Below, piece after piece: positions 1 through 61,524 of a stretch of 61,524 bases of DNA. The translations under genes and the position numbers were made by a program. Source of the stretch: Deltaproteobacteria bacterium. GTDB taxonomy: Bacteria; Myxococcota_A; Polyangia; JAAYKL01. The notes beneath the pieces are model-generated. The model ran no database searches. It saw only the letters and a program-made list of their open reading frames with translations, and was not told where the DNA came from. Positions within the stretch are counted from its first letter, which is position 1, and every line of letters begins with the position of its first letter. The stretch lies in assembly GCA_030595125.1 (NCBI GenBank), contig JAUVDV010000027.1:1-61524 (forward strand). The letters are read 5' to 3'.

Positions 1-477
1 CTGTCCATGGCCGTCAAGATCCGGCGCATCGTGCGCGAAGGCATAACCTTCATCGTCAACGACTACCCGGAGATTGCCCGCGAGGTAGGCGCGTGCGGTG
101 TTCATCTTGGACAGGACGATATGCCCTACGACGAGGCGCGAAAGATCGTCGGCCCCGACGCGGTCATAGGGCTCTCCACCCACAACCCGGCCCAGACCAA
201 AGCGGCATGCGCCCTTGGACCCAACTACATCGGAGTAGGCCCTGTCCACGCCACCCCCACCAAAAAGAACCCCGATCCCGTGATCGGCCTGGGCGGCATG
301 ACGGAGATGCTCTCCATCGCCACGGTCCCCGCCGTGGTTCTCGGCGGCATCGACCACGACAACCTGGCCGAGGTTCTGAGTGCGGGGGCGCGAAACGTGT
401 GCGCCGTGCGCTGCATCAACGATTCAAAAGATCCGGGCGCCGAGCTGGACCGGATGATCCGTGCCATCGGTCGCTGA
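1..477 (+). CDS. thiE: Thiamine-phosphate synthase, C-terminal part
   Basis: The frame is open from base 1, so the N-terminus lies outside the window; about 158 residues remain of a usual ~210. ThiE condenses hydroxymethylpyrimidine diphosphate with thiazole phosphate to make thiamine phosphate in the cytoplasm. Visible family marks are GVHLGQDD, IGLSTHNP, the phosphate-loop segment YIGVGPVHATPTKK and the late VVLGGI loop. The tail of this gene and the sequence downstream recur at 1621, where a diverged 48-codon fragment remains. Nothing upstream is visible, so operon context and any TPP riboswitch cannot be judged. Confidence 0.93.
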   Translation: MSMAVKIRRIVREGITFIVNDYPEIAREVGACGVHLGQDDMPYDEARKIVGPDAVIGLSTHNPAQTKAACALGPNYIGVGPVHATPTKKNPDPVIGLGGMTEMLSIATVPAVVLGGIDHDNLAEVLSAGARNVCAVRCINDSKDPGAELDRMIRAIGR

Positions 478-630
478 ATTACCGGACCGTATTGCGTTCT
501 TGAGTTACTATTACTACACAATGAATCTGACGATTTTGTTTTCGAAACTGGAAAACGAGGCACAATGAAAACCGAACTGAGTATTTCAATACTCCGTATC
601 TTCGCTTGTTTCGTCATCGCGGGATGTGGC
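334..630 (+). repeat. Segmental duplication, copy 1
   Basis: This segment holds the last 48 codons of thiE, the intergenic region and the first ~20 codons of the next lipoprotein gene. It recurs at 1621-1917 with scattered substitutions. The shared spacer (including TTGAGTTACTATTACTAC) implies a common promoter region. Similarity fades within the Asp-rich linker, after which the two downstream genes encode unrelated domains. Confidence 0.9.
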
Positions 631-1158
631 GACGATTATTCCGATCCCGGCGACGGCGGAGCCGGCGACTCGGACAGCGACTCGGATACCGACACCGACA
701 CGGACGCCGACTCGGACAGCGACTCGGACAGCGATACGGACACCGACTCGGGCAGCGATACGCTCGACTGCGAGGGCGGTAGATACGACCAGTCGACCGG
801 ACTGTGCTGGCAGAATCCAAGAGCGAGCGGAACCTACAAGTGGCAGGGGGCTATAGACTACTGCGACGACCTCGACCTCGCCGGGCACACCGACTGGCAC
901 CTGCCGAGTCGGGACGACTTCATCGAGCTTCTGGGCGACTGCGACAGTGACGTTGCCGGTGGAGGATCGGGTTTCTGCAATTTATGCGAAGAGAGCGGGA
1001 CATGCAGCGCACTATTCGGTTCGGATACCGATTGGTATTGGTCGTCGTCGTCGTACGATTCCAACAGCGCGTGGGTCGCCTACTTCAGCAGCGGCGGCGT
1101 GAACGTCCTCATTGTCATCAACGACCGCGATGTCCGTTGCGTGCGCTCGGGAACGTGA
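565..1158 (+). CDS. Lipoprotein with Asp-Ser/Thr linker and DUF1566-like domain
   Basis: A 197-residue predicted lipoprotein. The signal peptide ends in the lipobox VIAGC (Cys21). Residues about 35-66 are a DS/DT repeat linker, and about 70-196 form a DUF1566-type (Lcl C-terminal-like) domain, recognised by GLCWQNP, HTDWHLPSRDD, the WYWSSSSY segment and the final DVRCVRSG. Such domains are extracytoplasmic and of unknown biochemical role. The start is set by GAGG eight bases upstream of ATG. Its signal peptide is nearly identical to that of the gene at 1849, although the mature domains differ entirely. The 3' end overlaps a minus-strand ORF by 41 bases. Confidence 0.85.
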   Translation: MKTELSISILRIFACFVIAGCGDDYSDPGDGGAGDSDSDSDTDTDTDADSDSDSDSDTDTDSGSDTLDCEGGRYDQSTGLCWQNPRASGTYKWQGAIDYCDDLDLAGHTDWHLPSRDDFIELLGDCDSDVAGGGSGFCNLCEESGTCSALFGSDTDWYWSSSSYDSNSAWVAYFSSGGVNVLIVINDRDVRCVRSGT

Positions 1159-1507
1159 AAGGGGATGCGCAAAGATATCGGTTCGACGCCGAGGCGATAC
1201 GCTCCCGCTCGGCGGCGGTTACCTCCGCCCTAAGGGCCGAGATCCGCTCCAGCGCGGTGGAGACGCGCTCGCTGTCGGGAAACCGGTCGACGAGCTTGTT
1301 ATAAGCTTCTATCGCCCGTACCGCCTCGCCCTGCCGGTCGAGGGAGAGGGCCGCTGCCCACAACTTGTCCTCCACATTCTCTTCAACATTCTCTTCAACA
1401 TTCTCCAACTCGCCCTCAACGGCATTGGCGAGGGAGGGCGAAAGGAGCAGCGCGGTCAGGGCGCCGGCCTGAATGAAAAGAAGCGCCTTTCTTATCGATC
1501 CGGACAT
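1118..1507 (-). CDS. Small exported TPR-like protein, possibly truncated
   Basis: A 129-residue ORF with a signal peptide ending in SLANA. It then has an imperfect ENVEENVEENVED repeat and a stretch (WAAALSLDRQGEAVRAIEAYNKLVDRFPDS broken over two helices) that looks like one tetratricopeptide unit of the YbgF/outer-membrane-assembly type. The last ~20 residues run antisense through the end of the preceding lipoprotein gene and do not look conserved. The gene may therefore have lost its natural 3' end when the flanking segment was duplicated. Function unknown. Confidence 0.5.
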   Translation of the reverse strand: MSGSIRKALLFIQAGALTALLLSPSLANAVEGELENVEENVEENVEDKLWAAALSLDRQGEAVRAIEAYNKLVDRFPDSERVSTALERISALRAEVTAAERERIASASNRYLCASPFTFPSARNGHRGR

Positions 1508-1620
1508 TCTGCCTCCCCCAACTGCTGTAAAACCAATTGAACAATCTGAACAAGAACATTAATTGTCCCTCGACAAATCCGCAATGGAATTGCAGATCTC
1601 CCAAAGATTTGAATTAAGCT

Positions 1621-1764
1621 GTGGTTCTCGGTGGCATCGATCACGACAACCTGGCCGAGGTTTTGAGTGCGGGGGCGAAAAACGTGTGCGCTGTGCGCTG
1701 CATCAACGATTCAAAAGATCCGGGCATCGAGCTGGATCGGATGATCCGTGCCATCGGTCGCTGA
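1621..1764 (+). pseudogene. Duplicated 3' fragment of thiE
   Basis: Forty-eight codons matching thiE bases 334-477, in frame and ending at the same TGA, with no start codon of their own. Seven codons differ: five are silent and two change the amino acid (Arg to Lys, Ala to Ile). This silent-biased pattern suggests the fragment comes from a thiE allele that evolved under selection, not from recent tandem copying. The left junction is abrupt at 1620/1621. Confidence 0.88.
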
Positions 1765-1917
1765 ATTACCGAACCGTATTGCGTTCTTGAGTTACTATTA
1801 CTACACCATGAAATTGATAATTCTGTTCCAACAAGGAAGAGTGACACCATGAAAACCGAACTGAGCATTGCCATACTCTGTATCTTCGCTTGCCTCGTTA
1901 TCGCGGGGTGCGGAGAC
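1621..1917 (+). repeat. Segmental duplication, copy 2
   Basis: Counterpart of 334-630, offset by about 1287 bases. It contains the thiE fragment, the spacer with the conserved presumptive promoter region, and the start and signal peptide of the lipoprotein gene at 1849. Confidence 0.9.
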
Positions 1918-2874
1918 GACGATAATTCCGGTACTGACGACAGCGGAGCCGGCGACTCGGATTCGGACGGCGATACTGACACTGACACGGACAGCGATAC
2001 AGACAGCGACGGAGACGGCGACGTCTTGCCCGAGTGTGCGGCGCTCGTGGACGGTATGAACACGGGATTTCCCGTTGGCGATGAAGCCTACGACCTCATC
2101 CTCCACATCCCGGACGGCGCGGCGGATGACGGATCCGGAGACTGGGCGGTTGTCTTCAACTGGCACAGCCTCGGCACCAGCGCAGCTGATTTCGACAGCA
2201 TGATCTCTGGCAATTACAACAACTCCGAGATGCCGTTTATCGGGGTTTCCCCGGACTCCAACGGCCACGAGATGGTGATCGGGGATATGACATGGGATGT
2301 TTTCAACGTGGATCCCGCGAACAACGGCGAGATCGCCCTGTTCGACAAGCTGCTCGAGTGCTTCGATGCCCGCTTCGGCATCGACGGGGATCACATTCAC
2401 TCCATGGGGTTCTCCCTCGGGGGTATCGTGACGGATATGTTGGCCACCACCAGGGGCGACGTGCTCGCATCGGTTGCCACGTATTCCGGAGGTTACTTCT
2501 CAAATGCAAGCAACGTGAGCACCCTGGGAATGCTCGCGGGTCAGGTGAGCTGGCCGGCGCCGACTCACTCCAACGGGTACTCGCAGCTCATGTGCAACGG
2601 CGGCGTGAACGACAACTTCAACCTGTCGATCGTCACCATTCATTTCGATCAATTCGGAACCAACGACGTGCCCTATCTCACGGGCATCGGACACGACTTG
2701 ATCCACTGCGTCAACAGCTCGGCGTCCCAGCACGGGGATCTTGCCGGCCTGCCGAGCACGATGGATTTCGTGAGGTTCTTCCTCGCCCACCCCATGGGTA
2801 CGGAAGACTCGCCCTACTCGAGCGACCTGCCCTCTTCCGGGTACGATCTGTGCACATTCCACCCAAAGAACTAG
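1849..2874 (+). CDS. Lipoprotein esterase, PHB-depolymerase/LpqC-like
   Basis: 341 residues. Lipobox VIAGC (Cys21) and a short DS/DT linker at about 35-58 precede an alpha/beta-hydrolase domain. The nucleophile elbow is GFSLGG (Ser near residue 189), preceded by a WAVVFNWHSLG oxyanion-type strand; late HDLIHC supplies a candidate catalytic His. This is the layout of the polyhydroxybutyrate depolymerase/feruloyl-esterase-like family. It is probably anchored in the outer membrane and acts on an ester outside the cytoplasm; the substrate cannot be read from sequence. RBS AAGGAAGAG lies upstream of ATG. The promoter and signal peptide are shared with the gene at 565. Confidence 0.82.
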   Translation: MKTELSIAILCIFACLVIAGCGDDDNSGTDDSGAGDSDSDGDTDTDTDSDTDSDGDGDVLPECAALVDGMNTGFPVGDEAYDLILHIPDGAADDGSGDWAVVFNWHSLGTSAADFDSMISGNYNNSEMPFIGVSPDSNGHEMVIGDMTWDVFNVDPANNGEIALFDKLLECFDARFGIDGDHIHSMGFSLGGIVTDMLATTRGDVLASVATYSGGYFSNASNVSTLGMLAGQVSWPAPTHSNGYSQLMCNGGVNDNFNLSIVTIHFDQFGTNDVPYLTGIGHDLIHCVNSSASQHGDLAGLPSTMDFVRFFLAHPMGTEDSPYSSDLPSSGYDLCTFHPKN

Positions 2875-2890
2875 CATAAGGAATCAAGCC

Positions 2891-4165
2891 ATGAAAAACC
2901 GTCTATTTCTGATGACCGCAGTGGCCGTCATTGTAGTGTCCTGTGGTGGCGACGATGTTGCCGAAACACCTGCCGAGTCAATCGAGATCAAGAAAGACGC
3001 CCCGAAAACACCCGAGGTGAAACCCGTGAAGCCGTCCGTGCCCGGGAGAGCGCTGCTGGTGACCCAGTCCAGGTTCGCCCCCAACGAGGATGGCAAGTAC
3101 ACCGTCCCCTACGCGGCCGTTATGATGGTGCTCTCCTTCGATGGAAAGAAGTGGAAGGTGGATACCATCGAGGACAAGGAGTCCAATGTGTTTCACAAGG
3201 CTCTCCAATACGGCGACGAGGGGATCCTGACCATCGGCGCCAACGAGGCGATGCTCAAGCTGTGGAACAAGAAGGATGGCAAATGGGAGGCAAAGACCTT
3301 GTGGCATCCTACCTTTGGAGGCAAGCACAACCGCCTGAGAGACTTCGAGATCGCGGATCTCGACGGCGACGGGGCGAAAGATCTCGCGATAGCCACCCAC
3401 GATCAGGGAGTCGTGGCCGTGGCCTGGCGCAGGAACGGCGAATGGAAGTTCGAGGAGATCGATCGGCAGGCTGACATGTTCGTTCACGAGATCGAGATCG
3501 GTGATCTGGACGGGAACGGCAAGATGGAGATCTACTCTACACCGAGCCAGCCGAACACCTCATCCGGTGAGGGCCAGGGGGGCGGAGTGCTGCGCTACGA
3601 GTGGACCGGGGAGAAATTCGAGAAATCCCAGGTTGTTCACTACGACCAGCGCCATATCAAGGAGATCCTTGTTGCGGACATGGACGGTGACGGCAAGGGT
3701 GAGCTCTACGCCGCGCTCGAAGCGCAAATGGGAAAGGATGGAAGGATCGAGGCGCCGGTGGAGATCAAACGATTCGACTGGGACGGCGCGAAATTCGTTT
3801 CCACAAAGGTAGTAGAACTCGACGACCGTTTCTGTCGATTCCTGTTGGCGGGGGATATTGATGGAGATGGAGCGAGCGAGCTTATCGCCGCAGCGTTTTC
3901 CTCCGGCGTATGGGTCATCGACAAGAAGGGCAACGAGCACGGAAAGGCAAGCATAGACACAAATTCAGGCGGGTTCGAGCACGCGGCCTATCTGGCGGAC
4001 ATGGACGGTGACGGCAAATTGGAACTCTATGTTGCAAACGACATGGGCGGAGCGCTGAACCGGTATGTTTATGAAGAAGGCGAATACAAACGTACGGTGA
4101 TTAATAAAAGGCTGGTGCCCGGTCAGGCCATGGTCTGGAACATTACAGTCGCCGACATCAAGTAA
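2891..4165 (+). CDS. FG-GAP/VCBS-repeat lipoprotein
   Basis: 424 residues with lipobox VVSC (Cys18). At least five Asp-rich calcium-binding loops of the form D-x-D-G-D/N-G occur at about residues 157, 205, 263, 321 and 370, spaced ~50 residues apart. This indicates an FG-GAP/VCBS beta-propeller displayed outside the cytoplasm. A short Lys/Pro-rich spacer, not a DS/DT linker, follows the lipid anchor. It lies 16 bases after the esterase gene and may be co-transcribed. Its last bases overlap the convergent gene at 4158. A binding or scaffold role is inferred; no enzyme motif is seen. Confidence 0.85.
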   Translation: MKNRLFLMTAVAVIVVSCGGDDVAETPAESIEIKKDAPKTPEVKPVKPSVPGRALLVTQSRFAPNEDGKYTVPYAAVMMVLSFDGKKWKVDTIEDKESNVFHKALQYGDEGILTIGANEAMLKLWNKKDGKWEAKTLWHPTFGGKHNRLRDFEIADLDGDGAKDLAIATHDQGVVAVAWRRNGEWKFEEIDRQADMFVHEIEIGDLDGNGKMEIYSTPSQPNTSSGEGQGGGVLRYEWTGEKFEKSQVVHYDQRHIKEILVADMDGDGKGELYAALEAQMGKDGRIEAPVEIKRFDWDGAKFVSTKVVELDDRFCRFLLAGDIDGDGASELIAAAFSSGVWVIDKKGNEHGKASIDTNSGGFEHAAYLADMDGDGKLELYVANDMGGALNRYVYEEGEYKRTVINKRLVPGQAMVWNITVADIK

Positions 4166-4619
4166 CTTGATCCATACGTTTCATTACTAATCTTCCAACA
4201 CCGGGAATGGCTTCGGCAACGTTGCGCTGGGCCACTTTTCGCAGGCCGTGGTATATCTTTTTCAACGCTTTCTTTTTGGAGCGTTCCATAATGTTGTCGG
4301 TGACAGACAGTAGATCGTCTGCCATCACGGCATCTCGTTTCTTTGACCACCTTTCAAACGAAGTAACCTTCGAAGGCTCATCTTCAAGGTATTTGTCGTA
4401 ATGTTTATCGAGTACAACCGTGAAGTCATCCAATAAATGATCCACGGCAGACTCTACTATCCCCGATTTTATCGCCTTGAAAGCCCTGTAACCGCCCTTG
4501 ACCATCAGGCCGACTACACCTCTTTTCGCCGCGACCTCGGAATCCACAAGTCTTGAGCAATCCTTGATAATTTCAGGTCTTTTTGCAGGTTCAAGCATTT
4601 TGTCCTTCAGAATTCCCAT
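4158..4619 (-). CDS. Small helical protein of unknown function, DUF6918-like
   Basis: 153 residues, all-helical in appearance, Lys-rich, no signal peptide or membrane segment. The opening GILKDKMLEPAKRPEIIKDC followed by LVDSEVAAKRGV...IKAGY-like text resembles the small DUF6918 family as I remember it; this is a weak recognition. GAGGCTTCC upstream of ATG fits a ribosome site. It overlaps the stop of the convergent FG-GAP gene by eight bases. Confidence 0.6.
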   Translation of the reverse strand: MGILKDKMLEPAKRPEIIKDCSRLVDSEVAAKRGVVGLMVKGGYRAFKAIKSGIVESAVDHLLDDFTVVLDKHYDKYLEDEPSKVTSFERWSKKRDAVMADDLLSVTDNIMERSKKKALKKIYHGLRKVAQRNVAEAIPGVGRLVMKRMDQVT

Positions 4620-4740
4620 GGAAGCCTCCTCATTAGAGCTTCATTATATAATTCGATATCAACAACTTATCGATAAATCAAATTACGTGACAAAAACAGA
4701 CGCAATTGAATAGCTTTCCTTTTATGTAATGCAACAATTC

Positions 4741-4768
4741 TTGTAATTCTAATTTCGTTTGCTATTAT
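4741..4768 (+). promoter_or_regulatory. Sigma70-type promoter
   Basis: TTGTAA (4741-4746) and TATTAT (4763-4768) are separated by 16 bases in an AT-rich stretch. They lie 36 bases upstream of the AT-hook-like gene at 4805, whose RBS GGAGG is at 4791-4795. This is one of the few clear housekeeping-type promoters in the window. Confidence 0.55.
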
Positions 4769-4804
4769 CCGCTGATTCAATGGACTAAATGGAGGACCAT
4801 TACA

Positions 4805-5164
4805 ATGGTAAAGAAGAAACTGGAAAAAGTAATTTCCAATGCAGCGCAGAATTTTGCACTGGAGATCGTCAAGGCGATCAAGTCGGCGACATTGCAGGAA
4901 CTCATCGCATTGCAAGAGGGCGGCAAGAAGGCGAAACCCGGTCGCAAACCCGGTCGCAAACCCGGTCGCAAGCCTGGTCCAAAGCCCGCAGCCAAAAAGA
5001 AGGTCGCCGCCGCGCCAAAGAAACGGGTGGTCAAGAATTACCCCAAGTGCGCATTTCCCGATTGCAAGAAGAATCGTTTCCCGCGTGGAAAAGGTTTCTG
5101 CGGCGAACACTGGAACATGTTTAAAGAAGGCAAGATAAAGGACGCCAAATCGTACAAGAAGTAA
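4805..5164 (+). CDS. AT-hook-like protein with C-terminal Cys/His zinc-binding motif
   Basis: 119 residues in three parts. There is a helical N-terminus (1-38), a basic middle with four KPGRKPG-type repeats followed by AAKKK segments (about 40-78), and a C-terminal motif C-x4-C-x10-C-x2-H (CAFPDC...GFCGEHW) likely to bind zinc. The middle resembles AT-hooks and histone-H1-like tails, so a nucleoid or DNA-binding role is inferred. GGAGG sits ten bases upstream of ATG and a good promoter lies further up. No neighbour suggests a pathway. Confidence 0.8.
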   Translation: MVKKKLEKVISNAAQNFALEIVKAIKSATLQELIALQEGGKKAKPGRKPGRKPGRKPGPKPAAKKKVAAAPKKRVVKNYPKCAFPDCKKNRFPRGKGFCGEHWNMFKEGKIKDAKSYKK

Positions 5165-5397
5165 TTGGAATCCCCTCCTGACCGGGGTTCTTTAACAAAG
5201 GCTATTGTGGTTCATCCGAATCCAGTCGTGTTCACATAAACCGTGACTCCTAGAAACTGACGATCCGACCCACGTACCGCGCCCTTATGAGGGCGCGGTC
5301 AGGATGACCTACTTTCCTGCAAAATCAGGGGTGCTACCGGTCAAGCCCGGGGGGCTTTCCGGTTGACCACGAAACATTTCGCGGATAGTCGATCCGC

Positions 5398-5681
5398 ATG
5401 AAACAGCGACATTCGTTCACGAACCTCCTGTATCACATGGTCTTTCGCACCAAGTTAAGGGAGCACTTCATAACCACACCCGAAGTCGAACACGCGCTTT
5501 TCGGCTTCCTCGAAGTCAAAGCTCACCACCTCGATGCGTATATTCTGGAGGATGGGCGGACGGCGTGTACGCCGTGACCGTAGATCCGGAAAACCACGAT
5601 GGGCTGAAGGCATATATTCGCAACCAACGAAAACACCACGAGGAACGAACTACCATCGTCGAGTGGGAGCCCGAGGAGTGA
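5398..5681 (+). pseudogene. Decayed REP-associated (Y1, IS200-like) transposase
   Basis: The frame opens MKQRHSFTNLLYHMVFRTK, the typical start of REP-associated tyrosine transposases, and stops after 59 codons at 5575-5577. The C-terminal motif AYIRNQRKHHEER reappears in another frame up to the TGA at 5681. The middle, which should hold the catalytic HUH (HVH) motif and the LK-SS-W helix, is missing. The copy at 19548 has the same deletion and frameshift, so both descend from one already defective element. Confidence 0.85.
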
Positions 5682-5747
5682 AGCCCTCAGGGCTTGGCCG
5701 TTCGGTACACTGAGAACATTCGGCACCAGGCCATCCTGACCGCGCCC

Positions 5748-5810
5748 GTTAATACTGGCCTCCATCATCTTCCCCTTCCCCTAAATCAGGGGAAGGCCGG
5801 GATGGGGTCA
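5748..5810 (-). repeat. Small palindromic REP-like element inserted in the element's right end
   Basis: About 63 bases with a CCCCATCCCGGCCTTCCCC arm and the opposing GGGGAAGGGGAAGATGATGGA arm, ending near CCAG-N2-TTAAC. A related copy lies at 18752-18810 in the opposite orientation. It interrupts the palindrome CCGCGCCC/GGGCGCGG exactly at its centre. Confidence 0.8.
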
Positions 5811-5859
5811 TAAGGGCGCGGTGAAAAGACCGGTCAGCACGGTTTGATCCGAAAAACCA

Positions 5860-7701
5860 CTATTGTTCCCCGGTGGTCATCTGCGCTTCCCATGATTCCT
5901 TGTATCGGCCGTCCAGAGCGAGCAACTCGGCGTGGCTTCCCGACTCCACCACACACCCGTCGTGCATCACGTGGATGAGATCCGCGCGCATGGCCGTCGT
6001 GAAACGGTGCGTGATGATCACAGTGGTCCTTCTTTCCGCCAGGTGAGCAAGGTGTTTCATCCACTCGGTTTCGGCCCACGAATCCATGGCGCTCGTGGGT
6101 TCGTCCAGCAGCACAACGGGTGTCTCCCTGAGAAACGCCCGGGCGAGAGCCACACGCTGCCATTCTCCGACACTGAGCTCGGAGCCTCCCTCGAACCACC
6201 TGCCGAGCACCGTGTCGTAACCATCGGCAAGGGAGGAGAGGAGTTCATGGGATCCCGCCGATCGAGCGGCCTTTTCAACAGCATCCGGTCCAGCTTCCAG
6301 ATCTCCGAACCCCACGTTGAGCCGTGCGGCCATGTTGAAGTGTACTGGCTCCTGGAAAAGGACGGTGAGCTTGCGCCGAAGCGCGCGCGGATCGAAACGC
6401 CGAAGATCGAGACCGTCCAGCTCCACTGTCCCCTGCGACGGATCGTAGAGCCGGCACATCAGTCGTATGAGGGTGCTCTTTCCCGAGCCGTTCGGCCCCA
6501 CGATAGCGGTGATCCTGCCGGCGGGTATCGTCATATGAAAACTGTTCAGCACCTTCTTTTCGGCGCCCGGATAGGCGAACGTGACGTCCTTGAAGTCGAT
6601 GCCGTGTTCCAGGGGCGAGGGGATATCGACGGGTTGATCCGGAGCGTGGATGGTGGGTTCGAGGCCCAGGAATTCGTAGAGATCGCCGAGGAACAGGATG
6701 TTGCGATAAATATCTCCCACGTTTCCCAGAAGCGAACGCATCATCATCTGACCCTGGCGGAAGGCCACGTAGAAGAGGGCAAGTTCGCCGAGCGTGATGA
6801 GCCCGCCAAGCGCCCGCCAGCCCATCCATACCAGGCAGCCCGCAGTGGCGAGGAGCGCAATAAGGGAGGCGCCCATCTGCGCGAGGCTCTGGGAACGCGC
6901 CAGCTGAATTCTTTCCCTGCGCAACCGCGAACGAACCCGTTTATAAAGGTATTTAAAGTGATCGCCGAGATCGAACAGCCGGATCTCCGCCGCGCTCCGA
7001 TCGCTGGTCATCTCCCAATCGTAGTACCAGCTGTGACGCTCGTGTGAGGTGTTCCGCAGGCGCCATTTGTGCTGCGCAACGGCGTGACGGAGCACGACGT
7101 GCAGCGCGGGTACGGTGCTCAGAAACAGGATCGCCGGGATCCACCCGCTGAACCGAAACAACACGGCTCCCATGGCGATCAGCGTCACGGCGCTCTGAAA
7201 CAAGCTGCCGGTATTGTCCACCAGCTTCTGCGGCCGGTATGAGGCCTCGCTTCGGGCCCGGTGGAGATGATCGTAATAGTCGGGCGCGTCGTAGAAAGCC
7301 AGGTCCACCGACGTGGAGGTGTCGTGGATGAGGGAAGCAATATGGTCCTTGATGAGTTCCGCCTGATGCTCACGCGCGAGGTTTGACAACCCCGTGAGCA
7401 CTTCCGTCAGGAGCAGGAGGCCGCCCATCAACCCGGCGGGAATCAGGAGGGGAGCTATGGCCTCCCATTCGCCGCCCCCGTTCATGGCGACAACCACGCC
7501 GTCGACGATATGGCGAGTGAGGAGCACGGTGCCCACAGGGAGCAACCCCTGAACGGCGAGCATGGAGATCCAGGCCACGGTCCAACCCCGAGAAGCTTTC
7601 CAGACGAGGGTCGCGGTTTTCGGCACGTAACGCAGCTGGGACCAGGCGGCTCCTAGCTTCGACCGCAGCGTTCTCGAATCGTCACGTTTCGTCGTCTTCA
7701 T
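5860..7701 (-). CDS. ABC transporter, fused permease and ATPase (exporter type)
   Basis: 613 residues from the chosen ATG at 7701 (MKTTKRDD). An in-frame start at 7836 would overlap the divergent peptidase gene and adds unconserved sequence. The first ~330 residues are a six-helix ABC transmembrane domain. The ATPase follows with Walker A GPNGSGKST, a Q-loop at LFQEP, the signature LSVGEWQRVALA, Walker B VVLLDEPTS and H-loop IITHR. The signature Ser-Val-Gly-Glu is slightly unusual (LSGGQ in most). Its family exports lipids, peptides or drugs; the substrate is unknown. It is transcribed divergently from the S9 peptidase. Confidence 0.9.
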   Translation of the reverse strand: MKTTKRDDSRTLRSKLGAAWSQLRYVPKTATLVWKASRGWTVAWISMLAVQGLLPVGTVLLTRHIVDGVVVAMNGGGEWEAIAPLLIPAGLMGGLLLLTEVLTGLSNLAREHQAELIKDHIASLIHDTSTSVDLAFYDAPDYYDHLHRARSEASYRPQKLVDNTGSLFQSAVTLIAMGAVLFRFSGWIPAILFLSTVPALHVVLRHAVAQHKWRLRNTSHERHSWYYDWEMTSDRSAAEIRLFDLGDHFKYLYKRVRSRLRRERIQLARSQSLAQMGASLIALLATAGCLVWMGWRALGGLITLGELALFYVAFRQGQMMMRSLLGNVGDIYRNILFLGDLYEFLGLEPTIHAPDQPVDIPSPLEHGIDFKDVTFAYPGAEKKVLNSFHMTIPAGRITAIVGPNGSGKSTLIRLMCRLYDPSQGTVELDGLDLRRFDPRALRRKLTVLFQEPVHFNMAARLNVGFGDLEAGPDAVEKAARSAGSHELLSSLADGYDTVLGRWFEGGSELSVGEWQRVALARAFLRETPVVLLDEPTSAMDSWAETEWMKHLAHLAERRTTVIITHRFTTAMRADLIHVMHDGCVVESGSHAELLALDGRYKESWEAQMTTGEQ

Positions 7702-7854
7702 TACCTGTCCAGCTCCCGTTTCATCGCTCCTTGGGCTCGAATGCCGTATCTTGCACCGGAAACGGGGTTCGAGTCGAGCCGACAAGCCGGCTTGTTTTTC
7801 AAGGCCTCGTGGCGCAAGATCGGCGGCATCATACAATCGTGCAAAGGAGTGACT

Positions 7855-10122
7855 ATGCGCCTCGATGTAACCCTTCTGGTCTTCTCATTGTTTTGTTGCA
7901 CCGCAGCCTCGTGCGTTCACGGGCAACCAGCCGCGACCTCTGCGAAGGATATTGCGAGTCCGTCCACGGCGACCCCGTCCGGGAATCCTCCGCAGTCGAG
8001 GGGAGAGGTCTACGTCGAGAGCCACGCGCCGAAAGTCGATCCCGCCGGCTGGAAGTTCGGAAATCGTCGGGCGCCGGACGACAGGGTCGACGCCAAAAAG
8101 AAGCCCTTCGATATCGAGGCGTATTACAAGATAAAGCGAATCTCATCTCCCCGGTGGTCCCCGGACGGAAAGACCGTGCTGTTCACGGCGGTCGTTCAGG
8201 ATCTCGAGAAGGGAAAGTCCGACGTCGACATCTACAGGGTAAACGCGGACGGATCGGGTCTGCGGCAACTGACACGCTTCGAGGGCGGCGATTCCACTCC
8301 CCGGTGGGCGCCCGACGGGCGATCGTTCATGTTCGTGTCCTCGCGCAAGGACGGATCTCAGATCTGGGTAATGCCCATCGACGGGGGTGAGCCGCGTCAG
8401 ATCACCAATATCTCCACCGGCGTCGATCAGCCCACCTGGTCCCCGGACGGAAAGAAGATAGCGTTCGCCTCCCGGGTCTTTCCCGCGTTTGGCGCCGATG
8501 ACGAAAAGAACAAGCAGCTCCTGGACGACATCAAGGAGAGCCCGATCCAGGCCCATCTTGCGGACTCGCTCCTCTACCGCCACTGGACATTCTACAACGA
8601 CGGCACGCGCAGCCATATTCTGGTCGTCGACGTGGAATCCGGTGACACTGTGGATGTGACCCCGGGAGACTGGGAGTCGCCGGTCTTCGCGTTCGGCAAC
8701 CCCGGTTTTGCGTTCTCCCCCGACTCATCGGAGATTTGCTTCGTCAGCAACCGTGACGACCCGGACGCCCAGTCCTGGACCACCAACGCCGACCTCTACG
8801 TGGTGCCCGCTTCCGGTGGAGACACGGTGAACCTGACATCGGACAACCCGGCGTACGACGGCCACCCTTCCTACTCGCCGGACGGTCGCTTCATCGCATT
8901 TTTTCGCCAGACGCAGGAGGGCTACGAGGCCGACAAGTTCAACTTGAGCCTGTATGATCGAAAGAGCGGAGACGTGACAGTGTTGACGGAGGGATTCGAA
9001 GACACGATCTACGACTACATCTGGTCCTCCGATGCCGGAACAATCCTCTTCAAGGCTCCGAGGAAAGGTCGGTTTCCCCTGTTCACCATCGACATTGCGA
9101 GCGGAAAGATCGAGCGAGTAGCGCACATCCCCACGGTACGTAATTTTCATCTCTCATCTCGCGGCGATATCGCCTTCACCTACAACTCGGTCAGCGATCC
9201 GGTGGAGCTCTTCACCACCCCCCTTATCGGCGGCGAGGTCACTCGGGTGACCGAGATGAACCGCAGCATCGTAACCGAGTATGACCTGCGGCCGGTGGAG
9301 GAGATGTGGGTTACCGGGGCCGGCGGGAAGAAGGTCCACGTATTTGTGGTCAAGCCCCACGGCTTCGTCAAGGGGAAGAAGTACCCTCTCGTCATCAATG
9401 TCCACGGGGGTCCCCAGTACCAGTGGTCCGACTCGTTTCGCGGGGGCTGGCAGATATTCCCCGGCGCGGGCTACGTAACGGCGTTTCCAAACCCCCACGG
9501 CTCGACCGGGTACGGGCAGGAGTACACCGAGGGGATCTCCAAAGACTGGGGAGGCAAGGTCTACCGGGACGTGATGGCGGTGACCGACGCGCTCGCGGAT
9601 CTCGACTACGTGGACGAGGATCGCATGGGTGCCATGGGGTGGTCGTACGGCGGCTACATGATGGCGTGGTTGCTCGGTCACACCGACCGTTTCAAGGCCA
9701 TCGCGTCTATGATGGGGATCTACGATCTGGCAGCATTCTACAACGGAACAGAGGAGCTCTGGTTCCCCGAGTGGGACGTGGGCGGCAACCCGTGGGACGA
9801 TCCCGAGACCTACCGCAAGTGGTCTCCGTCTACCTACGCAAAGGAGTTCAAGACGCCCACGCTCATCATCACGGGCGAAAAGGACTACCGAATTCCCTAC
9901 ACCCAGAGTCTGCAGATGTTCACCGCGCTGCGGCGGCAAGGAGTTCCCGCACGGCTCATAGTCTTTCCCAACGACGGCCACTGGCCGAACCGCGTCAAGT
10001 CAATGCCCCTCTACTACGCGGCGCACCTCGACTGGTTTCATCGTTACCTCGGCGGCGGCAAGAGCCCGTACGATATTGAGAAAATGATCCGCGGCCGCGC
10101 GTTCGGCGAGGATGAGAACTAG
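7855..10122 (+). CDS. S9-family acylaminoacyl/dipeptidyl peptidase, exported
   Basis: 755 residues from the ATG at 7855, chosen because AAAGGAGT lies five bases upstream and the protein then opens with a signal peptide and possible lipobox (TAASC). The first ~480 residues contain TolB/WD40-like PRWSPDGK and PTWSPDGKKIAF repeats forming a beta-propeller. The C-terminal third is a prolyl-oligopeptidase domain with nucleophile GWSYGG (Ser597), Asp677 in GEKDYR and His709 in NDGHWP, so the triad is intact. It likely trims peptides outside the cytoplasm. It is divergent from the ABC exporter; a shared control region is possible. Confidence 0.92.
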   Translation: MRLDVTLLVFSLFCCTAASCVHGQPAATSAKDIASPSTATPSGNPPQSRGEVYVESHAPKVDPAGWKFGNRRAPDDRVDAKKKPFDIEAYYKIKRISSPRWSPDGKTVLFTAVVQDLEKGKSDVDIYRVNADGSGLRQLTRFEGGDSTPRWAPDGRSFMFVSSRKDGSQIWVMPIDGGEPRQITNISTGVDQPTWSPDGKKIAFASRVFPAFGADDEKNKQLLDDIKESPIQAHLADSLLYRHWTFYNDGTRSHILVVDVESGDTVDVTPGDWESPVFAFGNPGFAFSPDSSEICFVSNRDDPDAQSWTTNADLYVVPASGGDTVNLTSDNPAYDGHPSYSPDGRFIAFFRQTQEGYEADKFNLSLYDRKSGDVTVLTEGFEDTIYDYIWSSDAGTILFKAPRKGRFPLFTIDIASGKIERVAHIPTVRNFHLSSRGDIAFTYNSVSDPVELFTTPLIGGEVTRVTEMNRSIVTEYDLRPVEEMWVTGAGGKKVHVFVVKPHGFVKGKKYPLVINVHGGPQYQWSDSFRGGWQIFPGAGYVTAFPNPHGSTGYGQEYTEGISKDWGGKVYRDVMAVTDALADLDYVDEDRMGAMGWSYGGYMMAWLLGHTDRFKAIASMMGIYDLAAFYNGTEELWFPEWDVGGNPWDDPETYRKWSPSTYAKEFKTPTLIITGEKDYRIPYTQSLQMFTALRRQGVPARLIVFPNDGHWPNRVKSMPLYYAAHLDWFHRYLGGGKSPYDIEKMIRGRAFGEDEN

Positions 10123-10219
10123 CAAATGTAATCGCCTATTCGTACCGGGCTCAATTCCAAGATGTCTTTCCTCGATCGATGCTAGAATATTCCCAAGTGC
10201 AAAATGAAAGGTCTGGGCG

Positions 10220-11671
10220 ATGAAGTACTTGCTCTTGATGGCGCTGGCGACCGTGCTGGCTTGCGGCGGGTGTGGTGGTGATAGCAGACCCGGGGGAAGC
10301 GATACCGACACGGATACCGATACGGATACCGACTCGGACGCGGACACCGATTCTGACACGGACACCGATACCGATACTGATACCGACACGGACATCGACA
10401 CGGATACCGGCCCGATCGAATGCAATCTGGGAGTGCACAGCGGGGATTCTGTGATCACCACGCAAATGGATGTTGCAGCCCTCGCGGGATACACCTCAAC
10501 ATCGGGAAGCCTTACAATCAATTGCCCCTTGTGCACTGATTTGAGCGGGTTGATTTGCCTCACGTCGGTAGGTGGTGATTTGCAAATAGGAATTTATGGC
10601 GATGGCGGCAACCCTGTCCTCACTAACCTGGGCGGACTGAGCAACCTTATCTCGGTGGGTGGGAGCTTGGTGATCGAAGACAACGACATCCTGACTAACC
10701 TTGACGGCCTGGGTGGCATCACCTCGGTGGGTGGGGGCTTATCAGTCTACTGGAACAACGCCCTCACTAATCTGGACGGGCTGAGCGGCATCGCCTCGGT
10801 GGGTGGGGACTTGGAAATCTACGGGAACGAAGCCCTCACAAATCTGGACGGGCTGAGCAATATCACCTCGGTGGGTGAAAGTTTGATCATCAGTAGTAAC
10901 GACGTACTCACTAATGTAGACGGGCTGAGCGGGATCACCGGCTCGGTGAATGGACACTTGCAGATTTCAGGGAGCAATTTACTGACGAATCTTAACGGGA
11001 TCAGCAACATCACCTCTGTGGACGGGACATTGTGGATCCACAGCAACGACGCCCTCACAAACTTGGATGACCTTAGCGATCTCACATCGGTCGGGAGCTT
11101 GTGGATCTCTGGAAACACCGCCCTTACCAACCTGGACGGGCTGAGCGGCATCACCGGATCAACGGACGGAGACTTGAATATTTGGAACAACCCAGCTCTC
11201 ATCAATCTTTTCGGTCTAAGTTCTATCACATCAGTAGGCGACGATTTTGACATCAAACACAACGACTCCCTCACCAACCTGGACGGGCTGAGCAATATCA
11301 CCTCGGTTGGCCAGTACCTGGTTATTGAAGACAACACTGCCCTCACCAACCTGGATGGGCTGGGTGCCCTCACCTCGGCGGGGAGAGTGATAGTCTCCAG
11401 CAACGATTCCCTCACCAACCTGGATGGTCTGAGTTCCCTAACCTCAGCGGGTACGTCTCTAGGTATCGAGTACAACGCCGTCCTCACCAACCTGGATGGC
11501 CTGAGCGCTCTCACCTCGGTGAGTTGGGTCTTGTACATCCACGACAACGACATCCTGCCCGACTGCGAAGCATGCGATCTGCTGGACCAGATCACCAGCG
11601 GCCCTACTGCGATAAATGTCTTCGCCAACCTCGACGACTCTTGCACGCCCGTTCCGACGAACTGCCCATAG
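10220..11671 (+). CDS. Lipoprotein with Asp-Thr linker and receptor L-domain-like repeats
   Basis: 483 residues. The signal peptide (Cys15 or Cys18 as lipidated residue) is followed by a DT/DS linker at about 28-58. Then come roughly a dozen repeats built on LTNLDGLS-I-TSVGG-L-I-N, the pattern of a receptor L-domain/bacterial LRR solenoid. It ends in a Cys-rich cap (DCEACDLLDQ...CTPVPTNCP). A paralogue with the same cap lies at 58748. It is probably a surface-exposed binding protein; no catalytic residues are seen. AAAGG upstream of ATG supports the start. Confidence 0.88.
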   Translation: MKYLLLMALATVLACGGCGGDSRPGGSDTDTDTDTDTDSDADTDSDTDTDTDTDTDTDIDTDTGPIECNLGVHSGDSVITTQMDVAALAGYTSTSGSLTINCPLCTDLSGLICLTSVGGDLQIGIYGDGGNPVLTNLGGLSNLISVGGSLVIEDNDILTNLDGLGGITSVGGGLSVYWNNALTNLDGLSGIASVGGDLEIYGNEALTNLDGLSNITSVGESLIISSNDVLTNVDGLSGITGSVNGHLQISGSNLLTNLNGISNITSVDGTLWIHSNDALTNLDDLSDLTSVGSLWISGNTALTNLDGLSGITGSTDGDLNIWNNPALINLFGLSSITSVGDDFDIKHNDSLTNLDGLSNITSVGQYLVIEDNTALTNLDGLGALTSAGRVIVSSNDSLTNLDGLSSLTSAGTSLGIEYNAVLTNLDGLSALTSVSWVLYIHDNDILPDCEACDLLDQITSGPTAINVFANLDDSCTPVPTNCP

Positions 11672-11799
11672 CCCCGGAACCGCGCGCGTGTAACCCCGTC
11701 GGTCGGAACCCCTTGCGCGGTATCGCGCACGTGAAAACCGGCCGCTGGACCGCATCGATGAGATCCGCAGCCGTGCGTTCGGGGAGGCAGCAGGGGACT

Positions 11800-11888
11800 G
11801 TGGACAGAGTGGACTTTAGTGGACGGAGTGGACCGTGGACAGAGTGGGCAGGAGTGTCCACCTCGTCCACAACGTCCATGTTGTCCAC
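11800..11888. repeat. 9-bp-period GTGGAC array with inverted GTCCAC array
   Basis: Five GTGGAC hexamers (11800, 11809, 11819, 11828, 11835) face four GTCCAC/T hexamers (11856, 11865, 11874, 11883), both with a period near nine bases. The two halves can pair into a long hairpin. It sits between the convergent L-domain lipoprotein and lon genes, where a bidirectional terminator would be useful. Confidence 0.75.
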
Positions 11889-11903
11889 TTGAACAGCATT
11901 GCT

Positions 11904-14339
11904 CTACTTCCCAAAAGCTACGTTATAGACGTCGTTGTATTTTTTGGCGTAGACGAACTCCAACCCCTCGATGATGTGGGGGGGGATTTCCTCCACGTCG
12001 CGCTGGTTGTGCGCCGGTAGAATAACCGTCTCCACGCCCGCCGCCTGTGCGGCGATCACTTTTTCGCGGATGCCTCCGACCGGGAGCACCTCCCCGGAGA
12101 GGGTCATCTCGCCGGTCATGGCGATCTTGCCGATTGGCCGCAATCCCTTCTTGCCGGAAAGAAGTGAGATCAGCGCTGTGGTGATGGAGACTCCCGCCGA
12201 CGGCCCGTCCTTGGGAACGGCACCGGCGGGGAAGTGGACGTGGATGTCCTCGTTCTTGAAGATCTCCGGATTCACATTGTACAGCACATGGTTGTGACGG
12301 ATGAACGAGAGTGAGATTTCGACCGATTCCTTCATCACGTCGCCCAGCTGTCCGGTCACTTTGAAACGCCCGTTGCCCGGCATGCGGGTGGTCTCTATTC
12401 TGAGAATGTCGCCTCCCACGGGTGTCCAGGCCAGGCCGACTGCGGTCCCGATCTTCGGTCGTCGCAACGACTCCTTGAAGACCTTCCTCTTTCCCAGGTA
12501 ATCCGGGAGTTTTCCCGTGGTGATCCGCGCGGACTTGATCTTTTCGGATGCCACCGAAGCCGCGACCTTTCTACAGATCCGCCCGATGGCGCGCTCCAGG
12601 TTTCTCACGCCTGCCTCTGCGGTCCAGCCATCCACGATCTTGGGCATCACCTTCGGGGAGAACTGAATCTGTTTTTTCAACAGTCCATGGGCATCGATCT
12701 GGCGCGGCAGCAGGTGCCGGTTCGCGATGGCCACCTTCTCGTCCAGGATGTATCCGGGCAGATCGATCACCTCCATCCGATCGAGGAGAGGTCGAGGTAT
12801 ATTGGCCTTGATGTTGGCCGTGCAGACGAACATGACGTGGGAGAGGTCGAACGGAATATCCAGATAGTGATCCAGAAACCCGTGGTTCTGCGCCGGATCG
12901 AGCACCTCGAGCATGGCGCTGGACGGATCTCCCCTCCAGTCGCTTCCGAGCTTGTCCACCTCGTCCAGCATGAAGAGCGGATTCCGTACCCCTACCTGCT
13001 TGAGTCCCTGAAGGATCTTGCCGGGCATCGCCCCGATGTAGGTCCGGCGGTGCCCCTTGATCTCCGCCTCGTCCCGCATGCCACCCAGACTGAAGCGGAA
13101 GAACTTTCGGCCGAGGCATCTCGCGATGGATTGCCCGAGGCTCGTCTTTCCCACTCCAGGCGGACCGGCAAAACACAGGATGGCTCCCTTCTGGTCGGGT
13201 TTGAGCTTGCGAACCGCCAGGAACTCAACGATCCGATCCTTTACCTCCTTGAGCCCGTAATGGTCTTCGTCGAGGATCTCCCTCGCCCTGTCGAGATCGT
13301 CCGCGTCCTCCGTGCTTTCTGTCCACGGCAGCGAGACGATCCAGTCGAGGTAGGTGTTGATGACATTGTATTCCGGCGACTCGGTGTTCAACACCTCGAG
13401 TCGCTTGAGTTCCTTGCGGGCCCGCTGCGCTACCTCTTCGGGCAGGCCGTCGATGTTGATCTTGTCCTCGAGCTCCTGGCTGATCAATTCCTTCTGATCG
13501 ACCTCCTCACCGAGCTCCCGGCGGATGGCCTTCAACTGTTCACGCAGGTAATACTCCCGCTGGGTTTTTTCGACCTTCTCGCGGATCTCGTCCCGGATCT
13601 TGCCCGCGAGACGAGCCAGCTCCAGCTCCCTGGTCAGGGCCTCCGCCACCATGGCGAGCCTGACCTCCACCCTCGTATGGGTCAGCAGCTCAAGGCGTTC
13701 TTCCCTCGGCAAATCAATATGCGCGGTGACAAAGTCTGTCAGCTGGGCGGGCCCCTCCAGGTTGGCGGCGGCCAGGTTGAAGCCTTCGGGCAAACCGGGG
13801 ATCTCCTTGAACAACTCCTGGAGCGACATCCGCGCTGCCCGCCACAGAGCTTTGTTCGGGAGAGTCTCCACGTACACGTCCGGGGGATAATCTACCTTGG
13901 CTATGAGGAAGGGATCCTTGCGCACGTAGCGCTCGATCTTCACCCGCGTGACACATTCCACAACCACCGAGCGGTTTCCGTCCGGGAGGTTAAGCGCCTT
14001 GACGACCCGGGCAAGAACCCCGAAATTGAGCATCTCTTCCGGTCCGGGATGCTCCGGTTCCTCTTCTTCCGCAGGCTCGAGGCGCGGCGCAAGCGCAATA
14101 TACGGTCCCTGAGCCAGGGCGTATTCCATCGACTCGCGGGATCTCTCCGAACCCAGGACCATCGGAATGGTCATCCCCGGAAAGAGGACGTGCTCATCGA
14201 GGGGTATGACGATCAGGTACTTCGGCCTGTCTCCTGACATCTGGACGAGCGCATTGTCGTCGTCGCCGTCTTGCGAGCTGTGCGTGTGCGCGATCGGATT
14301 TCCGTGTTCGTCGAGAAGGGTTGTTTTTTCGTCGGCCAT
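11904..14339 (-). CDS. lon: ATP-dependent Lon protease
   Basis: 811 residues, full length for bacterial Lon. An N-terminal LON substrate-binding domain (about 35-230) and a coiled region precede an AAA+ domain with Walker A GPPGVGKTS and Walker B PLFMLDEVDK. The C-terminal protease domain carries the catalytic dyad Ser714 (PKDGPSAG) and Lys760 (GIREK). Lon degrades misfolded and regulatory proteins in the cytoplasm. It follows fliP on the same strand after an 84-base gap. Confidence 0.97.
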   Translation of the reverse strand: MADEKTTLLDEHGNPIAHTHSSQDGDDDNALVQMSGDRPKYLIVIPLDEHVLFPGMTIPMVLGSERSRESMEYALAQGPYIALAPRLEPAEEEEPEHPGPEEMLNFGVLARVVKALNLPDGNRSVVVECVTRVKIERYVRKDPFLIAKVDYPPDVYVETLPNKALWRAARMSLQELFKEIPGLPEGFNLAAANLEGPAQLTDFVTAHIDLPREERLELLTHTRVEVRLAMVAEALTRELELARLAGKIRDEIREKVEKTQREYYLREQLKAIRRELGEEVDQKELISQELEDKINIDGLPEEVAQRARKELKRLEVLNTESPEYNVINTYLDWIVSLPWTESTEDADDLDRAREILDEDHYGLKEVKDRIVEFLAVRKLKPDQKGAILCFAGPPGVGKTSLGQSIARCLGRKFFRFSLGGMRDEAEIKGHRRTYIGAMPGKILQGLKQVGVRNPLFMLDEVDKLGSDWRGDPSSAMLEVLDPAQNHGFLDHYLDIPFDLSHVMFVCTANIKANIPRPLLDRMEVIDLPGYILDEKVAIANRHLLPRQIDAHGLLKKQIQFSPKVMPKIVDGWTAEAGVRNLERAIGRICRKVAASVASEKIKSARITTGKLPDYLGKRKVFKESLRRPKIGTAVGLAWTPVGGDILRIETTRMPGNGRFKVTGQLGDVMKESVEISLSFIRHNHVLYNVNPEIFKNEDIHVHFPAGAVPKDGPSAGVSITTALISLLSGKKGLRPIGKIAMTGEMTLSGEVLPVGGIREKVIAAQAAGVETVILPAHNQRDVEEIPPHIIEGLEFVYAKKYNDVYNVAFGK

Positions 14340-14423
14340 TTTAACTCCATTAATTGCCAGATCTGGATATTAGGCATCAACATGGAGCATGGCAACATCG
14401 TGGTGCGGAATATTGATCAAAGA

Positions 14424-15077
14424 TCACAAACCGTACGAAACCACCAGCCCGTTGATGATGATGTGCCATCCGTCCGCCGCGACGAACAAAAGCAGTTTGA
14501 GCGGAAGGGAGACCGCCATGGGCGAAGTCATGTGCATACCCAGGGAGAGAAGCACGTTGGCGACGATGAGATCGATCACCAGAAACGGGATGAACACGAG
14601 AAAGCCTATCAGGAAAGCCTCCACGATCTCGGAGGTAGCGAAGGCCGGAAGCAATATTCGCAAGGTTGGCTTGGTCCCCGGGGTGGCGCCTGCCATGTCT
14701 GAAAAGAAGTCGACCTCCCCATCCGGCGTGTTCATTTCCAAAAAATCCATCAGGGGCGGTGAGGCTGCGTCGTAGAGAGCACGGGCCTCCGCCATTCCCC
14801 ATCGATCGGCCTCGACGGGCGTCGAGTTGCGAGCGTATTCCTCCATGGAATCGGCGATGTCGGTGGCCACCGGAGCCATGATGAAAATGCTCATGACAAC
14901 GGCGAGTCCGGTGATGACCGAGGCGGGCGGAACCCCGGGGGCGCCAAGGGCGGAGCGTGTAATTCCAAGCACTACGGCGATCTTGGCGAAGGAGGTGCCG
15001 ATAATGACGATGAATGGGAGGGCAGCAATCATGGCGGTGATGCCGAGATGGCTCGCGAAGGAGAGATCGCCGGTCAT
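14424..15077 (-). CDS. fliP: FliP/SctR-type export apparatus membrane protein
   Basis: 217 residues with about four membrane segments. Family signatures include FIVIIGTSFAKIAVVLGI, the FLIGFLVFIPFLVIDLIV helix and the ending SLPLKLLLFVAADGW. FliP forms the core export gate of the flagellar/type III secretion apparatus with FliQ and FliR. The length and ending (NGLVVSY) are closer to SctR of injectisomes, but the upstream partner is FliO-like, which points to the flagellar side. Its ATG overlaps the fliO stop region by four bases. No other flagellar gene is in the window. Confidence 0.9.
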   Translation of the reverse strand: MTGDLSFASHLGITAMIAALPFIVIIGTSFAKIAVVLGITRSALGAPGVPPASVITGLAVVMSIFIMAPVATDIADSMEEYARNSTPVEADRWGMAEARALYDAASPPLMDFLEMNTPDGEVDFFSDMAGATPGTKPTLRILLPAFATSEIVEAFLIGFLVFIPFLVIDLIVANVLLSLGMHMTSPMAVSLPLKLLLFVAADGWHIIINGLVVSYGL

Positions 15078-15439
15078 TTTTCGCCTTGCTCCTCGCCGTC
15101 CTCGACGGCGTCCGCCACGGGAGGTTGAACCTCCGAAAGGAGCCGGATCGATCCCTCGCTCACGCCCACCAAAATGGATTTCCCGTCCACCTCCACCAGA
15201 TATAGTGACCGTCTCGGCTCCAGGGGAAGCCGCTCCAGGATCTTCATGCGCGATCTTCCCGCTCTCATACCCATGCGCGGAGCCACGAACCGGACGAATG
15301 CCCAGGCCATGGCGCCGATGAGTACCAGCACCGCGAAAGTCTGCAGTATCACCACGCCGTAGCTCAGCGTGCTCGTCTGTTGCGCCAGTAACATATGGTG
15401 CGACACGTTACTTTTACTGATGAAACTGTCAATAAACAT
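15074..15439 (-). CDS. fliO: FliO-like flagellar assembly protein
   Basis: 121 residues. One membrane helix (about 28-50) is followed by the FliO/MopB core: KILERLPLEPRRSLYLVEVDG then LVGVSEGSIRLL. FliO helps assemble the FliP ring. The start is supported by GGGGAG six bases upstream of ATG. It is translationally coupled to fliP by a short overlap and begins only 18 bases after the abiEii stop. Confidence 0.85.
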   Translation of the reverse strand: MFIDSFISKSNVSHHMLLAQQTSTLSYGVVILQTFAVLVLIGAMAWAFVRFVAPRMGMRAGRSRMKILERLPLEPRRSLYLVEVDGKSILVGVSEGSIRLLSEVQPPVADAVEDGEEQGEK

Positions 15440-15457
15440 ACACCGCTCCCCGAGAAC

Positions 15458-16375
15458 CTATTGAGGGAACCAGCCCCATGTAGCTGGTTCCCATGTCCCT
15501 GAACTTCCTGAAAGAACTGGATCCAGAAAACGCTCTAATGCGCGGAAGAGGTAGTCGACATCAGGCCATTCCAGGCCGTTCTCTCGTGCGAGCTTCCTGT
15601 AGCGCGGAGCCCAATTAGAAGGCGGAACTGGCAGAAGATCAGGAAGAGGATGTGTACCATAGTGCTTAAAAACAAGGCCTATCGACGAGCGAAGATCCTC
15701 ACACTGAAACGAATAGGTTAACGCAAGCAGTCCGATGTCTGGCAGATCACGCACTCTTGAATTCGGATGCGGCCGAGGTTTCGTGTACGCATGCAATTTT
15801 TCCCCGATGGCGATGTCCGGTGGGCAGACCTGGAATCGGATAGGCTCGACGTCCATGAAAGAAAGAAAGTCACTGCCAATCAGTTCGTTCGGTTCATAAT
15901 ATGGAGGATCGATGGCAATTAGATCAATATGGAAGAAACGCCCATAGGGTGCGCCACCAAGGTGAACTTTCACATGGTACCGGCGGACTGGATGATCAAG
16001 TCCTTCAATTGCGATACCAGCATCAATATAGTCTGGATCATCAATGATATCGAACAACAGATAATCATCGAGCGCGAGGCGTCCGGCCTCCTGCAGCTTG
16101 GGCAGTACCGACTCCGACCCAAACTGTAGATGGATGTCAATATCCTTGGTCGTCCTTGCGCGTCTAACCAGAAATTCAAGCGCAACACCACCAGTGATAA
16201 CGAGACGGCTACCCAGTACCTTGGATAACCGGGCGATGAGCCGCTCGTAAATAAATATTTGTCGTCGGTGATCGAGGGCGATGTTCTTCTTCTCCGCGTC
16301 GTTCCTTAACCGTTGGTCAATGGCTTCCTTGAAAGCTGCTGGTGTCTTGTATTTGCGAGATGCCATTGGGGTCAT
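15458..16375 (-). CDS. AbiEii/AbiGii-type nucleotidyltransferase toxin
   Basis: 305 residues. The nucleotidyltransferase core reads LVITGGVALEFLV followed by TKDIDIHL, the GG...DxD motif of the AbiEii/AbiGii family. These toxins modify RNA or transfer nucleotides and act with AbiEi in abortive infection. Its ATG overlaps the AbiEi stop by four bases, the coupled order antitoxin then toxin expected of AbiE. Base composition is visibly AT-richer than in neighbouring genes, suggesting acquisition. Confidence 0.85.
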   Translation of the reverse strand: MTPMASRKYKTPAAFKEAIDQRLRNDAEKKNIALDHRRQIFIYERLIARLSKVLGSRLVITGGVALEFLVRRARTTKDIDIHLQFGSESVLPKLQEAGRLALDDYLLFDIIDDPDYIDAGIAIEGLDHPVRRYHVKVHLGGAPYGRFFHIDLIAIDPPYYEPNELIGSDFLSFMDVEPIRFQVCPPDIAIGEKLHAYTKPRPHPNSRVRDLPDIGLLALTYSFQCEDLRSSIGLVFKHYGTHPLPDLLPVPPSNWAPRYRKLARENGLEWPDVDYLFRALERFLDPVLSGSSGTWEPATWGWFPQ

Positions 16376-16977
16376 TCCCCGGTTTTGTAGCGGTAGTGAA
16401 GTGCGCGTGCAAGAATCTCCGAAACGTAACTAAATCGACCCTTTTGGAGAAGTTGCTCGGCCGCTTGGGATACGAACTCCGGCGAAACAGACGAATTCAT
16501 GCAGTCCTCAAGTGTGCGTAGCGGTTTTGTAACCGGAATATTGGCGACCCATTCCCACCCATCTTCCATGATGTCGTTAAAATAGGTAATCACGATTGGC
16601 GGCAACTTCAAACGTCGTCGTTTCCATGACAGAGGGAGCGTGACGTGGATCTTCGACGGAAGAGCGTCAGAGAGATTGTGCATCAGCAGGGCAGTCTCAT
16701 GGCTGAAGATGCCCGACAGGCCTGTCCATAGCCAGACCACGATCATGTCTTCGTGCTCACTTGAGGGGAACTTTGTCACGCGATAAATGGCTCTCTGTAC
16801 TCGCTTGAGGTTCCCAGAAGTGACGTGGTGCCGAAGTGCCTGCGACGAGATACCTGCCTCCTTCGCTTGGAAGGCGGTAAAGTACCCTTGCTGGGTAGCT
16901 GCGATCTCATAAAGGAGATCCCATTGATTCCTCTTGCCCATGCACCCAATAGTAAGGAAATCTTTAGTTTCGCGCAA
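16372..16977 (-). CDS. AbiEi-type antitoxin/transcriptional regulator
   Basis: About 201 residues using the TTG at 16977, or 189 from the ATG at 16941 (MGKRNQW); neither has a convincing RBS. The N-terminus is a winged-helix (AATQQGYFTAFQAKEAGISSQALRHH split over helices), the hallmark of AbiEi, followed by a C-terminal domain typical of the family (GIFSHETALLMHNLSD). AbiEi neutralises the co-encoded toxin and represses its own promoter. Related TTTAGTT repeats overlap and precede its start. Confidence 0.85.
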   Translation of the reverse strand: MRETKDFLTIGCMGKRNQWDLLYEIAATQQGYFTAFQAKEAGISSQALRHHVTSGNLKRVQRAIYRVTKFPSSEHEDMIVVWLWTGLSGIFSHETALLMHNLSDALPSKIHVTLPLSWKRRRLKLPPIVITYFNDIMEDGWEWVANIPVTKPLRTLEDCMNSSVSPEFVSQAAEQLLQKGRFSYVSEILARALHYRYKTGE

Positions 16978-17037
16978 GTAAACCGCTAAATAATCGAAAT
17001 AATGCGCACAAAACTAAATCTTAACTTTAGTTACGCG
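16962..17037. promoter_or_regulatory. Candidate AbiEi operator: repeated CTTTAGTT-CGCG boxes
   Basis: CTTTAGTTTCGCG at 16962-16974 and CTTTAGTTACGCG at 17025-17037 are direct repeats. A third, inverted copy (ACTAAA preceded by TGCGCA) lies at about 17003-17018. AbiEi proteins are known to bind repeated sites in their own promoter, so this arrangement just upstream of the antitoxin is a good operator candidate. Confidence 0.55.
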
Positions 17038-17076
17038 TACGGGCCGGAAATCTGTATGGCTGTAGGGGCCGGACGG

Positions 17077-17964
17077 TTATTCCCAGTAGTAGGGCGAGGG
17101 AGGGGGAGGAGGCGCGAAGCCCTGGTCGTGACTGTAGGGGAACGGGTTGGGGTCCCGGCGGATCGGCCGGCGGTGAGGTCTGTGGATGACGCCCCGGGCA
17201 ATCAGTCCCGAACGGTCGTCGTAATAGATTGCCATCCGGGAGTTGGGCCTGCGGCTTCTGCGCTCGAACTTGGTCTCGGTGGCCGGGGAGTAATCGTCTT
17301 CGCCGTATCCGGTGCCGATGCCCTGTTCGCGAGCCTCACGCTCCGAAAGGATTCCTCCCATCGCGCTGTCCTGGCTGGCAGGCGGCTGGCTCGCTCTCGG
17401 GGCGGATTTCGACCTCCCGTAGCCCGAACCGAGGCTCTTTCTCTTCTTGTACGAGTAGTACGGTACTGGTACGGGCTGGCGCTTCTTTTCCTTGAAGACG
17501 GCCACGCCCACGACCCCGACGTTGGAATCATTGCCCATTCGGGCCGCGTACGAATCCTCCACTTCGGTGAACCTGAAGGCCGCAACGTTACTCCAGGAAG
17601 TACGGAACCCTTCTATGGTCACCGAACCGTAAGGATCGATGACGTACCCGCGTTGTCTTTTATAGTTGCCTTCCTTGCCGCTGATAACGCTCCGACCGTC
17701 CACGGTTACTACCGCCTCCACTCGCTCTCCCGTATGGTTGAACACCCGGATCGCGTACCTCGTTCCACGACGGCCTTCCACATATGTGTAACCTCCGTGA
17801 TGATATGTCGGCAGGGTTCCCCCGCTCAGGCTCTCGAGGCGAAAACTGAACTCTCCGCTCGCCGAGTTGCTCGCTGAGCCCTTCCTGGCGTGGGCGGTAT
17901 CAGTGTGAAATACAACCGCGACTGCGGCGATGATTGCTATTGTTACGAGACTTAACCGACGCAT
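17077..17964 (-). CDS. Secreted protein of unknown function
   Basis: 295 residues from the ATG at 17964, chosen because AAGGAGG lies upstream and the protein then starts with a clean signal peptide (cleavage after AHA). The N-terminal domain (about 30-155) includes HHGGYTYVEGRRG, GYVIDPYGSVTIEGF, VAAFRFTEVEDSYAARMG and NVGVVGVAVF. I recall this pattern only as an uncharacterised domain of exported proteobacterial proteins. The C-terminal half is low-complexity, rich in Arg, Pro and Tyr and ends PPPPPSPYYWE. No catalytic motif is seen. Confidence 0.75.
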   Translation of the reverse strand: MRRLSLVTIAIIAAVAVVFHTDTAHARKGSASNSASGEFSFRLESLSGGTLPTYHHGGYTYVEGRRGTRYAIRVFNHTGERVEAVVTVDGRSVISGKEGNYKRQRGYVIDPYGSVTIEGFRTSWSNVAAFRFTEVEDSYAARMGNDSNVGVVGVAVFKEKKRQPVPVPYYSYKKRKSLGSGYGRSKSAPRASQPPASQDSAMGGILSEREAREQGIGTGYGEDDYSPATETKFERRSRRPNSRMAIYYDDRSGLIARGVIHRPHRRPIRRDPNPFPYSHDQGFAPPPPPSPYYWE

Positions 17965-18035
17965 TGTTTTCCTCCTTGTAGTGAGACACGCTGCGCTGTG
18001 CTCGTGGGTGATGACGGCCTGGCGTGGGATTGGAT

Positions 18036-18671
18036 CTACTTTTTTTCCATTTCCTTTCGCCAGCGATTGAGATCGGTTTCCGTGTCCACATCCCAGAGGG
18101 TCGGTCCCCGCACGTGGGAAAGCCCGCGCGCTTCGAGCGCCGTTTCCAGCGCTATCAAAGTATCGCCGCAACTCAACGGAACGCGATCCAGGATACCGTC
18201 CAGAGGAACCGTGGTTCCAAGGGCCCAGAACCCCCCGTCCTGCGCGGGGCCGATGGAGACCGGGTGACCGTCGAGGAGGCGAGCCATGGTCACGATGTGC
18301 CCGGGCTCGAGAGTGGGGTGATCGGCGCCGATCACGATGACACCCCTGCAGGTCAAACTCGGAGCGCGCAGGATTTCGTGAAGGTTCTCGCTCATTGAAT
18401 CATGGCGTTGCGGGCGCACGTCCATGGTGAATTCAGCGGGAATATCAATGGGGCCAACGGGGCCTCGGTGCCAGAGGACAGGTTTGATATCGGGCGACAG
18501 GCGGCTCGCGGCAATAACGGCTTTAAAAGTATGGGCGAGTAGTTCCCTGTATACTTCGAGGGCCTTCTCCGGGCCGATAGCAGCAGCCAGCCGTGTCTTT
18601 ACTTTGCGAAGGACCGGGGACCGCACGAACACGGCCAGCTCGATGAGATCCGTGTTCCCCGTTTGATTCAT
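18036..18671 (-). CDS. DUF2064/TIGR04282-type glycosyltransferase-like protein
   Basis: 211 residues from the ATG at 18671 (MNQTGN); a start at 18731 adds sequence unlike the family. The recognised signatures are KTRLAAAIG near the start, VIVIGADHPTLEP (the metal/nucleotide-site strand), IGPAQDGGFWALG, and the ending WDVDTETDLNRW. The family is annotated as arsenosugar-biosynthesis-type nucleotidyl/glycosyltransferase, related to MobA-like enzymes. It is cytoplasmic. The next gene on the strand is the secreted protein at 17077, 71 bases on. Confidence 0.85.
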   Translation of the reverse strand: MNQTGNTDLIELAVFVRSPVLRKVKTRLAAAIGPEKALEVYRELLAHTFKAVIAASRLSPDIKPVLWHRGPVGPIDIPAEFTMDVRPQRHDSMSENLHEILRAPSLTCRGVIVIGADHPTLEPGHIVTMARLLDGHPVSIGPAQDGGFWALGTTVPLDGILDRVPLSCGDTLIALETALEARGLSHVRGPTLWDVDTETDLNRWRKEMEKK

Positions 18672-18751
18672 GTGGTAAATATAGCGCCATGTGTTGGATT
18701 GTGGACAGCTTTGATTGACGACGTGTAACAATGCTGCTTAGTTTGCCGGTA

Positions 18752-18810
18752 ACCCCATCCCGGCCTTCCCCTGCAAGGGGAAGGGGAAGATGATGGAATC
18801 CAGCGTTAAC
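18752..18810 (+). repeat. REP-like palindromic element, second copy
   Basis: ACCCCATCCCGGCCTTCCCC and AGGGGAAGGGGAAGATGATGG form a GC-rich hairpin, ending CCAGCGTTAAC. It matches the 63-bp insert at 5748-5810 in the opposite orientation. It ends four bases before the GGAGG-containing ribosome site of the gene at 18825. Confidence 0.8.
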
Positions 18811-18824
18811 CGGAGGTCAAAGAA

Positions 18825-19412
18825 ATGATTCGCGCTGATCGATTTTCAGTTTTTTCCAACCTCACCCTGCTTGCCTTCATCACCGCCCCGATGGCGGTTG
18901 CCGGTTGCTGGGACGAGGTGAGTCACGAGTGCGACTGCGGAGACGATACGGACACCTCCACTGCGTCTACAGACACAGACGCGGACACTGACACTGATGT
19001 CGATCTGGACGGCGGTCAACGCTCGGGACTTCCGGACGGCTGGCAGGGTTTCGGCGAGGCGTGCGAGACGGACGATGATTGTCAGGGCTATCCGGGTGAG
19101 CGCCGGTGCATTCACGACATCCTGTCGTTGATCAACGTTCCGGGCGGATATTGCACTTCGTGTTGTGACGCCGAGGAGATCGACGGGTGCGATGACGGGA
19201 TCGACTGCGTGGGCGCAAACAACGTGTATCTTGTCTGTCTGGCGCACTGCGATTCTGACGAGGACTGCCGGCAGGGCGACGGATACGAATGTCGCTCTAT
19301 CTACTACATTTCCGACGTCTTTCCGGGGAACTACTGCCTCCCCAACGAAGATCTCGTCGAGCCGGACACGGACAACCCGCAAGAAGTGGATTGCCCCTGG
19401 CCCTGGCTGTAA
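18825..19412 (+). CDS. Cys-rich lipoprotein with Asp-Thr linker
   Basis: 195 residues. Lipobox AVAGC (Cys28), a short DT-rich linker at about 41-63, then a disulfide-rich domain with motifs ACETDDDCQGYPGERRC and HCDSDEDCRQGDGYEC. This is the D-DC...C pattern of small Cys-knot-like units common in myxobacterial surface proteins. It ends in an acidic tail. The ATG follows CGGAGGTCAAAGAA directly downstream of a REP-like element. Function unknown. Confidence 0.82.
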   Translation: MIRADRFSVFSNLTLLAFITAPMAVAGCWDEVSHECDCGDDTDTSTASTDTDADTDTDVDLDGGQRSGLPDGWQGFGEACETDDDCQGYPGERRCIHDILSLINVPGGYCTSCCDAEEIDGCDDGIDCVGANNVYLVCLAHCDSDEDCRQGDGYECRSIYYISDVFPGNYCLPNEDLVEPDTDNPQEVDCPWPWL

Positions 19413-19425
19413 TCCGGCCTTCGTG

Positions 19426-19908
19426 CCGCGCCCTTATGAGGGCGCGGTCAGGATGACCTATGCTCCGGTGAACCCCAGGGGCGCTACCGGTCAAGCCCGG
19501 AGGGCTTTCCGGTTGACCACGAAACATTTCGCGGATAGTCGATCCGAATGAAGCAACGACACTCGTTCACGAACCTCCTGTATCACATGGTCTTTCGCAC
19601 CAAGTTAAGGGAGCACTTCATCACCACACCCGAGGTCGAACACGCACTTTTCGGCTTCCTCGAAGTCAAAGCTCACCACCTCGATGCGTACATTCTGGAG
19701 GCTGGCGAGGCGTGTACGCCGTAACCGTGGATCCTTCGAGCCACGATGGGTTGAAGGCCTATATTCGCAACCAACGAAAACACCACGAAGCTCGAACCAC
19801 CATCGCCGAGTGGGAGCCCGAGGAGTGAAGCCCGCAGGGCTTGGCCGTTCGGTACGCAGAGATCATTCGGCACCAGGCCATCCTGACCGCGCCCTTATAA
19901 GGGCGCGG
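19426..19908 (+). mobile_element. Palindrome-ended non-autonomous IS200/REP-type element, copy 2
   Basis: 483 bases, the uninterrupted counterpart of 5277-5821. Both ends carry the CCGCGCCC-N6-GGGCGCGG palindrome with TCAGGATG/CATCCTGA inside it. It contains the same defective transposase. It lies between the stop of the lipoprotein gene at 19412 and the convergent gene whose stop codon is in its right palindrome. Confidence 0.87.
19548..19828 (+). pseudogene. Decayed REP-associated transposase, copy 2
   Basis: Starts MKQRHSFTNLLYHMVFRTK, runs to an in-frame TAA shortly after CTP, with the C-terminal AYIRNQRKHHEAR motif in another frame up to the TGA at 19828. The HUH catalytic region is absent. 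Three bases shorter than copy 1 at the deletion scar. Confidence 0.85.
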
Positions 19909-20359
19909 TGAATTTCAAGGCGTACCTGGAGGACTCGAAGCCGAGTGGATCGATGATGTTCCTGTTCATCGTCAAGAAGGCCGTATCCACGTTCTCGTTG
20001 CTACCGGGGTCAACGGCCGGACGCACCACGCAGGTCCCGGTCGACTTTTCGCATACATCGCCCGACCAGCAGTCCAGATCCGATTCGCACACCGGAGTGG
20101 TGGCGGCCCAGATCACCCCGGCCAGGACGAGGGCCGCGCCAGCGAACAGCAGGATCGATATGCCCGCTTTCTGCTCGGGCTGACGGCCGAGGAGCCCCAT
20201 CGAGTCGTTATCCGACAGGCTCAACCTGTACGCGGTGCCACCCACTATGGCGGCCGCCCCCGTTCCCGCCAGAATACCGGGAACCACCATGCGTTTGCTG
20301 CAACCGGGTGTGACGCAAAGCATGGTAAAGATGCCGAGAAAAACCACTAAATTTCGCAT
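19895..20359 (-). CDS. Small membrane lipoprotein, 3' end in a mobile element
   Basis: 154 residues from the ATG at 20359. The lipobox is VTPGC, followed by two hydrophobic stretches (GILAGTGAAAIVGG and ILLFAGAALVLAGVIWA) and a Cys cluster CESDLDCWSGDVCEKSTGTC. The final codons (FTAPL-stop) and the TAA lie inside the right palindrome of the element ending at 19908, so the original C-terminus was probably replaced by element sequence. Function unknown. Confidence 0.72.
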   Translation of the reverse strand: MRNLVVFLGIFTMLCVTPGCSKRMVVPGILAGTGAAAIVGGTAYRLSLSDNDSMGLLGRQPEQKAGISILLFAGAALVLAGVIWAATTPVCESDLDCWSGDVCEKSTGTCVVRPAVDPGSNENVDTAFLTMNRNIIDPLGFESSRYALKFTAPL

Positions 20360-20507
20360 GGGGTAATATATCTCAGGCGGAATGAAAACGCCAGATTGCT
20401 TTAAACGATGAGTCTCGCGATCATTTTTCTCCCCCAAACCATGCACGATACACTATTGTAGGGGATTCGGCGGATTCACCGTTGAACGATAAAAGGAGCC
20501 TTATCTG

Positions 20508-22082
20508 ATGCACTCAATGTTCCACCTATTTCTCAGGCACTCTACTTTATACCTGCCCCTCATGATGATTTTTCACCTCGGCTGCGTACCCGACGGCCCC
20601 GATGAACACACCGGCCCGGCGAGCGAGGCCCCACAGACGACCGGAATCGTCGGCGGAACGCCGGAAACCGATTGGCCGGCCGTGGGCGCTCTCGTCAGAT
20701 ACAGCGGAGGCGGGTTCTACCAGGGTTCGTTCTGCACCGGAACGCTCATCCACCCTGAGTGGGTTCTCACGGCCGCTCACTGTCTCGATAGCTACTCGAC
20801 TTCGGTGAAGTTCCTGGTGGGGACCGACGCTCGGCCCGACGGGAACGGTCCCACTGACGGAGTCACTTACGATACCAATGCCGCACACATACACCCGGAT
20901 TACAACCCGAATATCACGTTCAACGACATAGGGCTCGTTCACCTTTCGTCGCCTCTGGGAAGCGTGACAACGGTCCCCATCAACGCAGCGAGCATGGACG
21001 ATAGCTTCATCGGCACACCGGTCTTGTACGTGGGCTTCGGGGCGACGGAAGGCATCTCAATGACGGGCAGCGGGCTCAAGAGGTCCGCCAGCATCGATAT
21101 CCTCGACGTGGGCAACGCCATATACACCGGAGAATACGAAAGCACAGGGGTCTGTTTCGGTGACTCCGGAGGGCCCGGCCTCCTGGACATCGGCGGGACG
21201 ATCTACACAATCGGTGTCAACTCCACTGTTGCAGGCACGGGGGGAGATCCCTGCCTGGGCTACTACGCCCATACGCGCGTCGATGGGTACGCCGAGTGGA
21301 TAAACGGGTATCTCGGCACTTCGGGTCCGAACTGCGGCAGCGATATTGATCTGTGCTTCTGTGACGACGCCTGCCAGATCGGTGGATTTTGCGACAACGA
21401 CGCTTGCCAGACCCAGAGCTGCGAAGAGACTTACTCCTGCGTAAACGGCTGCGGCCAGAACAGCGCCTGCAGCTCGGACTGCTACGTGCTCGCAGAGAGT
21501 GAATCCCTCGACGATTTCGGTTCCCTGCTCGATTGCTGGTACGAAACCTGCGGAAATCTGAGCGGCACGGACTGGTGGGACTGCATCACCAATATGTGCG
21601 CCAGCCAGATCGAGTCCTGTTTCAACGCCGACCTCTGCGAAATAACAGGTGGAGACTGCGCGCAGGATGCCGCGTGCCGACCCGCGGCCATGGGATTCAC
21701 AGGCTGTGTTCCTTCGGATGGGCTGGGCTTTGGCGAGCATTGCATACAGTACCAGCAAGATCCGGTCTCCTGCGGCGACGGTTTGATCTGCATGCACGCC
21801 CCGGATCTGGGCGCCCTGTGCCACAGAATCTGCGACGAGGACTCGGACTGCACTGGTGGCGGCACATGTCAGTCGCCGCTCTTCTCCTCACTGGCCGACT
21901 ACATCGGATACTGCAACGACACTGACTTCACCGTCCCCGACCCGATCCCCGACTCCGGACCGGACGCCGGCCCGGCAGACGCCGGATCATCCGGCGACGA
22001 CTCCGGCTGCGACTGCAGCTCTATTGGAATGTCAAAAGGCATCCTCTCCATTCTCACGGTGCTGCTCCGATCGGTTTTTTAA
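20508..22082 (+). CDS. Trypsin-like serine protease lipoprotein with Cys-rich C-terminus
   Basis: 524 residues. After lipobox FHLGC (Cys26), a zymogen-type junction TTG-IVGG (about 46-50) starts a chymotrypsin-fold domain with the triad His91 (TAAHC), Asp140 (NDIGLVHL) and Ser220 (GDSGGP) intact. Residues ~280-470 are a Cys-rich region, then a Pro/Asp/Gly linker, GCDC and a short hydrophobic stretch ending LLRSVF, which resembles a C-terminal sorting tail. AAGGAG precedes ATG. It is likely secreted and surface-held and cleaves proteins after removal of its propeptide. Confidence 0.92.
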
Positions 22083-22095
22083 ACGGAAATCAACC

Positions 22096-23115
22096 ATGAA
22101 CGAGCCAATCAAGCTACGTCGACTGGGAAAAACCGGGATCGAGCAGCGGGCGAGTATCGTGGTGATAATTTCATGGACCATATTGTGGGCCGCAGTGGGC
22201 TTCAACGTGCTCTTCTGGCTGGATGAATGGCACGGTTTCTTCTGGGGCTTCATCCTGAGCGGCGTTGCGTCCGTGCTCGGCACCTGGATCCTTTTCGCAA
22301 GGCCGTCCACCAGACGCAAGGCAGCCGCAACCCTCCATTTGGATGATCACTACCTGAGAGTGAAGGGCGACTCCGGAATCGACAAGATCCGGATCAACTT
22401 GAATGAATCCCACAGGACGATGCTCATCCGATCCAAGGGAGAAGGCCGCATCATGTTTCGCGTGGAACAGCTGGACGAGAACGCGCGGAACCTGGATCGG
22501 CTCGACCTGATAGGCCCTCTGCCCATGGTCATGCCCATGAAGATCTCGGGAGACGCCCAGTCCCTGATCGGCTTCGAACCGGGCGTGGCGAAGAAGAACA
22601 TCGAGAACGCGCCGTTCAACCTGGTTTCCTCCGGCGCCACGGCCGATTCCACCATGACGGCCATCCTGGCCTACGTTGAAAAGCACAACGCCAATCGCAG
22701 TAAGATCTACAACCTGCGAGTAAAGGACGGCGCGGTTCGCCTGGAAAAAGATGGTTTCGTGCTCGTTCGTGACGAAAAACAGACAACGTTCGACTTTTCC
22801 GCCGACTTCGAGATCGCCTGCCTGGCCCGTCGTTATCCGCACCCTGAAAAGAAATCGGGTCCGCATTTGGCCGTGATCTACCTGGCGCTGGTGCCCCCTC
22901 ACTCCAAACCCGACGCCCTCGTGTTTGAGCTGTTAGCGCCCGAAGAATGGATAAACGAACTGCCCAAAACCTGGGATATCCCTGACGAGACCATGAAAAG
23001 AAGCGTTCTTCTGTACGATGACAATCCCGTGGCGTTTGTGGCGGTCAACGCCCTGAAGCGTTACATCGAGCGGATCGAGCCGTCCAACCCCGTGCTGGAG
23101 ATTCTACGGCACTAG
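22096..23115 (+). CDS. Membrane protein of unknown function, two N-terminal helices
   Basis: 339 residues from the ATG at 22096 (MNEPIKLRR), 13 bases after the protease stop. Earlier in-frame starts overlap that gene. Two membrane segments at about 20-40 and 50-70 are followed by ~270 soluble residues of mixed alpha/beta with no motif I recognise. The stop overlaps that of the convergent nuclease gene. Confidence 0.75.
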   Translation: MNEPIKLRRLGKTGIEQRASIVVIISWTILWAAVGFNVLFWLDEWHGFFWGFILSGVASVLGTWILFARPSTRRKAAATLHLDDHYLRVKGDSGIDKIRINLNESHRTMLIRSKGEGRIMFRVEQLDENARNLDRLDLIGPLPMVMPMKISGDAQSLIGFEPGVAKKNIENAPFNLVSSGATADSTMTAILAYVEKHNANRSKIYNLRVKDGAVRLEKDGFVLVRDEKQTTFDFSADFEIACLARRYPHPEKKSGPHLAVIYLALVPPHSKPDALVFELLAPEEWINELPKTWDIPDETMKRSVLLYDDNPVAFVAVNALKRYIERIEPSNPVLEILRH

Positions 23116-23657
23116 AGCGCATCTGTGCCCCACAGACCCCTGCGCGCCTCCCGGGCTTCCTCCTGCGCGGCCATGAACTCCCGCGCCAGCCGACCTCGAC
23201 CGTATTTCGTCCAGAATCTGGTCCAGCCGAGCCGTACCATCTCCACGTTGGCGTTGAGCCCGTCGACCATCACGTACGCCAACAAACGACCGTAGTTGCC
23301 GCGCTTCTCGGTGGACGGATCCTCAAATTCGAGCTGTATCTCTCCACCTCTCACCAGGTACTTGAGCGCCTCGCTCGCTTCCTCGTAGCCCGGCTGTTTC
23401 CTCTCGGGAGTGTTTATCCGCAACAGCCGGATCTTTTCGCGCCGTTTCGCCTTCCCGGGTTCTTCCAACCCGGCAACGATGGTGTCGCCGTCGATCACTT
23501 TCAACACAAACCACGTAGATGACGCCACCGTCGACGCACTGTCGCTCTCGCGTTCCAGGGCGCCGGGGAAAGGGGCCGGATCGATACGCGGCTCGCCGGG
23601 CTTGTCGTTGAAACACCCTGTGAGGAGCAAACTCGCGGCAATGGCCGCCCTGATCAT
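23112..23657 (-). CDS. Thermonuclease (SNase-like) lipoprotein
   Basis: 181 residues. Lipobox LLTGC (Cys15) and a spacer precede a staphylococcal-nuclease OB-fold: VIDGDTI, KIRLLRINTPE, NYGRLLAYV and the Arg-rich helix ending ARRGLWG. The residues that bind calcium and phosphate (Asp in DGDT, Arg in LLRINTPE, Glu) are present, so it should be active on DNA/RNA outside the cytoplasm. The start overlaps the previous stop as ATGA. Third gene of a likely operon headed by the Rrf2 regulator. Confidence 0.92.
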   Translation of the reverse strand: MIRAAIAASLLLTGCFNDKPGEPRIDPAPFPGALERESDSASTVASSTWFVLKVIDGDTIVAGLEEPGKAKRREKIRLLRINTPERKQPGYEEASEALKYLVRGGEIQLEFEDPSTEKRGNYGRLLAYVMVDGLNANVEMVRLGWTRFWTKYGRGRLAREFMAAQEEAREARRGLWGTDAL

Positions 23658-24424
23658 GGGAACTTCAGGTGATGACGTCCGATCAGCTCGTCGAACGAAG
23701 CTGCGGCAGAGGCGGGCAATCTGGTGGGGTTACCGTACATGACGACGGAGCCGTCATCGCAGTAGATACTGTGCAGGCGCGTCACGTCGACGGAGCCGGG
23801 GGATTCGCCCGCGTGCTCCCATGACTCCGGAAATGCAATGCAGGACGGCACGCCGGAATCGCCGGTGGAGCAGACGACAGCCAGGCTGCGGGAGAGGATT
23901 GCTGCGCCCTCCCCTTTTTGATCGAGGGTGAGGTAGACGACCAGGCGCTCTGTGTACCCCTCCTCCTGCTCGGTAACCAGCGGGCCCTCGTGTCGAGGAA
24001 TCTCGTCGACAGCGCCCAGGGGATCGGAAAAATACCACCTGTCATTTTTTTTGATGGCGATGAAGACAACCGATCCGCCCTTGCCCATACCCTTCATGAC
24101 ACGGGCTTCCTGGAAGATCGAATCGGCCCCGGGGTAGGAGATGGTCGGCCCCTCGATCAGGCATCCGGTGTATCCGCGCTCACCGCAAAACAACTCGGGA
24201 GAGTCGAAGGTCCCCACGAGCGCGTTCGCCGTCAGCATCCGAGCGGGATAACTGCATGGATAACCGGATTCTACGTCGGCCGAAGTGAGGTTGGACAGAC
24301 CCGCGTCTTGTCCGTCAACCGCGTCCTGTTCGGCTGGAGGCGAGGCGGGCGCCATGGCGGAGCCACAACCCCACATGACGAGGCACATTCCTGTCGATAC
24401 TATCCGAACAGCTCTATCGATCAT
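23654..24424 (-). CDS. Lipoprotein of unknown function
   Basis: 256 residues from the ATG at 24424, which overlaps the regulator stop as ATGA and has GGGAG upstream; longer in-frame starts are within the regulator gene. Lipobox MWGC near residue 17. Six Cys (GYPCSYPA, LFCGERGYTGC, VVCSTGDSGVPSC, IYCDDG) suggest disulfides. No family recognised. Confidence 0.78.
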   Translation of the reverse strand: MIDRAVRIVSTGMCLVMWGCGSAMAPASPPAEQDAVDGQDAGLSNLTSADVESGYPCSYPARMLTANALVGTFDSPELFCGERGYTGCLIEGPTISYPGADSIFQEARVMKGMGKGGSVVFIAIKKNDRWYFSDPLGAVDEIPRHEGPLVTEQEEGYTERLVVYLTLDQKGEGAAILSRSLAVVCSTGDSGVPSCIAFPESWEHAGESPGSVDVTRLHSIYCDDGSVVMYGNPTRLPASAAASFDELIGRHHLKFP

Positions 24425-24948
24425 GAACGATCTCCCGCCTGCGGTCGCTTTCTTTTTTGCGAACACCGCGCCTTCGACTCGCGTCGCGCCGCGCCGGTCT
24501 TTTCCACACCCTCGATCCTGTCGAGGCACGTTCTCACGTCCTCCTCCGAATGTACGAGGTCGGCGAGGGTGACGCTATCGAGCACGGAGGAGATCTTGGA
24601 CTCCAGATGCTCCCAGATGGGCCTCAACTGGCAATCTTCGGTACGATGGCAGGGTATTTTCCTGGGTTGACAGGTCGAGAAGCAGCCCTCGAGCACCGGG
24701 CGGCCGAGCGCCTTGAGCACCATCGACATGGTCAGCTCCTTCGGGGAGTCGCCGAGCGCGTACCCTCCCCTCCTGCCGCGAAAAGCCGTTACTATATTGC
24801 TCGACCGGAGCTTCCCCAGCACCTTGGCCACCAGCGCCTCGGACATGTTCTCGGCTTCGGAGAGTTCGGGCAAGGTCATCTGTCCGCCTCTGGCCGACAG
24901 ACATATTGCAAGCCTCAAACCCTGTTCTTCCAGCTTGGTCAGCTTCAT
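24421..24948 (-). CDS. Rrf2-family transcriptional regulator, probable Fe-S sensor
   Basis: 175 residues. The Rrf2/IscR winged helix reads KLTKLEEQGLRLAICLSARG, then SEALVAKVLGKLRSS and FRGRRGGYALG. A cysteine cluster Cys89, Cys93, Cys100, Cys106 matches the position of the Fe-S ligands in IscR/NsrR, so redox or iron sensing is likely. The C-terminal tail is Lys/Arg-rich. It heads a three-gene set joined by ATGA overlaps and is divergent from the esterase gene 86 bases away, so the shared gap may hold its operator. Confidence 0.92.
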   Translation of the reverse strand: MKLTKLEEQGLRLAICLSARGGQMTLPELSEAENMSEALVAKVLGKLRSSNIVTAFRGRRGGYALGDSPKELTMSMVLKALGRPVLEGCFSTCQPRKIPCHRTEDCQLRPIWEHLESKISSVLDSVTLADLVHSEEDVRTCLDRIEGVEKTGAARRESKARCSQKRKRPQAGDRS

Positions 24949-25034
24949 ATTGCCCTCGTGTATAAGAGGTATCGGAATCTTCAGATAGATACAACCCGCT
25001 TTGACGTCATGGTAGCCTACAGGAAATACGAGGA

Positions 25035-25922
25035 ATGATGCTCCACCCGTTACTCACCACTCTTGGCAAGCTCTTCACCCGTCGTCACAAGTCCCGGCGG
25101 CTCGATCTCCACGTGATCGACTCTGCGGTGATGGGAAGAGAGATGGCGTTCTCCTCCCTGTCTCCACCCGAGATCGCACACGCAGGTCGCACCGATCCTC
25201 ACGTCGTCTACTTGCTCCACGGCCTCGGGGACGACCACCGCGCGCTGGACAGGCACGGCATTTCCGATCACCTCCACGACGCCATGACCAATGGCGCAGT
25301 TCCCCCCGTCCACCTGATCATGCCACACGGCGAACGGGGGTTCTGGATCGACTGGCACGACGGCACCAGGTTGTACGAGAGCCACGTTGTGAACGAGGTG
25401 ATCCCCGAGGCGGAGCAAATCCTTGGACTGGAGATCCCACGGGAGCGACGTCACCTCATGGGCGTCTCCATGGGGGGCATCGGCGCCATGCAGATGGGGC
25501 TGCGCCGCCCGGATCTCTTTTCGTCGATCTCTTCCATATCCGGCCCCATCCTCAACGAGGCGCAGGCTGTGGAGCACGTCAAATCCTCGTTTGCCAAATG
25601 GTTCGTCGATCTGAAACGCATCTTCGGCGACTGCACCGATCGGGAGTTCATGGATTCACACAACCCGTTCGCCATCGTGAGGCGCAAGAAGAATGATCCG
25701 CGCCAGCGGATATTTCTGGCGGCGGGAAGACAAGAGAAAGAGTTCTTCAGGGGAACCTCGGCCGGATACCATAAGTTCCTGGACAAAAACGACGTTGCGC
25801 ACCGGTGGGAGATCTTCGAGGGCGGACACGGTTGGAGGTTCTGGGCGCCCGTTATCGAACGAGCGATCTCGTACGCCACGTCACACCAGCGGCAGGATCC
25901 ACAGGGCGAACACCCATACTAG
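25035..25922 (+). CDS. Alpha/beta-hydrolase esterase (esterase D/antigen 85-like)
   Basis: 295 residues, no clear signal peptide. The fold markers are VVYLLHGLGDDH (oxyanion strand), GVSMGGIGA (nucleophile Ser near 149) and late FEGGHGWRFW (catalytic His), the layout of the putative esterase family that includes S-formylglutathione hydrolase. The substrate is not evident. It overlaps the 3' end of the convergent CPBP gene by 42 bases and is divergent from the Rrf2 gene. Confidence 0.88.
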   Translation: MMLHPLLTTLGKLFTRRHKSRRLDLHVIDSAVMGREMAFSSLSPPEIAHAGRTDPHVVYLLHGLGDDHRALDRHGISDHLHDAMTNGAVPPVHLIMPHGERGFWIDWHDGTRLYESHVVNEVIPEAEQILGLEIPRERRHLMGVSMGGIGAMQMGLRRPDLFSSISSISGPILNEAQAVEHVKSSFAKWFVDLKRIFGDCTDREFMDSHNPFAIVRRKKNDPRQRIFLAAGRQEKEFFRGTSAGYHKFLDKNDVAHRWEIFEGGHGWRFWAPVIERAISYATSHQRQDPQGEHPY

Positions 25923-26564
25923 CGAATGGCAGATGATGGCCGGGACGAGCGAACGCAACCTGATGGTCAGGACGCCGAAGATTAACCCGCAAACACCCGC
26001 GGCGACGGCGGCGAGGGTTCCCATGAGCACGGCGTAGAAACCGGTATAGACGACGGTGGCGAGGATCACCGCAAGTGAATGGGGCATCATGATCATCAGG
26101 CGGGTCTGCACGAAGCCGCGCCAGAAAAGCTCTTCCGACACGCCCAGCAATACCGCTCCCGCTATCCCCACGATGGCCGGATGGATCACCGACGCGTGTC
26201 CCTTTATACGCACCAGTTCCACGAAGAACGCGGGGACCGATCCGTCACCGTCCAGCGTGGCCCCGATGAACAACCCCGAAGCGTACTGCAACGCGAGGCC
26301 GAAAATTCCGTACAACAAGACGGCAGCCCCGAGCCCGTATAGCGCGCCCGTGGGCCTGAACACGAGCAGCTCCCGCATGAGTTTGCGCTCGAACACAAAA
26401 GCCAGAACACCGATCACCGGCGCCATGACCGCCAACAGCACCCACATGGGGAGTTGTGCCATCCTGCCGCCGCAGAAGGCGAACACGTAGAGCATCATCA
26501 ACGGAGCGCGCAGGTCGTTGATGCTTCTCCTCGTCCTCGGTTTATCTTCGCTATTTGCAGTCAT
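25881..26564 (-). CDS. CPBP-family intramembrane metalloprotease
   Basis: 227 residues with about seven membrane segments. Motif 1 is EELFWRGF (Glu144, Glu145, Arg149); His213 in AIICHSLVW is the expected later metal ligand. The family (CAAX protease/bacteriocin-processing, formerly Abi) cleaves within the membrane; the substrate is unknown. Divergent from the racemase with a 50-base gap. Confidence 0.9.
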   Translation of the reverse strand: MTANSEDKPRTRRSINDLRAPLMMLYVFAFCGGRMAQLPMWVLLAVMAPVIGVLAFVFERKLMRELLVFRPTGALYGLGAAVLLYGIFGLALQYASGLFIGATLDGDGSVPAFFVELVRIKGHASVIHPAIVGIAGAVLLGVSEELFWRGFVQTRLMIMMPHSLAVILATVVYTGFYAVLMGTLAAVAAGVCGLIFGVLTIRLRSLVPAIICHSLVWVFALWILPLV

Positions 26565-26614
26565 GCCTTCAACCTATCTACCTGTCTTGCTATCATACGG
26601 GAGAGGAGAATCAA

Positions 26615-27322
26615 ATGAAGACCATCGGATTGATCGGCGGAATGAGCTGGGAATCGTCGGCCGAGTACTACAGAATTCTGAATGAGCTCGTGAGCAACAG
26701 GCTCGGCGGGCTGCACAGCGCGCAAGTGGTAATGGTCAGCGTCGATTTCGCCGTTATCGAGCGCGCCCAGTCGGAGGGACAGTGGGAGGAGGCGGGGGAT
26801 ATTCTGGCGGGCTGCGCTCGTTCCCTGGAAAATGCCGGGGCGGATCTCATTCTCCTTTGCACCAACACCATGCACAAGGTTGCGCACATGGTTTCGCAAG
26901 CCACGTCGTTGCCTTTTCTCCACATCGCCGAGGTGACCGGCGCTGCAATCGCTGCGCGGGGGCTCGAAAAGATCGGCCTGCTGGGCACCCGCTTCACGAT
27001 GGAGGAGGATTTCTACAAAAAAGTGCTGGAGGATCGCTTCGGGCTTGCAGTGGTCGTCCCACGCACGACCGACGCTAGCACCGTGGACAGGATCATCTAC
27101 AAGGAGTTGTGCGCCGGGCGCATCGAGGCCGGCTCCCGCGAAGCGATCTTGAGCATCATTGACAGGCTCGTCGGGGAGGGCGCGCAGGGGATAATTCTCG
27201 GTTGCACGGAGCTGCCCCTCCTCATCCGGGACGAGGACACAAACATCCCGCTGCTCGACACCACGCGCCTGCACGCCACAGCCGCGGTTGACCTTGCGCT
27301 CGCCGATCACGAGGATCGCTGA
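26615..27322 (+). CDS. Aspartate/glutamate racemase family protein
   Basis: 235 residues from the ATG at 26615, supported by GAGAGGAGA upstream. It starts KTIGLIGGMSWESS, the typical opening of aspartate racemases. Both catalytic cysteines are present: Cys82 in LLCTNTMH and Cys197 in LGCTELPL. It should interconvert L- and D-aspartate (or a close amino acid) without cofactor in the cytoplasm. The next gene starts right after its stop codon, so they are likely co-transcribed. Confidence 0.93.
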   Translation: MKTIGLIGGMSWESSAEYYRILNELVSNRLGGLHSAQVVMVSVDFAVIERAQSEGQWEEAGDILAGCARSLENAGADLILLCTNTMHKVAHMVSQATSLPFLHIAEVTGAAIAARGLEKIGLLGTRFTMEEDFYKKVLEDRFGLAVVVPRTTDASTVDRIIYKELCAGRIEAGSREAILSIIDRLVGEGAQGIILGCTELPLLIRDEDTNIPLLDTTRLHATAAVDLALADHEDR

Positions 27323-27886
27323 ATGCGACGGCCCGCGACGATACCGGCTACCATCCTCGCCACGGCGGTTCTCCTCGTGGCTCTCGATGTATACGCCGGC
27401 GCGTTAAAGGTAATCGCCGACGCCCCTCCCCCGGGCGGTTGGGGAACAACGCGCGGCCTGACCATCGGACCGAGTATGGCCTGGGTGGGCGGCAAGGAGA
27501 TGGAGAACACCTTCGCGCCGGGGCTGGAGCTCACGTATTTCCACAGGATCAACACGCCCCTGTTCGCGTGGATATCACCGGGGGCGCGATTGTGGATCGC
27601 CGATGGCGGCACAGGCGTGATCCCCTATATCGAGGCCGGCCTGAGTTTCCTCTTCTTCAACGCGGGCGTCGGGTACGGAATGGGATTCCTTACACCGAAC
27701 GTACCGGCCCACAGCGTGCACGGCTTCTTCGGCGTGGCCATCCCGATCTGGACGCCGAAAAAGGGACATCTTTTGTATGTCGAACCCTACTACCGCCCCA
27801 CCTGGAACGTCTCCACCGGGGACGACACCGCAGGTCATGAACTTGGGATGATGATCAAATGGTTGTTTGGGTTTCCCTCAAAATGA
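27323..27886 (+). CDS. Exported beta-rich protein, possible outer-membrane barrel
   Basis: 187 residues. A signal peptide ends near YAGA. The rest is alternating hydrophobic strands with aromatic ends (LELTYFHRI, LSFLFFNAGVGYGMGF, HLLYVEPYYRPTW) and ends in a strand finishing WLFGFPSK. It looks like a small outer-membrane barrel. The ATG immediately follows the racemase TGA. Confidence 0.72.
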   Translation: MRRPATIPATILATAVLLVALDVYAGALKVIADAPPPGGWGTTRGLTIGPSMAWVGGKEMENTFAPGLELTYFHRINTPLFAWISPGARLWIADGGTGVIPYIEAGLSFLFFNAGVGYGMGFLTPNVPAHSVHGFFGVAIPIWTPKKGHLLYVEPYYRPTWNVSTGDDTAGHELGMMIKWLFGFPSK

Positions 27887-27921
27887 TCGGCCCGGAAAAA
27901 AGGTAATCGATCGGTTGATAG

Positions 27922-28809
27922 TCAGCTCCGCCTTCTCACACTCTCGCGCAACTCAACGCCCAAGAGCGCCGCAACACGTCTGACAGAGTCGGTAGCATTC
28001 CCCTCAAGTGCGAGCACGCAAGAGGAAGAGCGAACATCAGAGTGCCAGATTGACTCGGCCCGCATGACCGCATCGTACTTGATGCACTGAAAGACGCCGC
28101 GCAGCATGTCATCTTCTGCAGAACGGTGCGACTTGACCTCCACTGCCAAACGCCTGCGCCGGGCAACGAAGAGGACGTCTACCACATCACCTGAAGGGAG
28201 CACATGTTCTGTCTCCCCCCGAGTGAGCCGCGCTGATAGTCCAAAGAGGCTCGGATTAGCTGCTATGTAACGCTTGAATGCTTTATGCTCAGGACTCTCT
28301 CCGCCGCCGCGGCCGGAGACCCGCTTGACCTTGGCTCGATCGGGCGACATCTCCGGAATCCCGCTGCCAGCAGTGAGTCCCAACCCCTTGAGTACTCGCA
28401 GCCACCCGTCGAAATCGAACACCTTCCCCTGCAAGCCCTGCAAAAGCACGGGCCTTAGCTCTCTCGTCACCTTCGGAATAAGATACCACTCGCGAAGGAA
28501 CTGGTCGAAGCCGCGACCTGGCGAACCCGTTGCGGAGTTCACCACGATTGACTGCAGCGGCGGAACCCTCTCGCCCATCTGCTCGGACAGCTCGGTCAGT
28601 GTTGCGCCAACGCAGCCGAGGACGAAGTTCAGATTGCGTGCGTTGGGCATTCCCATGAGCCGAGCGAGATTGCCGTAAGTTATGACCCGTCTGCCGCGCG
28701 CGAGCTGCACAAGGGGCGGCACGGCCTCCCTGGCACGCCGAACATACAGCGCGTCATGGCCGGAGAGAATCGACTGCGCAACGACCGCTGTCTTCTGTCT
28801 CTTCGCCAA
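27922..28809 (-). CDS. Putative nuclease: ATL/MGMT-like N-domain with PD-(D/E)XK C-domain
   Basis: 295 residues. Residues ~40-105 (RRVITYGNLARLMGMPNAR ... VPPLQSIVVNSATGSPGRG) resemble the DNA-binding winged helix of O6-methylguanine methyltransferase-like (ATL) proteins. No Pro-Cys-His-Arg motif is seen, so it is not an active alkyltransferase. Residues ~174-250 carry Glu174, GDVVDVLF (Asp211), AVEVKSH (Glu224, Lys226) and QCIKY, the order of a PD-(D/E)XK nuclease with a RecB-like QxxxY motif. A DNA-damage or defence nuclease is inferred. I do not recognise a named family. Confidence 0.65.
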   Translation of the reverse strand: MAKRQKTAVVAQSILSGHDALYVRRAREAVPPLVQLARGRRVITYGNLARLMGMPNARNLNFVLGCVGATLTELSEQMGERVPPLQSIVVNSATGSPGRGFDQFLREWYLIPKVTRELRPVLLQGLQGKVFDFDGWLRVLKGLGLTAGSGIPEMSPDRAKVKRVSGRGGGESPEHKAFKRYIAANPSLFGLSARLTRGETEHVLPSGDVVDVLFVARRRRLAVEVKSHRSAEDDMLRGVFQCIKYDAVMRAESIWHSDVRSSSCVLALEGNATDSVRRVAALLGVELRESVRRRS

Positions 28810-28903
28810 TCCAGTCTCCTGCGTGCTGTCTAACAGTTACTCACCAACAGTGATTTTAGGAATAGTAGCAGGAAGCGGGGATAATTGTAACGTTCACCAT
28901 TAT

Positions 28904-28925
28904 TCGTCCGGCGCTTGCCGGACGA
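28904..28925. repeat. Perfect 9-bp hairpin upstream of the putative nuclease
   Basis: TCGTCCGGC and GCCGGACGA flank the loop GCTT. There is no T-run on either side, so it looks like a REP-type palindrome or an operator-like site, not a terminator. The rest of 28810-29045 holds nothing else I can name. Confidence 0.6.
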
Positions 28926-29045
28926 GTGGTTTAGCGGGTTTGGTTTCGTGCGACCAATCCGTCCTCGGCGTCAAGGCCGGTACAGGCTGGGTCTGGGATA
29001 CGAAAGGTGGCGTATTGCAACCTTGCTGTAAAATTCAAGTCAAAA

Positions 29046-29290
29046 AGAGCCGCTTTTCTCACCAAAGGCCGGTATTTTCATCCGAAGCCGGTCATTTTCA
29101 ATGTTGAGCCGCCTGTTTCCGTCGAAAAGCCGCCCGTTTCTCACCCGGAGCCGGCCATTTCTGAGAAAAAGCCGCCCGTTTCTCACCTGGAGCCGGTCAT
29201 TTTCCAGGCGAAGCCGCCCGTTTTTGACGAAAAGCCGCCTGTTTTTGGTCCGAAACCGCTTGGTTATGTTGGAAGGCCGCTTTTTATAGC
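29046..29290. repeat. Degenerate 21-bp tandem repeat, about 12 units
   Basis: Units of 20-21 bases share the core AGCCG(C/G)(C/T)C(G/A)TTT followed by about eight variable bases. Both strands are open over most of the tract and give seven-residue periodic peptides (NGRL-x3 on the minus strand), but neither has a credible start or RBS. It lies between the putative nuclease and the end of the gene at 29284. Confidence 0.85.
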
Positions 29291-30039
29291 TGCGGGGTGC
29301 TGTCCGATTGGGCTTTGGCGCTCTTTTTCCCAAGCCCGCTGTGATAATCGCTGACGTACGACCGATGGCGGTCGGTTCCCTCGAAAACGAACGTCCCGTG
29401 GTCTTTGACCTCGTCGGCTGCCAGCTTGAAGTAGGTATAGGCGCGATCGAGCATGACTTTCGCCTCGCTTACCTTCTTGGGGTCTATAGTGAAGCGTGCG
29501 TAGAGGTCACTCAGTCTTTCGTGGAGATCCTTCGCTTCATCGATTTTCGACTTGTCGAACATCTTCATCTGGGACAGCGTATCGAGATTGTCTTTGCCGA
29601 GAATGTTGAGCGTCAGGAGATCGAGGAGCATATCCTTGTCTCCCCGACCCTCTTTAATCTTGTTCACGCTCTTCGTCAGCTCCTCGTTCTTGCGAAAGGC
29701 AAAGGCGTAATGCTTGATAAGGTAACTCTGCACTGCATGGCCGGCGGGAGAGTACTCCTTCCACAACTTGCTCGCCTTCGGATCGGAATCGACGATGAGC
29801 TGGTAATTTGCGGCTGCGAACGCGAAGGCTCCCGCACGGTCCTTGAGGCTGTCGACGTGTTCAGGATCGATCCCGGCGTCAATAAGCGCCTCGCGATCTT
29901 CGTTGGCCACGATCGCCAGCTGGATCCCCTCTGCCGTGCCGATCTCCAGCGGCATGTTACAGTACACCAGAGCGTCTTTGGGTAAGGCCATCAGGAAATC
30001 GTAGAGATTCTTGTAGGACTTTTCTGCGCCTTGATCCAT
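29284..30039 (-). CDS. Helical cytoplasmic protein of unknown function
   Basis: 251 residues, no signal peptide or membrane segment. It is almost entirely helical and charged, with segments such as FAFAAANYQLIVDSDPKASK and KVMLDRAYTYFKLAADEV. I do not recognise a family. CAAGGAGG lies eight bases upstream of ATG, a strong ribosome site. The 3' end (SDSTPQL-stop) runs into the last units of the 21-bp repeat tract. Confidence 0.78.
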   Translation of the reverse strand: MDQGAEKSYKNLYDFLMALPKDALVYCNMPLEIGTAEGIQLAIVANEDREALIDAGIDPEHVDSLKDRAGAFAFAAANYQLIVDSDPKASKLWKEYSPAGHAVQSYLIKHYAFAFRKNEELTKSVNKIKEGRGDKDMLLDLLTLNILGKDNLDTLSQMKMFDKSKIDEAKDLHERLSDLYARFTIDPKKVSEAKVMLDRAYTYFKLAADEVKDHGTFVFEGTDRHRSYVSDYHSGLGKKSAKAQSDSTPQL

Positions 30040-30320
30040 TGTGGTTGCCTCCTTGTGGATGGATGGTTTCCGGAAATTTCTTGATTGTCAGTTTCGGCGA
30101 GAACTCAAACACAATATCGAAATAGTAGTCAAGTTAGGTGACCTTTAAACAAACCTGGAACCTCTACAAATAAGCCTCCGGGAGCATCCCTGGCATGGTG
30201 ACATTTGTTTTTTGGGCCGATGGAAAACCAGCTCAGAATGTCACCAACGAATTGTTCCCCACACATGTGAAATATCGGGTATGCTTTCACTTCAGCGAAA
30301 ATCAACAAAAGGAGCGCGCC

Positions 30321-32654
30321 ATGAGATTTCCCCGATGCAATCGCAAGGATGGATTCTTGACAGGCATTTTTCCCTTGCTGGTTCTGATGGTGGGCATTGT
30401 TTCGCCGTCTGTCGCCTCGGCTCTCGACCCGCCCGATCCTTTGAACGTCCTGTTCGTCGCCAACGGGTACTATAATCAAGAGGATGCAATCGAGGACCAT
30501 TTTATCGACCTCGGCTACACGGTGACGGTCATGAAGAGTTATCAGGTAAGGGGTACGACGAACCTCGCGCCGTACGACCTCGTCGTTCTCACCGAGTTCG
30601 CGCCGGGCGTGTCAACGTCCGGGATCAACAATATCAAGGCGTCGGACAAGCCGTTGCTGATCGTCGAGTACTGGGACTTCTGGTACTCGTACAGGTTCGG
30701 GCTGACCGCAACCGAGGATTGTGGCTACGTGGGCACGGACACAATCACCGCAGTAGAAGTAGGCTATAACGAGCTCACGAGTAGGGTCGGCGGCGAGGCG
30801 CTCGTGTACCAGCCGTACTACACGGTATACGGCATCCACATATCGGACGTGGAGCCCGGCATAACTCCATTGTACTGGAGTTCGGAGTATTTCAATGAGG
30901 TGGCGGTGCTCATCGACCCGGTGAATAAGATCGCCGCGACCGGAGTGTACGATACGCTAAAATACACAAATGACGCGTGGAAAATGTTCGACACGCTTGT
31001 GGAGATGATCGCCCCCATTGATACCGAACGCGAAACGATCAATGACGTGGCCGAGGCCTATGCGTGGTCCGGTATCATGGAATTACTGTCCATTGTCGAA
31101 CAGGATTTGGAGCGCGATCCGAATTCCTGGACCTACGAGGAAGCTGAAGAAGAGGCATGGCTGATCACCGTAGAGTGGAGGTTGGAGGAGCTGTGGAGTA
31201 AGACGGCTAAGGATTTCGGCTTTCTTTTTCAATACGAACCCCAATGGCCTCTACCAATATACGACCACCCTACGCGAGAACTCCCCTATGACGACGAATA
31301 TTGGTTCCTCGGGCAGGACTACGATCTTACTATTCCTCCTCACTATGCTGAATACCACGATGGTACGGACCTCGGCATGAGCGTTGAGATTGATGGAAAG
31401 ACCATTTACTTCATGGGCGACACTTGGGGAGATAAGCAATCAACGGACGAGTGTCCGCCACCTGCCAACTGCAACGATATGATGGCGATTTCGTGGGACA
31501 GCAACCCTGATGACGGGGTCAACGTGCTCATTACCAGGCCGGTGGGGGAGAGCGGCGTGTTCCTGCCGCAGATGGTGCCGGGTGTGCACAAGGATATCGC
31601 GCCGGAGCTCAGCGGCTATTGGGGCGACGTCACATTGCCCGGTTACGTCGAGCCGAAATACACCGTGCCCACAGGCGTGGTGGTGGCGAATCCGGTGTTC
31701 AGTTTTCTAATCGGGGATCCGACCCCAATAACCTTCACAATGGAAATGGTGGTGTTGTGGTACGCCACGGCTATTAATCCGGGTGACGGTGATACAGCAC
31801 TGGACAGCAGTGATTCCAGGACACGACCTGCTTCGTGGAACGGCTGCTCGTTTGACGGTTACAGATTCCACAAATGCCGTAGCCGCAATTATTCCCCGTA
31901 CTATCCGCCCCCGTTCTCGATCGACAAGACAATTCCCAACGAACCTGCTCGCTTCATCCAGGTTGCGGCTATCGAGATAACCGCTGCGGATTTCGATTCC
32001 GTGTGCGATGGCGGCGTCGATGACACCGAGTTTTGCGATTTGTACGATGCCTCCGTACCGATGGCCGAGAAGGGCGGTCTTCTTCTTTACGGTTCCGGTC
32101 GGCCATACCGGAAGAGCGGGTTGTTTCTGGCGTACATGAGCAATGTGGATTTCGGCGATGTAGATTTCTGGGGCAAACCGATAGTCTCGTACTGGAACGG
32201 CTCGGGGTGGTCGGCGGGCGAAAGTGGCGCTGTATCGCTGACTCACGATGCCTCGAACCCGCTGCCGTGTGACAATGCGCCGATACCAAACGATTGCGAT
32301 ATCGATGATTACACCGATCAACTCAATGTTTTCGGCGAGCTTTCCGCAAAGCTAATCCGCTCCGCCAGCGAGGAGAGCGTTATAGTTCTGCTGTCAAATC
32401 ATGTAATGAACGACCCTGATGAAAACAACGTCCGAGCCCGCACGGCCCGGTTGTCGACACCCTGGATCGTTTCAGGTCATTCGGAACCATATCCGGGAAC
32501 AAAAGGTTACGGCCCGTACATCATTGATGAGTACATCGAACACGACGGCTATACGGGGGACATAGGTCTGTACCACGTCATTACAGTGTGGGAGGGAAAC
32601 GATTATACACCCTACGGCGTGTACACAGGTTATGAGGAGGTCACATGGCCGTAA
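30321..32654 (+). CDS. Large secreted protein, DUF4185-like
   Basis: 777 residues from the ATG at 30321, chosen for AAAAGGAGCGCGCC directly upstream and the signal peptide that follows (GIFPLLVLMVGIVSPSVASA). Residues ~40-230 look like a Rossmann-like segment (LNVLFVANGYY ... NLAPYDLVVLTEF). The rest includes GKTIYFMGDTWG and later YMSNVDFGDVDFWG, typical of DUF4185 beta-propeller proteins related to glycosidases. The active site cannot be assigned. The next lipoprotein gene overlaps its last ten bases and has its RBS inside this ORF. Confidence 0.72.
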   Translation: MRFPRCNRKDGFLTGIFPLLVLMVGIVSPSVASALDPPDPLNVLFVANGYYNQEDAIEDHFIDLGYTVTVMKSYQVRGTTNLAPYDLVVLTEFAPGVSTSGINNIKASDKPLLIVEYWDFWYSYRFGLTATEDCGYVGTDTITAVEVGYNELTSRVGGEALVYQPYYTVYGIHISDVEPGITPLYWSSEYFNEVAVLIDPVNKIAATGVYDTLKYTNDAWKMFDTLVEMIAPIDTERETINDVAEAYAWSGIMELLSIVEQDLERDPNSWTYEEAEEEAWLITVEWRLEELWSKTAKDFGFLFQYEPQWPLPIYDHPTRELPYDDEYWFLGQDYDLTIPPHYAEYHDGTDLGMSVEIDGKTIYFMGDTWGDKQSTDECPPPANCNDMMAISWDSNPDDGVNVLITRPVGESGVFLPQMVPGVHKDIAPELSGYWGDVTLPGYVEPKYTVPTGVVVANPVFSFLIGDPTPITFTMEMVVLWYATAINPGDGDTALDSSDSRTRPASWNGCSFDGYRFHKCRSRNYSPYYPPPFSIDKTIPNEPARFIQVAAIEITAADFDSVCDGGVDDTEFCDLYDASVPMAEKGGLLLYGSGRPYRKSGLFLAYMSNVDFGDVDFWGKPIVSYWNGSGWSAGESGAVSLTHDASNPLPCDNAPIPNDCDIDDYTDQLNVFGELSAKLIRSASEESVIVLLSNHVMNDPDENNVRARTARLSTPWIVSGHSEPYPGTKGYGPYIIDEYIEHDGYTGDIGLYHVITVWEGNDYTPYGVYTGYEEVTWP

Positions 32655-33649
32655 ACAAAGTGGCCGTTTTGGGACCGATGCTCTCGCTCTGTACGGTCAT
32701 TTGCGGCTGTTGGATGGGGGGCGGTCAGGCAGGCGTTCCGGACGGCGGCGATGTCGATTCCGATTCGGACACCGATGCTGACACCGATTCCGATTCCGAC
32801 ACTGATTCCGATTCCGATACCGACACGGACACCGAATTCACCTGCGAGGGCGTGCTCCACTTTCCGGACCCCAACTTCGAGCTCTCAGTGTGCTTCAACC
32901 TGGGGATATTCGACGACGTTACAGACACGTGCACCGCAGACATCCTCGCCGAGGACGTCGACGGGATGACATACTTCGCTTCTCTCGCATCATCGGAGCA
33001 AGGCCTGGTGCCGGAGCACTACATAACCGATCTCACCGGATTGGAATGCATGCCGAATCTCCATGGGGTGAACATTGAGAATAACTACTCCTCTTTCGAT
33101 CTCTCCCCACTGGCCAACGCGAGCGCGTTGGAGATTCTGTACGCCAGTGCGAACCAGATAGACGACCTTTCGCCGCTGGCCGGACTTACCCAACTCACAA
33201 CATTGGAACTTTACTACAACGAAATCTCGGATGTCTCGCCGCTTTCCGGCTTGACTCAACTAATATCACTCTCCTTGAACCACAATTTAATTTCCGATGT
33301 GTCGCCGTTGTCCTCCCTCACCAATTTGGACAGCCTATCCTTCGGTTACAATGATATCTCGAACATCGGCCCGCTCGCATCCCTCAACGGCCTATACCAC
33401 CTCGGTATCACTTCGAACGATGTATCGGACATCGACGCCGTGGCTTCAATGACCGGTCTTACCAGCCTCTCTTTTCAGATGAACAACATTACCGACCTTA
33501 CACCGCTGGTTGACAACGAATCTTTCGCCGACGGTTGTGCTGCCCACTTAGACTACAACCCCATCGACTGCGACGACCAGGCTGCGAACATTGCGACGTT
33601 GAAAGACAGAGGCGTCCATCTGGTTTGCGACTGCGCCGCGTGCGATTAG
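32645..33649 (+). CDS. LRR (internalin/SDS22-like) lipoprotein with Asp linker
   Basis: 334 residues. After the signal peptide (TVICGC) a DS/DT linker spans about 36-64. Leucine-rich repeats follow with 22-residue periodicity: LSPLAGLTQLTTLELYYN-EISDVSPL and so on, about six units. It ends in a Cys-containing cap (CDCAACD). The repeats form a curved binding surface; a ligand-binding role outside the cell is inferred. GAGGAGG at 32634-32640 sets the start and couples it to the upstream gene. Confidence 0.88.
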   Translation: MAVNKVAVLGPMLSLCTVICGCWMGGGQAGVPDGGDVDSDSDTDADTDSDSDTDSDSDTDTDTEFTCEGVLHFPDPNFELSVCFNLGIFDDVTDTCTADILAEDVDGMTYFASLASSEQGLVPEHYITDLTGLECMPNLHGVNIENNYSSFDLSPLANASALEILYASANQIDDLSPLAGLTQLTTLELYYNEISDVSPLSGLTQLISLSLNHNLISDVSPLSSLTNLDSLSFGYNDISNIGPLASLNGLYHLGITSNDVSDIDAVASMTGLTSLSFQMNNITDLTPLVDNESFADGCAAHLDYNPIDCDDQAANIATLKDRGVHLVCDCAACD

Positions 33650-33663
33650 TCTCCGGCCCTGTG

Positions 33664-35853
33664 CTACACCCCCCCACGCACTCTGGCGGAGAGGAGCGAT
33701 TCCCTCGCGGCGGTGCTGTCGTTTCGCACTGCTATCCGAAGTGCGCGGCGGGTTCCTACGAGAACGACGAGTTGCTTGCCTCTCGTCAGCGCGGTGTAGA
33801 GAAGGTTCCGCTGCAGCATGACGTAGTGCTGTGTGTGAATTGGAACCACGACCGCGGGATACTCACTACCCTGGGACTTGTGAATCGAGCACGCGTAGGC
33901 GAGCGTGGTCTGGTCCAGCTCCGAGGACGGGTATCGCACGGTCCTGTCCATGTACCGGATCTCCAGCCACTGACCGCCCTCCCCCACTGCTGTCACGTGG
34001 CCGATATCTCCGTTGAACACCTCCAGATCGTAGTTGTTCCGAACCTGCATGACCTTGTCACCGAGCAGGTAGCGACTCTCCCCTCCCGCCGACTGCGCCG
34101 GCCGAGGGTTGAGCAACTGGGCAAGCTCCCGATTCAGGTTGGTCGTCCCGAGCAACCCCTTGTGCATGGGCGTCAGCACCTGGATATCCTCGACGGGATC
34201 GAACCCGAACTTGTCGGGGATCCGACTGGACACGAGCTCCTTGATGACATCGAGACACGCCTCCGGCTCATCCCTCTCCACCATGAAGAGATCTGCGGAA
34301 GATCCGCGTTCACCCACGCGCGGCTCCCTCCCGGCCAGCACATCGTGGGCTCCGGTCACTATCAGGCTCGACCGGGCCTGCCGGAAGATCTCCGTCAGAC
34401 TCACGACGGCCAGGCGCCCTCCCAAAGCGGAGTCCAGGGCCAAAAGATCCGAAAGCACCGTCCCGGGGCCCACCGAGGGGAGCTGATCCGGATCGCCCAC
34501 GAGAATCAGACGCACGGATGACTTGAGCGACGCCACGAGCGCGGCGAAGAGCTCGACGTCCATCATCGAAACCTCGTCCACTATCACGACGTCCTCGTTC
34601 AGCGGATTTTGCGCGTTGCGCGCGAAGCTCATGGACTTGGGCGTGAACTCGAGCAACCTGTGAATGGTCCGGGCGTCTCTGCCCGTGGCCTCGGCCATGC
34701 GCCTCGCCGCACGCCCCGTGGGCGCGGCCAGCGCCAGCGTGAGACCCAGATCCGCCAGACAGGCGGTCAGCCCGCGCAGCAGTGTCGTCTTCCCCGTGCC
34801 CGGTCCCCCCGTCAACACCATGACCTTGGCGCGCTGAAGAACTTCGAACGCCTGTCGCTGCTCGGGCGCCAGCTCTATTTTTGACAGCACCTGCGCTCGT
34901 TCGACGGCCCCCGCAGCGTCCAGCGGCAGATTTCGCACGGACCCTGACAGTATCCGCGTAAGGTCGATCGCCGCCTCACGCTCCGCCCGATGCAATCGCG
35001 GAAGGTAAACCGCCGCATCGAGCCCCGTCCCCTCCATCATTACTCCACCCATGAGCGCCAGCCTGGAAAGGGCTCCCTCCAGTTGGTCTATCTCCAGGTC
35101 GAGAAGATCCTGAGCCCTGGGCACCAGATCCCCCTGTCGGGCAAAAACGTTTCCCTCCGATGCCAGATCCTCGAGGGCGTGAATCAGACCCGCTTCCGCC
35201 CTGTACGGAGACTCCTTCGGCACGCCCAGGTGGGCGGCGATCTTGTCCGCCGAGAGAAATCCTATTCCGTTCACGTCCATTGCAAGGCGGTAGGGATTCT
35301 CGCTCACGATGCGAATGGCCTTTTTGCCGTACCGCTTGTAGATGCGGTGGGCGAAAACCGGCGAGACTTGCGCCGACTCGAGAAAGACCATCACGTCCCT
35401 GACGTCGCGCTTTTCCACCATCGCCGATGAGATCGCAGCTCCCCTTTTGGGCCCGATCCCCTCGACCTCGGATAGCTTGCGAGGGCGTTTCTCTATTATC
35501 TCCAGGGTGTCCAGACCGAACCGCTCGACCAGGCGCCTTGCCATGACCGGCCCTATCCCGGGCACCAGCCCCGATCCCAGGAACTTCTCTATTCCCACCA
35601 ACGTTGCGGGCGCCAGCGACAGGCAGGTCTGCGCCCTGAACTGACGACCGTGCTTCGGATCTATCTTCCAATCGCCCGAGAACCGCACGCTCTCTCCCTC
35701 ATCCAGCCTCTGGAAGCTCCCGACGACGGTCTGGAGAAGGGGATCATCGCGCGAAGACAACCGCAGAACGGTCCATCCGTTTTCGTCATTGCGAAAGACC
35801 ACTCTCTCGATAGTGCCTTCGATAGTGGTGGGGGATCCTGTCTGACGGGCCAT
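33664..35853 (-). CDS. recD2: SF1B DNA helicase, RecD2/RecD-like
   Basis: 729 residues. The N-terminus has the OB-like and helix-hairpin-helix region typical of RecD2 (RFGLDTLEIIEKRPRKLSEVEGIG). The motor starts with Walker A GGPGTGKTTLL, then VVIVDEVSMMD, LVGDPDQLPSVG and the C-terminal YACSIHKSQGSEYP and LLYTALTRGKQLV. It is a 5'-3' helicase acting in DNA repair without RecBC. It lies alone and convergent to the LRR lipoprotein gene. Confidence 0.94.
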   Translation of the reverse strand: MARQTGSPTTIEGTIERVVFRNDENGWTVLRLSSRDDPLLQTVVGSFQRLDEGESVRFSGDWKIDPKHGRQFRAQTCLSLAPATLVGIEKFLGSGLVPGIGPVMARRLVERFGLDTLEIIEKRPRKLSEVEGIGPKRGAAISSAMVEKRDVRDVMVFLESAQVSPVFAHRIYKRYGKKAIRIVSENPYRLAMDVNGIGFLSADKIAAHLGVPKESPYRAEAGLIHALEDLASEGNVFARQGDLVPRAQDLLDLEIDQLEGALSRLALMGGVMMEGTGLDAAVYLPRLHRAEREAAIDLTRILSGSVRNLPLDAAGAVERAQVLSKIELAPEQRQAFEVLQRAKVMVLTGGPGTGKTTLLRGLTACLADLGLTLALAAPTGRAARRMAEATGRDARTIHRLLEFTPKSMSFARNAQNPLNEDVVIVDEVSMMDVELFAALVASLKSSVRLILVGDPDQLPSVGPGTVLSDLLALDSALGGRLAVVSLTEIFRQARSSLIVTGAHDVLAGREPRVGERGSSADLFMVERDEPEACLDVIKELVSSRIPDKFGFDPVEDIQVLTPMHKGLLGTTNLNRELAQLLNPRPAQSAGGESRYLLGDKVMQVRNNYDLEVFNGDIGHVTAVGEGGQWLEIRYMDRTVRYPSSELDQTTLAYACSIHKSQGSEYPAVVVPIHTQHYVMLQRNLLYTALTRGKQLVVLVGTRRALRIAVRNDSTAARESLLSARVRGGV

Positions 35854-35918
35854 ACGATTATTTACTCGGATTCGATCCGGCGGGCAATGGTTGATGTCCT
35901 GACAACGGGATGCGTTGC

Positions 35919-37487
35919 CTACTCGATGGGCACGTCGGGGACGTCGGAGATCGGCGCAACGCCGCAGCCGCCGGGGTAACCGAAGCTGACGTCGTTTGAA
36001 TAGCCAACCACCGTCGTGGAGAGCGGACCGTCGGAATCGATGGAGTGGTATCCGCCCGCCAGCTCAATGTGCAGGTACTGATAGTCCGTTCCTTCGTGTG
36101 ATCCCAGCGGAGTAAAAGCCTGGCTGACCGGAACGCCGTCGAGGGTAACCGAGGCGCCTCCCGCTCTCACGACGGTCACGTAGTTGGTGGCATATCCGAA
36201 GGGCACCGAAAAGATGTACTCGGTTTGGAGCTGGTCCACGGCGGGCAGCACGATCATTGAAGGATCGCCCGGGTACGGGTTCAGCAGGGTCCCGAAGAAC
36301 TGGTTACTCAGAAGGAACTGGGTCACCGAAAAGGTCTTGTCCGGATCGCTTGCGGCCACAACGAAGGGTTGATCTGACATGAACTCGGCGGTCTGGTATG
36401 CGGCGAGGGTGGCGGGCGCTCCGGCCGGAGCCGCCGGATAGTACTGGAGCTGGGTGCCGTCAAACGCCGCGCTTATCCTGTACAGGCTCATACAATCATC
36501 GTTTCCCTTGGCATCCGCAGCCGGAGCCACTGCATACGCGCTCCCCCATGCCTCCAGGGGCAACATCTGGTGTTCGACGTGATCGGCGCAGCACTCGGTA
36601 GTGTCGGTGGGTTCCGATGTGGCAACGCTACCCGCAAAGACCGCCACCTTCTTGTCGGCCTCGACACGCGTGCCCGACAGACTTCCACCCCCGTTTATCC
36701 CGGACGAAATAGCGGTCAGCACCTGCCCTCGATCGAGCAGGACGTTCTGGTAGGCGCCGGCGTATAGCGGGTTGGTCGGATACAATGTCACCTCGGTTCC
36801 ATCCTCCGTGGCGACAACCGAAACAAAACCACCGGTATTGTGAGCGTTGGCCGAAAACGCGTCGGCAGACACCAGATTCGCCGAACCCGTGATCGCCGTA
36901 TAGTCTTTTGACAGAACCGTAGATGGGAACAGCAACGACGCGTCGTTCGAATAAACGGAAGTGGTGTTGTCGAGCGGGTTGAACTGATACGCGGCGATCG
37001 GCACGTCGCTCTCGATACGATACGCGGTCCCATCGCCGGTGGTGGCTCCCGGCATGATATTCTGAGTTGGCAATTCAACGGTCACGATGCCGCCCACGGG
37101 CACAACCCCGCTGGCAATTGATGTCCCGCTGTTTCCCGAGAAAATATCCACCGTGGCGTCCGTCTGCGACGAGGTGTTTGCCACCACCACGGCGAACTGT
37201 TGATCGTGCGGCACAACCGCAAGCGGCGCCTGCGAGACGTTGGGCAAATCCACCGCCCAGAACTCGCATCCCAGATTTGACGGACCCATATTGTCACAGG
37301 GATCCGTACTGGAATCGGTATCGCCATCGCTATCCGTGTCGCTGTCCGTGTCGACATCCGTATCGGTGTCGCTGTCTGATCCCGATGGATTGTGGGCGCT
37401 GCTCTCACAGCCGAATGAAGCGACTGTCGTTATTGCGATTGCGACAACAACAAACCTGATTATCGTACAAAGTATATTCTTAAACAC
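35919..37487 (-). CDS. Lipoprotein with Asp linker and IgGFc-binding-like domain
   Basis: 522 residues from a GTG at 37487 with GGAGGGG seven bases upstream. Signal peptide with Cys27 (ASFGC), a DS/DT linker at about 37-61, then a long beta-rich region resembling the IgGFc-binding N-terminal domain: CEFWAVDLPN, the VPIAAYQFNPLDNTTSVYSNDASLLFPS stretch, and HVEHQMLPLEAWGSAYAV. In bacteria this domain occurs in surface adhesin-like proteins; immunoglobulin binding is not implied. The convergent-free gap to recD2 is short. Confidence 0.85.
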   Translation of the reverse strand: MFKNILCTIIRFVVVAIAITTVASFGCESSAHNPSGSDSDTDTDVDTDSDTDSDGDTDSSTDPCDNMGPSNLGCEFWAVDLPNVSQAPLAVVPHDQQFAVVVANTSSQTDATVDIFSGNSGTSIASGVVPVGGIVTVELPTQNIMPGATTGDGTAYRIESDVPIAAYQFNPLDNTTSVYSNDASLLFPSTVLSKDYTAITGSANLVSADAFSANAHNTGGFVSVVATEDGTEVTLYPTNPLYAGAYQNVLLDRGQVLTAISSGINGGGSLSGTRVEADKKVAVFAGSVATSEPTDTTECCADHVEHQMLPLEAWGSAYAVAPAADAKGNDDCMSLYRISAAFDGTQLQYYPAAPAGAPATLAAYQTAEFMSDQPFVVAASDPDKTFSVTQFLLSNQFFGTLLNPYPGDPSMIVLPAVDQLQTEYIFSVPFGYATNYVTVVRAGGASVTLDGVPVSQAFTPLGSHEGTDYQYLHIELAGGYHSIDSDGPLSTTVVGYSNDVSFGYPGGCGVAPISDVPDVPIE

Positions 37488-37567
37488 TGTCCCCTCCTGA
37501 AGTACGAACTACTCTATATGTGCAAAGGAATAAATGCCATACTCGATCCGGCCTGCACTCTGGTGAA

Positions 37568-38617
37568 ATGATGGACAAAGTACTCAAGCTGTTGGAGACC
37601 AACCCGATGATCGCGGCGGCGGCCTATATGCTGGGGGCGCTGGTCATCGCGTTCGTAATGTGGATATTCATCTCCAGGGTACTCCTGCGACTGACAAAGA
37701 AGACCCGCACCGTGGTGGACGACGAGATAGTCAACGCGCTGCGACGGCCCGTGTTCTTGTCGGTGCTTCTCATAGGCGCGTGGCTGGCTTTTGACAGGTT
37801 TTCACCGAAGGACAACATACGCCAGGTTGTTTACGGCGTGATCGTCACGTTGAGCATCATCCTGTGGGCCGCAGCCGCAACAAGGATAGCCAAGAGTGTC
37901 CTTGGTGCTTTTTCACGCAACATGGGCGAGCACAAGCTGATCCAACCGCGCACGCTGCCTCTCTTTGAAGTCGTACTCAAAACCCTCATCGTCGGCGGCG
38001 CAATCTACGGGCTCCTGCTCACGTGGGACATCAACGTGACGGCATGGCTGGCTTCAGCCGGAATAGTCGGAATCGCGGTCGGATTCGCCGCCAAGGACAC
38101 CCTCGCGAATTTCTTTTCGGGAATTTTCATCATGGCCGACGCCCCGTACAAGATCGGCGATATGATCGTCCTCGACTCGGGAGAGCGGGGCAAGGTCACC
38201 GACATCGGTATTCGCTCCACGCGCATTTTAACCCGTGATGACATTCAGATAGTCATACCCAACGCCTACATGGGAAATTCCAAGATCATCAACGAAACGG
38301 CGGGCATCGATAAAAAACGGCGACTCGTCGTAAACGTGGGCGTGGCCTACGGAAGCGACATCGACAAGGTGCGCGCAGTCCTCATCGATGTGGCTAATAA
38401 GTCCACGTACCTGGCAGAAGATCCCGAGCCGCAAGTGCGCTTCCATCAGTTCGGCGACTCCTCGCTCGATTTCAAGCTCCTGGGTTGGATAGAGGACCCA
38501 CTCCTCCTGGGGCTGGCACTCGATGAATTGAACACGGCCGTCTACAAGAGTTTCAAAACCGCCAACATCGAAATCCCCTTCCCGCAACGGGATGTACATC
38601 TCATCAAGGACAATTGA
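37568..38617 (+). CDS. MscS-family mechanosensitive channel
   Basis: 349 residues from the ATG at 37568; the GTG at 37520 is possible but adds unconserved residues. Three to four membrane helices (about 15-165) lead to the pore helix WLASAGIVGIAVGFAAKDTLANFFSGIFIM and the beta-domain start ADAPYKIGDMIVL. A cytoplasmic C-terminal domain follows. It opens under membrane tension to release solutes. Divergent from the IgGFc-like lipoprotein. Confidence 0.93.
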   Translation: MMDKVLKLLETNPMIAAAAYMLGALVIAFVMWIFISRVLLRLTKKTRTVVDDEIVNALRRPVFLSVLLIGAWLAFDRFSPKDNIRQVVYGVIVTLSIILWAAAATRIAKSVLGAFSRNMGEHKLIQPRTLPLFEVVLKTLIVGGAIYGLLLTWDINVTAWLASAGIVGIAVGFAAKDTLANFFSGIFIMADAPYKIGDMIVLDSGERGKVTDIGIRSTRILTRDDIQIVIPNAYMGNSKIINETAGIDKKRRLVVNVGVAYGSDIDKVRAVLIDVANKSTYLAEDPEPQVRFHQFGDSSLDFKLLGWIEDPLLLGLALDELNTAVYKSFKTANIEIPFPQRDVHLIKDN

Positions 38618-38696
38618 ATCTCCTTCGCATATTAATACTCGACATCCGATATGAGAAATTGGATAGTTGACACTATATTATTATACGGAGGAGAGA

Positions 38697-39434
38697 ATGA
38701 TGGCTTTTATATGGAAAACGACACTTGCCTTGCTGATGATTGTCGCGCTGGTTCTCATCTCTTGTTCACAGAATACCGACCCCTATGGCGGCTCGGATAG
38801 CGATTCCGACTCCGATTCCGACTCCGATTCCGACTCCGATTCCGACACAGACGCCTGCTACTGGGATGGGAGTTTCTACTCCAGCTATGATTCCATTTCG
38901 ACCTCGGGAAGCTCGCTCAACCTGGGCGACAACGATGTATCGGCGCCCATCAGCATCGGATTTGATTTCGATTACTATTTCGATTCGATGTACACGGACG
39001 TGCGGATCGTTTCCAACGGTTTCATTTACGCCGGAATCGCCGGGACCGATAGCGCCCCTGACAACAGTCCCATTCCGACAGTCGGCGGACCGAACAGTTT
39101 CATGGGGGTCCTCTGGGACGACCTCAACCCGTACTCCGGCGGCATGATTTACTACGAGACCAGCGGCTCCGCTCCGGATCGGCAGTTCACCGTAGAGTGG
39201 AACGCGGTTCCCTATAATGGAACCAATGACCCGGTCAACATGCAGGTGATCATCAGTGAGAGCGGCGGCATCATATACAAATACCTGGATGTCGGCACTT
39301 CGGCCGACCACGGCCTCGGCAGTTCTGCGACCATCGGAGTAGAGCAACTCTCGGGGGTGATGGGCGTCCAGTACTCCCACAACGCATCTGCGGGGATTTT
39401 GCCGGGCACGCAGCTCGAACTCATCTGCCCGTAA
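38697..39434 (+). CDS. Lipoprotein with Asp-Ser linker, tandem paralogue A
   Basis: 245 residues. GGAGGAGAGA lies before a double ATG. Lipobox VLISC, a DS-repeat linker at about 33-50, then a beta-sandwich-like domain with ISIGFDFDYYFDSMYTDVRI, SNGFIYAG, FMGVLWDDLNP and the ending TQLELICP. The domain resembles nidogen/adhesion-type domains. No catalytic motif. The next gene is a close paralogue. Confidence 0.85.
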   Translation: MMAFIWKTTLALLMIVALVLISCSQNTDPYGGSDSDSDSDSDSDSDSDSDTDACYWDGSFYSSYDSISTSGSSLNLGDNDVSAPISIGFDFDYYFDSMYTDVRIVSNGFIYAGIAGTDSAPDNSPIPTVGGPNSFMGVLWDDLNPYSGGMIYYETSGSAPDRQFTVEWNAVPYNGTNDPVNMQVIISESGGIIYKYLDVGTSADHGLGSSATIGVEQLSGVMGVQYSHNASAGILPGTQLELICP

Positions 39435-39531
39435 ATTTTTTTACGCCAAATCAAGTGCACGTTTACACTCGACTTTTGACATCAAAAGTTGAATAGTGAA
39501 CATACTACATCATTACAAGCAGGAGAGAATA

Positions 39532-40380
39532 ATGGCTTTTATCTGGAAAACGACACTTACCTTGTTAATGATTGTCACGCTGGTTCCCATCTCTTGTTCA
39601 ACCAAGAATAGCCCCTATAGCAGTTCGGATAGTGATTCCGATTCCGACTCCGATTCCGACTCCGATTCCGACACAGACACGGATTCCGACACGGATACAG
39701 ACACGGATACAGACACGGATACTGACACGGATACTGACACGGATACTGACACGGATACCGACACGGACACCGATACGGATACCGGCACCGACACGTCCAC
39801 CTGCTACTGGGATCTGAGTTCCTACTCCAGCTATGATTCCATCTCGACCTCGGGAAACACGCTCTCCTTGAGCGACGACCAGGTATCGGCGCCCATCAGC
39901 ATTGGATTCGATTTCGATTACTATTTCGATTCGATGTACACGGACGTGCGTGTCGTTTCCAACGGTTTCATTTACGCCGGACTGATCGGAACCTTGACCA
40001 CCTATTCCAACGAGCCCATCCCGACAGCCGGTGGGCCCAACGGCTTCATGGGGATCCTCTGGGACGACCTCAACCCGTACTCCGGCGGCATGATTTACTA
40101 CGAGACCAGCGGCACTGCTCCTGACCGGCAGTTCACCGTGGAGTGGAACGCGGTTCCTTATTACGGAACCAGTGACCCGGTTAACATGCAGGTGATCATC
40201 AGCGAGAGCGGCGGCATCCTGTACAAGTACATGAAATTGGACTCTCCGACCGCCCACAACAACGCCGGCTCTGCGACCATCGGCGTGGAGAAACACTCGG
40301 GAGTGGCGGGCGTTCAGCACTCCCACAACACAACCGGAGCGGTCACGTCAGGCCAGCAGCTCGAACTCATCTGCCCGTAG
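39532..40380 (+). CDS. Lipoprotein with long Asp-Thr linker, tandem paralogue B
   Basis: 282 residues. It has nearly the same signal peptide (MAFIWKTTL), lipobox VPISC and globular domain as the preceding gene. Its linker is about 37 residues longer, extended by DT dipeptides (residues about 32-88). The extra length is in six-base units, so frame is kept. GCAGGAGAG precedes ATG. It shares the GGCGGCATGATTTACTACGA block and other long identities with paralogue A, so the duplication is fairly recent. Confidence 0.87.
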   Translation: MAFIWKTTLTLLMIVTLVPISCSTKNSPYSSSDSDSDSDSDSDSDSDTDTDSDTDTDTDTDTDTDTDTDTDTDTDTDTDTDTDTGTDTSTCYWDLSSYSSYDSISTSGNTLSLSDDQVSAPISIGFDFDYYFDSMYTDVRVVSNGFIYAGLIGTLTTYSNEPIPTAGGPNGFMGILWDDLNPYSGGMIYYETSGTAPDRQFTVEWNAVPYYGTSDPVNMQVIISESGGILYKYMKLDSPTAHNNAGSATIGVEKHSGVAGVQHSHNTTGAVTSGQQLELICP

Positions 40381-40392
40381 ACTTTCCCCTCC

Positions 40393-41778
40393 CTAATCCA
40401 CGTAACCCAACGCTCGCAACTGTTCGATATGCTCGTCGGAGATCTCCGCCATCCCGGGCTTGTGCGCAATCGACTCCATTGAGAGAAGTCTGTCGATGAG
40501 CGCGTTCTTCAGACGGGTTGCTCTCTTGCTATCGGTGACGGCTACGTTGTTCATCTCCCCTGGATCAGCTTTCAGGTTAAACAGGCTGCTCTTGTCGGGC
40601 TTTCGCAGATCGTAGATGTACTTGTAACGGTCCTCCAGCACACTTCGTAGCTCCCTGTTGCGCGAGAGGCTCAGGTAGAGATTTCGTGCGTTCTTGTCCT
40701 TCCCCTCGGCTATTTTTATCATATCGCGGCCCTTCCAGCCGCCGGGGACCGCAGTCTTGCCGATGATCGCCAGGGTTGTGGGCACGTCCACGAGACTCAC
40801 GCGATCGGTTGTACTTGTGCCCGCCAGGCGTTTATTGGGCAGCCTCATGATCATCGGAACCTTGACCACCCCGTTATAGAGGCTGTGGCCGTGGCCGTAC
40901 CTTCCGTGCTCCGCAAATTCCTCTCCGTGATCGGAGGTCACGATGACCGCAGCGTCTTTGGATCTGGGAACCATTGCGAACAGTTTCCGCGTGGCCTCGT
41001 CCGTGTACCTGATCTCGCTATCGTACAGGGCATTGACGAATTCCGCCCCCTCGTTCCCGAACTGGAGATCCATTTTTTCGTATCGCTTGGCCCTCTTGAT
41101 TGTAATGAGATCTTCGTGGATGGGCCTGTCGCCCCAGTAACTGTCGAAGTATGGTTGTCGTTGATTGTAAGGAGCGTGGGGATCCAGGAAATGCACCCAA
41201 AGGAAATAGGGTCTGGCGGCGTTGAGTTTTGAACGCAGGTTTTTCACTCTGTCCAGCACCGTTGCTGCGTTCGCGAAACCTATGCATTCATAATGATCGA
41301 AACCGCGTCCAAAACCGAGTTCGGAACTGAGGTGTCGATTGGAGCTTATCCCAAAGGTTGTGTACCCGGCAGCACGAAGGCGCTCCGCGACAAGGGGGAG
41401 ATCCCCGGGGATTGCCTCCTGGTGCTCCACGCGCCCCTTTGCAACCAGCCCGTGCACGACCCCGTGTGCATAGGGGTAACGGGAGGTCATCAGCGAGACC
41501 ATTGCCGGCGCCGTCCACGAGGAGGTGGAGAATGCGTTTTTGAAGAGTATTCCATCCCCGGCGATTGAGTCCATGAAGGGGCTGGTGTCTCTTGCGTAGC
41601 CATATGCGCCGAGACGATCAGACCTCAGAGTGTCAATCGAGATCAGAATAATGTCCGGTGAATTCTTCGCCTCGACCCTGCGGGACTCCTCCGCAGATTT
41701 GTCGCCACAACCCGCCGGTCCGATGATGGCGAGAAGCGCCAGCGACAACACCCATCCTGATGCTCTATCGGTGTTCAT
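40393..41778 (-). CDS. Sulfatase-superfamily lipoprotein
   Basis: 461 residues. Lipobox GPAGC, then DIILISIDTLRSDRLG (metal-binding Asp pair), STSSWTAPAMVSLMTSRYP at the nucleophile position and VTSDHGEEFAEHG (metal site). The nucleophile region has Ser/Thr and not the C/S-x-P-x-R motif that gives formylglycine, so this may be a phospho-transferase or phosphodiesterase-like member. Located outside the cytoplasm. It overlaps the end of the TMTC-like gene by four bases and is the last gene of the likely operon. Confidence 0.88.
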   Translation of the reverse strand: MNTDRASGWVLSLALLAIIGPAGCGDKSAEESRRVEAKNSPDIILISIDTLRSDRLGAYGYARDTSPFMDSIAGDGILFKNAFSTSSWTAPAMVSLMTSRYPYAHGVVHGLVAKGRVEHQEAIPGDLPLVAERLRAAGYTTFGISSNRHLSSELGFGRGFDHYECIGFANAATVLDRVKNLRSKLNAARPYFLWVHFLDPHAPYNQRQPYFDSYWGDRPIHEDLITIKRAKRYEKMDLQFGNEGAEFVNALYDSEIRYTDEATRKLFAMVPRSKDAAVIVTSDHGEEFAEHGRYGHGHSLYNGVVKVPMIMRLPNKRLAGTSTTDRVSLVDVPTTLAIIGKTAVPGGWKGRDMIKIAEGKDKNARNLYLSLSRNRELRSVLEDRYKYIYDLRKPDKSSLFNLKADPGEMNNVAVTDSKRATRLKNALIDRLLSMESIAHKPGMAEISDEHIEQLRALGYVD

Positions 41779-43931
41779 CTTCCCCCCCTTGTTTCCCTGT
41801 CGATTTGTTCGAGCACGGTTTTTGCGCGGACGTGGCCGGGGTCGAGAGCGAGCAGAGTGTTCAACATGTATCTGGCCCTGCCGATCCTGCCCAGCTTGGC
41901 GTAGAGAATGCCCAGATTCAGCAGGGCAGCGGTGTTCTTGCCGTCCTTCGCGAGTACCGAGGCCATGGACTGCTCCGCCTTTTCAAGGTTTCCTCGTTCC
42001 GCCTGAATCATCGCAAGGGATATGGTCGCTTCGTGAAATTCGGGATTGAGGTCGAGGGCCTTTCGGTAATGAGTCTGCGCCCTGTCAAAATCCTTTTTTG
42101 CGGCGGCGATGGACCCGAGTGAGCCGTAAGCCACGTAGTTGGATGGATCCTGCTCGATGGCCTTCTCGAACTCTTCTATCGCCTTGTCGATCTTTCCCAT
42201 ACGGCGGTGCATTTCCCCCATCGCTTCGTGGACGATGGGCAGCCCCGATTCAATGTCGATGACGGTCTTGTAAATCTGCAAAGCCCTCTGATGATCGCCT
42301 CTACTGCTCGCCACCAGGGCCAGACCGATCCGCGAGGGCAGGTAGTCTTTCTGGATGGACAGACTCCTGACGTACGCTCCTTCCGCCTCGTCCAGTTTGT
42401 GCATCTTTCGGTACGATTCACCCACTACAAAAGCGAGGGTCGCGTTTTCTGTCATTACGAGTTCGAGGGGTTTTGAGATGTTGAGCGCATCTTTGTATCG
42501 CCCGCGATGAACCAGGGTAAGGGCGAGGCCAATCGCAAACGCCGGCTGGTCGTTTCCGGTTTGCTTCTTGTATGTGGACAATGCCTGGCGGTACATTTCC
42601 TCCGCCTCCTCCAGCCGCCCTCTGCGAAGGCGCGCGCCGGCCAACAAGCCCATGAAGTACGACGAACCGGGGGCTTTCTCGAGCGTGACGGAGAAAAAAG
42701 AAATGTCGTCGGCCCAGTCCCTGTTACGAATAGTTGTGGCGGCGCCGCATGCGACGAGTAGCAACGCCATTATGGCCGGTCCGATCCATTTTGTGCGGAC
42801 GAGACCGATGATTACGTACCCCAGAGCCAGACAGAAGAAGACCGACGGGAGGTACAGGAAGCGCTCGGCCATCGGGAAGCCCATATCAAGGGGGGCACTG
42901 ATGCGTATGATATTGGCCATGGGGATAAGGGAGGCGGCGAAGGCGAGGTATAGAAAACCTGCGGGACGGCGTTTCCTCAGGAAGAAGCCGATTCCGACCG
43001 TCGCCACCAGGGCCAGACCGGAGGCCACCCATCTCCAGTCGAACTGGGTCAGCCAGGGGTTTATCTGGTGGGCCATGAGAGGTAACGGCCAGAATAGTTC
43101 GCCGATGTAGAGCCAGAAGGTCTTGGCGGCGGTGAGTGCCCAGATGTGGAAAGGCTGGTGGGGCGAAGCGTTGACATCCACAGATATCAACAGGAACCGC
43201 CATAATCCATAGGCCACGATCACCGCAACGTAGGACAGGCTCTTTGCAATGGACGGCAGGAGCTTGCGTTTCTCCACAGCCCTCTCCCAGATGAATATGA
43301 CGATGGGAAAGGAGAGCGCGACCTCCTTGGAGAGGATCGCCGCCATGAGACAGACGCACGCGATGATAACTGTGACTGAACGCCGCGCCCGGGAAGCGCC
43401 TTTGAACCTGATGTGCACGTTCAGGGCGGCAAGGAAGAAGAGGGTGGCCAGAACATCGGTGCGACCGGAGATCCAGGAGACGCTCTCGGTGTGCACAGGG
43501 TGGACCGCGAATAGCATGGCGCCTGCAACGGCCCAGGCCTCCTTTCCCTCGAACAGGCGCATACCGAGGGACCAGACCAGAAGCACGCAAATGACGTGCA
43601 TCAACAGGTTCATCAGGTGAAACCCGGTTGCGCTCCTGCCGAAGGTTGTCAATTCCAGGAAGTAGCTCAACGTGACGACCGGGCGGTAATAACCGTACTT
43701 CACCTTGTCATCGTGCTGGGCGAAGAAGTCCACGGTGAAGAGCGTGTGAACGGGGGAGTCATCCGTGAGGCGATTGTCCAGCAGTATGAGGTGTTCATCG
43801 TCCCATACGAAGCCATTGCCTATGGTGTTTGCGTAAACGACAAACGAGATAACCGCCAGGGCGAGCGGGACGAGCACGCGACGGGCGGCATGTGGAATAT
43901 GGAACATCGGCTTGTCCTCGAGCTGGAACAT
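41775..43931 (-). CDS. TMTC-like membrane glycosyltransferase with TPR repeats
   Basis: 718 residues; the Met nine codons in (43907) has a better-spaced GAGG and may be the real start. Residues ~15-420 contain about ten membrane helices with the luminal-loop marks GFVWDDEHLI, YYRPVVTLSYFLE and HPVHTESVSWISGRTDVLAT, as in TMTC/PMT-type O-mannosyltransferases. The C-terminal ~290 residues are about eight TPR units. It probably transfers a sugar from a lipid carrier to protein in the periplasm. The adjacent sulfatase is translationally coupled. Confidence 0.88.
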   Translation of the reverse strand: MFQLEDKPMFHIPHAARRVLVPLALAVISFVVYANTIGNGFVWDDEHLILLDNRLTDDSPVHTLFTVDFFAQHDDKVKYGYYRPVVTLSYFLELTTFGRSATGFHLMNLLMHVICVLLVWSLGMRLFEGKEAWAVAGAMLFAVHPVHTESVSWISGRTDVLATLFFLAALNVHIRFKGASRARRSVTVIIACVCLMAAILSKEVALSFPIVIFIWERAVEKRKLLPSIAKSLSYVAVIVAYGLWRFLLISVDVNASPHQPFHIWALTAAKTFWLYIGELFWPLPLMAHQINPWLTQFDWRWVASGLALVATVGIGFFLRKRRPAGFLYLAFAASLIPMANIIRISAPLDMGFPMAERFLYLPSVFFCLALGYVIIGLVRTKWIGPAIMALLLVACGAATTIRNRDWADDISFFSVTLEKAPGSSYFMGLLAGARLRRGRLEEAEEMYRQALSTYKKQTGNDQPAFAIGLALTLVHRGRYKDALNISKPLELVMTENATLAFVVGESYRKMHKLDEAEGAYVRSLSIQKDYLPSRIGLALVASSRGDHQRALQIYKTVIDIESGLPIVHEAMGEMHRRMGKIDKAIEEFEKAIEQDPSNYVAYGSLGSIAAAKKDFDRAQTHYRKALDLNPEFHEATISLAMIQAERGNLEKAEQSMASVLAKDGKNTAALLNLGILYAKLGRIGRARYMLNTLLALDPGHVRAKTVLEQIDRETRGGR

Positions 43932-43963
43932 CGCCTCAATCTACATGGATGGCTTGACCAATG

Positions 43964-44896
43964 CTACCGCCCAGGCGGAGGGGATGGATTCCGGAGCACA
44001 GGTTGGTCGCTTCTCCCGACGATGGTGATACCGATCACTATTAGTACCAGAGCCGCCAATACGTAGGCCGTGGCTACCGGTTCACCGAGAATGATACCAC
44101 CGAGGGCCACGCCGGAGATCGGGATCAGAAAGATGTAGGAGTGAATGGCCACCACTCCGTATCGCTGCAAAAGGGTGTTCCACAGCACGAAACCCAGGGA
44201 CGCGGTGAGCAGGCTCTGATACGCCAGGGCGCCGATGACGGGTGCGGTTATCTTCACAATCATGACCTCCCCGGAGGCGGCGGCGGCCACTAATAACAGT
44301 GGAACCATCATCAGCATGGGAAAAAGGGCGATCTGGAACGGTTGGTAGTTATCGATGATCCGCTTGATGAATATGGCGTTTCCTCCCCAGAGGATGACCG
44401 CCAGGAATACCAGGAGATCACCCGTCCTGATCTCGTCCGTGACCCCTTCCCTCTGCAGAAACACTACCAGGACACCGACGAAGCCCATGGAGATTCCGAT
44501 GATCTTTTTCATGTTGATGCGATCGCCGGGCACGAAGAAATGGGCCAGGACCAGCACCAGGAAAGGTTGCAGGTTGGAGATGAGGGTGCTTCTGGAGGCG
44601 CTGGTCTTGTCGATCCCCATGTAGAAGAGGGCCGTCTGTCCGGAGAAAACGGCCGCCAGGATAGTCACCTGCCGCAGCTGGCCCCGCTTCAATCGAAAGG
44701 AATGGCCGTTCGCGAACGCCCAGATGGAAATGGCCACCGCCGCGATTGCAAACCTGGTGGCGGCCAGGGTGAAGGGGCCCATGCCGGCAAGGCAGATCTT
44801 GATGGCCACCGCGTTTGCCCCGAAGGAAATGCACAGGAGGGACGTCAGGACGGCGGCGCCGGGCGGAAGTTTACGGTTTCCCTTGTAGGACTTCAC
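43964..44896 (-). CDS. EamA/DMT-family transporter
   Basis: 310 residues from the GTG at 44896 (MKSYKGNRK), which follows the stop of the upstream gene by four bases. A longer in-frame start at 45013 runs through the coding sequence of that gene and gives an Arg-rich tail with no transporter character. Ten membrane helices in two EamA halves (FGANAVAIKICLAGMGPFTLAATR and LVFLAVILWGGNAIFIKRI). It exports or imports metabolites; the substrate is unknown. Confidence 0.88.
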   Translation of the reverse strand: MKSYKGNRKLPPGAAVLTSLLCISFGANAVAIKICLAGMGPFTLAATRFAIAAVAISIWAFANGHSFRLKRGQLRQVTILAAVFSGQTALFYMGIDKTSASRSTLISNLQPFLVLVLAHFFVPGDRINMKKIIGISMGFVGVLVVFLQREGVTDEIRTGDLLVFLAVILWGGNAIFIKRIIDNYQPFQIALFPMLMMVPLLLVAAAASGEVMIVKITAPVIGALAYQSLLTASLGFVLWNTLLQRYGVVAIHSYIFLIPISGVALGGIILGEPVATAYVLAALVLIVIGITIVGRSDQPVLRNPSPPPGR

Positions 44897-44900
44897 GGGG

Positions 44901-45293
44901 TCACCCAAGTATAAGCCCACAGTCTCCGCACGCGCCTTCAACCAGCGGTCCCACGGTTCCACAGGCCGGGCAGGCGACCTCCCCCGCAGAGTTGGGGCCC
45001 ACCGGCACGGCATGGGCCACCGGTATAAGGCCTTCCCTGGCCAGTCCTTCCTCCCACTGGACGCGCATGAGAGCGCCCAGTTTGGGAACGTCTGCCTCCT
45101 CGACGAGGAGGCTACCCTTGGTGCTTCAGCCCCCCGAGGAACACGGGCCGATAATCGCGGGTATATCCGCCGCCAGACACTGGTCCTGTAGCTTTTTTAT
45201 CGCGGGCAGATCCGCCTTGACCGCCGTCACGAGGGTCCCCCCCTCCTCGATCCTCCGCTCAATGATCTCCCGCGCTTCGCTCTCGCTTTCCAT
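44901..45293 (-). CDS. Candidate selenoprotein: DUF2007-like domain plus zinc ribbon, in-frame TGA at codon 56
   Basis: Read through one TGA (45126-45128), the frame gives 130 residues starting MESESEAREIIERRIEEGG. It continues through ADIPAIIGPCSSGG-TGA-STKGSLLVEEADVPKLG and ends with a zinc ribbon CPACGTVGPLVEGACGDCG (Cys108, 111, 122, 125). Both sides of the TGA are in one frame and belong to one coherent fold like DUF2007-type proteins. The TGA position follows Cys51 by five residues, a redox-like C-x4-U. A GC-rich hairpin begins 13 bases after the TGA. The stop lies four bases before the EamA start. The alternative is a nonsense mutation or sequencing error in a Cys codon. Confidence 0.65.
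45094..45128 (-). promoter_or_regulatory. Putative bacterial SECIS: TGA with downstream hairpin
   Basis: On the minus strand the TGA is followed by 13 bases, then GCCTCCTC, loop GTC, GAGGAGGC: an 8-bp perfect stem with G first in the loop, 21 bases after the TGA. GGG (45117-45115) and CCC (45086-45084) could extend the base of the stem. The spacing and loop agree with the general rule for bacterial selenocysteine insertion elements. Confidence 0.55.
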
Positions 45294-45358
45294 AAAAGCA
45301 GGCTATCATATCCCCAGCCCACGTGAAATGTGTCTGACCCAGCTGCAAAAGGATCTGT

Positions 45359-46447
45359 TTACTCGAAACCCTGTCCAGCTTTTCGCCAGATTGCCAAGCC
45401 GGGTTCCGACACCTCTATTTCAAGCGCCCGCTCATAGATCGCCCGGTAAGCTTCTTCAACGACCTCGGGGTAGGGAATCGGTGAGTACATCAGCGCGTCA
45501 GTGACGAACCAGTCCCACCCAATATAGATGGCGAGCATCACGCTTCTATCGGCGGCCCAGGATGTGGCCATCGTAGAATTGAACTCCTTCTGATGTGGAG
45601 AAACTGCAAGCATGATTGCTTTAGTAACGTCGTTGTCTGAGGCCTTCTGAACAAAGTGATACAGATCCTCCTCTTGGACGGACTTGTCTCGAACTTCTAT
45701 TGCCCTTTCAAGTTGGGGCTCGTCGGCGACTTTTCGAATGCCGACGTCACCGGGAAACCTGCGATCCGGGTCATTGACTCTGCCAACCGATACTCGATCT
45801 TTGGACGTAAGAACGTCCATCATCCCGGCAGCGACAGCTTGAGCCCTTCGTCCGTATTCACCATCCGCTTCAACAAATCGGGGGATCAGATCGATGAAAG
45901 CGGCGAGTGATAACTGCTTCCCGGCGCCACTGGCCAGACCCTTTGCTTTTTGACGGCGCCTGAGTCTTGTATAGGCACGCAGACCCTGCTTCGCCTTGTT
46001 TTCGGTATCGTATGCCTTGATGTGCTTGAGGGCCTCCAGGAGAAGATCCAGAGCGCCCCGTGCGTTGCCTTTTACTGGAAGGGCTTTCGAGATCTTGTCT
46101 TTGGCGAAGAACGGTTGGTTGTTGAGTGGCTCACGCCCGGTGACACCCAGGTCAATTCCAAGCCGAGGAGCGTGTGCTGCGAGAACGTGCTGGCAAAGAC
46201 TCCTTGCTGAGTATGCACCTGGCGTATCAAGGCCGGACTTCAACGCAAAAGGATCGATTTCAAGATGAGTTGCCCTTGCGAGGAGAGCTGTGCCGAGAGC
46301 TGCAAGAAACGTCTTGTTGTTCACAGAACACTCGTCACTGAGTCTCTGCACAAGAACCAACATTTGCTTGTCAGCGTGTCCGCTTGTCGCCGTGCGAACA
46401 GCCTCTTCGAGCACGACGCGAGCCTTTGCCTTGTCGATTTTCATCAT
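45359..46447 (-). CDS. SacI-family type II restriction endonuclease
   Basis: 362 residues, cytoplasmic. The recognised family features are KSGLDTPGAYSARSLCQHVL, LGIDLGVTGREPLNNQPFF, RRAQAVAAGMMDV and NDPDRRFPGDVGI followed by RAIEVRDK. The last pair gives Asp234 and Glu251 in an arrangement like D...E-x-R/K of PD-(D/E)XK nucleases. By family it should cut GAGCTC, but specificity needs testing. It is divergent from a cytosine-5 methyltransferase, and the DNA is AT-richer than the neighbouring operon. Confidence 0.82.
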   Translation of the reverse strand: MMKIDKAKARVVLEEAVRTATSGHADKQMLVLVQRLSDECSVNNKTFLAALGTALLARATHLEIDPFALKSGLDTPGAYSARSLCQHVLAAHAPRLGIDLGVTGREPLNNQPFFAKDKISKALPVKGNARGALDLLLEALKHIKAYDTENKAKQGLRAYTRLRRRQKAKGLASGAGKQLSLAAFIDLIPRFVEADGEYGRRAQAVAAGMMDVLTSKDRVSVGRVNDPDRRFPGDVGIRKVADEPQLERAIEVRDKSVQEEDLYHFVQKASDNDVTKAIMLAVSPHQKEFNSTMATSWAADRSVMLAIYIGWDWFVTDALMYSPIPYPEVVEEAYRAIYERALEIEVSEPGLAIWRKAGQGFE

Positions 46448-46636
46448 GGCCTCCGACGATCAATCTCTCGCCTCTGCACAGCGCTCGGAGCAGCTCAAGA
46501 AGCGTAAACGAGAGAGAAAGAGAGCACGTAGATCGATGCTATCGTTCCGGGGTCATGGTTCGCAATTTTTTGGCCAGACCTAGGGTGGAGAATATCCAAA
46601 AATTATCCCAATATGCTGAGAATTAAGGATTATTAG

Positions 46637-46692
46637 GGGTGGAAGCCCCCTTTAAAGCAGGGTAAAGTATACCTATACAAAGGTACAGGTAC
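46637..46692 (+). promoter_or_regulatory. Leader with hairpin and operator-like palindrome before the methyltransferase
   Basis: A GGGG-TGGAAG-CCCC hairpin followed by TTT (46637-46653) is succeeded by GTATA-CC-TATAC (46668-46679) and a direct repeat GGTACAGGTAC (46682-46692), just upstream of the ATG at 46700. No separate C (controller) protein gene is seen. The methyltransferase may regulate itself through its basic N-terminus. Confidence 0.35.
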
Positions 46693-46699
46693 TAGAGCG

Positions 46700-48031
46700 A
46701 TGGTCACCAATCGTCGGAAGAGGAAAAAGACAGGGCAACAACTACCTCTGATCAGTGTTTGCACTGGCGCCGGGGGGTTGGACATAGGCCTGAGTCAGGC
46801 CGGTTTCTCGCCCAAGGTGTGCATCGAACTCGACTCCTTCTGCAACAAGACAGTTAAAAAAAACCACAAGAACGCGTGGCCGATCATCGAGCGCGACATG
46901 GCGAAAGTTCCAACCAGGGAGATCCTCGACCTCGCTGGCGTGGACGTCGGCGAAGCGGGTCTCCTCGCGGGAGGGCCACCGTGTCAACCGTTCTCGAAAT
47001 CTGGTTATTGGGCGAGGACGAAGGAAAAGCCGGGCGGTATGGAGGACCCGAGGGCGGATGCTTTTCGTCACTACCTGAGAATTCTTGAAGAGACTCTTCC
47101 CAAGGCTTTCCTGTTGGAGAATGTTTTTGGGTTTATCTACAAGAAGAAAAGCTGGCCAGGAGACTACGAACCACCTATCGACTATATGCAGCGCTACCTC
47201 GACGGGATCGAGGAGCGAACAGGTGCTCGTTACTCTCTTTCCTATCGCGTTGTGAACACCGCAGACTATGGCGTTCCCCAGGTGCGGGAGCGGGTGGTGA
47301 TCATTGGGTTGAGAGACGGAGCCGAGTTCGAATGGCCCGAGCCCACTCATTACGATCCAGAGGGAACCCGTCGTGTGCGCCTGTTGGATAGATTGATAAG
47401 CAATTTGGCTTCGGACCTAAAAAGAACCAGAAAAAAATCCGTTCGCAGGAAGTACGAAGAACGGTTGCGGCGCCTGCTCAAAGAGAACAGCGACGGAGAT
47501 AAGAACCAGCTTTGCTTGCTTGATAAACTTGAACTCGACCTCGAAGAGCTGGCAACCATCGAGCGCGTACCTGCACCTCGCAAGGGCATGAAGCCGTGGG
47601 TTTCCTCGTTTGACGCAATCGGTGACCTCGATGAAGATCGCAAACCGGCGCCGGAAGAAGAGGTCAACGGCAAGTGGGGACACCTGCTCCCAGCGATACC
47701 GCCGGGGTTCAATTACCTCTACTACACTGAGAAGCTCGGAGCAGATCCAGCCCTCTTCGATTGGCGAAAACGCTACTGGACGTTCCTTCTGAAACTGAAC
47801 CCCGACCGCCCCTCTTCAACCATCCAGGCGCAACCAGGGCCATACGTCGGCCCGTTTCACTGGAGAAATCGGCGCCTCTCCGTAATGGAGATGAAGCGCC
47901 TGATGACGTTCCCGGATGACTACGAAATCGTTGGGCCTAGGCGAGAGGTTCAGAGGCAGTTGGGGAATGCTGTTCCGTGTTTATTGGCTGAAGTATTTGG
48001 CCGCGCTGTCAAGCGGCAGATCAGCCCGTAG
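46700..48031 (+). CDS. DNA (cytosine-5) methyltransferase of the restriction system
   Basis: 443 residues. Motif I is VCTGAGGLDIGL, motif IV is GGPPCQPFSKSG with catalytic Cys95, motif VI is LENVFGF, motif VIII YGVPQVRERVVIIG and motif X near QLGNAVPCLLAEV. All are in the usual order, so the enzyme should be active. It protects the host DNA from the divergent SacI-like nuclease. The basic N-terminal RRKRKK stretch could bind DNA. No clear RBS precedes the ATG at 46700. Confidence 0.94.
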   Translation: MVTNRRKRKKTGQQLPLISVCTGAGGLDIGLSQAGFSPKVCIELDSFCNKTVKKNHKNAWPIIERDMAKVPTREILDLAGVDVGEAGLLAGGPPCQPFSKSGYWARTKEKPGGMEDPRADAFRHYLRILEETLPKAFLLENVFGFIYKKKSWPGDYEPPIDYMQRYLDGIEERTGARYSLSYRVVNTADYGVPQVRERVVIIGLRDGAEFEWPEPTHYDPEGTRRVRLLDRLISNLASDLKRTRKKSVRRKYEERLRRLLKENSDGDKNQLCLLDKLELDLEELATIERVPAPRKGMKPWVSSFDAIGDLDEDRKPAPEEEVNGKWGHLLPAIPPGFNYLYYTEKLGADPALFDWRKRYWTFLLKLNPDRPSSTIQAQPGPYVGPFHWRNRRLSVMEMKRLMTFPDDYEIVGPRREVQRQLGNAVPCLLAEVFGRAVKRQISP

Positions 48032-48043
48032 CAGGAGGGGCAA

Positions 48044-49006
48044 TCAAACTGCCTGTATCTCGGTATTTGCGACAATGTCGATTAGTTGTTTCTCTTCGTC
48101 CAATAATTCGTGTTCCCACTGGCAAAGGCGAGGTCTGTCAAGAAACGTTGCAGCGCGTCTTTCGACGATGAAGTTCAAGTGGTCCGAACTAATATGGTGA
48201 GGAACAGCCAGAAATCTGATCGGTAAACACATCATGCCGAGCAACTTCCGCCACTGGTCTGGACTTGCATCAGTTATCTTCTTTTCCCATGTTTCACTCC
48301 TTCCACAGGTTACCTGGCCAATAAATACCCAGCGTCCGGGTCTTTTGTCACCCAAGCGAATTTGAAAAACAGTGTCCACACCGGAGTCGTTTGCATATAT
48401 TTGTCTCCACGCCGCCGAAGGGGTTGGGTAGATTTCGAGGTGGTCTCCTAGCTCATTGACAATGTCGTCAATGTTCCTGCCAGCTGTGATTTCGGATGCA
48501 ATGCTCCTGGAAATGAAACCTCTTCTACCCATTGCCTTATGGACACATTCCTCAAAGGTTTTCCTTGGGTCAGGGCCTCCAGCAAGATGATAGGCATGAA
48601 CTAATGTGATTGCTAACAAACCGTTGTAGGCACAGTGCTGTGGGCCGCTTAGGACGATTTTGCCTTCCTCCAGCTTAAAAGGGTAGCGATCTCCCAAAAG
48701 GCTTTTCCTGATCTCGATTAACGCAAAGACTCTGTTTGCGAATTCCTGTGCCCGATCTTCCCTATCCGAATCGTCGTTACCCTTGCTCTCGTCGGGGGCT
48801 TCAGAACCATTAACAAGATCTGTTGGTGGTCCGGTAAAGTGTTCTCTCAGCTTCCCGAGCCACTGGCTATCTTCAATGTAATCGCTCAGTTGTGCTTCTG
48901 ACATTGATGGGGAGTGAAATGCCTGTATCTCTAGGAAATCTGCGAGCGCTGATTCTCTTGCGTAGATCCCATATAATTCGATATCGGGCTCGATGATATC
49001 AGTCAT
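48044..49006 (-). CDS. Putative nuclease-like protein paired with a ParB-domain protein
   Basis: 320 residues from the ATG at 49006, which overlaps the upstream stop (ATGACTGA). An N-terminal acidic helical region is followed by HCAYNGLLAITLVHAYHLAGG and a C-terminal block SGVDTVFQIRLGDKRPGRWVFIGQVTCG. The latter resembles the D...(E/Q)-x-K/T core of PD-(D/E)XK-like proteins (Asp211, Gln231, Thr233) with a missing Lys, so activity is uncertain. The stop lies 12 bases from the convergent methyltransferase stop. No named family recognised. Confidence 0.6.
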   Translation of the reverse strand: MTDIIEPDIELYGIYARESALADFLEIQAFHSPSMSEAQLSDYIEDSQWLGKLREHFTGPPTDLVNGSEAPDESKGNDDSDREDRAQEFANRVFALIEIRKSLLGDRYPFKLEEGKIVLSGPQHCAYNGLLAITLVHAYHLAGGPDPRKTFEECVHKAMGRRGFISRSIASEITAGRNIDDIVNELGDHLEIYPTPSAAWRQIYANDSGVDTVFQIRLGDKRPGRWVFIGQVTCGRSETWEKKITDASPDQWRKLLGMMCLPIRFLAVPHHISSDHLNFIVERRAATFLDRPRLCQWEHELLDEEKQLIDIVANTEIQAV

Positions 49007-50087
49007 CCGTTTGACGCTTGGCGATAACAACGCTCTTGATGCTTTTCGCCTTAATAAGAAGCTCCCCAGCCCAGGATTCGAGCGTCTCTGACCAGGAAGC
49101 ACGTTCGATCTCGGAAAAGACTACGGTGCATTGATCAACGAGGTCTCGTAATCGGTTTTGGATTGAAGCCTCATTCACGACTTTTGCTGCAATTCCAAAA
49201 TCCCCATACTTCCTTAGAGCAGCTCTCGCGTTGTCGTTTAGCAAGATACGACCGTAAGTTGTCGTCTGTCGCGAATCTGAGATGAGAGGTTTCCTGGATT
49301 CCTGAGGTTGTAAATCATTGAGCACTTCGTTCAGCTGCTCCTTCTTGAGCCGTATGAGGGAGTACTCGATTTCCTGAACCTCGCGTCCACGGTCGAAGCC
49401 GATGTACGACATGATGTCGGCAGAATTCATTATTCTGTACCAAACACCAAAACGATGATGATGAATATACTGAGTTTCAATCCCAAACTCATCTGTCGCG
49501 TATTGCAGGATACGTAACGCTGTGTATGAGGTTCTCACACCCTGGGTGTTGCTTCCGACGATGCGTCCGACAGCAAGAAATGGCTCCTCGACACCGCGTT
49601 CAACTGCTGCTTTCACTTCTGTGATTATGTAGCGTGCTTTTGCTTCCGCACTCCATTTAAGCTGCCCCCCGATGTGACGAAAGCCCAAGAAAGCGCGAAC
49701 GTCGGCTCGTGAACTCTCGACAATGCATGGGACTTCGTCCAGCCGTTTGAGTTCAGCTGCAATAGGTTCGCGATCCAAGTGACCGACTCCATCTGCATCT
49801 GGGTCATTGTGAAGGACTTTAAGCGCAACAAGTCGGCGATTGCCCTCAAGTACCACATACTTTCCCGCATGGGTTTCGGACGGTATTACAATTAACGGTT
49901 CGTGAGGAAAGAACCCGTAGTCGAGCATTGAGCGTACCAACTCGCTTACTTTTGTTTGTTCCCACAGATGTTTGAGTACCACGTCGGAGCTTTCCCCCAA
50001 CAAGCTCACAGGTAGCCTGGGATTGCTAGAGTCTAGCTCAAGCTTTTTGACGGGAAGTAACTCGCTTAGAGGTGTTTCACCGGGCAA
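48999..50087 (-). CDS. ParB/Srx-like N-terminal-domain protein
   Basis: 362 residues. The ParB-type CTPase/nuclease core is seen in LPVKKLELDSSNPRLP and KYVVLEGNRRLVALKVL (Glu81, Gly82, Asn83, Arg84, Arg85). The rest is helical without a chromosome-partition HTH, and no parS or parA is near. Related stand-alone ParB-like proteins occur in defence and phage contexts. It is the first gene of a two-gene operon with the preceding entry. Confidence 0.78.
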   Translation of the reverse strand: MPGETPLSELLPVKKLELDSSNPRLPVSLLGESSDVVLKHLWEQTKVSELVRSMLDYGFFPHEPLIVIPSETHAGKYVVLEGNRRLVALKVLHNDPDADGVGHLDREPIAAELKRLDEVPCIVESSRADVRAFLGFRHIGGQLKWSAEAKARYIITEVKAAVERGVEEPFLAVGRIVGSNTQGVRTSYTALRILQYATDEFGIETQYIHHHRFGVWYRIMNSADIMSYIGFDRGREVQEIEYSLIRLKKEQLNEVLNDLQPQESRKPLISDSRQTTTYGRILLNDNARAALRKYGDFGIAAKVVNEASIQNRLRDLVDQCTVVFSEIERASWSETLESWAGELLIKAKSIKSVVIAKRQTDD

Positions 50088-50264
50088 TTTGCGTTCCCTT
50101 CCTTCACCGGAGTGGCGTTACGGTGCTTGTTTTACGTGGCACTATAGCAGAGTGATTGTTCTTTAACCAAACGAGGACTACACTGAAACTCCAGCCCAAA
50201 CCCTAGCCACAACTCTAGCCACAGGCCATTTTCGGATCTCTCAGCGCAGCCCAAAACACAAAAA

Positions 50265-50294
50265 CCCCGCTGGTGTAGTAACCAACGGGGTTTT
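50265..50294 (-). terminator. Rho-independent terminator after tRNA-Ala
   Basis: On the minus strand CCCCGTTGGT and ACCAGCGGGG form a 10-bp stem around TACTAC, followed by GTTTTTG. It starts about ten bases after the tRNA 3' end. Confidence 0.85.
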
Positions 50295-50300
50295 CGAGTG

Positions 50301-50373
50301 TGGAGCCATGGGGGATCGAACCCCAGACCTCATGACTGCCAGTCATGCGCTCTCCCAGCTGAGCTATGGCCCC
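50301..50373 (-). tRNA. tRNA-Ala(GGC)
   Basis: 73 bases on the minus strand starting GGGGCCA, with D-arm AGCTCAGCTGGGAGAGC, anticodon loop CTGGCAG (anticodon GGC), T-arm GGGGTTCGATCCCC and acceptor pair GGGGCCA/TGGCTCC with discriminator A. No CCA is encoded. It is followed by a strong terminator. The flanks 50088-50264 and 50374-50551 hold no other gene I can see. Confidence 0.97.
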
Positions 50374-50551
50374 GATTTTAAAACAACGCGCGCGTTTGTT
50401 GCGCGGGTGGAGGGTTATTAGCAATGGGGGTGTGCCGTGTCAAACGGTTTTGCACGTCATCGCAGAGGCCAGGGTGGCGGGCGCTTCTGGGTGACGGACG
50501 GGCGGATTAAAGGTACAACTGCGCATCTGAAATCACGAAGAGGGAGGACAG

Positions 50552-51895
50552 ATGAACGAGGGAAAAACCAGTTGGCGTTTTCCGCGCACGTTCTGGACCG
50601 GCAACGGCGCCGAACTCTGCGAGCGCGCAGCCTACTACGGCACTTTCATCGCTCTGCGCACGTATCTCATCCGCGTGGTCGGACTCGACGATGTGCAGGC
50701 GGGCGTGGTGGCCGGCCTCTTCGGCGGCTGGATCTATCTCGTGCCGTTTTTCACCGGGGCGATAGCCGACCGCATGGGGTTCCGCAAGGCGCTGATACTC
50801 GCCTTTGTCCTGCTCACCGTGGGTTACGCGACGCTCGGCGTATTCTCAACCCTTGTACCGGTGCTCTGCGGTCTGGGCCTGATCGTCCTCGGCGGCGCAT
50901 TCGTCAAACCGGTGATCACCGGCACGGTGGCGAAGTCCTCCGACAACGTCAACCGCGCGCGGGCCTTCAGTATCTTCTACATGGTGGTCAACATCGGCTC
51001 TTTTGCTGGCAAGACCGTCGTCGCGCCCATGCGAATTCAGATGGGAGTGGAGACGGTGCCCTTCTTCTCCGCCGGCGCCAGCCTCTTTGCGTTGCTCCTG
51101 GTCATACTGATCTTCCATCCACCGGCCAGCGGCACGGCGCAGCCCAGAAATATAAAGGAAACATTCCAGGGTATGTGGATGGCCATGAGCAACCTGCGCT
51201 TCCTCGCCCTGATCCTCATCACCGCCGGTTTCTGGTCGATCCAGGGACAGCTCTACGCCTCGATGCCCGACTACGTGCTTCGGATGGCCGGCGAGACGTA
51301 CAAGCCGGAATGGTACGCCAACGTCAACCCGCTGGTGGTGGTGCTCTTCGTGGTGCTGATCACTCAGTTTGTTCGCAAGTGGAAGCCGCAGAACTCTATT
51401 CTGGTGGCCATGGCGCTGATCCCGCTCTCCGCTCTGTCGATGGCGTCATCCTCCTATTTCGCAACCAACTTCAATTTGTTCGGCATCTCCGTGCACCCCA
51501 TCACGATGATGATGGTGATCGGAATCTCCGTCCAGGGCATCGCCGAATGCTTCCTCTCACCCAAGTACCTGGAGTTCGCCTCCAAGCAAGCGCCGGAAGG
51601 CAAGGAGGGCGTCTTCCTCGGATTCGCCCACATCAACACCTTCTTCGCGTGGATCTTCGGCTTCATCTTTTCGGGCTACCTGCTTCGGGAATACTGCCCC
51701 GAGCCCTCCACACTATCCGAGGCGGTCCGGCAGCAGCACACCCTGGCCCTGGCGGGGCAAGCCGCGATGCCCGAGGCTTACGCCCACGCCAACTATCTGT
51801 GGTACGCCTACACGGCAATCGGGGTAGCGTCGTTCATCGCCCTGCTCATCTATATCTGGGTAACCAACCGCATCGATTCGCACGCGAAGGCATGA
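50552..51895 (+). CDS. POT-family (MFS) peptide transporter
   Basis: 447 residues with about 12 membrane helices. The ELCERAAYYG motif is the ExxER-x-YYG signature of proton-coupled oligopeptide transporters; GGWIYLVPFFTGAIADR also fits. It should import di- or tripeptides with protons. GGGAGG ten bases upstream of ATG sets the start; a longer ORF in another frame over the same bases is a shadow. Confidence 0.92.
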   Translation: MNEGKTSWRFPRTFWTGNGAELCERAAYYGTFIALRTYLIRVVGLDDVQAGVVAGLFGGWIYLVPFFTGAIADRMGFRKALILAFVLLTVGYATLGVFSTLVPVLCGLGLIVLGGAFVKPVITGTVAKSSDNVNRARAFSIFYMVVNIGSFAGKTVVAPMRIQMGVETVPFFSAGASLFALLLVILIFHPPASGTAQPRNIKETFQGMWMAMSNLRFLALILITAGFWSIQGQLYASMPDYVLRMAGETYKPEWYANVNPLVVVLFVVLITQFVRKWKPQNSILVAMALIPLSALSMASSSYFATNFNLFGISVHPITMMMVIGISVQGIAECFLSPKYLEFASKQAPEGKEGVFLGFAHINTFFAWIFGFIFSGYLLREYCPEPSTLSEAVRQQHTLALAGQAAMPEAYAHANYLWYAYTAIGVASFIALLIYIWVTNRIDSHAKA

Positions 51896-51950
51896 GGATC
51901 GAGTCTAAATAACGTCTCGTCCACCCACGACAAATTCTGCCCGCCTCTGC

Positions 51951-52080
51951 CCGCGGTGTGAACACCGCGGCAACGATACCTGCCGATCTGAATCGGGCTT
52001 CCATGTCCATCGGCAAGCCCTGCGGGCTGATTCAGACGCGAGGCCGCATGGCCTTGTGGCGCAGCCACATCGTTGCCGCG
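51951..52080. repeat. Multi-hairpin structured intergenic element
   Basis: A perfect CCGCGGTG-TGAA-CACCGCGG hairpin (51951-51970) is followed by an enclosing 12-bp stem, CGCGGCAACGAT (51966-51977) with ATCGTTGCCGCG (52069-52080). The stem encloses TGCCGAT/ATCGGCA, AGCCC-TGC-GGGCT, AGGCC-GCAT-GGCCT and TGTGGC-GCA-GCCACA. TCTGAATC (51987-51994) can alternatively pair with GATTCAGA (52029-52036). It sits between convergent genes; it could be a REP cluster, a mobile-element end or a structured RNA. Confidence 0.7.
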
Positions 52081-52154
52081 TCGTTCACGGCGCGGTGCGA
52101 GGTCGGTAGAGAGATTTCTTGGAGGCAAAGTGTAGCGAATACAGGATCAGCTCT

Positions 52155-52889
52155 CTAAAACTCTTCGACTTCGTAGTCGGCGGGAGCACCGAGGTTGCGT
52201 GGGTCGTAGCAGAACTTGATGGGATCTTTGTCCAGGATGCACTGGTACTGGGTGGTCTCGCTCAGGACTGGATCGTTTTCTCCAACCCGGCAATCGCTGT
52301 CATCCACGCACACCGGAGCGCAAACCCTGCTGAGAATGGTGGCGTCGCCGAGCACCGTGGAGACTTCTTCCTCACCACGGATCTGCACATGCCCCGCGGG
52401 GCACGATGTGTTGGCTGCATAGTCTCCCCATTCCGCCGAGTTACATACCAGTGCGGGGCCGGTGCACGACGTGGACATCAGTGAGCAATAACCGTTTGCG
52501 AACCAGGTATTGTTGGCCGTGGTGCCGCCGTAGCTCCTGAGGCAGACAAGCGCAGCTCCCGTCTCGGAGGGCACCCCCTCGCAGCCCACAATGGTTCCGC
52601 CCGCAGGTTTGGGGACTTCGAGCTGAAAGCATCCCGGGTCCACGCACTCACATGCGGAACCAATGCCGTCGTCCGCATCGGTGTCCGAATCCGTGTCCGA
52701 ATCCGTATCCGTGTCCGTGTCCGAATCCGTATCGGTGTCGGTGTCACCGTCGGTATCAGTGTCAGTATCACCGTCCGTATCCGTGTCCGTGTCACCGTCG
52801 GTGCCGGCGTCGGTATCGTCATCGTCTCCGCATGCGGTCGCTCCAAAAGCAAAACCCGCCAAAAGGATTAAAATCGTGCAATGTTTCAT
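52155..52889 (-). CDS. Cys-rich lipoprotein with Asp-Thr linker
   Basis: 244 residues from the ATG at 52889 with GGAG upstream. Lipobox GATAC (Cys20), a DT/DG linker at about 25-68, and a disulfide-rich domain (CECVDPGCFQLE, SLMSTSCTGPALVC, CAPVCVDDSDCRVG). There is no enzyme motif and the domain is not recognised. The linker here includes Gly in place of some Ser, unlike the other family members. Confidence 0.82.
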   Translation of the reverse strand: MKHCTILILLAGFAFGATACGDDDDTDAGTDGDTDTDTDGDTDTDTDGDTDTDTDSDTDTDTDSDTDSDTDADDGIGSACECVDPGCFQLEVPKPAGGTIVGCEGVPSETGAALVCLRSYGGTTANNTWFANGYCSLMSTSCTGPALVCNSAEWGDYAANTSCPAGHVQIRGEEEVSTVLGDATILSRVCAPVCVDDSDCRVGENDPVLSETTQYQCILDKDPIKFCYDPRNLGAPADYEVEEF

Positions 52890-52936
52890 TTCTCCGATTC
52901 CTTTCTTATGTTTGAAGTATGGCCGAATGATACACA

Positions 52937-53308
52937 TTATTCTTTCTTGTTCAACACCAGCTCGTTGACTGCGGCGTGGAACAGAGCCCGGTGGCGTCCT
53001 TCTACACGTTCGCGATAATAGGCATGCGTATCCTGCAGGATCTTATCGAGGCTATCGGGGATGACCCCGGTATCCAGAGCTTCCTTCGCGAGCGCCTCGT
53101 GCTTTTCAATTATCTCCCGCACCAGTCCGTCGGCTATCGAACGCGCAGCCACACCCGATCCCACCGGCCTGCGGTATCTGGAGGTGGACAACCTGTCGGT
53201 AGTCTTCCTGTTGGATTTCTTGATGGATCGGACCGTGGAAAAAGCCTGCATCAGGGCGATGAAACCAAAGACGACGATACCCAGGATTGCAAGCTGTTCG
53301 ATGTTCAC
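52937..53308 (-). CDS. Small single-pass membrane protein of unknown function
   Basis: 123 residues. One N-terminal helix (LAILGIVVFGFIALMQAF) and a basic, helical cytoplasmic tail with Arg/Lys-rich segments, ending ELVLNKKE. No family recognised. It follows tsaC by one base on the same strand. Confidence 0.65.
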   Translation of the reverse strand: MNIEQLAILGIVVFGFIALMQAFSTVRSIKKSNRKTTDRLSTSRYRRPVGSGVAARSIADGLVREIIEKHEALAKEALDTGVIPDSLDKILQDTHAYYRERVEGRHRALFHAAVNELVLNKKE

Positions 53309-53309
53309 G

Positions 53310-53924
53310 TCACGCCTCCTCGATATCTACAATACCACGTCGCAACACAACGGGCTCGTCACCGGTCGCATCCACCACGGTAGAGCCGGGAGGTCCGAGT
53401 ACGGATCCCGGAACGATGAGATCGATTTCAGCTTGTGGCAAAGCCAGGACATCTTCATGCGTGAGCGCGTCGGGGCCGCCCGCACGATTGGCGCTGGTTG
53501 CGGTCAACACCTTGCCGCAGGCGCGGGCCAGATCGAACGCGGGACAAGGACCGGGCAACCTGACGCCGATCTGCCCCTTGCTATTGACCAGAGGCGCAGG
53601 AACATGGTCGGCGGCGGGTACAAGGATGGTCAGCGGTCCGGGCCAGTATTTGTCTGCCAGCTTCATTGCCAGGGATCCAAAGTGGGAGACCACCTCGAAT
53701 ACGGCCTCCATGTCTGGAATGATGACGGCGATAGGGCGCTCGCCGGAACGATCGGCGGGGCGATCCTTGCTCCTCGCGGATCGGGCCACGGCCGCCGGCG
53801 AGAGCGCATCCGCAGCCAGGCCGAAGAGCCGCTCGAACGGAAGCGCCACCACGCCGTCTGCCCGGATGATACGCACGGCATCTTCCATCCAGTTTGTTCC
53901 GGATGCTGTTATTGGTTGGGTCAC
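53310..53924 (-). CDS. tsaC: Threonylcarbamoyl-AMP synthase (TsaC/Sua5/YrdC)
   Basis: 204 residues. Family marks include IRADGVVALPFERLFGLAADA, ERPIAVIIPD, YWPGPLTILVPA and GKVLTATSANRAGGP, with VVDATGDEPVVLRRG near the end. It makes the threonylcarbamoyl-AMP intermediate for t6A37 modification of tRNA. It has no extra Sua5 domain. The 3' end lies next to the membrane protein at 52937. Confidence 0.93.
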   Translation of the reverse strand: MTQPITASGTNWMEDAVRIIRADGVVALPFERLFGLAADALSPAAVARSARSKDRPADRSGERPIAVIIPDMEAVFEVVSHFGSLAMKLADKYWPGPLTILVPAADHVPAPLVNSKGQIGVRLPGPCPAFDLARACGKVLTATSANRAGGPDALTHEDVLALPQAEIDLIVPGSVLGPPGSTVVDATGDEPVVLRRGIVDIEEA

Positions 53925-53930
53925 CGGGGC

Positions 53931-54434
53931 TCAGTCTCTTTTTGCTATCTTGTCCTGGACGCGCGCGTCGGATTTCTCCACGCCTTTTTCCTGGGTTTCG
54001 CGCATGGCTGACATTCGATTCGCCAGGGCCGAGTCCTCGATGCTCAGGATGGAAGCCGCCAGCAGGCCGGCGTTCTTGGCTCCGTCCACTCCGACCGACG
54101 CAATGGGAACTCCGCCGGGCATCTGCACCGCCGACAGCAGCGAGTCTATCCCGCCCATGGTTCCCACCGCGATTGGCAGGGCGATGATGGGAAGGGTTGT
54201 GTTGGCGGCCATGGCTCCACCGAGGTGATGAGCGCCTCCCGCAGCCGCGATGATGACTCCCACGCCGTCTTCTCTGGCCGATTGGGCAATCGATGCCGCG
54301 CGCTTGGGAGTGCGATGGGCCGAGGCCACGGACACGCGTAACGGGACATCGAGGCTGTCGAGCGCGGCGACGGCCGGTTGGACCTTGGGCAAGTCGTTCT
54401 CGCTACCCATGATTATCAGAACGCTACGTTTCAT
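53931..54434 (-). CDS. purE: N5-carboxyaminoimidazole ribonucleotide mutase
   Basis: 167 residues from the ATG at 54434, since earlier starts add unconserved sequence. MGSENDLPKVQ is the PurE substrate loop, then VSVASAHRTPKRA and AAGGAHHLGGAMAA. It isomerises N5-CAIR to CAIR in purine synthesis and acts as an octamer. It lies 23 bases after purD, in line with a purH'-purD-purE operon. Confidence 0.95.
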   Translation of the reverse strand: MKRSVLIIMGSENDLPKVQPAVAALDSLDVPLRVSVASAHRTPKRAASIAQSAREDGVGVIIAAAGGAHHLGGAMAANTTLPIIALPIAVGTMGGIDSLLSAVQMPGGVPIASVGVDGAKNAGLLAASILSIEDSALANRMSAMRETQEKGVEKSDARVQDKIAKRD

Positions 54435-54457
54435 TGTTCTAAATGCCTTTCTTGTTG

Positions 54458-55723
54458 CTAAAGTGCTCGATGGCCGATGTCCCGGCGCATGCGCATTCCA
54501 TCCCATGAAATTTTATCGGCGGCATCATACGCGCACCTGGCTGCTTCGCCCAGATTGGAGCCGATACCGGTCACGCCCAGAACCCTGCCTCCGGAGGTGA
54601 CCAGATCATCGCCCTGCGCCTTCGTGCCGGCGTGAAAGACCATGACATTCTCCGTGGCGCCCGCGTCATCGAGGCCGCTGATCGCCATGCCCTTCTCGTA
54701 CGGTCCCGGATAGCCGCCGGCCGCAAGGACAACGCAGATCGATGAACCGGAGTGCCACTCCACGGCGGCGTCGCCCAGATCGCCCTTCGCGGCGGCCATG
54801 AGGATGGGGACAATGTCGCTCTTCATGAGCATCAGGAGCGGCTGGCACTCGGGATCTCCGAAGCGCACGTTGAACTCCAGCACCTTGATATCGTCCTCGC
54901 TGATCATCAGACCGGCGTACAATATTCCCCGAAACGGAGTTCCGTCCTTCGCCATACCGTCGATCGTTTTTGTCAGAACCTCTTCCACGATCCTGTCGTG
55001 AAGCGCCGGGGTGACCACCGGAGCCGGGGCGTATGCGCCCATCCCGCCGGTATTTGGGCCGGAGTCACCGTCGTATGCAGCCTTGTGGTCCTGTGCGGCG
55101 ATCAGCGGGATGGTCTTTTTGCCGTCGCAAATGGCCAGGATCGATGCCTCCTCGCCAACGAGCAGGTCCTCGATGATGACGGTGGATCCCGCATCCCCGA
55201 AGCGTTTCTCACCGAGAATATCGCGGATCGCCTGCCTGGCCTCGTCGGGATTGGCGCAAACGATGACACCCTTGCCTGCGGCCAGTCCGTCCGCCTTGAT
55301 GACGCAAGGCCCGTTTCTCCTGTCGACCTGCGCGAGGGCGGAGTCGAGATCCTGATGAACCGTGAATGCCGCCGTGGGAATGCCGTGCCTTTTCATGAAC
55401 TCCTTGGAAAAAACCTTGCTCCCCTCGAGCTGCGCCGCTTTTGCGGACGGCCCGAACGCCGGGATCCCCGCCTCCTCCAGCTTGTCGACGAGCCCGTCCA
55501 CAAGCGGAACCTCCGGACCCACGATGACGAGATCGGCCTTTTCCCGCACGGCGAGATCGACCTGCCCCTCCACATCTTCTGCGCCTAGCGCAACACAGCG
55601 GGCGTGCTGCCCAATCCCGCCGTTTCCCGGAGCGCATATTACCTCGTCTACCAGCGGGCTCATCGACGCTTTCCAGGCGAGGGTGTGTTCGCGCCCGCCG
55701 CCGCCGACCACAAGAACCTTCAT
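54458..55723 (-). CDS. purD: Phosphoribosylamine-glycine ligase
   Basis: 421 residues from the ATG at 55723, overlapping the upstream stop as ATGA with GGAG upstream. It begins VLVVGGGGREHTLAWK, then VGPEVPLVDGLVDKLEE, the ATP-grasp core CVIKADGLAAGKGVIV and EFNVRFGDPECQPLL. It makes GAR from phosphoribosylamine and glycine. Translational coupling to the IMP cyclohydrolase gene is explicit. Confidence 0.96.
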   Translation of the reverse strand: MKVLVVGGGGREHTLAWKASMSPLVDEVICAPGNGGIGQHARCVALGAEDVEGQVDLAVREKADLVIVGPEVPLVDGLVDKLEEAGIPAFGPSAKAAQLEGSKVFSKEFMKRHGIPTAAFTVHQDLDSALAQVDRRNGPCVIKADGLAAGKGVIVCANPDEARQAIRDILGEKRFGDAGSTVIIEDLLVGEEASILAICDGKKTIPLIAAQDHKAAYDGDSGPNTGGMGAYAPAPVVTPALHDRIVEEVLTKTIDGMAKDGTPFRGILYAGLMISEDDIKVLEFNVRFGDPECQPLLMLMKSDIVPILMAAAKGDLGDAAVEWHSGSSICVVLAAGGYPGPYEKGMAISGLDDAGATENVMVFHAGTKAQGDDLVTSGGRVLGVTGIGSNLGEAARCAYDAADKISWDGMRMRRDIGHRAL

Positions 55724-56340
55724 CTGCCATCTCCTCGTCTGCAACCGGTTTCCAGTTCGAAATCGGGTAGTGCTCCAGATATTGCCGCGTCGTAAGCGGC
55801 GGTGTGCCCAAATGCCTTCTTGGCGAACTCGAACCTGACGGCGGCCGGTATTTCACCCTCGTGGGAGAGATGCCACAGCACGTCGTCGTAATCGTGGGGA
55901 TCGCATATGGCGGCCACGCGCTCGAAGTTCTTGGCGGCGGCGCGAAGCATGCACGGCCCGCCGATGTCGATCTGCTCGATCAACTCATGGAGCTTCACGG
56001 AGGGCACGGCTGCCGTTCGCTCGAACGGGTAGAGATTGACCACGACCATCTCGATGAGGGAGGCGTGGATCATTGCGAGATCCTCCAGATGCTCTTCGCA
56101 GTCGCGCGCCAGGATGCCACCGTGAATCTTGGGGTGAAGTGTCTTCACGCGACCGTTCATGATCTCGGGGGCGGTCGTGTAGTCGGCGACCATGGTTACC
56201 GGGAGACCCGCCTCCTTGATGGATCCGGCGGTCCCGCCGGTGGAAAGGATTTCGAAGCCGAGGTCCACAAGGCCGCGAGCGAGGGTTTCGATGCCCTTCT
56301 TGTCGGAGACGCTCAGCAGTGCAAATCGTCGATTTTTCAT
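55720..56340 (-). CDS. IMP cyclohydrolase, stand-alone N-terminal domain of PurH
   Basis: 206 residues covering only the MGS-like IMP cyclohydrolase domain: FALLSVSDKKGIETLARGL, STGGTAGSIKEAG, RVKTLHPKIHGGILAR, VVVNLYPFERT and IDIGGPCMLRAAAKN. The AICAR transformylase half (another ~310 residues in usual PurH) is absent. The stop is joined to purD by ATGA, so it is not an assembly break. It closes the IMP ring; formylation of AICAR must be done by another gene elsewhere. Confidence 0.9.
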   Translation of the reverse strand: MKNRRFALLSVSDKKGIETLARGLVDLGFEILSTGGTAGSIKEAGLPVTMVADYTTAPEIMNGRVKTLHPKIHGGILARDCEEHLEDLAMIHASLIEMVVVNLYPFERTAAVPSVKLHELIEQIDIGGPCMLRAAAKNFERVAAICDPHDYDDVLWHLSHEGEIPAAVRFEFAKKAFGHTAAYDAAISGALPDFELETGCRRGDGR

Positions 56341-56446
56341 TCGTTGGTTTTACGTAATTGTTAATTGATTTGCCAGCAATGAATGTTCGCGGATAGCCGG
56401 GCAACCAACTGTTCAACGGCTTACATACGGACCTAAGGAGATGAAA

Positions 56447-56605
56447 ATGATGACGAGGAGCGCAGAAGTCACGAAAGAGGACGTGTCCCCGGCTACCTTC
56501 ACCTCAAAACCGTCGAAACAGGTTGCGCGCGACGACAACCAGGAAGAAGACGACGGATTTTCCAGACTCGACGACCTCTGGTTTGAAAAAGGGGAGAGGA
56601 GCTGA
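56447..56605 (+). CDS. Small acidic protein of unknown function
   Basis: About 52 residues from the ATG at 56447 (MMTRSAEVTKED), with TAAGGAG six bases before it; ATGs at 56441 and 56450 are possible. It is hydrophilic, with an acidic centre DDNQEEDDGF and no Cys, signal peptide or membrane segment. The strong RBS and the absence of a competing gene support it. Confidence 0.5.
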   Translation: MMTRSAEVTKEDVSPATFTSKPSKQVARDDNQEEDDGFSRLDDLWFEKGERS

Positions 56606-56721
56606 CCGGTCCTGATCTCGTCATCCAAGGTCGAAGGTCCAAGATCTCGCCATAGCTCGCGTCCGCGAGCGGAGGCGGACCCGTCACAACACTTTCATAA
56701 TGTGATAAAAGAAGACCATCG

Positions 56722-58371
<1,650 letters not shown>

Positions 58372-58376
58372 CAGCC

Positions 58377-58681
58377 ACTGGAGGTGGCATGATCGGCCAC
58401 TAGTGGTGGCATGATCGGCCAATGGTGGTGGCATGATCGGCCAATGGTAATGGCATATTTGGCCACTCGTGGTGGCATATTTGGCCACTTGTGGTGGCAT
58501 GATCGGCCACTAGTGGTGGCATGATCGGCCACTAGTGGTGGCATATCCAGTCACTAGTGGTGGCTTGCCAGGCCTCGAATTCGCTTATTCTGGCCACCGA
58601 TGGTGGCATGACCAGCCGCAGCTTCGCTTATTCTGGCCGTGTATGGTGGCTTGCAAAGCCTCGAATTTGCCTATTCTGGCC
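58377..58681. repeat. Tandem array: eight 22-bp units then three 43-bp units
   Basis: The 22-bp units (58377-58552) follow ACTAGTGGTGGCATGATCGG plus CC with variation. From 58553 three 43-bp units each begin with GGTGGC near the start and end in TTATTCTGGCC. Forty-three is close to twice the 22-bp period. Not CRISPR-like: the units are contiguous with no spacers. The array fills the gap between the SEC-C gene and the convergent lipoprotein. Repeated TGGC/GGCC boxes recall the ends of IS21-type elements, but no istA/istB is present. Confidence 0.9.
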
Positions 58682-58747
58682 ATGTGGGCCTCCAATCTGG
58701 AGAGAGAAACGTGAGAGAGAAAAGTGACCGGCACCATTGAGGGGGCC

Positions 58748-59845
58748 CTATGGACAGTTAGCCGGGACCGGCGTGCAAGTGTCGGCGAGGTTGTTGGAGA
58801 CATCTATCCAAGTGGGTCCGCTGGTGAGCTGGTCCAGCAGGTTGCACGCCTCGCAGTCGGGCAGGGTGTCGCAGTGGGCGATTTGCAAGTTCACGACCCC
58901 CGATGTAAGGGCGCTCAGACCGTTCAGGTTGGTGAGGGTGGGGTTGTCGAAGATATACAATTCGTTCACCCAGGTGATGGCGCTCAGGCCGGTGAGGTTG
59001 GTCAAGGCGTCGTTGCTGACGATCTGCAATTCCCCAAACACCGAAGTGATGCCGCTCAGGCCGGTGAGGTTGGTCAAGGCGTCGTTGCTGTAGATGTCCA
59101 AGCTCCCACCCAGCGAGGTGATGCCGCTCAGGCCGTCCAGGTTGGGGAGGGCGTCGTTCTCGGAGATATGCAAGCCCCCGCCCAACGAAGTGATGCTGCT
59201 CAGGCCGTCCAGGTTTGTGAGGGCGTCGTTGTAGTCGATCCGCAAGTACCCGCCCACTGACGTGAGGGCGCTCAGGCCGTCCAGGTTGGTGAGGGCGTCG
59301 TTGCCTTCGAAAGAACCCCCTATCTGCAAGTCCCCGCCCACCGATGTGAGGGCGCCAAGGCCGTCCAGGTTGGTCAGGACATCGTTGTTTCTAATGACTA
59401 GTTCCCCGCCAATCCATTCGAGGTTCGGCAGGTTCAGGCTGATGAGTCCGGGCGCCTGGACGGTCAGGTCGCCCGTGATGCAGGTGTAGGGCGCCAATAA
59501 GGCTGCGTCCACGCTGTTGTTGATTTTGTAGTTTCCTTCCACGCAGTCGGAGGTATCAGTAAAGGTATCCGTATCGGTATCGGAGTCCGTGTCGGAGTCG
59601 GTATCGGTATCAGTGTCGGTGTCGGTGTCGCTGTCGCTGTCTCCGCTGCCGGCGTCGATGCAGAATACAAAGCCCTGGCAGTCGGGGTCGGCGCAGTCGA
59701 TGAGGCCGTCGGCGTCGTTGTCGGCAAGGTCCTGGCACTGGGCGGCGGTGACCTCCATATCGTCAATGCCGCTGTTTTCATCATCATCGCCGCAGCCGCC
59801 AAAAACCAGCGCGGTGGCGAGCGCCGTTAAAAGCAAGTACCTCAT
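58748..59845 (-). CDS. L-domain lipoprotein, paralogue of the gene at 10220
   Basis: 365 residues from the ATG at 59845. The signal peptide MRYLLLTALATALVFGGC matches that of the 10220 gene closely. A Cys-rich patch (AAQCQDLADNDADGLIDCADPDC) precedes the DS/DT linker at about 70-98. Seven or so LTNLDGLS-I-TSVGG repeats follow, then the same cap ending CTPVPANCP. It is likely a surface binding protein. An intervening Cys-rich segment before the linker is absent from its paralogue. Confidence 0.88.
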   Translation of the reverse strand: MRYLLLTALATALVFGGCGDDDENSGIDDMEVTAAQCQDLADNDADGLIDCADPDCQGFVFCIDAGSGDSDSDTDTDTDTDTDSDTDSDTDTDTFTDTSDCVEGNYKINNSVDAALLAPYTCITGDLTVQAPGLISLNLPNLEWIGGELVIRNNDVLTNLDGLGALTSVGGDLQIGGSFEGNDALTNLDGLSALTSVGGYLRIDYNDALTNLDGLSSITSLGGGLHISENDALPNLDGLSGITSLGGSLDIYSNDALTNLTGLSGITSVFGELQIVSNDALTNLTGLSAITWVNELYIFDNPTLTNLNGLSALTSGVVNLQIAHCDTLPDCEACNLLDQLTSGPTWIDVSNNLADTCTPVPANCP

Positions 59846-60003
59846 TGCCCCAAGCCTTTCGTTTTGAACGTTGGAGCATTTTAACATTGATTGGGGATGT
59901 TTGTCGTGCTTGACGATTGTCCGCCTGCGCGATCAAAAGGACAGGCTACGGCGGGATGAACGAGACGGGCGATGTCGCGCCTTTCAGGCTGGAAACAAAG
60001 AAC

Positions 60004-61524
60004 CTATCTCCGGTCCTCGTCGACGGTTATCCGAATGACCTCGTCGAAGGAGGTTATGCCGTTGGCGAGTTTGCGGACTGCGGCCTCCCGCAACGTAACG
60101 GTGCCGTCAGCCCTGGCCGCTCGCATTATCTCGGCGGCGTCGGCCTTGCTGTTGATGAGATCGCGGATATTGTCGTTTACCTCCAGCATCTCGAAGATCG
60201 CGTCTCGCCCGTAGAGTCCGGTTCCGCGACATTCGACGCAGCCCTCTCCGCGCCATACCTTGAGTGTCCGGTCGCCGCTCTCGGGCGGATCGATTCCCAG
60301 GAGGGTTTGTTCCTCCACTGAAAGGGATGTCTCAACCCGGCATTTCTCGCAGACGCACCTCACCAGCCGCTGAGCAATCACGCCTACGAGCGTCGATGAG
60401 ACGAGAAACGGGTTCAGTCCGAGCTCGAGGAGCCGGGTAATGCTGGAGGCGGTATCGGTAGTGTGCAAGGTGGACACTACCAGGTGACCGGTGAGGGCAG
60501 CCTGGATTGCCTGGTTTGCGGTCTCCGGATCCCGGATCTCGCCTACCATGATGATGTCCGGATCCTGCCGAAGGATGTGTTTCAGCACGGACGCAAAGTC
60601 GAGGCCTATCTTGGGCTGCACCGCGATCTGATTGAAATCCTCGATTACCATCTCAATGGGATCTTCGATGCTGGTGATGTTCACGTCCGCGCTGCTCAGG
60701 TGGCGCAGGGTGGAGTAGAGCGTGGTGGTCTTCCCCGATCCGGTGGGGCCTGTCACAAGCACGAGCCCGTTGGGGCGCTCTATGAACTCCAGGTATTGCT
60801 GATAGCTGTCTTGCTCAAAACCGAGATCGGCGATGTTCTTGATGAGGATTGTCGGGTCGAAGATGCGTATGACTATCTTTTCACCGAACGCCACCGGCAG
60901 CGTGGAGACTCGCATCTCCACCTCATCGCCGTCCTTGTTGGTCTTGAATCGGCCGTCCTGGGGACGGCGCCGCTCGGCGAGATCGAGCCTGGAGAGCATC
61001 TTGATCCGGGAGGCCATCGCCGGATGAACCTGCTTGGGGATCCGGTAGATGTCGTGAAGGACACCGTCGATGCGCATGCGCACCTGGCTGTGATCGCGCT
61101 TGGGCTCGATGTGGATATCTGAAGCGCGCTGATTGAACGCGTAGTGAAGGATGTAGTCCACCGCGTTCACCACGTGCTGGTCGTTGGCCTCAATTTCATC
61201 CACCCGGCCGAGCTGCACGAGCTGCTCCAGGTTGCCCAGATCGATTGTGGGCGCTATCTCCTTGGCGGCGCGCGCCACGGAACGCCGGAATCCGTATACC
61301 TCGGTGATGAAACGCTGGATATCGGTCCGGGGGCTCAGGATCAGCTTGATATCCGTCCGTGTGAGCCGGCGGAGTTCGTCGAAGAGCTCCTCGTCGTACG
61401 GGTCGGCGACGGCCATGAGCAGGGTGTCCTTGACCCGCTCCAGGGGAAGCACGGACGTGCGGCGCGCAAAAGGCAACGAGATGACGCTGGTGATCAGCGC
61501 TGCGTCGAGCGTGAGCGGGTCTAT
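60004..61524 (-). CDS. GspE/PilB-type secretion or pilus ATPase, N-terminus outside the window
   Basis: The frame is open to the window edge, so the start lies beyond 61524; 506 residues are seen. An N1/N2 domain region is followed by Walker A GPTGSGKTTT, the Asp box ITSIEDPIEM, Walker B DIIMVGEIRD, the His box STLHTTDTA and a zinc tetracysteine (CVCEKC, CVECRGTG). It powers type IV pilus or type II secretion assembly at the inner membrane; which system cannot be told without neighbours. Confidence 0.92.
   Translation of the reverse strand: MDPLTLDAALITSVISLPFARRTSVLPLERVKDTLLMAVADPYDEELFDELRRLTRTDIKLILSPRTDIQRFITEVYGFRRSVARAAKEIAPTIDLGNLEQLVQLGRVDEIEANDQHVVNAVDYILHYAFNQRASDIHIEPKRDHSQVRMRIDGVLHDIYRIPKQVHPAMASRIKMLSRLDLAERRRPQDGRFKTNKDGDEVEMRVSTLPVAFGEKIVIRIFDPTILIKNIADLGFEQDSYQQYLEFIERPNGLVLVTGPTGSGKTTTLYSTLRHLSSADVNITSIEDPIEMVIEDFNQIAVQPKIGLDFASVLKHILRQDPDIIMVGEIRDPETANQAIQAALTGHLVVSTLHTTDTASSITRLLELGLNPFLVSSTLVGVIAQRLVRCVCEKCRVETSLSVEEQTLLGIDPPESGDRTLKVWRGEGCVECRGTGLYGRDAIFEMLEVNDNIRDLINSKADAAEIMRAARADGTVTLREAAVRKLANGITSFDEVIRITVDEDRR

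Follow-up and report, generated by a model that had tools for sequence, protein, structure and literature searches.

The window analysed here, a 61,524-nucleotide stretch of contig JAUVDV010000027.1 (assembly GCA_030595125.1), carries on its minus strand a frame of 130 codons at 44901-45293, which holds a single in-frame TGA at codon 56 (45126-45128) and ends with a TGA stop. Reading the internal TGA as selenocysteine (Sec, U), the 21st amino acid, gives MESESEAREII...IGPCSSGGUSTKGSLLVEEADV...CPACGTVGPLVEGACGDCGLILG, a protein of 130 residues followed by the TGA stop; ordinary ORF calling returns two 55-residue ORFs in its place (45126-45293 and 44901-45068, both on the minus strand). The sequence-only reading had described a coherent 130-residue protein divided by a TGA into frame-matched halves and had given no strand. 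Such a protein is present on the minus strand, and the plus-strand reading of 44901-45293 is meaningless. Further TGA-split frames across the window, judged by eye, yielded no convincing second selenoprotein, and no promoter- or terminator-like site was found by consensus around the gene. The features of the locus are listed below.

44901..45293, minus strand: predicted selenoprotein coding sequence, complete from its ATG to its TGA stop and encoding 130 residues, residue 56 being Sec (frame; homologues with the same TGA)
45126..45128, minus strand: predicted Sec codon, a TGA at codon 56 (column occupied by TGA in 22 distinct genes of the family and by Cys in 14)
45094..45112, minus strand: predicted SECIS hairpin of 8 bp with apical loop GUC (45102-45104), 21 nt from UGA to loop (folding; compensatory pairs; absent in Cys forms)
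45141..45143, minus strand: codon of Cys51, inferred Cx4U partner of Sec56 (Cys within nine residues before Sec/Cys in 33 of 36 members)
45177..45179, minus strand: codon of Cys39, which closes helix alpha-1 (20 of 22 Sec forms have Cys here)
44919..44972, minus strand: predicted C-terminal zinc ribbon CPAC-x10-CGDC, residues 108-125, 3' of the TGA (invariant in aligned homologues; sub-threshold Pfam zinc-ribbon matches)
43964..44896, minus strand: gene for an EamA-family transporter (PF00892, 117 bits), whose probable GTG start lies 4 nt past the stop of the selenoprotein gene

Since the EamA gene starts so close to the selenoprotein stop, co-transcription of the two is likely in the source genome. 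The earlier proposal of co-transcription with EamA therefore probably holds for this genome but does not extend beyond it, the link being absent in the other genomes compared. No conserved neighbour or operon partner was found in the stretches compared with congeners and other genera, the gene context gave no functional hint, and the gene appears to be free-standing. Adjoining it upstream, positions 45359-49102 hold a probable type II restriction-modification unit and a further ORF. The unit comprises a SacI-type endonuclease (PF09566, 144 bits, minus strand) and a C-5 cytosine methylase (PF00145, 169 bits, plus strand); beyond them lies a 352-residue protein (48044-49102, minus strand) that has no Pfam match. 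These restriction-modification genes may account for the uniqueness of the upstream flank. Horizontal transfer had been suggested because the gene matches its congeners and the flanks do not, and it is not needed as an explanation, selB itself being about 90% identical between these genomes. Elsewhere in the window, 39626-39806 is coding DNA for an Asp/Thr/Ser repeat (DTDTDSD...) that is found again at dozens of sites in the congeners, in lipoprotein-like ORFs.

The protein was present in 17 of 59 related genomes searched. One TGA per gene, at the same place, was found in two congeners (94-95% identity), three family members (53-54%) and four remoter genomes, and most of the remaining full-length matches among the related genomes carry Cys at the TGA column. 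Both the Sec and the Cys sets grew when 379 genomes of the phylum were searched with a profile, and a scan of named genomes located the family in Kofleriaceae, Archangium, Myxococcus and other Myxococcota or 'Deltaproteobacteria' assemblies. The comparison set comprised 36 distinct genes: 22 from many Myxococcota lineages, the studied gene included, have the TGA in the same column, and 14 have Cys there. The expectation that relatives would carry Cys at the TGA site was thus confirmed, with GGU-STK in the Sec form aligning with GCGC-SPK and PSC-SPK in the Cys forms. In a tree built with the Sec/Cys column masked, two Sec/Cys changes were needed, both forced by well-supported branches; Sec and Cys appear to have been exchanged at least twice in the Myxococcota subfamily.

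The survey also recovered a large set of double-ribbon Myxococcota relatives (L028 in G036, L055-L058 and L083-L104) that have neither Sec nor Cys at the column, which suggests that these relatives either lost the redox residue or never acquired it, while both ribbons were retained. In one congener the selenoprotein gene occurs twice, each copy at the end of a contig (L121, G002:C237:23-412; L122, G002:C323:2-190). The second is truncated before the Sec codon and is syntenic with the copy in G001, and the pair reflects either gene duplication or a repeat at which the assembly broke. A further member, L069 (BNCN01000012.1), is labelled Comamonas sp. KCTC 72670. The tree joins it firmly to Archangium and Myxococcus, and it has neighbouring genes in common with Myxococcus L071, so it probably comes from a mislabelled or contaminated myxobacterial genome.

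A nonsense mutation or a miscalled base that divided a Cys gene would account for the two halves returned by ordinary ORF calling, and the locus is known from a single draft assembly. Against this, the identical TGA occurs in 22 distinct family genes from independent assemblies, and the source genome is Sec-competent. The half downstream of the TGA is moreover constrained at the protein level. Among the three congeners compared, changes 3' of the TGA fall mostly at third positions (for example 2, 2 and 9 at codon positions 1, 2 and 3) and the ribbon cysteines are kept, which together indicate that this half is translated. A pseudogene or sequencing error is thus extremely improbable.

The hairpin was found as the sequence-only reading had stated, a perfect 8-bp stem with loop GUC that begins 13 nt 3' of the TGA. 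Its fold (-16.9 kcal/mol, z -2.3) was equalled by 6 of 200 shuffles, and by itself the z-score is suggestive. Published rules for the bacterial SECIS (bSECIS) specify a loop of 3-9 nt, a stem of 4-16 bp, a distance of 16-37 nt from the UGA, a G within the first two loop bases and a minimum free energy of at most -7.5 (PMC13188914). The hairpin lies within all of these limits and resembles the bSECIS consensus in its 3-nt loop starting GU, its 8-bp stem, the 21 nt from UGA to loop and its folding energy of -16.9 kcal/mol. An Rfam search with the hairpin returned no SECIS family match.

Comparison across the family places the hairpin far beyond chance. A hairpin at the SECIS position, with compensatory changes, is present in 22 of 22 TGA genes and in 0 of 14 Cys genes. 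In 20 of the 22 TGA genes the stem has 6-8 pairs, unbroken or almost so, in exactly the register of the studied gene. Within these 20 genes, 86.3% of cells were paired, compared to 43-55% when the arms were slid; double-changed cells numbered 12, against 5.2 in shuffles (0 of 500), and the covariation score was 0.200, against 0.073 in shuffles (0 of 500). Applied to the 14 Cys genes, this register gave 42.0% pairing, comparable to the slid registers. The four inner pairs of the eight in the stem are invariant and fall within the part that encodes the conserved LLV/E peptide; they are uninformative alone, and part of the hairpin could be due to protein conservation. Synonymous shuffles of single genes in the studied register gave p values from 0.015 to about 0.5. 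Two TGA genes that are remote in the tree (L051 and L052) have LAVAS in place of LLVEE and carry an unlike hairpin, GCUCGCGGUCGCGAGC, at the same codons; they are unpaired under one strict register and pair in a register with a 4-nt loop. This unlike hairpin at the same codons is the single strongest sign of selected RNA structure in the analysis.

All four sel genes were found in the source genome (5.39 Mb in 203 contigs, 95% complete). selA scored 456 bits and selB 351 bits, over cut-off, and selD (389 bits) has an in-frame TGA of its own (GSG-TGA-GCGTCCAAG). The tRNA-Sec gene (selC) scored 61.9 bits against a gathering score of 47 and has the anticodon TCA within CUUCAAA. Either selA or selB was over cut-off in 20 of 20 tested genomes with the Sec form; both were missing in 6 of 11 tested genomes with the Cys form or neither form (one-sided Fisher about 6e-4, calculated by hand). 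Several sel genes are absent among the Sec-form genomes, which probably reflects assembly gaps.

Alternatively, the UGA could be recoded to another residue (Trp or near-cognate read-through), or could act as a regulatory stop that yields products of 55 and 130 residues, and some partial termination does occur at any recoded UGA. However, the residue that replaces it is Cys in 14 genes and never Trp, and the studied gene itself uses TGA as its terminal stop. The restriction of the SECIS-type hairpin to TGA forms and the occurrence of Sec machinery in all Sec-form genomes tested likewise argue against such decoding, which we consider very improbable. Because the TGA/Cys column is shared, the hairpin is limited to the TGA forms and the Sec machinery is present, we conclude that the UGA at codon 56 is almost certainly recoded to selenocysteine and that the gene is intact, which practically excludes a nonsense mutation, an error of sequencing or chance as the cause. 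SelB and Sec-tRNA(UCA) would insert selenocysteine at codon 56, guided by the GUC-loop hairpin directly 3' of it. The proposal that ordinary ORF calling had overlooked a selenoprotein gene is thus borne out by homologues with Sec or Cys at position 56, by the sel genes and by agreement with the SECIS rules.

Pfam gave no domain above cut-off for this protein, the individual zinc-ribbon models all being sub-threshold, and PDB searches by sequence and by fold gave no significant match. The ribbon is nevertheless clear by eye, and the normal C-terminal zinc ribbon proposed earlier was recovered as CPAC-x10-CGDC knuckles, the cysteines of which are invariant in the aligned homologues. An AlphaFold model based on an 18-sequence alignment (mean pLDDT 83, pTM 0.60) shows, in order, an N-terminal helix, a strand (21-28), a helix (29-41), a strand (46-49), the Sec56 loop, a strand (59-65), a helix (66-86) and the ribbon. 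The model suggests a beta-alpha-beta-beta-alpha domain in which the loop joining strands two and three carries Sec; the CPAC/CGDC ribbon comes after this domain. The protein is probably cytosolic.

A Cys lies at most nine residues before the Sec or Cys in 33 of 36 members, with a commonest spacing of exactly five (Cx4U or Cx4C). Three Sec forms are missing the loop Cys; Cx4U is therefore not shared by every Sec form, and it is motif logic that points to the redox role. Given the loop Cys pattern, the model and the ribbon, a selenol redox centre with Cys51 is the best reading, and we lean slightly towards a small thiol/selenol redox protein in which Sec56 is the reactive selenol and Cys51 the resolving residue. 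Resolution would proceed by way of a Cx4U selenylsulfide between Sec56 and Cys51, and the zinc ribbon may stabilise the selenoprotein or dock it to a partner.

The main rival to this role is that of a metal or chalcogen carrier or sensor, in which Sec56, together with Cys39, Cys51 and the ribbon, would bind a soft metal or selenium/sulfur species in place of redox chemistry. The loop is Cys-rich, and the layout resembles that of DUF3343, which has a similar strand-helix-strand-loop-Cys-strand order; the source genome also has a true DUF3343/Se_S_carrier gene (L124, G000:C179:15921-16121; 69 bits), of a kind present in 7 of 284 genomes of the phylum. A profile comparison with DUF3343, however, gave a probability of 4-5% and aligned elsewhere, and no selenium- or metal-handling gene adjoins the locus. 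We therefore consider a carrier or sensor unlikely and retain the thiol/selenol redox protein as the preferred reading.

With respect to known families, the suggestion that the protein is DUF2007-like did not hold, as Pfam gave no DUF2007 match at E up to 10. The model does contain a similar small alpha/beta element, and 2hfv (RPA1041), which we take to be a solved DUF2007 example, was among the very weak fold matches, but that match is not significant (E 0.47). Homology to DUF3343/Se_S_carrier (PF11823) had been suggested by one weak Pfam match and by topology. Each has a small domain in which a Cys follows the second strand, and hhalign found no relation between them.

The kind of selenoprotein found here is already known, and its nearest family is DG. 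The NCBIfam model NF049953, 'zinc ribbon-containing (seleno)protein DG', matched the whole protein at E 5.4e-12 and 46 bits, against a cut-off of 130, and was matched by 18 of 18 aligned family members; none of the 379 Myxococcota genomes passed the cut-off of 130 bits, the best score being 116.5. The DG selenoprotein was reported from Desulfosediminicola by deep-Sep (mSystems 2025, PMC12013277), the family is also in the list of PMC13188914, and the published Sec motif of DG is GUxG (in a review later than the deep-Sep paper). Our literature search found nothing on this protein in Myxococcota.

The protein shares with DG a C-terminal ribbon, the exchange of Sec and Cys, and similarity along the whole protein. 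In contrast, its match starts at model position 42 and leaves 1-41 unmatched, which indicates that the N-terminal CxxC ribbon of nearer DG relatives (seen in L077) is absent, and its Sec motif is GGUSTK where that published for DG is GUxG. In scoring against the DG model, Cys at 55 or 56 added 3.6-4.8 bits relative to Ala, a larger gain than the other tested positions gave, and the Sec columns of DG and the studied protein therefore probably agree within one residue. From these sequence comparisons we conclude that the protein and DG are of common descent. It is not filed as a DG member because both the cut-off and the architecture fail; it instead represents a divergent, short Myxococcota subfamily, related to yet distinct from DG and not named by the curated NF049953 model.

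The chances are evenly poised that this subfamily is a family in its own right. Its members would then be Cx4U redox proteins with one ribbon each, belonging to Sec-using Myxococcota and differing from DG in target and function, and the coding-region SECIS would have dictated LLV[EQKR]E. This peptide, which follows the active site, is not found in the Cys forms. Because the hairpin and the E after LLV accompany Sec and are absent with Cys, the set of 22 Sec and 14 Cys genes offers a clean natural comparison of the constraint that a coding-region SECIS places on its own peptide. These results would leave the picture of the Sec insertion mechanism unchanged. They would add a selenoprotein subfamily that is coherent, occurs across many lineages of Myxococcota, lies below the NF049953 cut-off and is split by ordinary ORF calling, and would also widen the known range of the DG superfamily.
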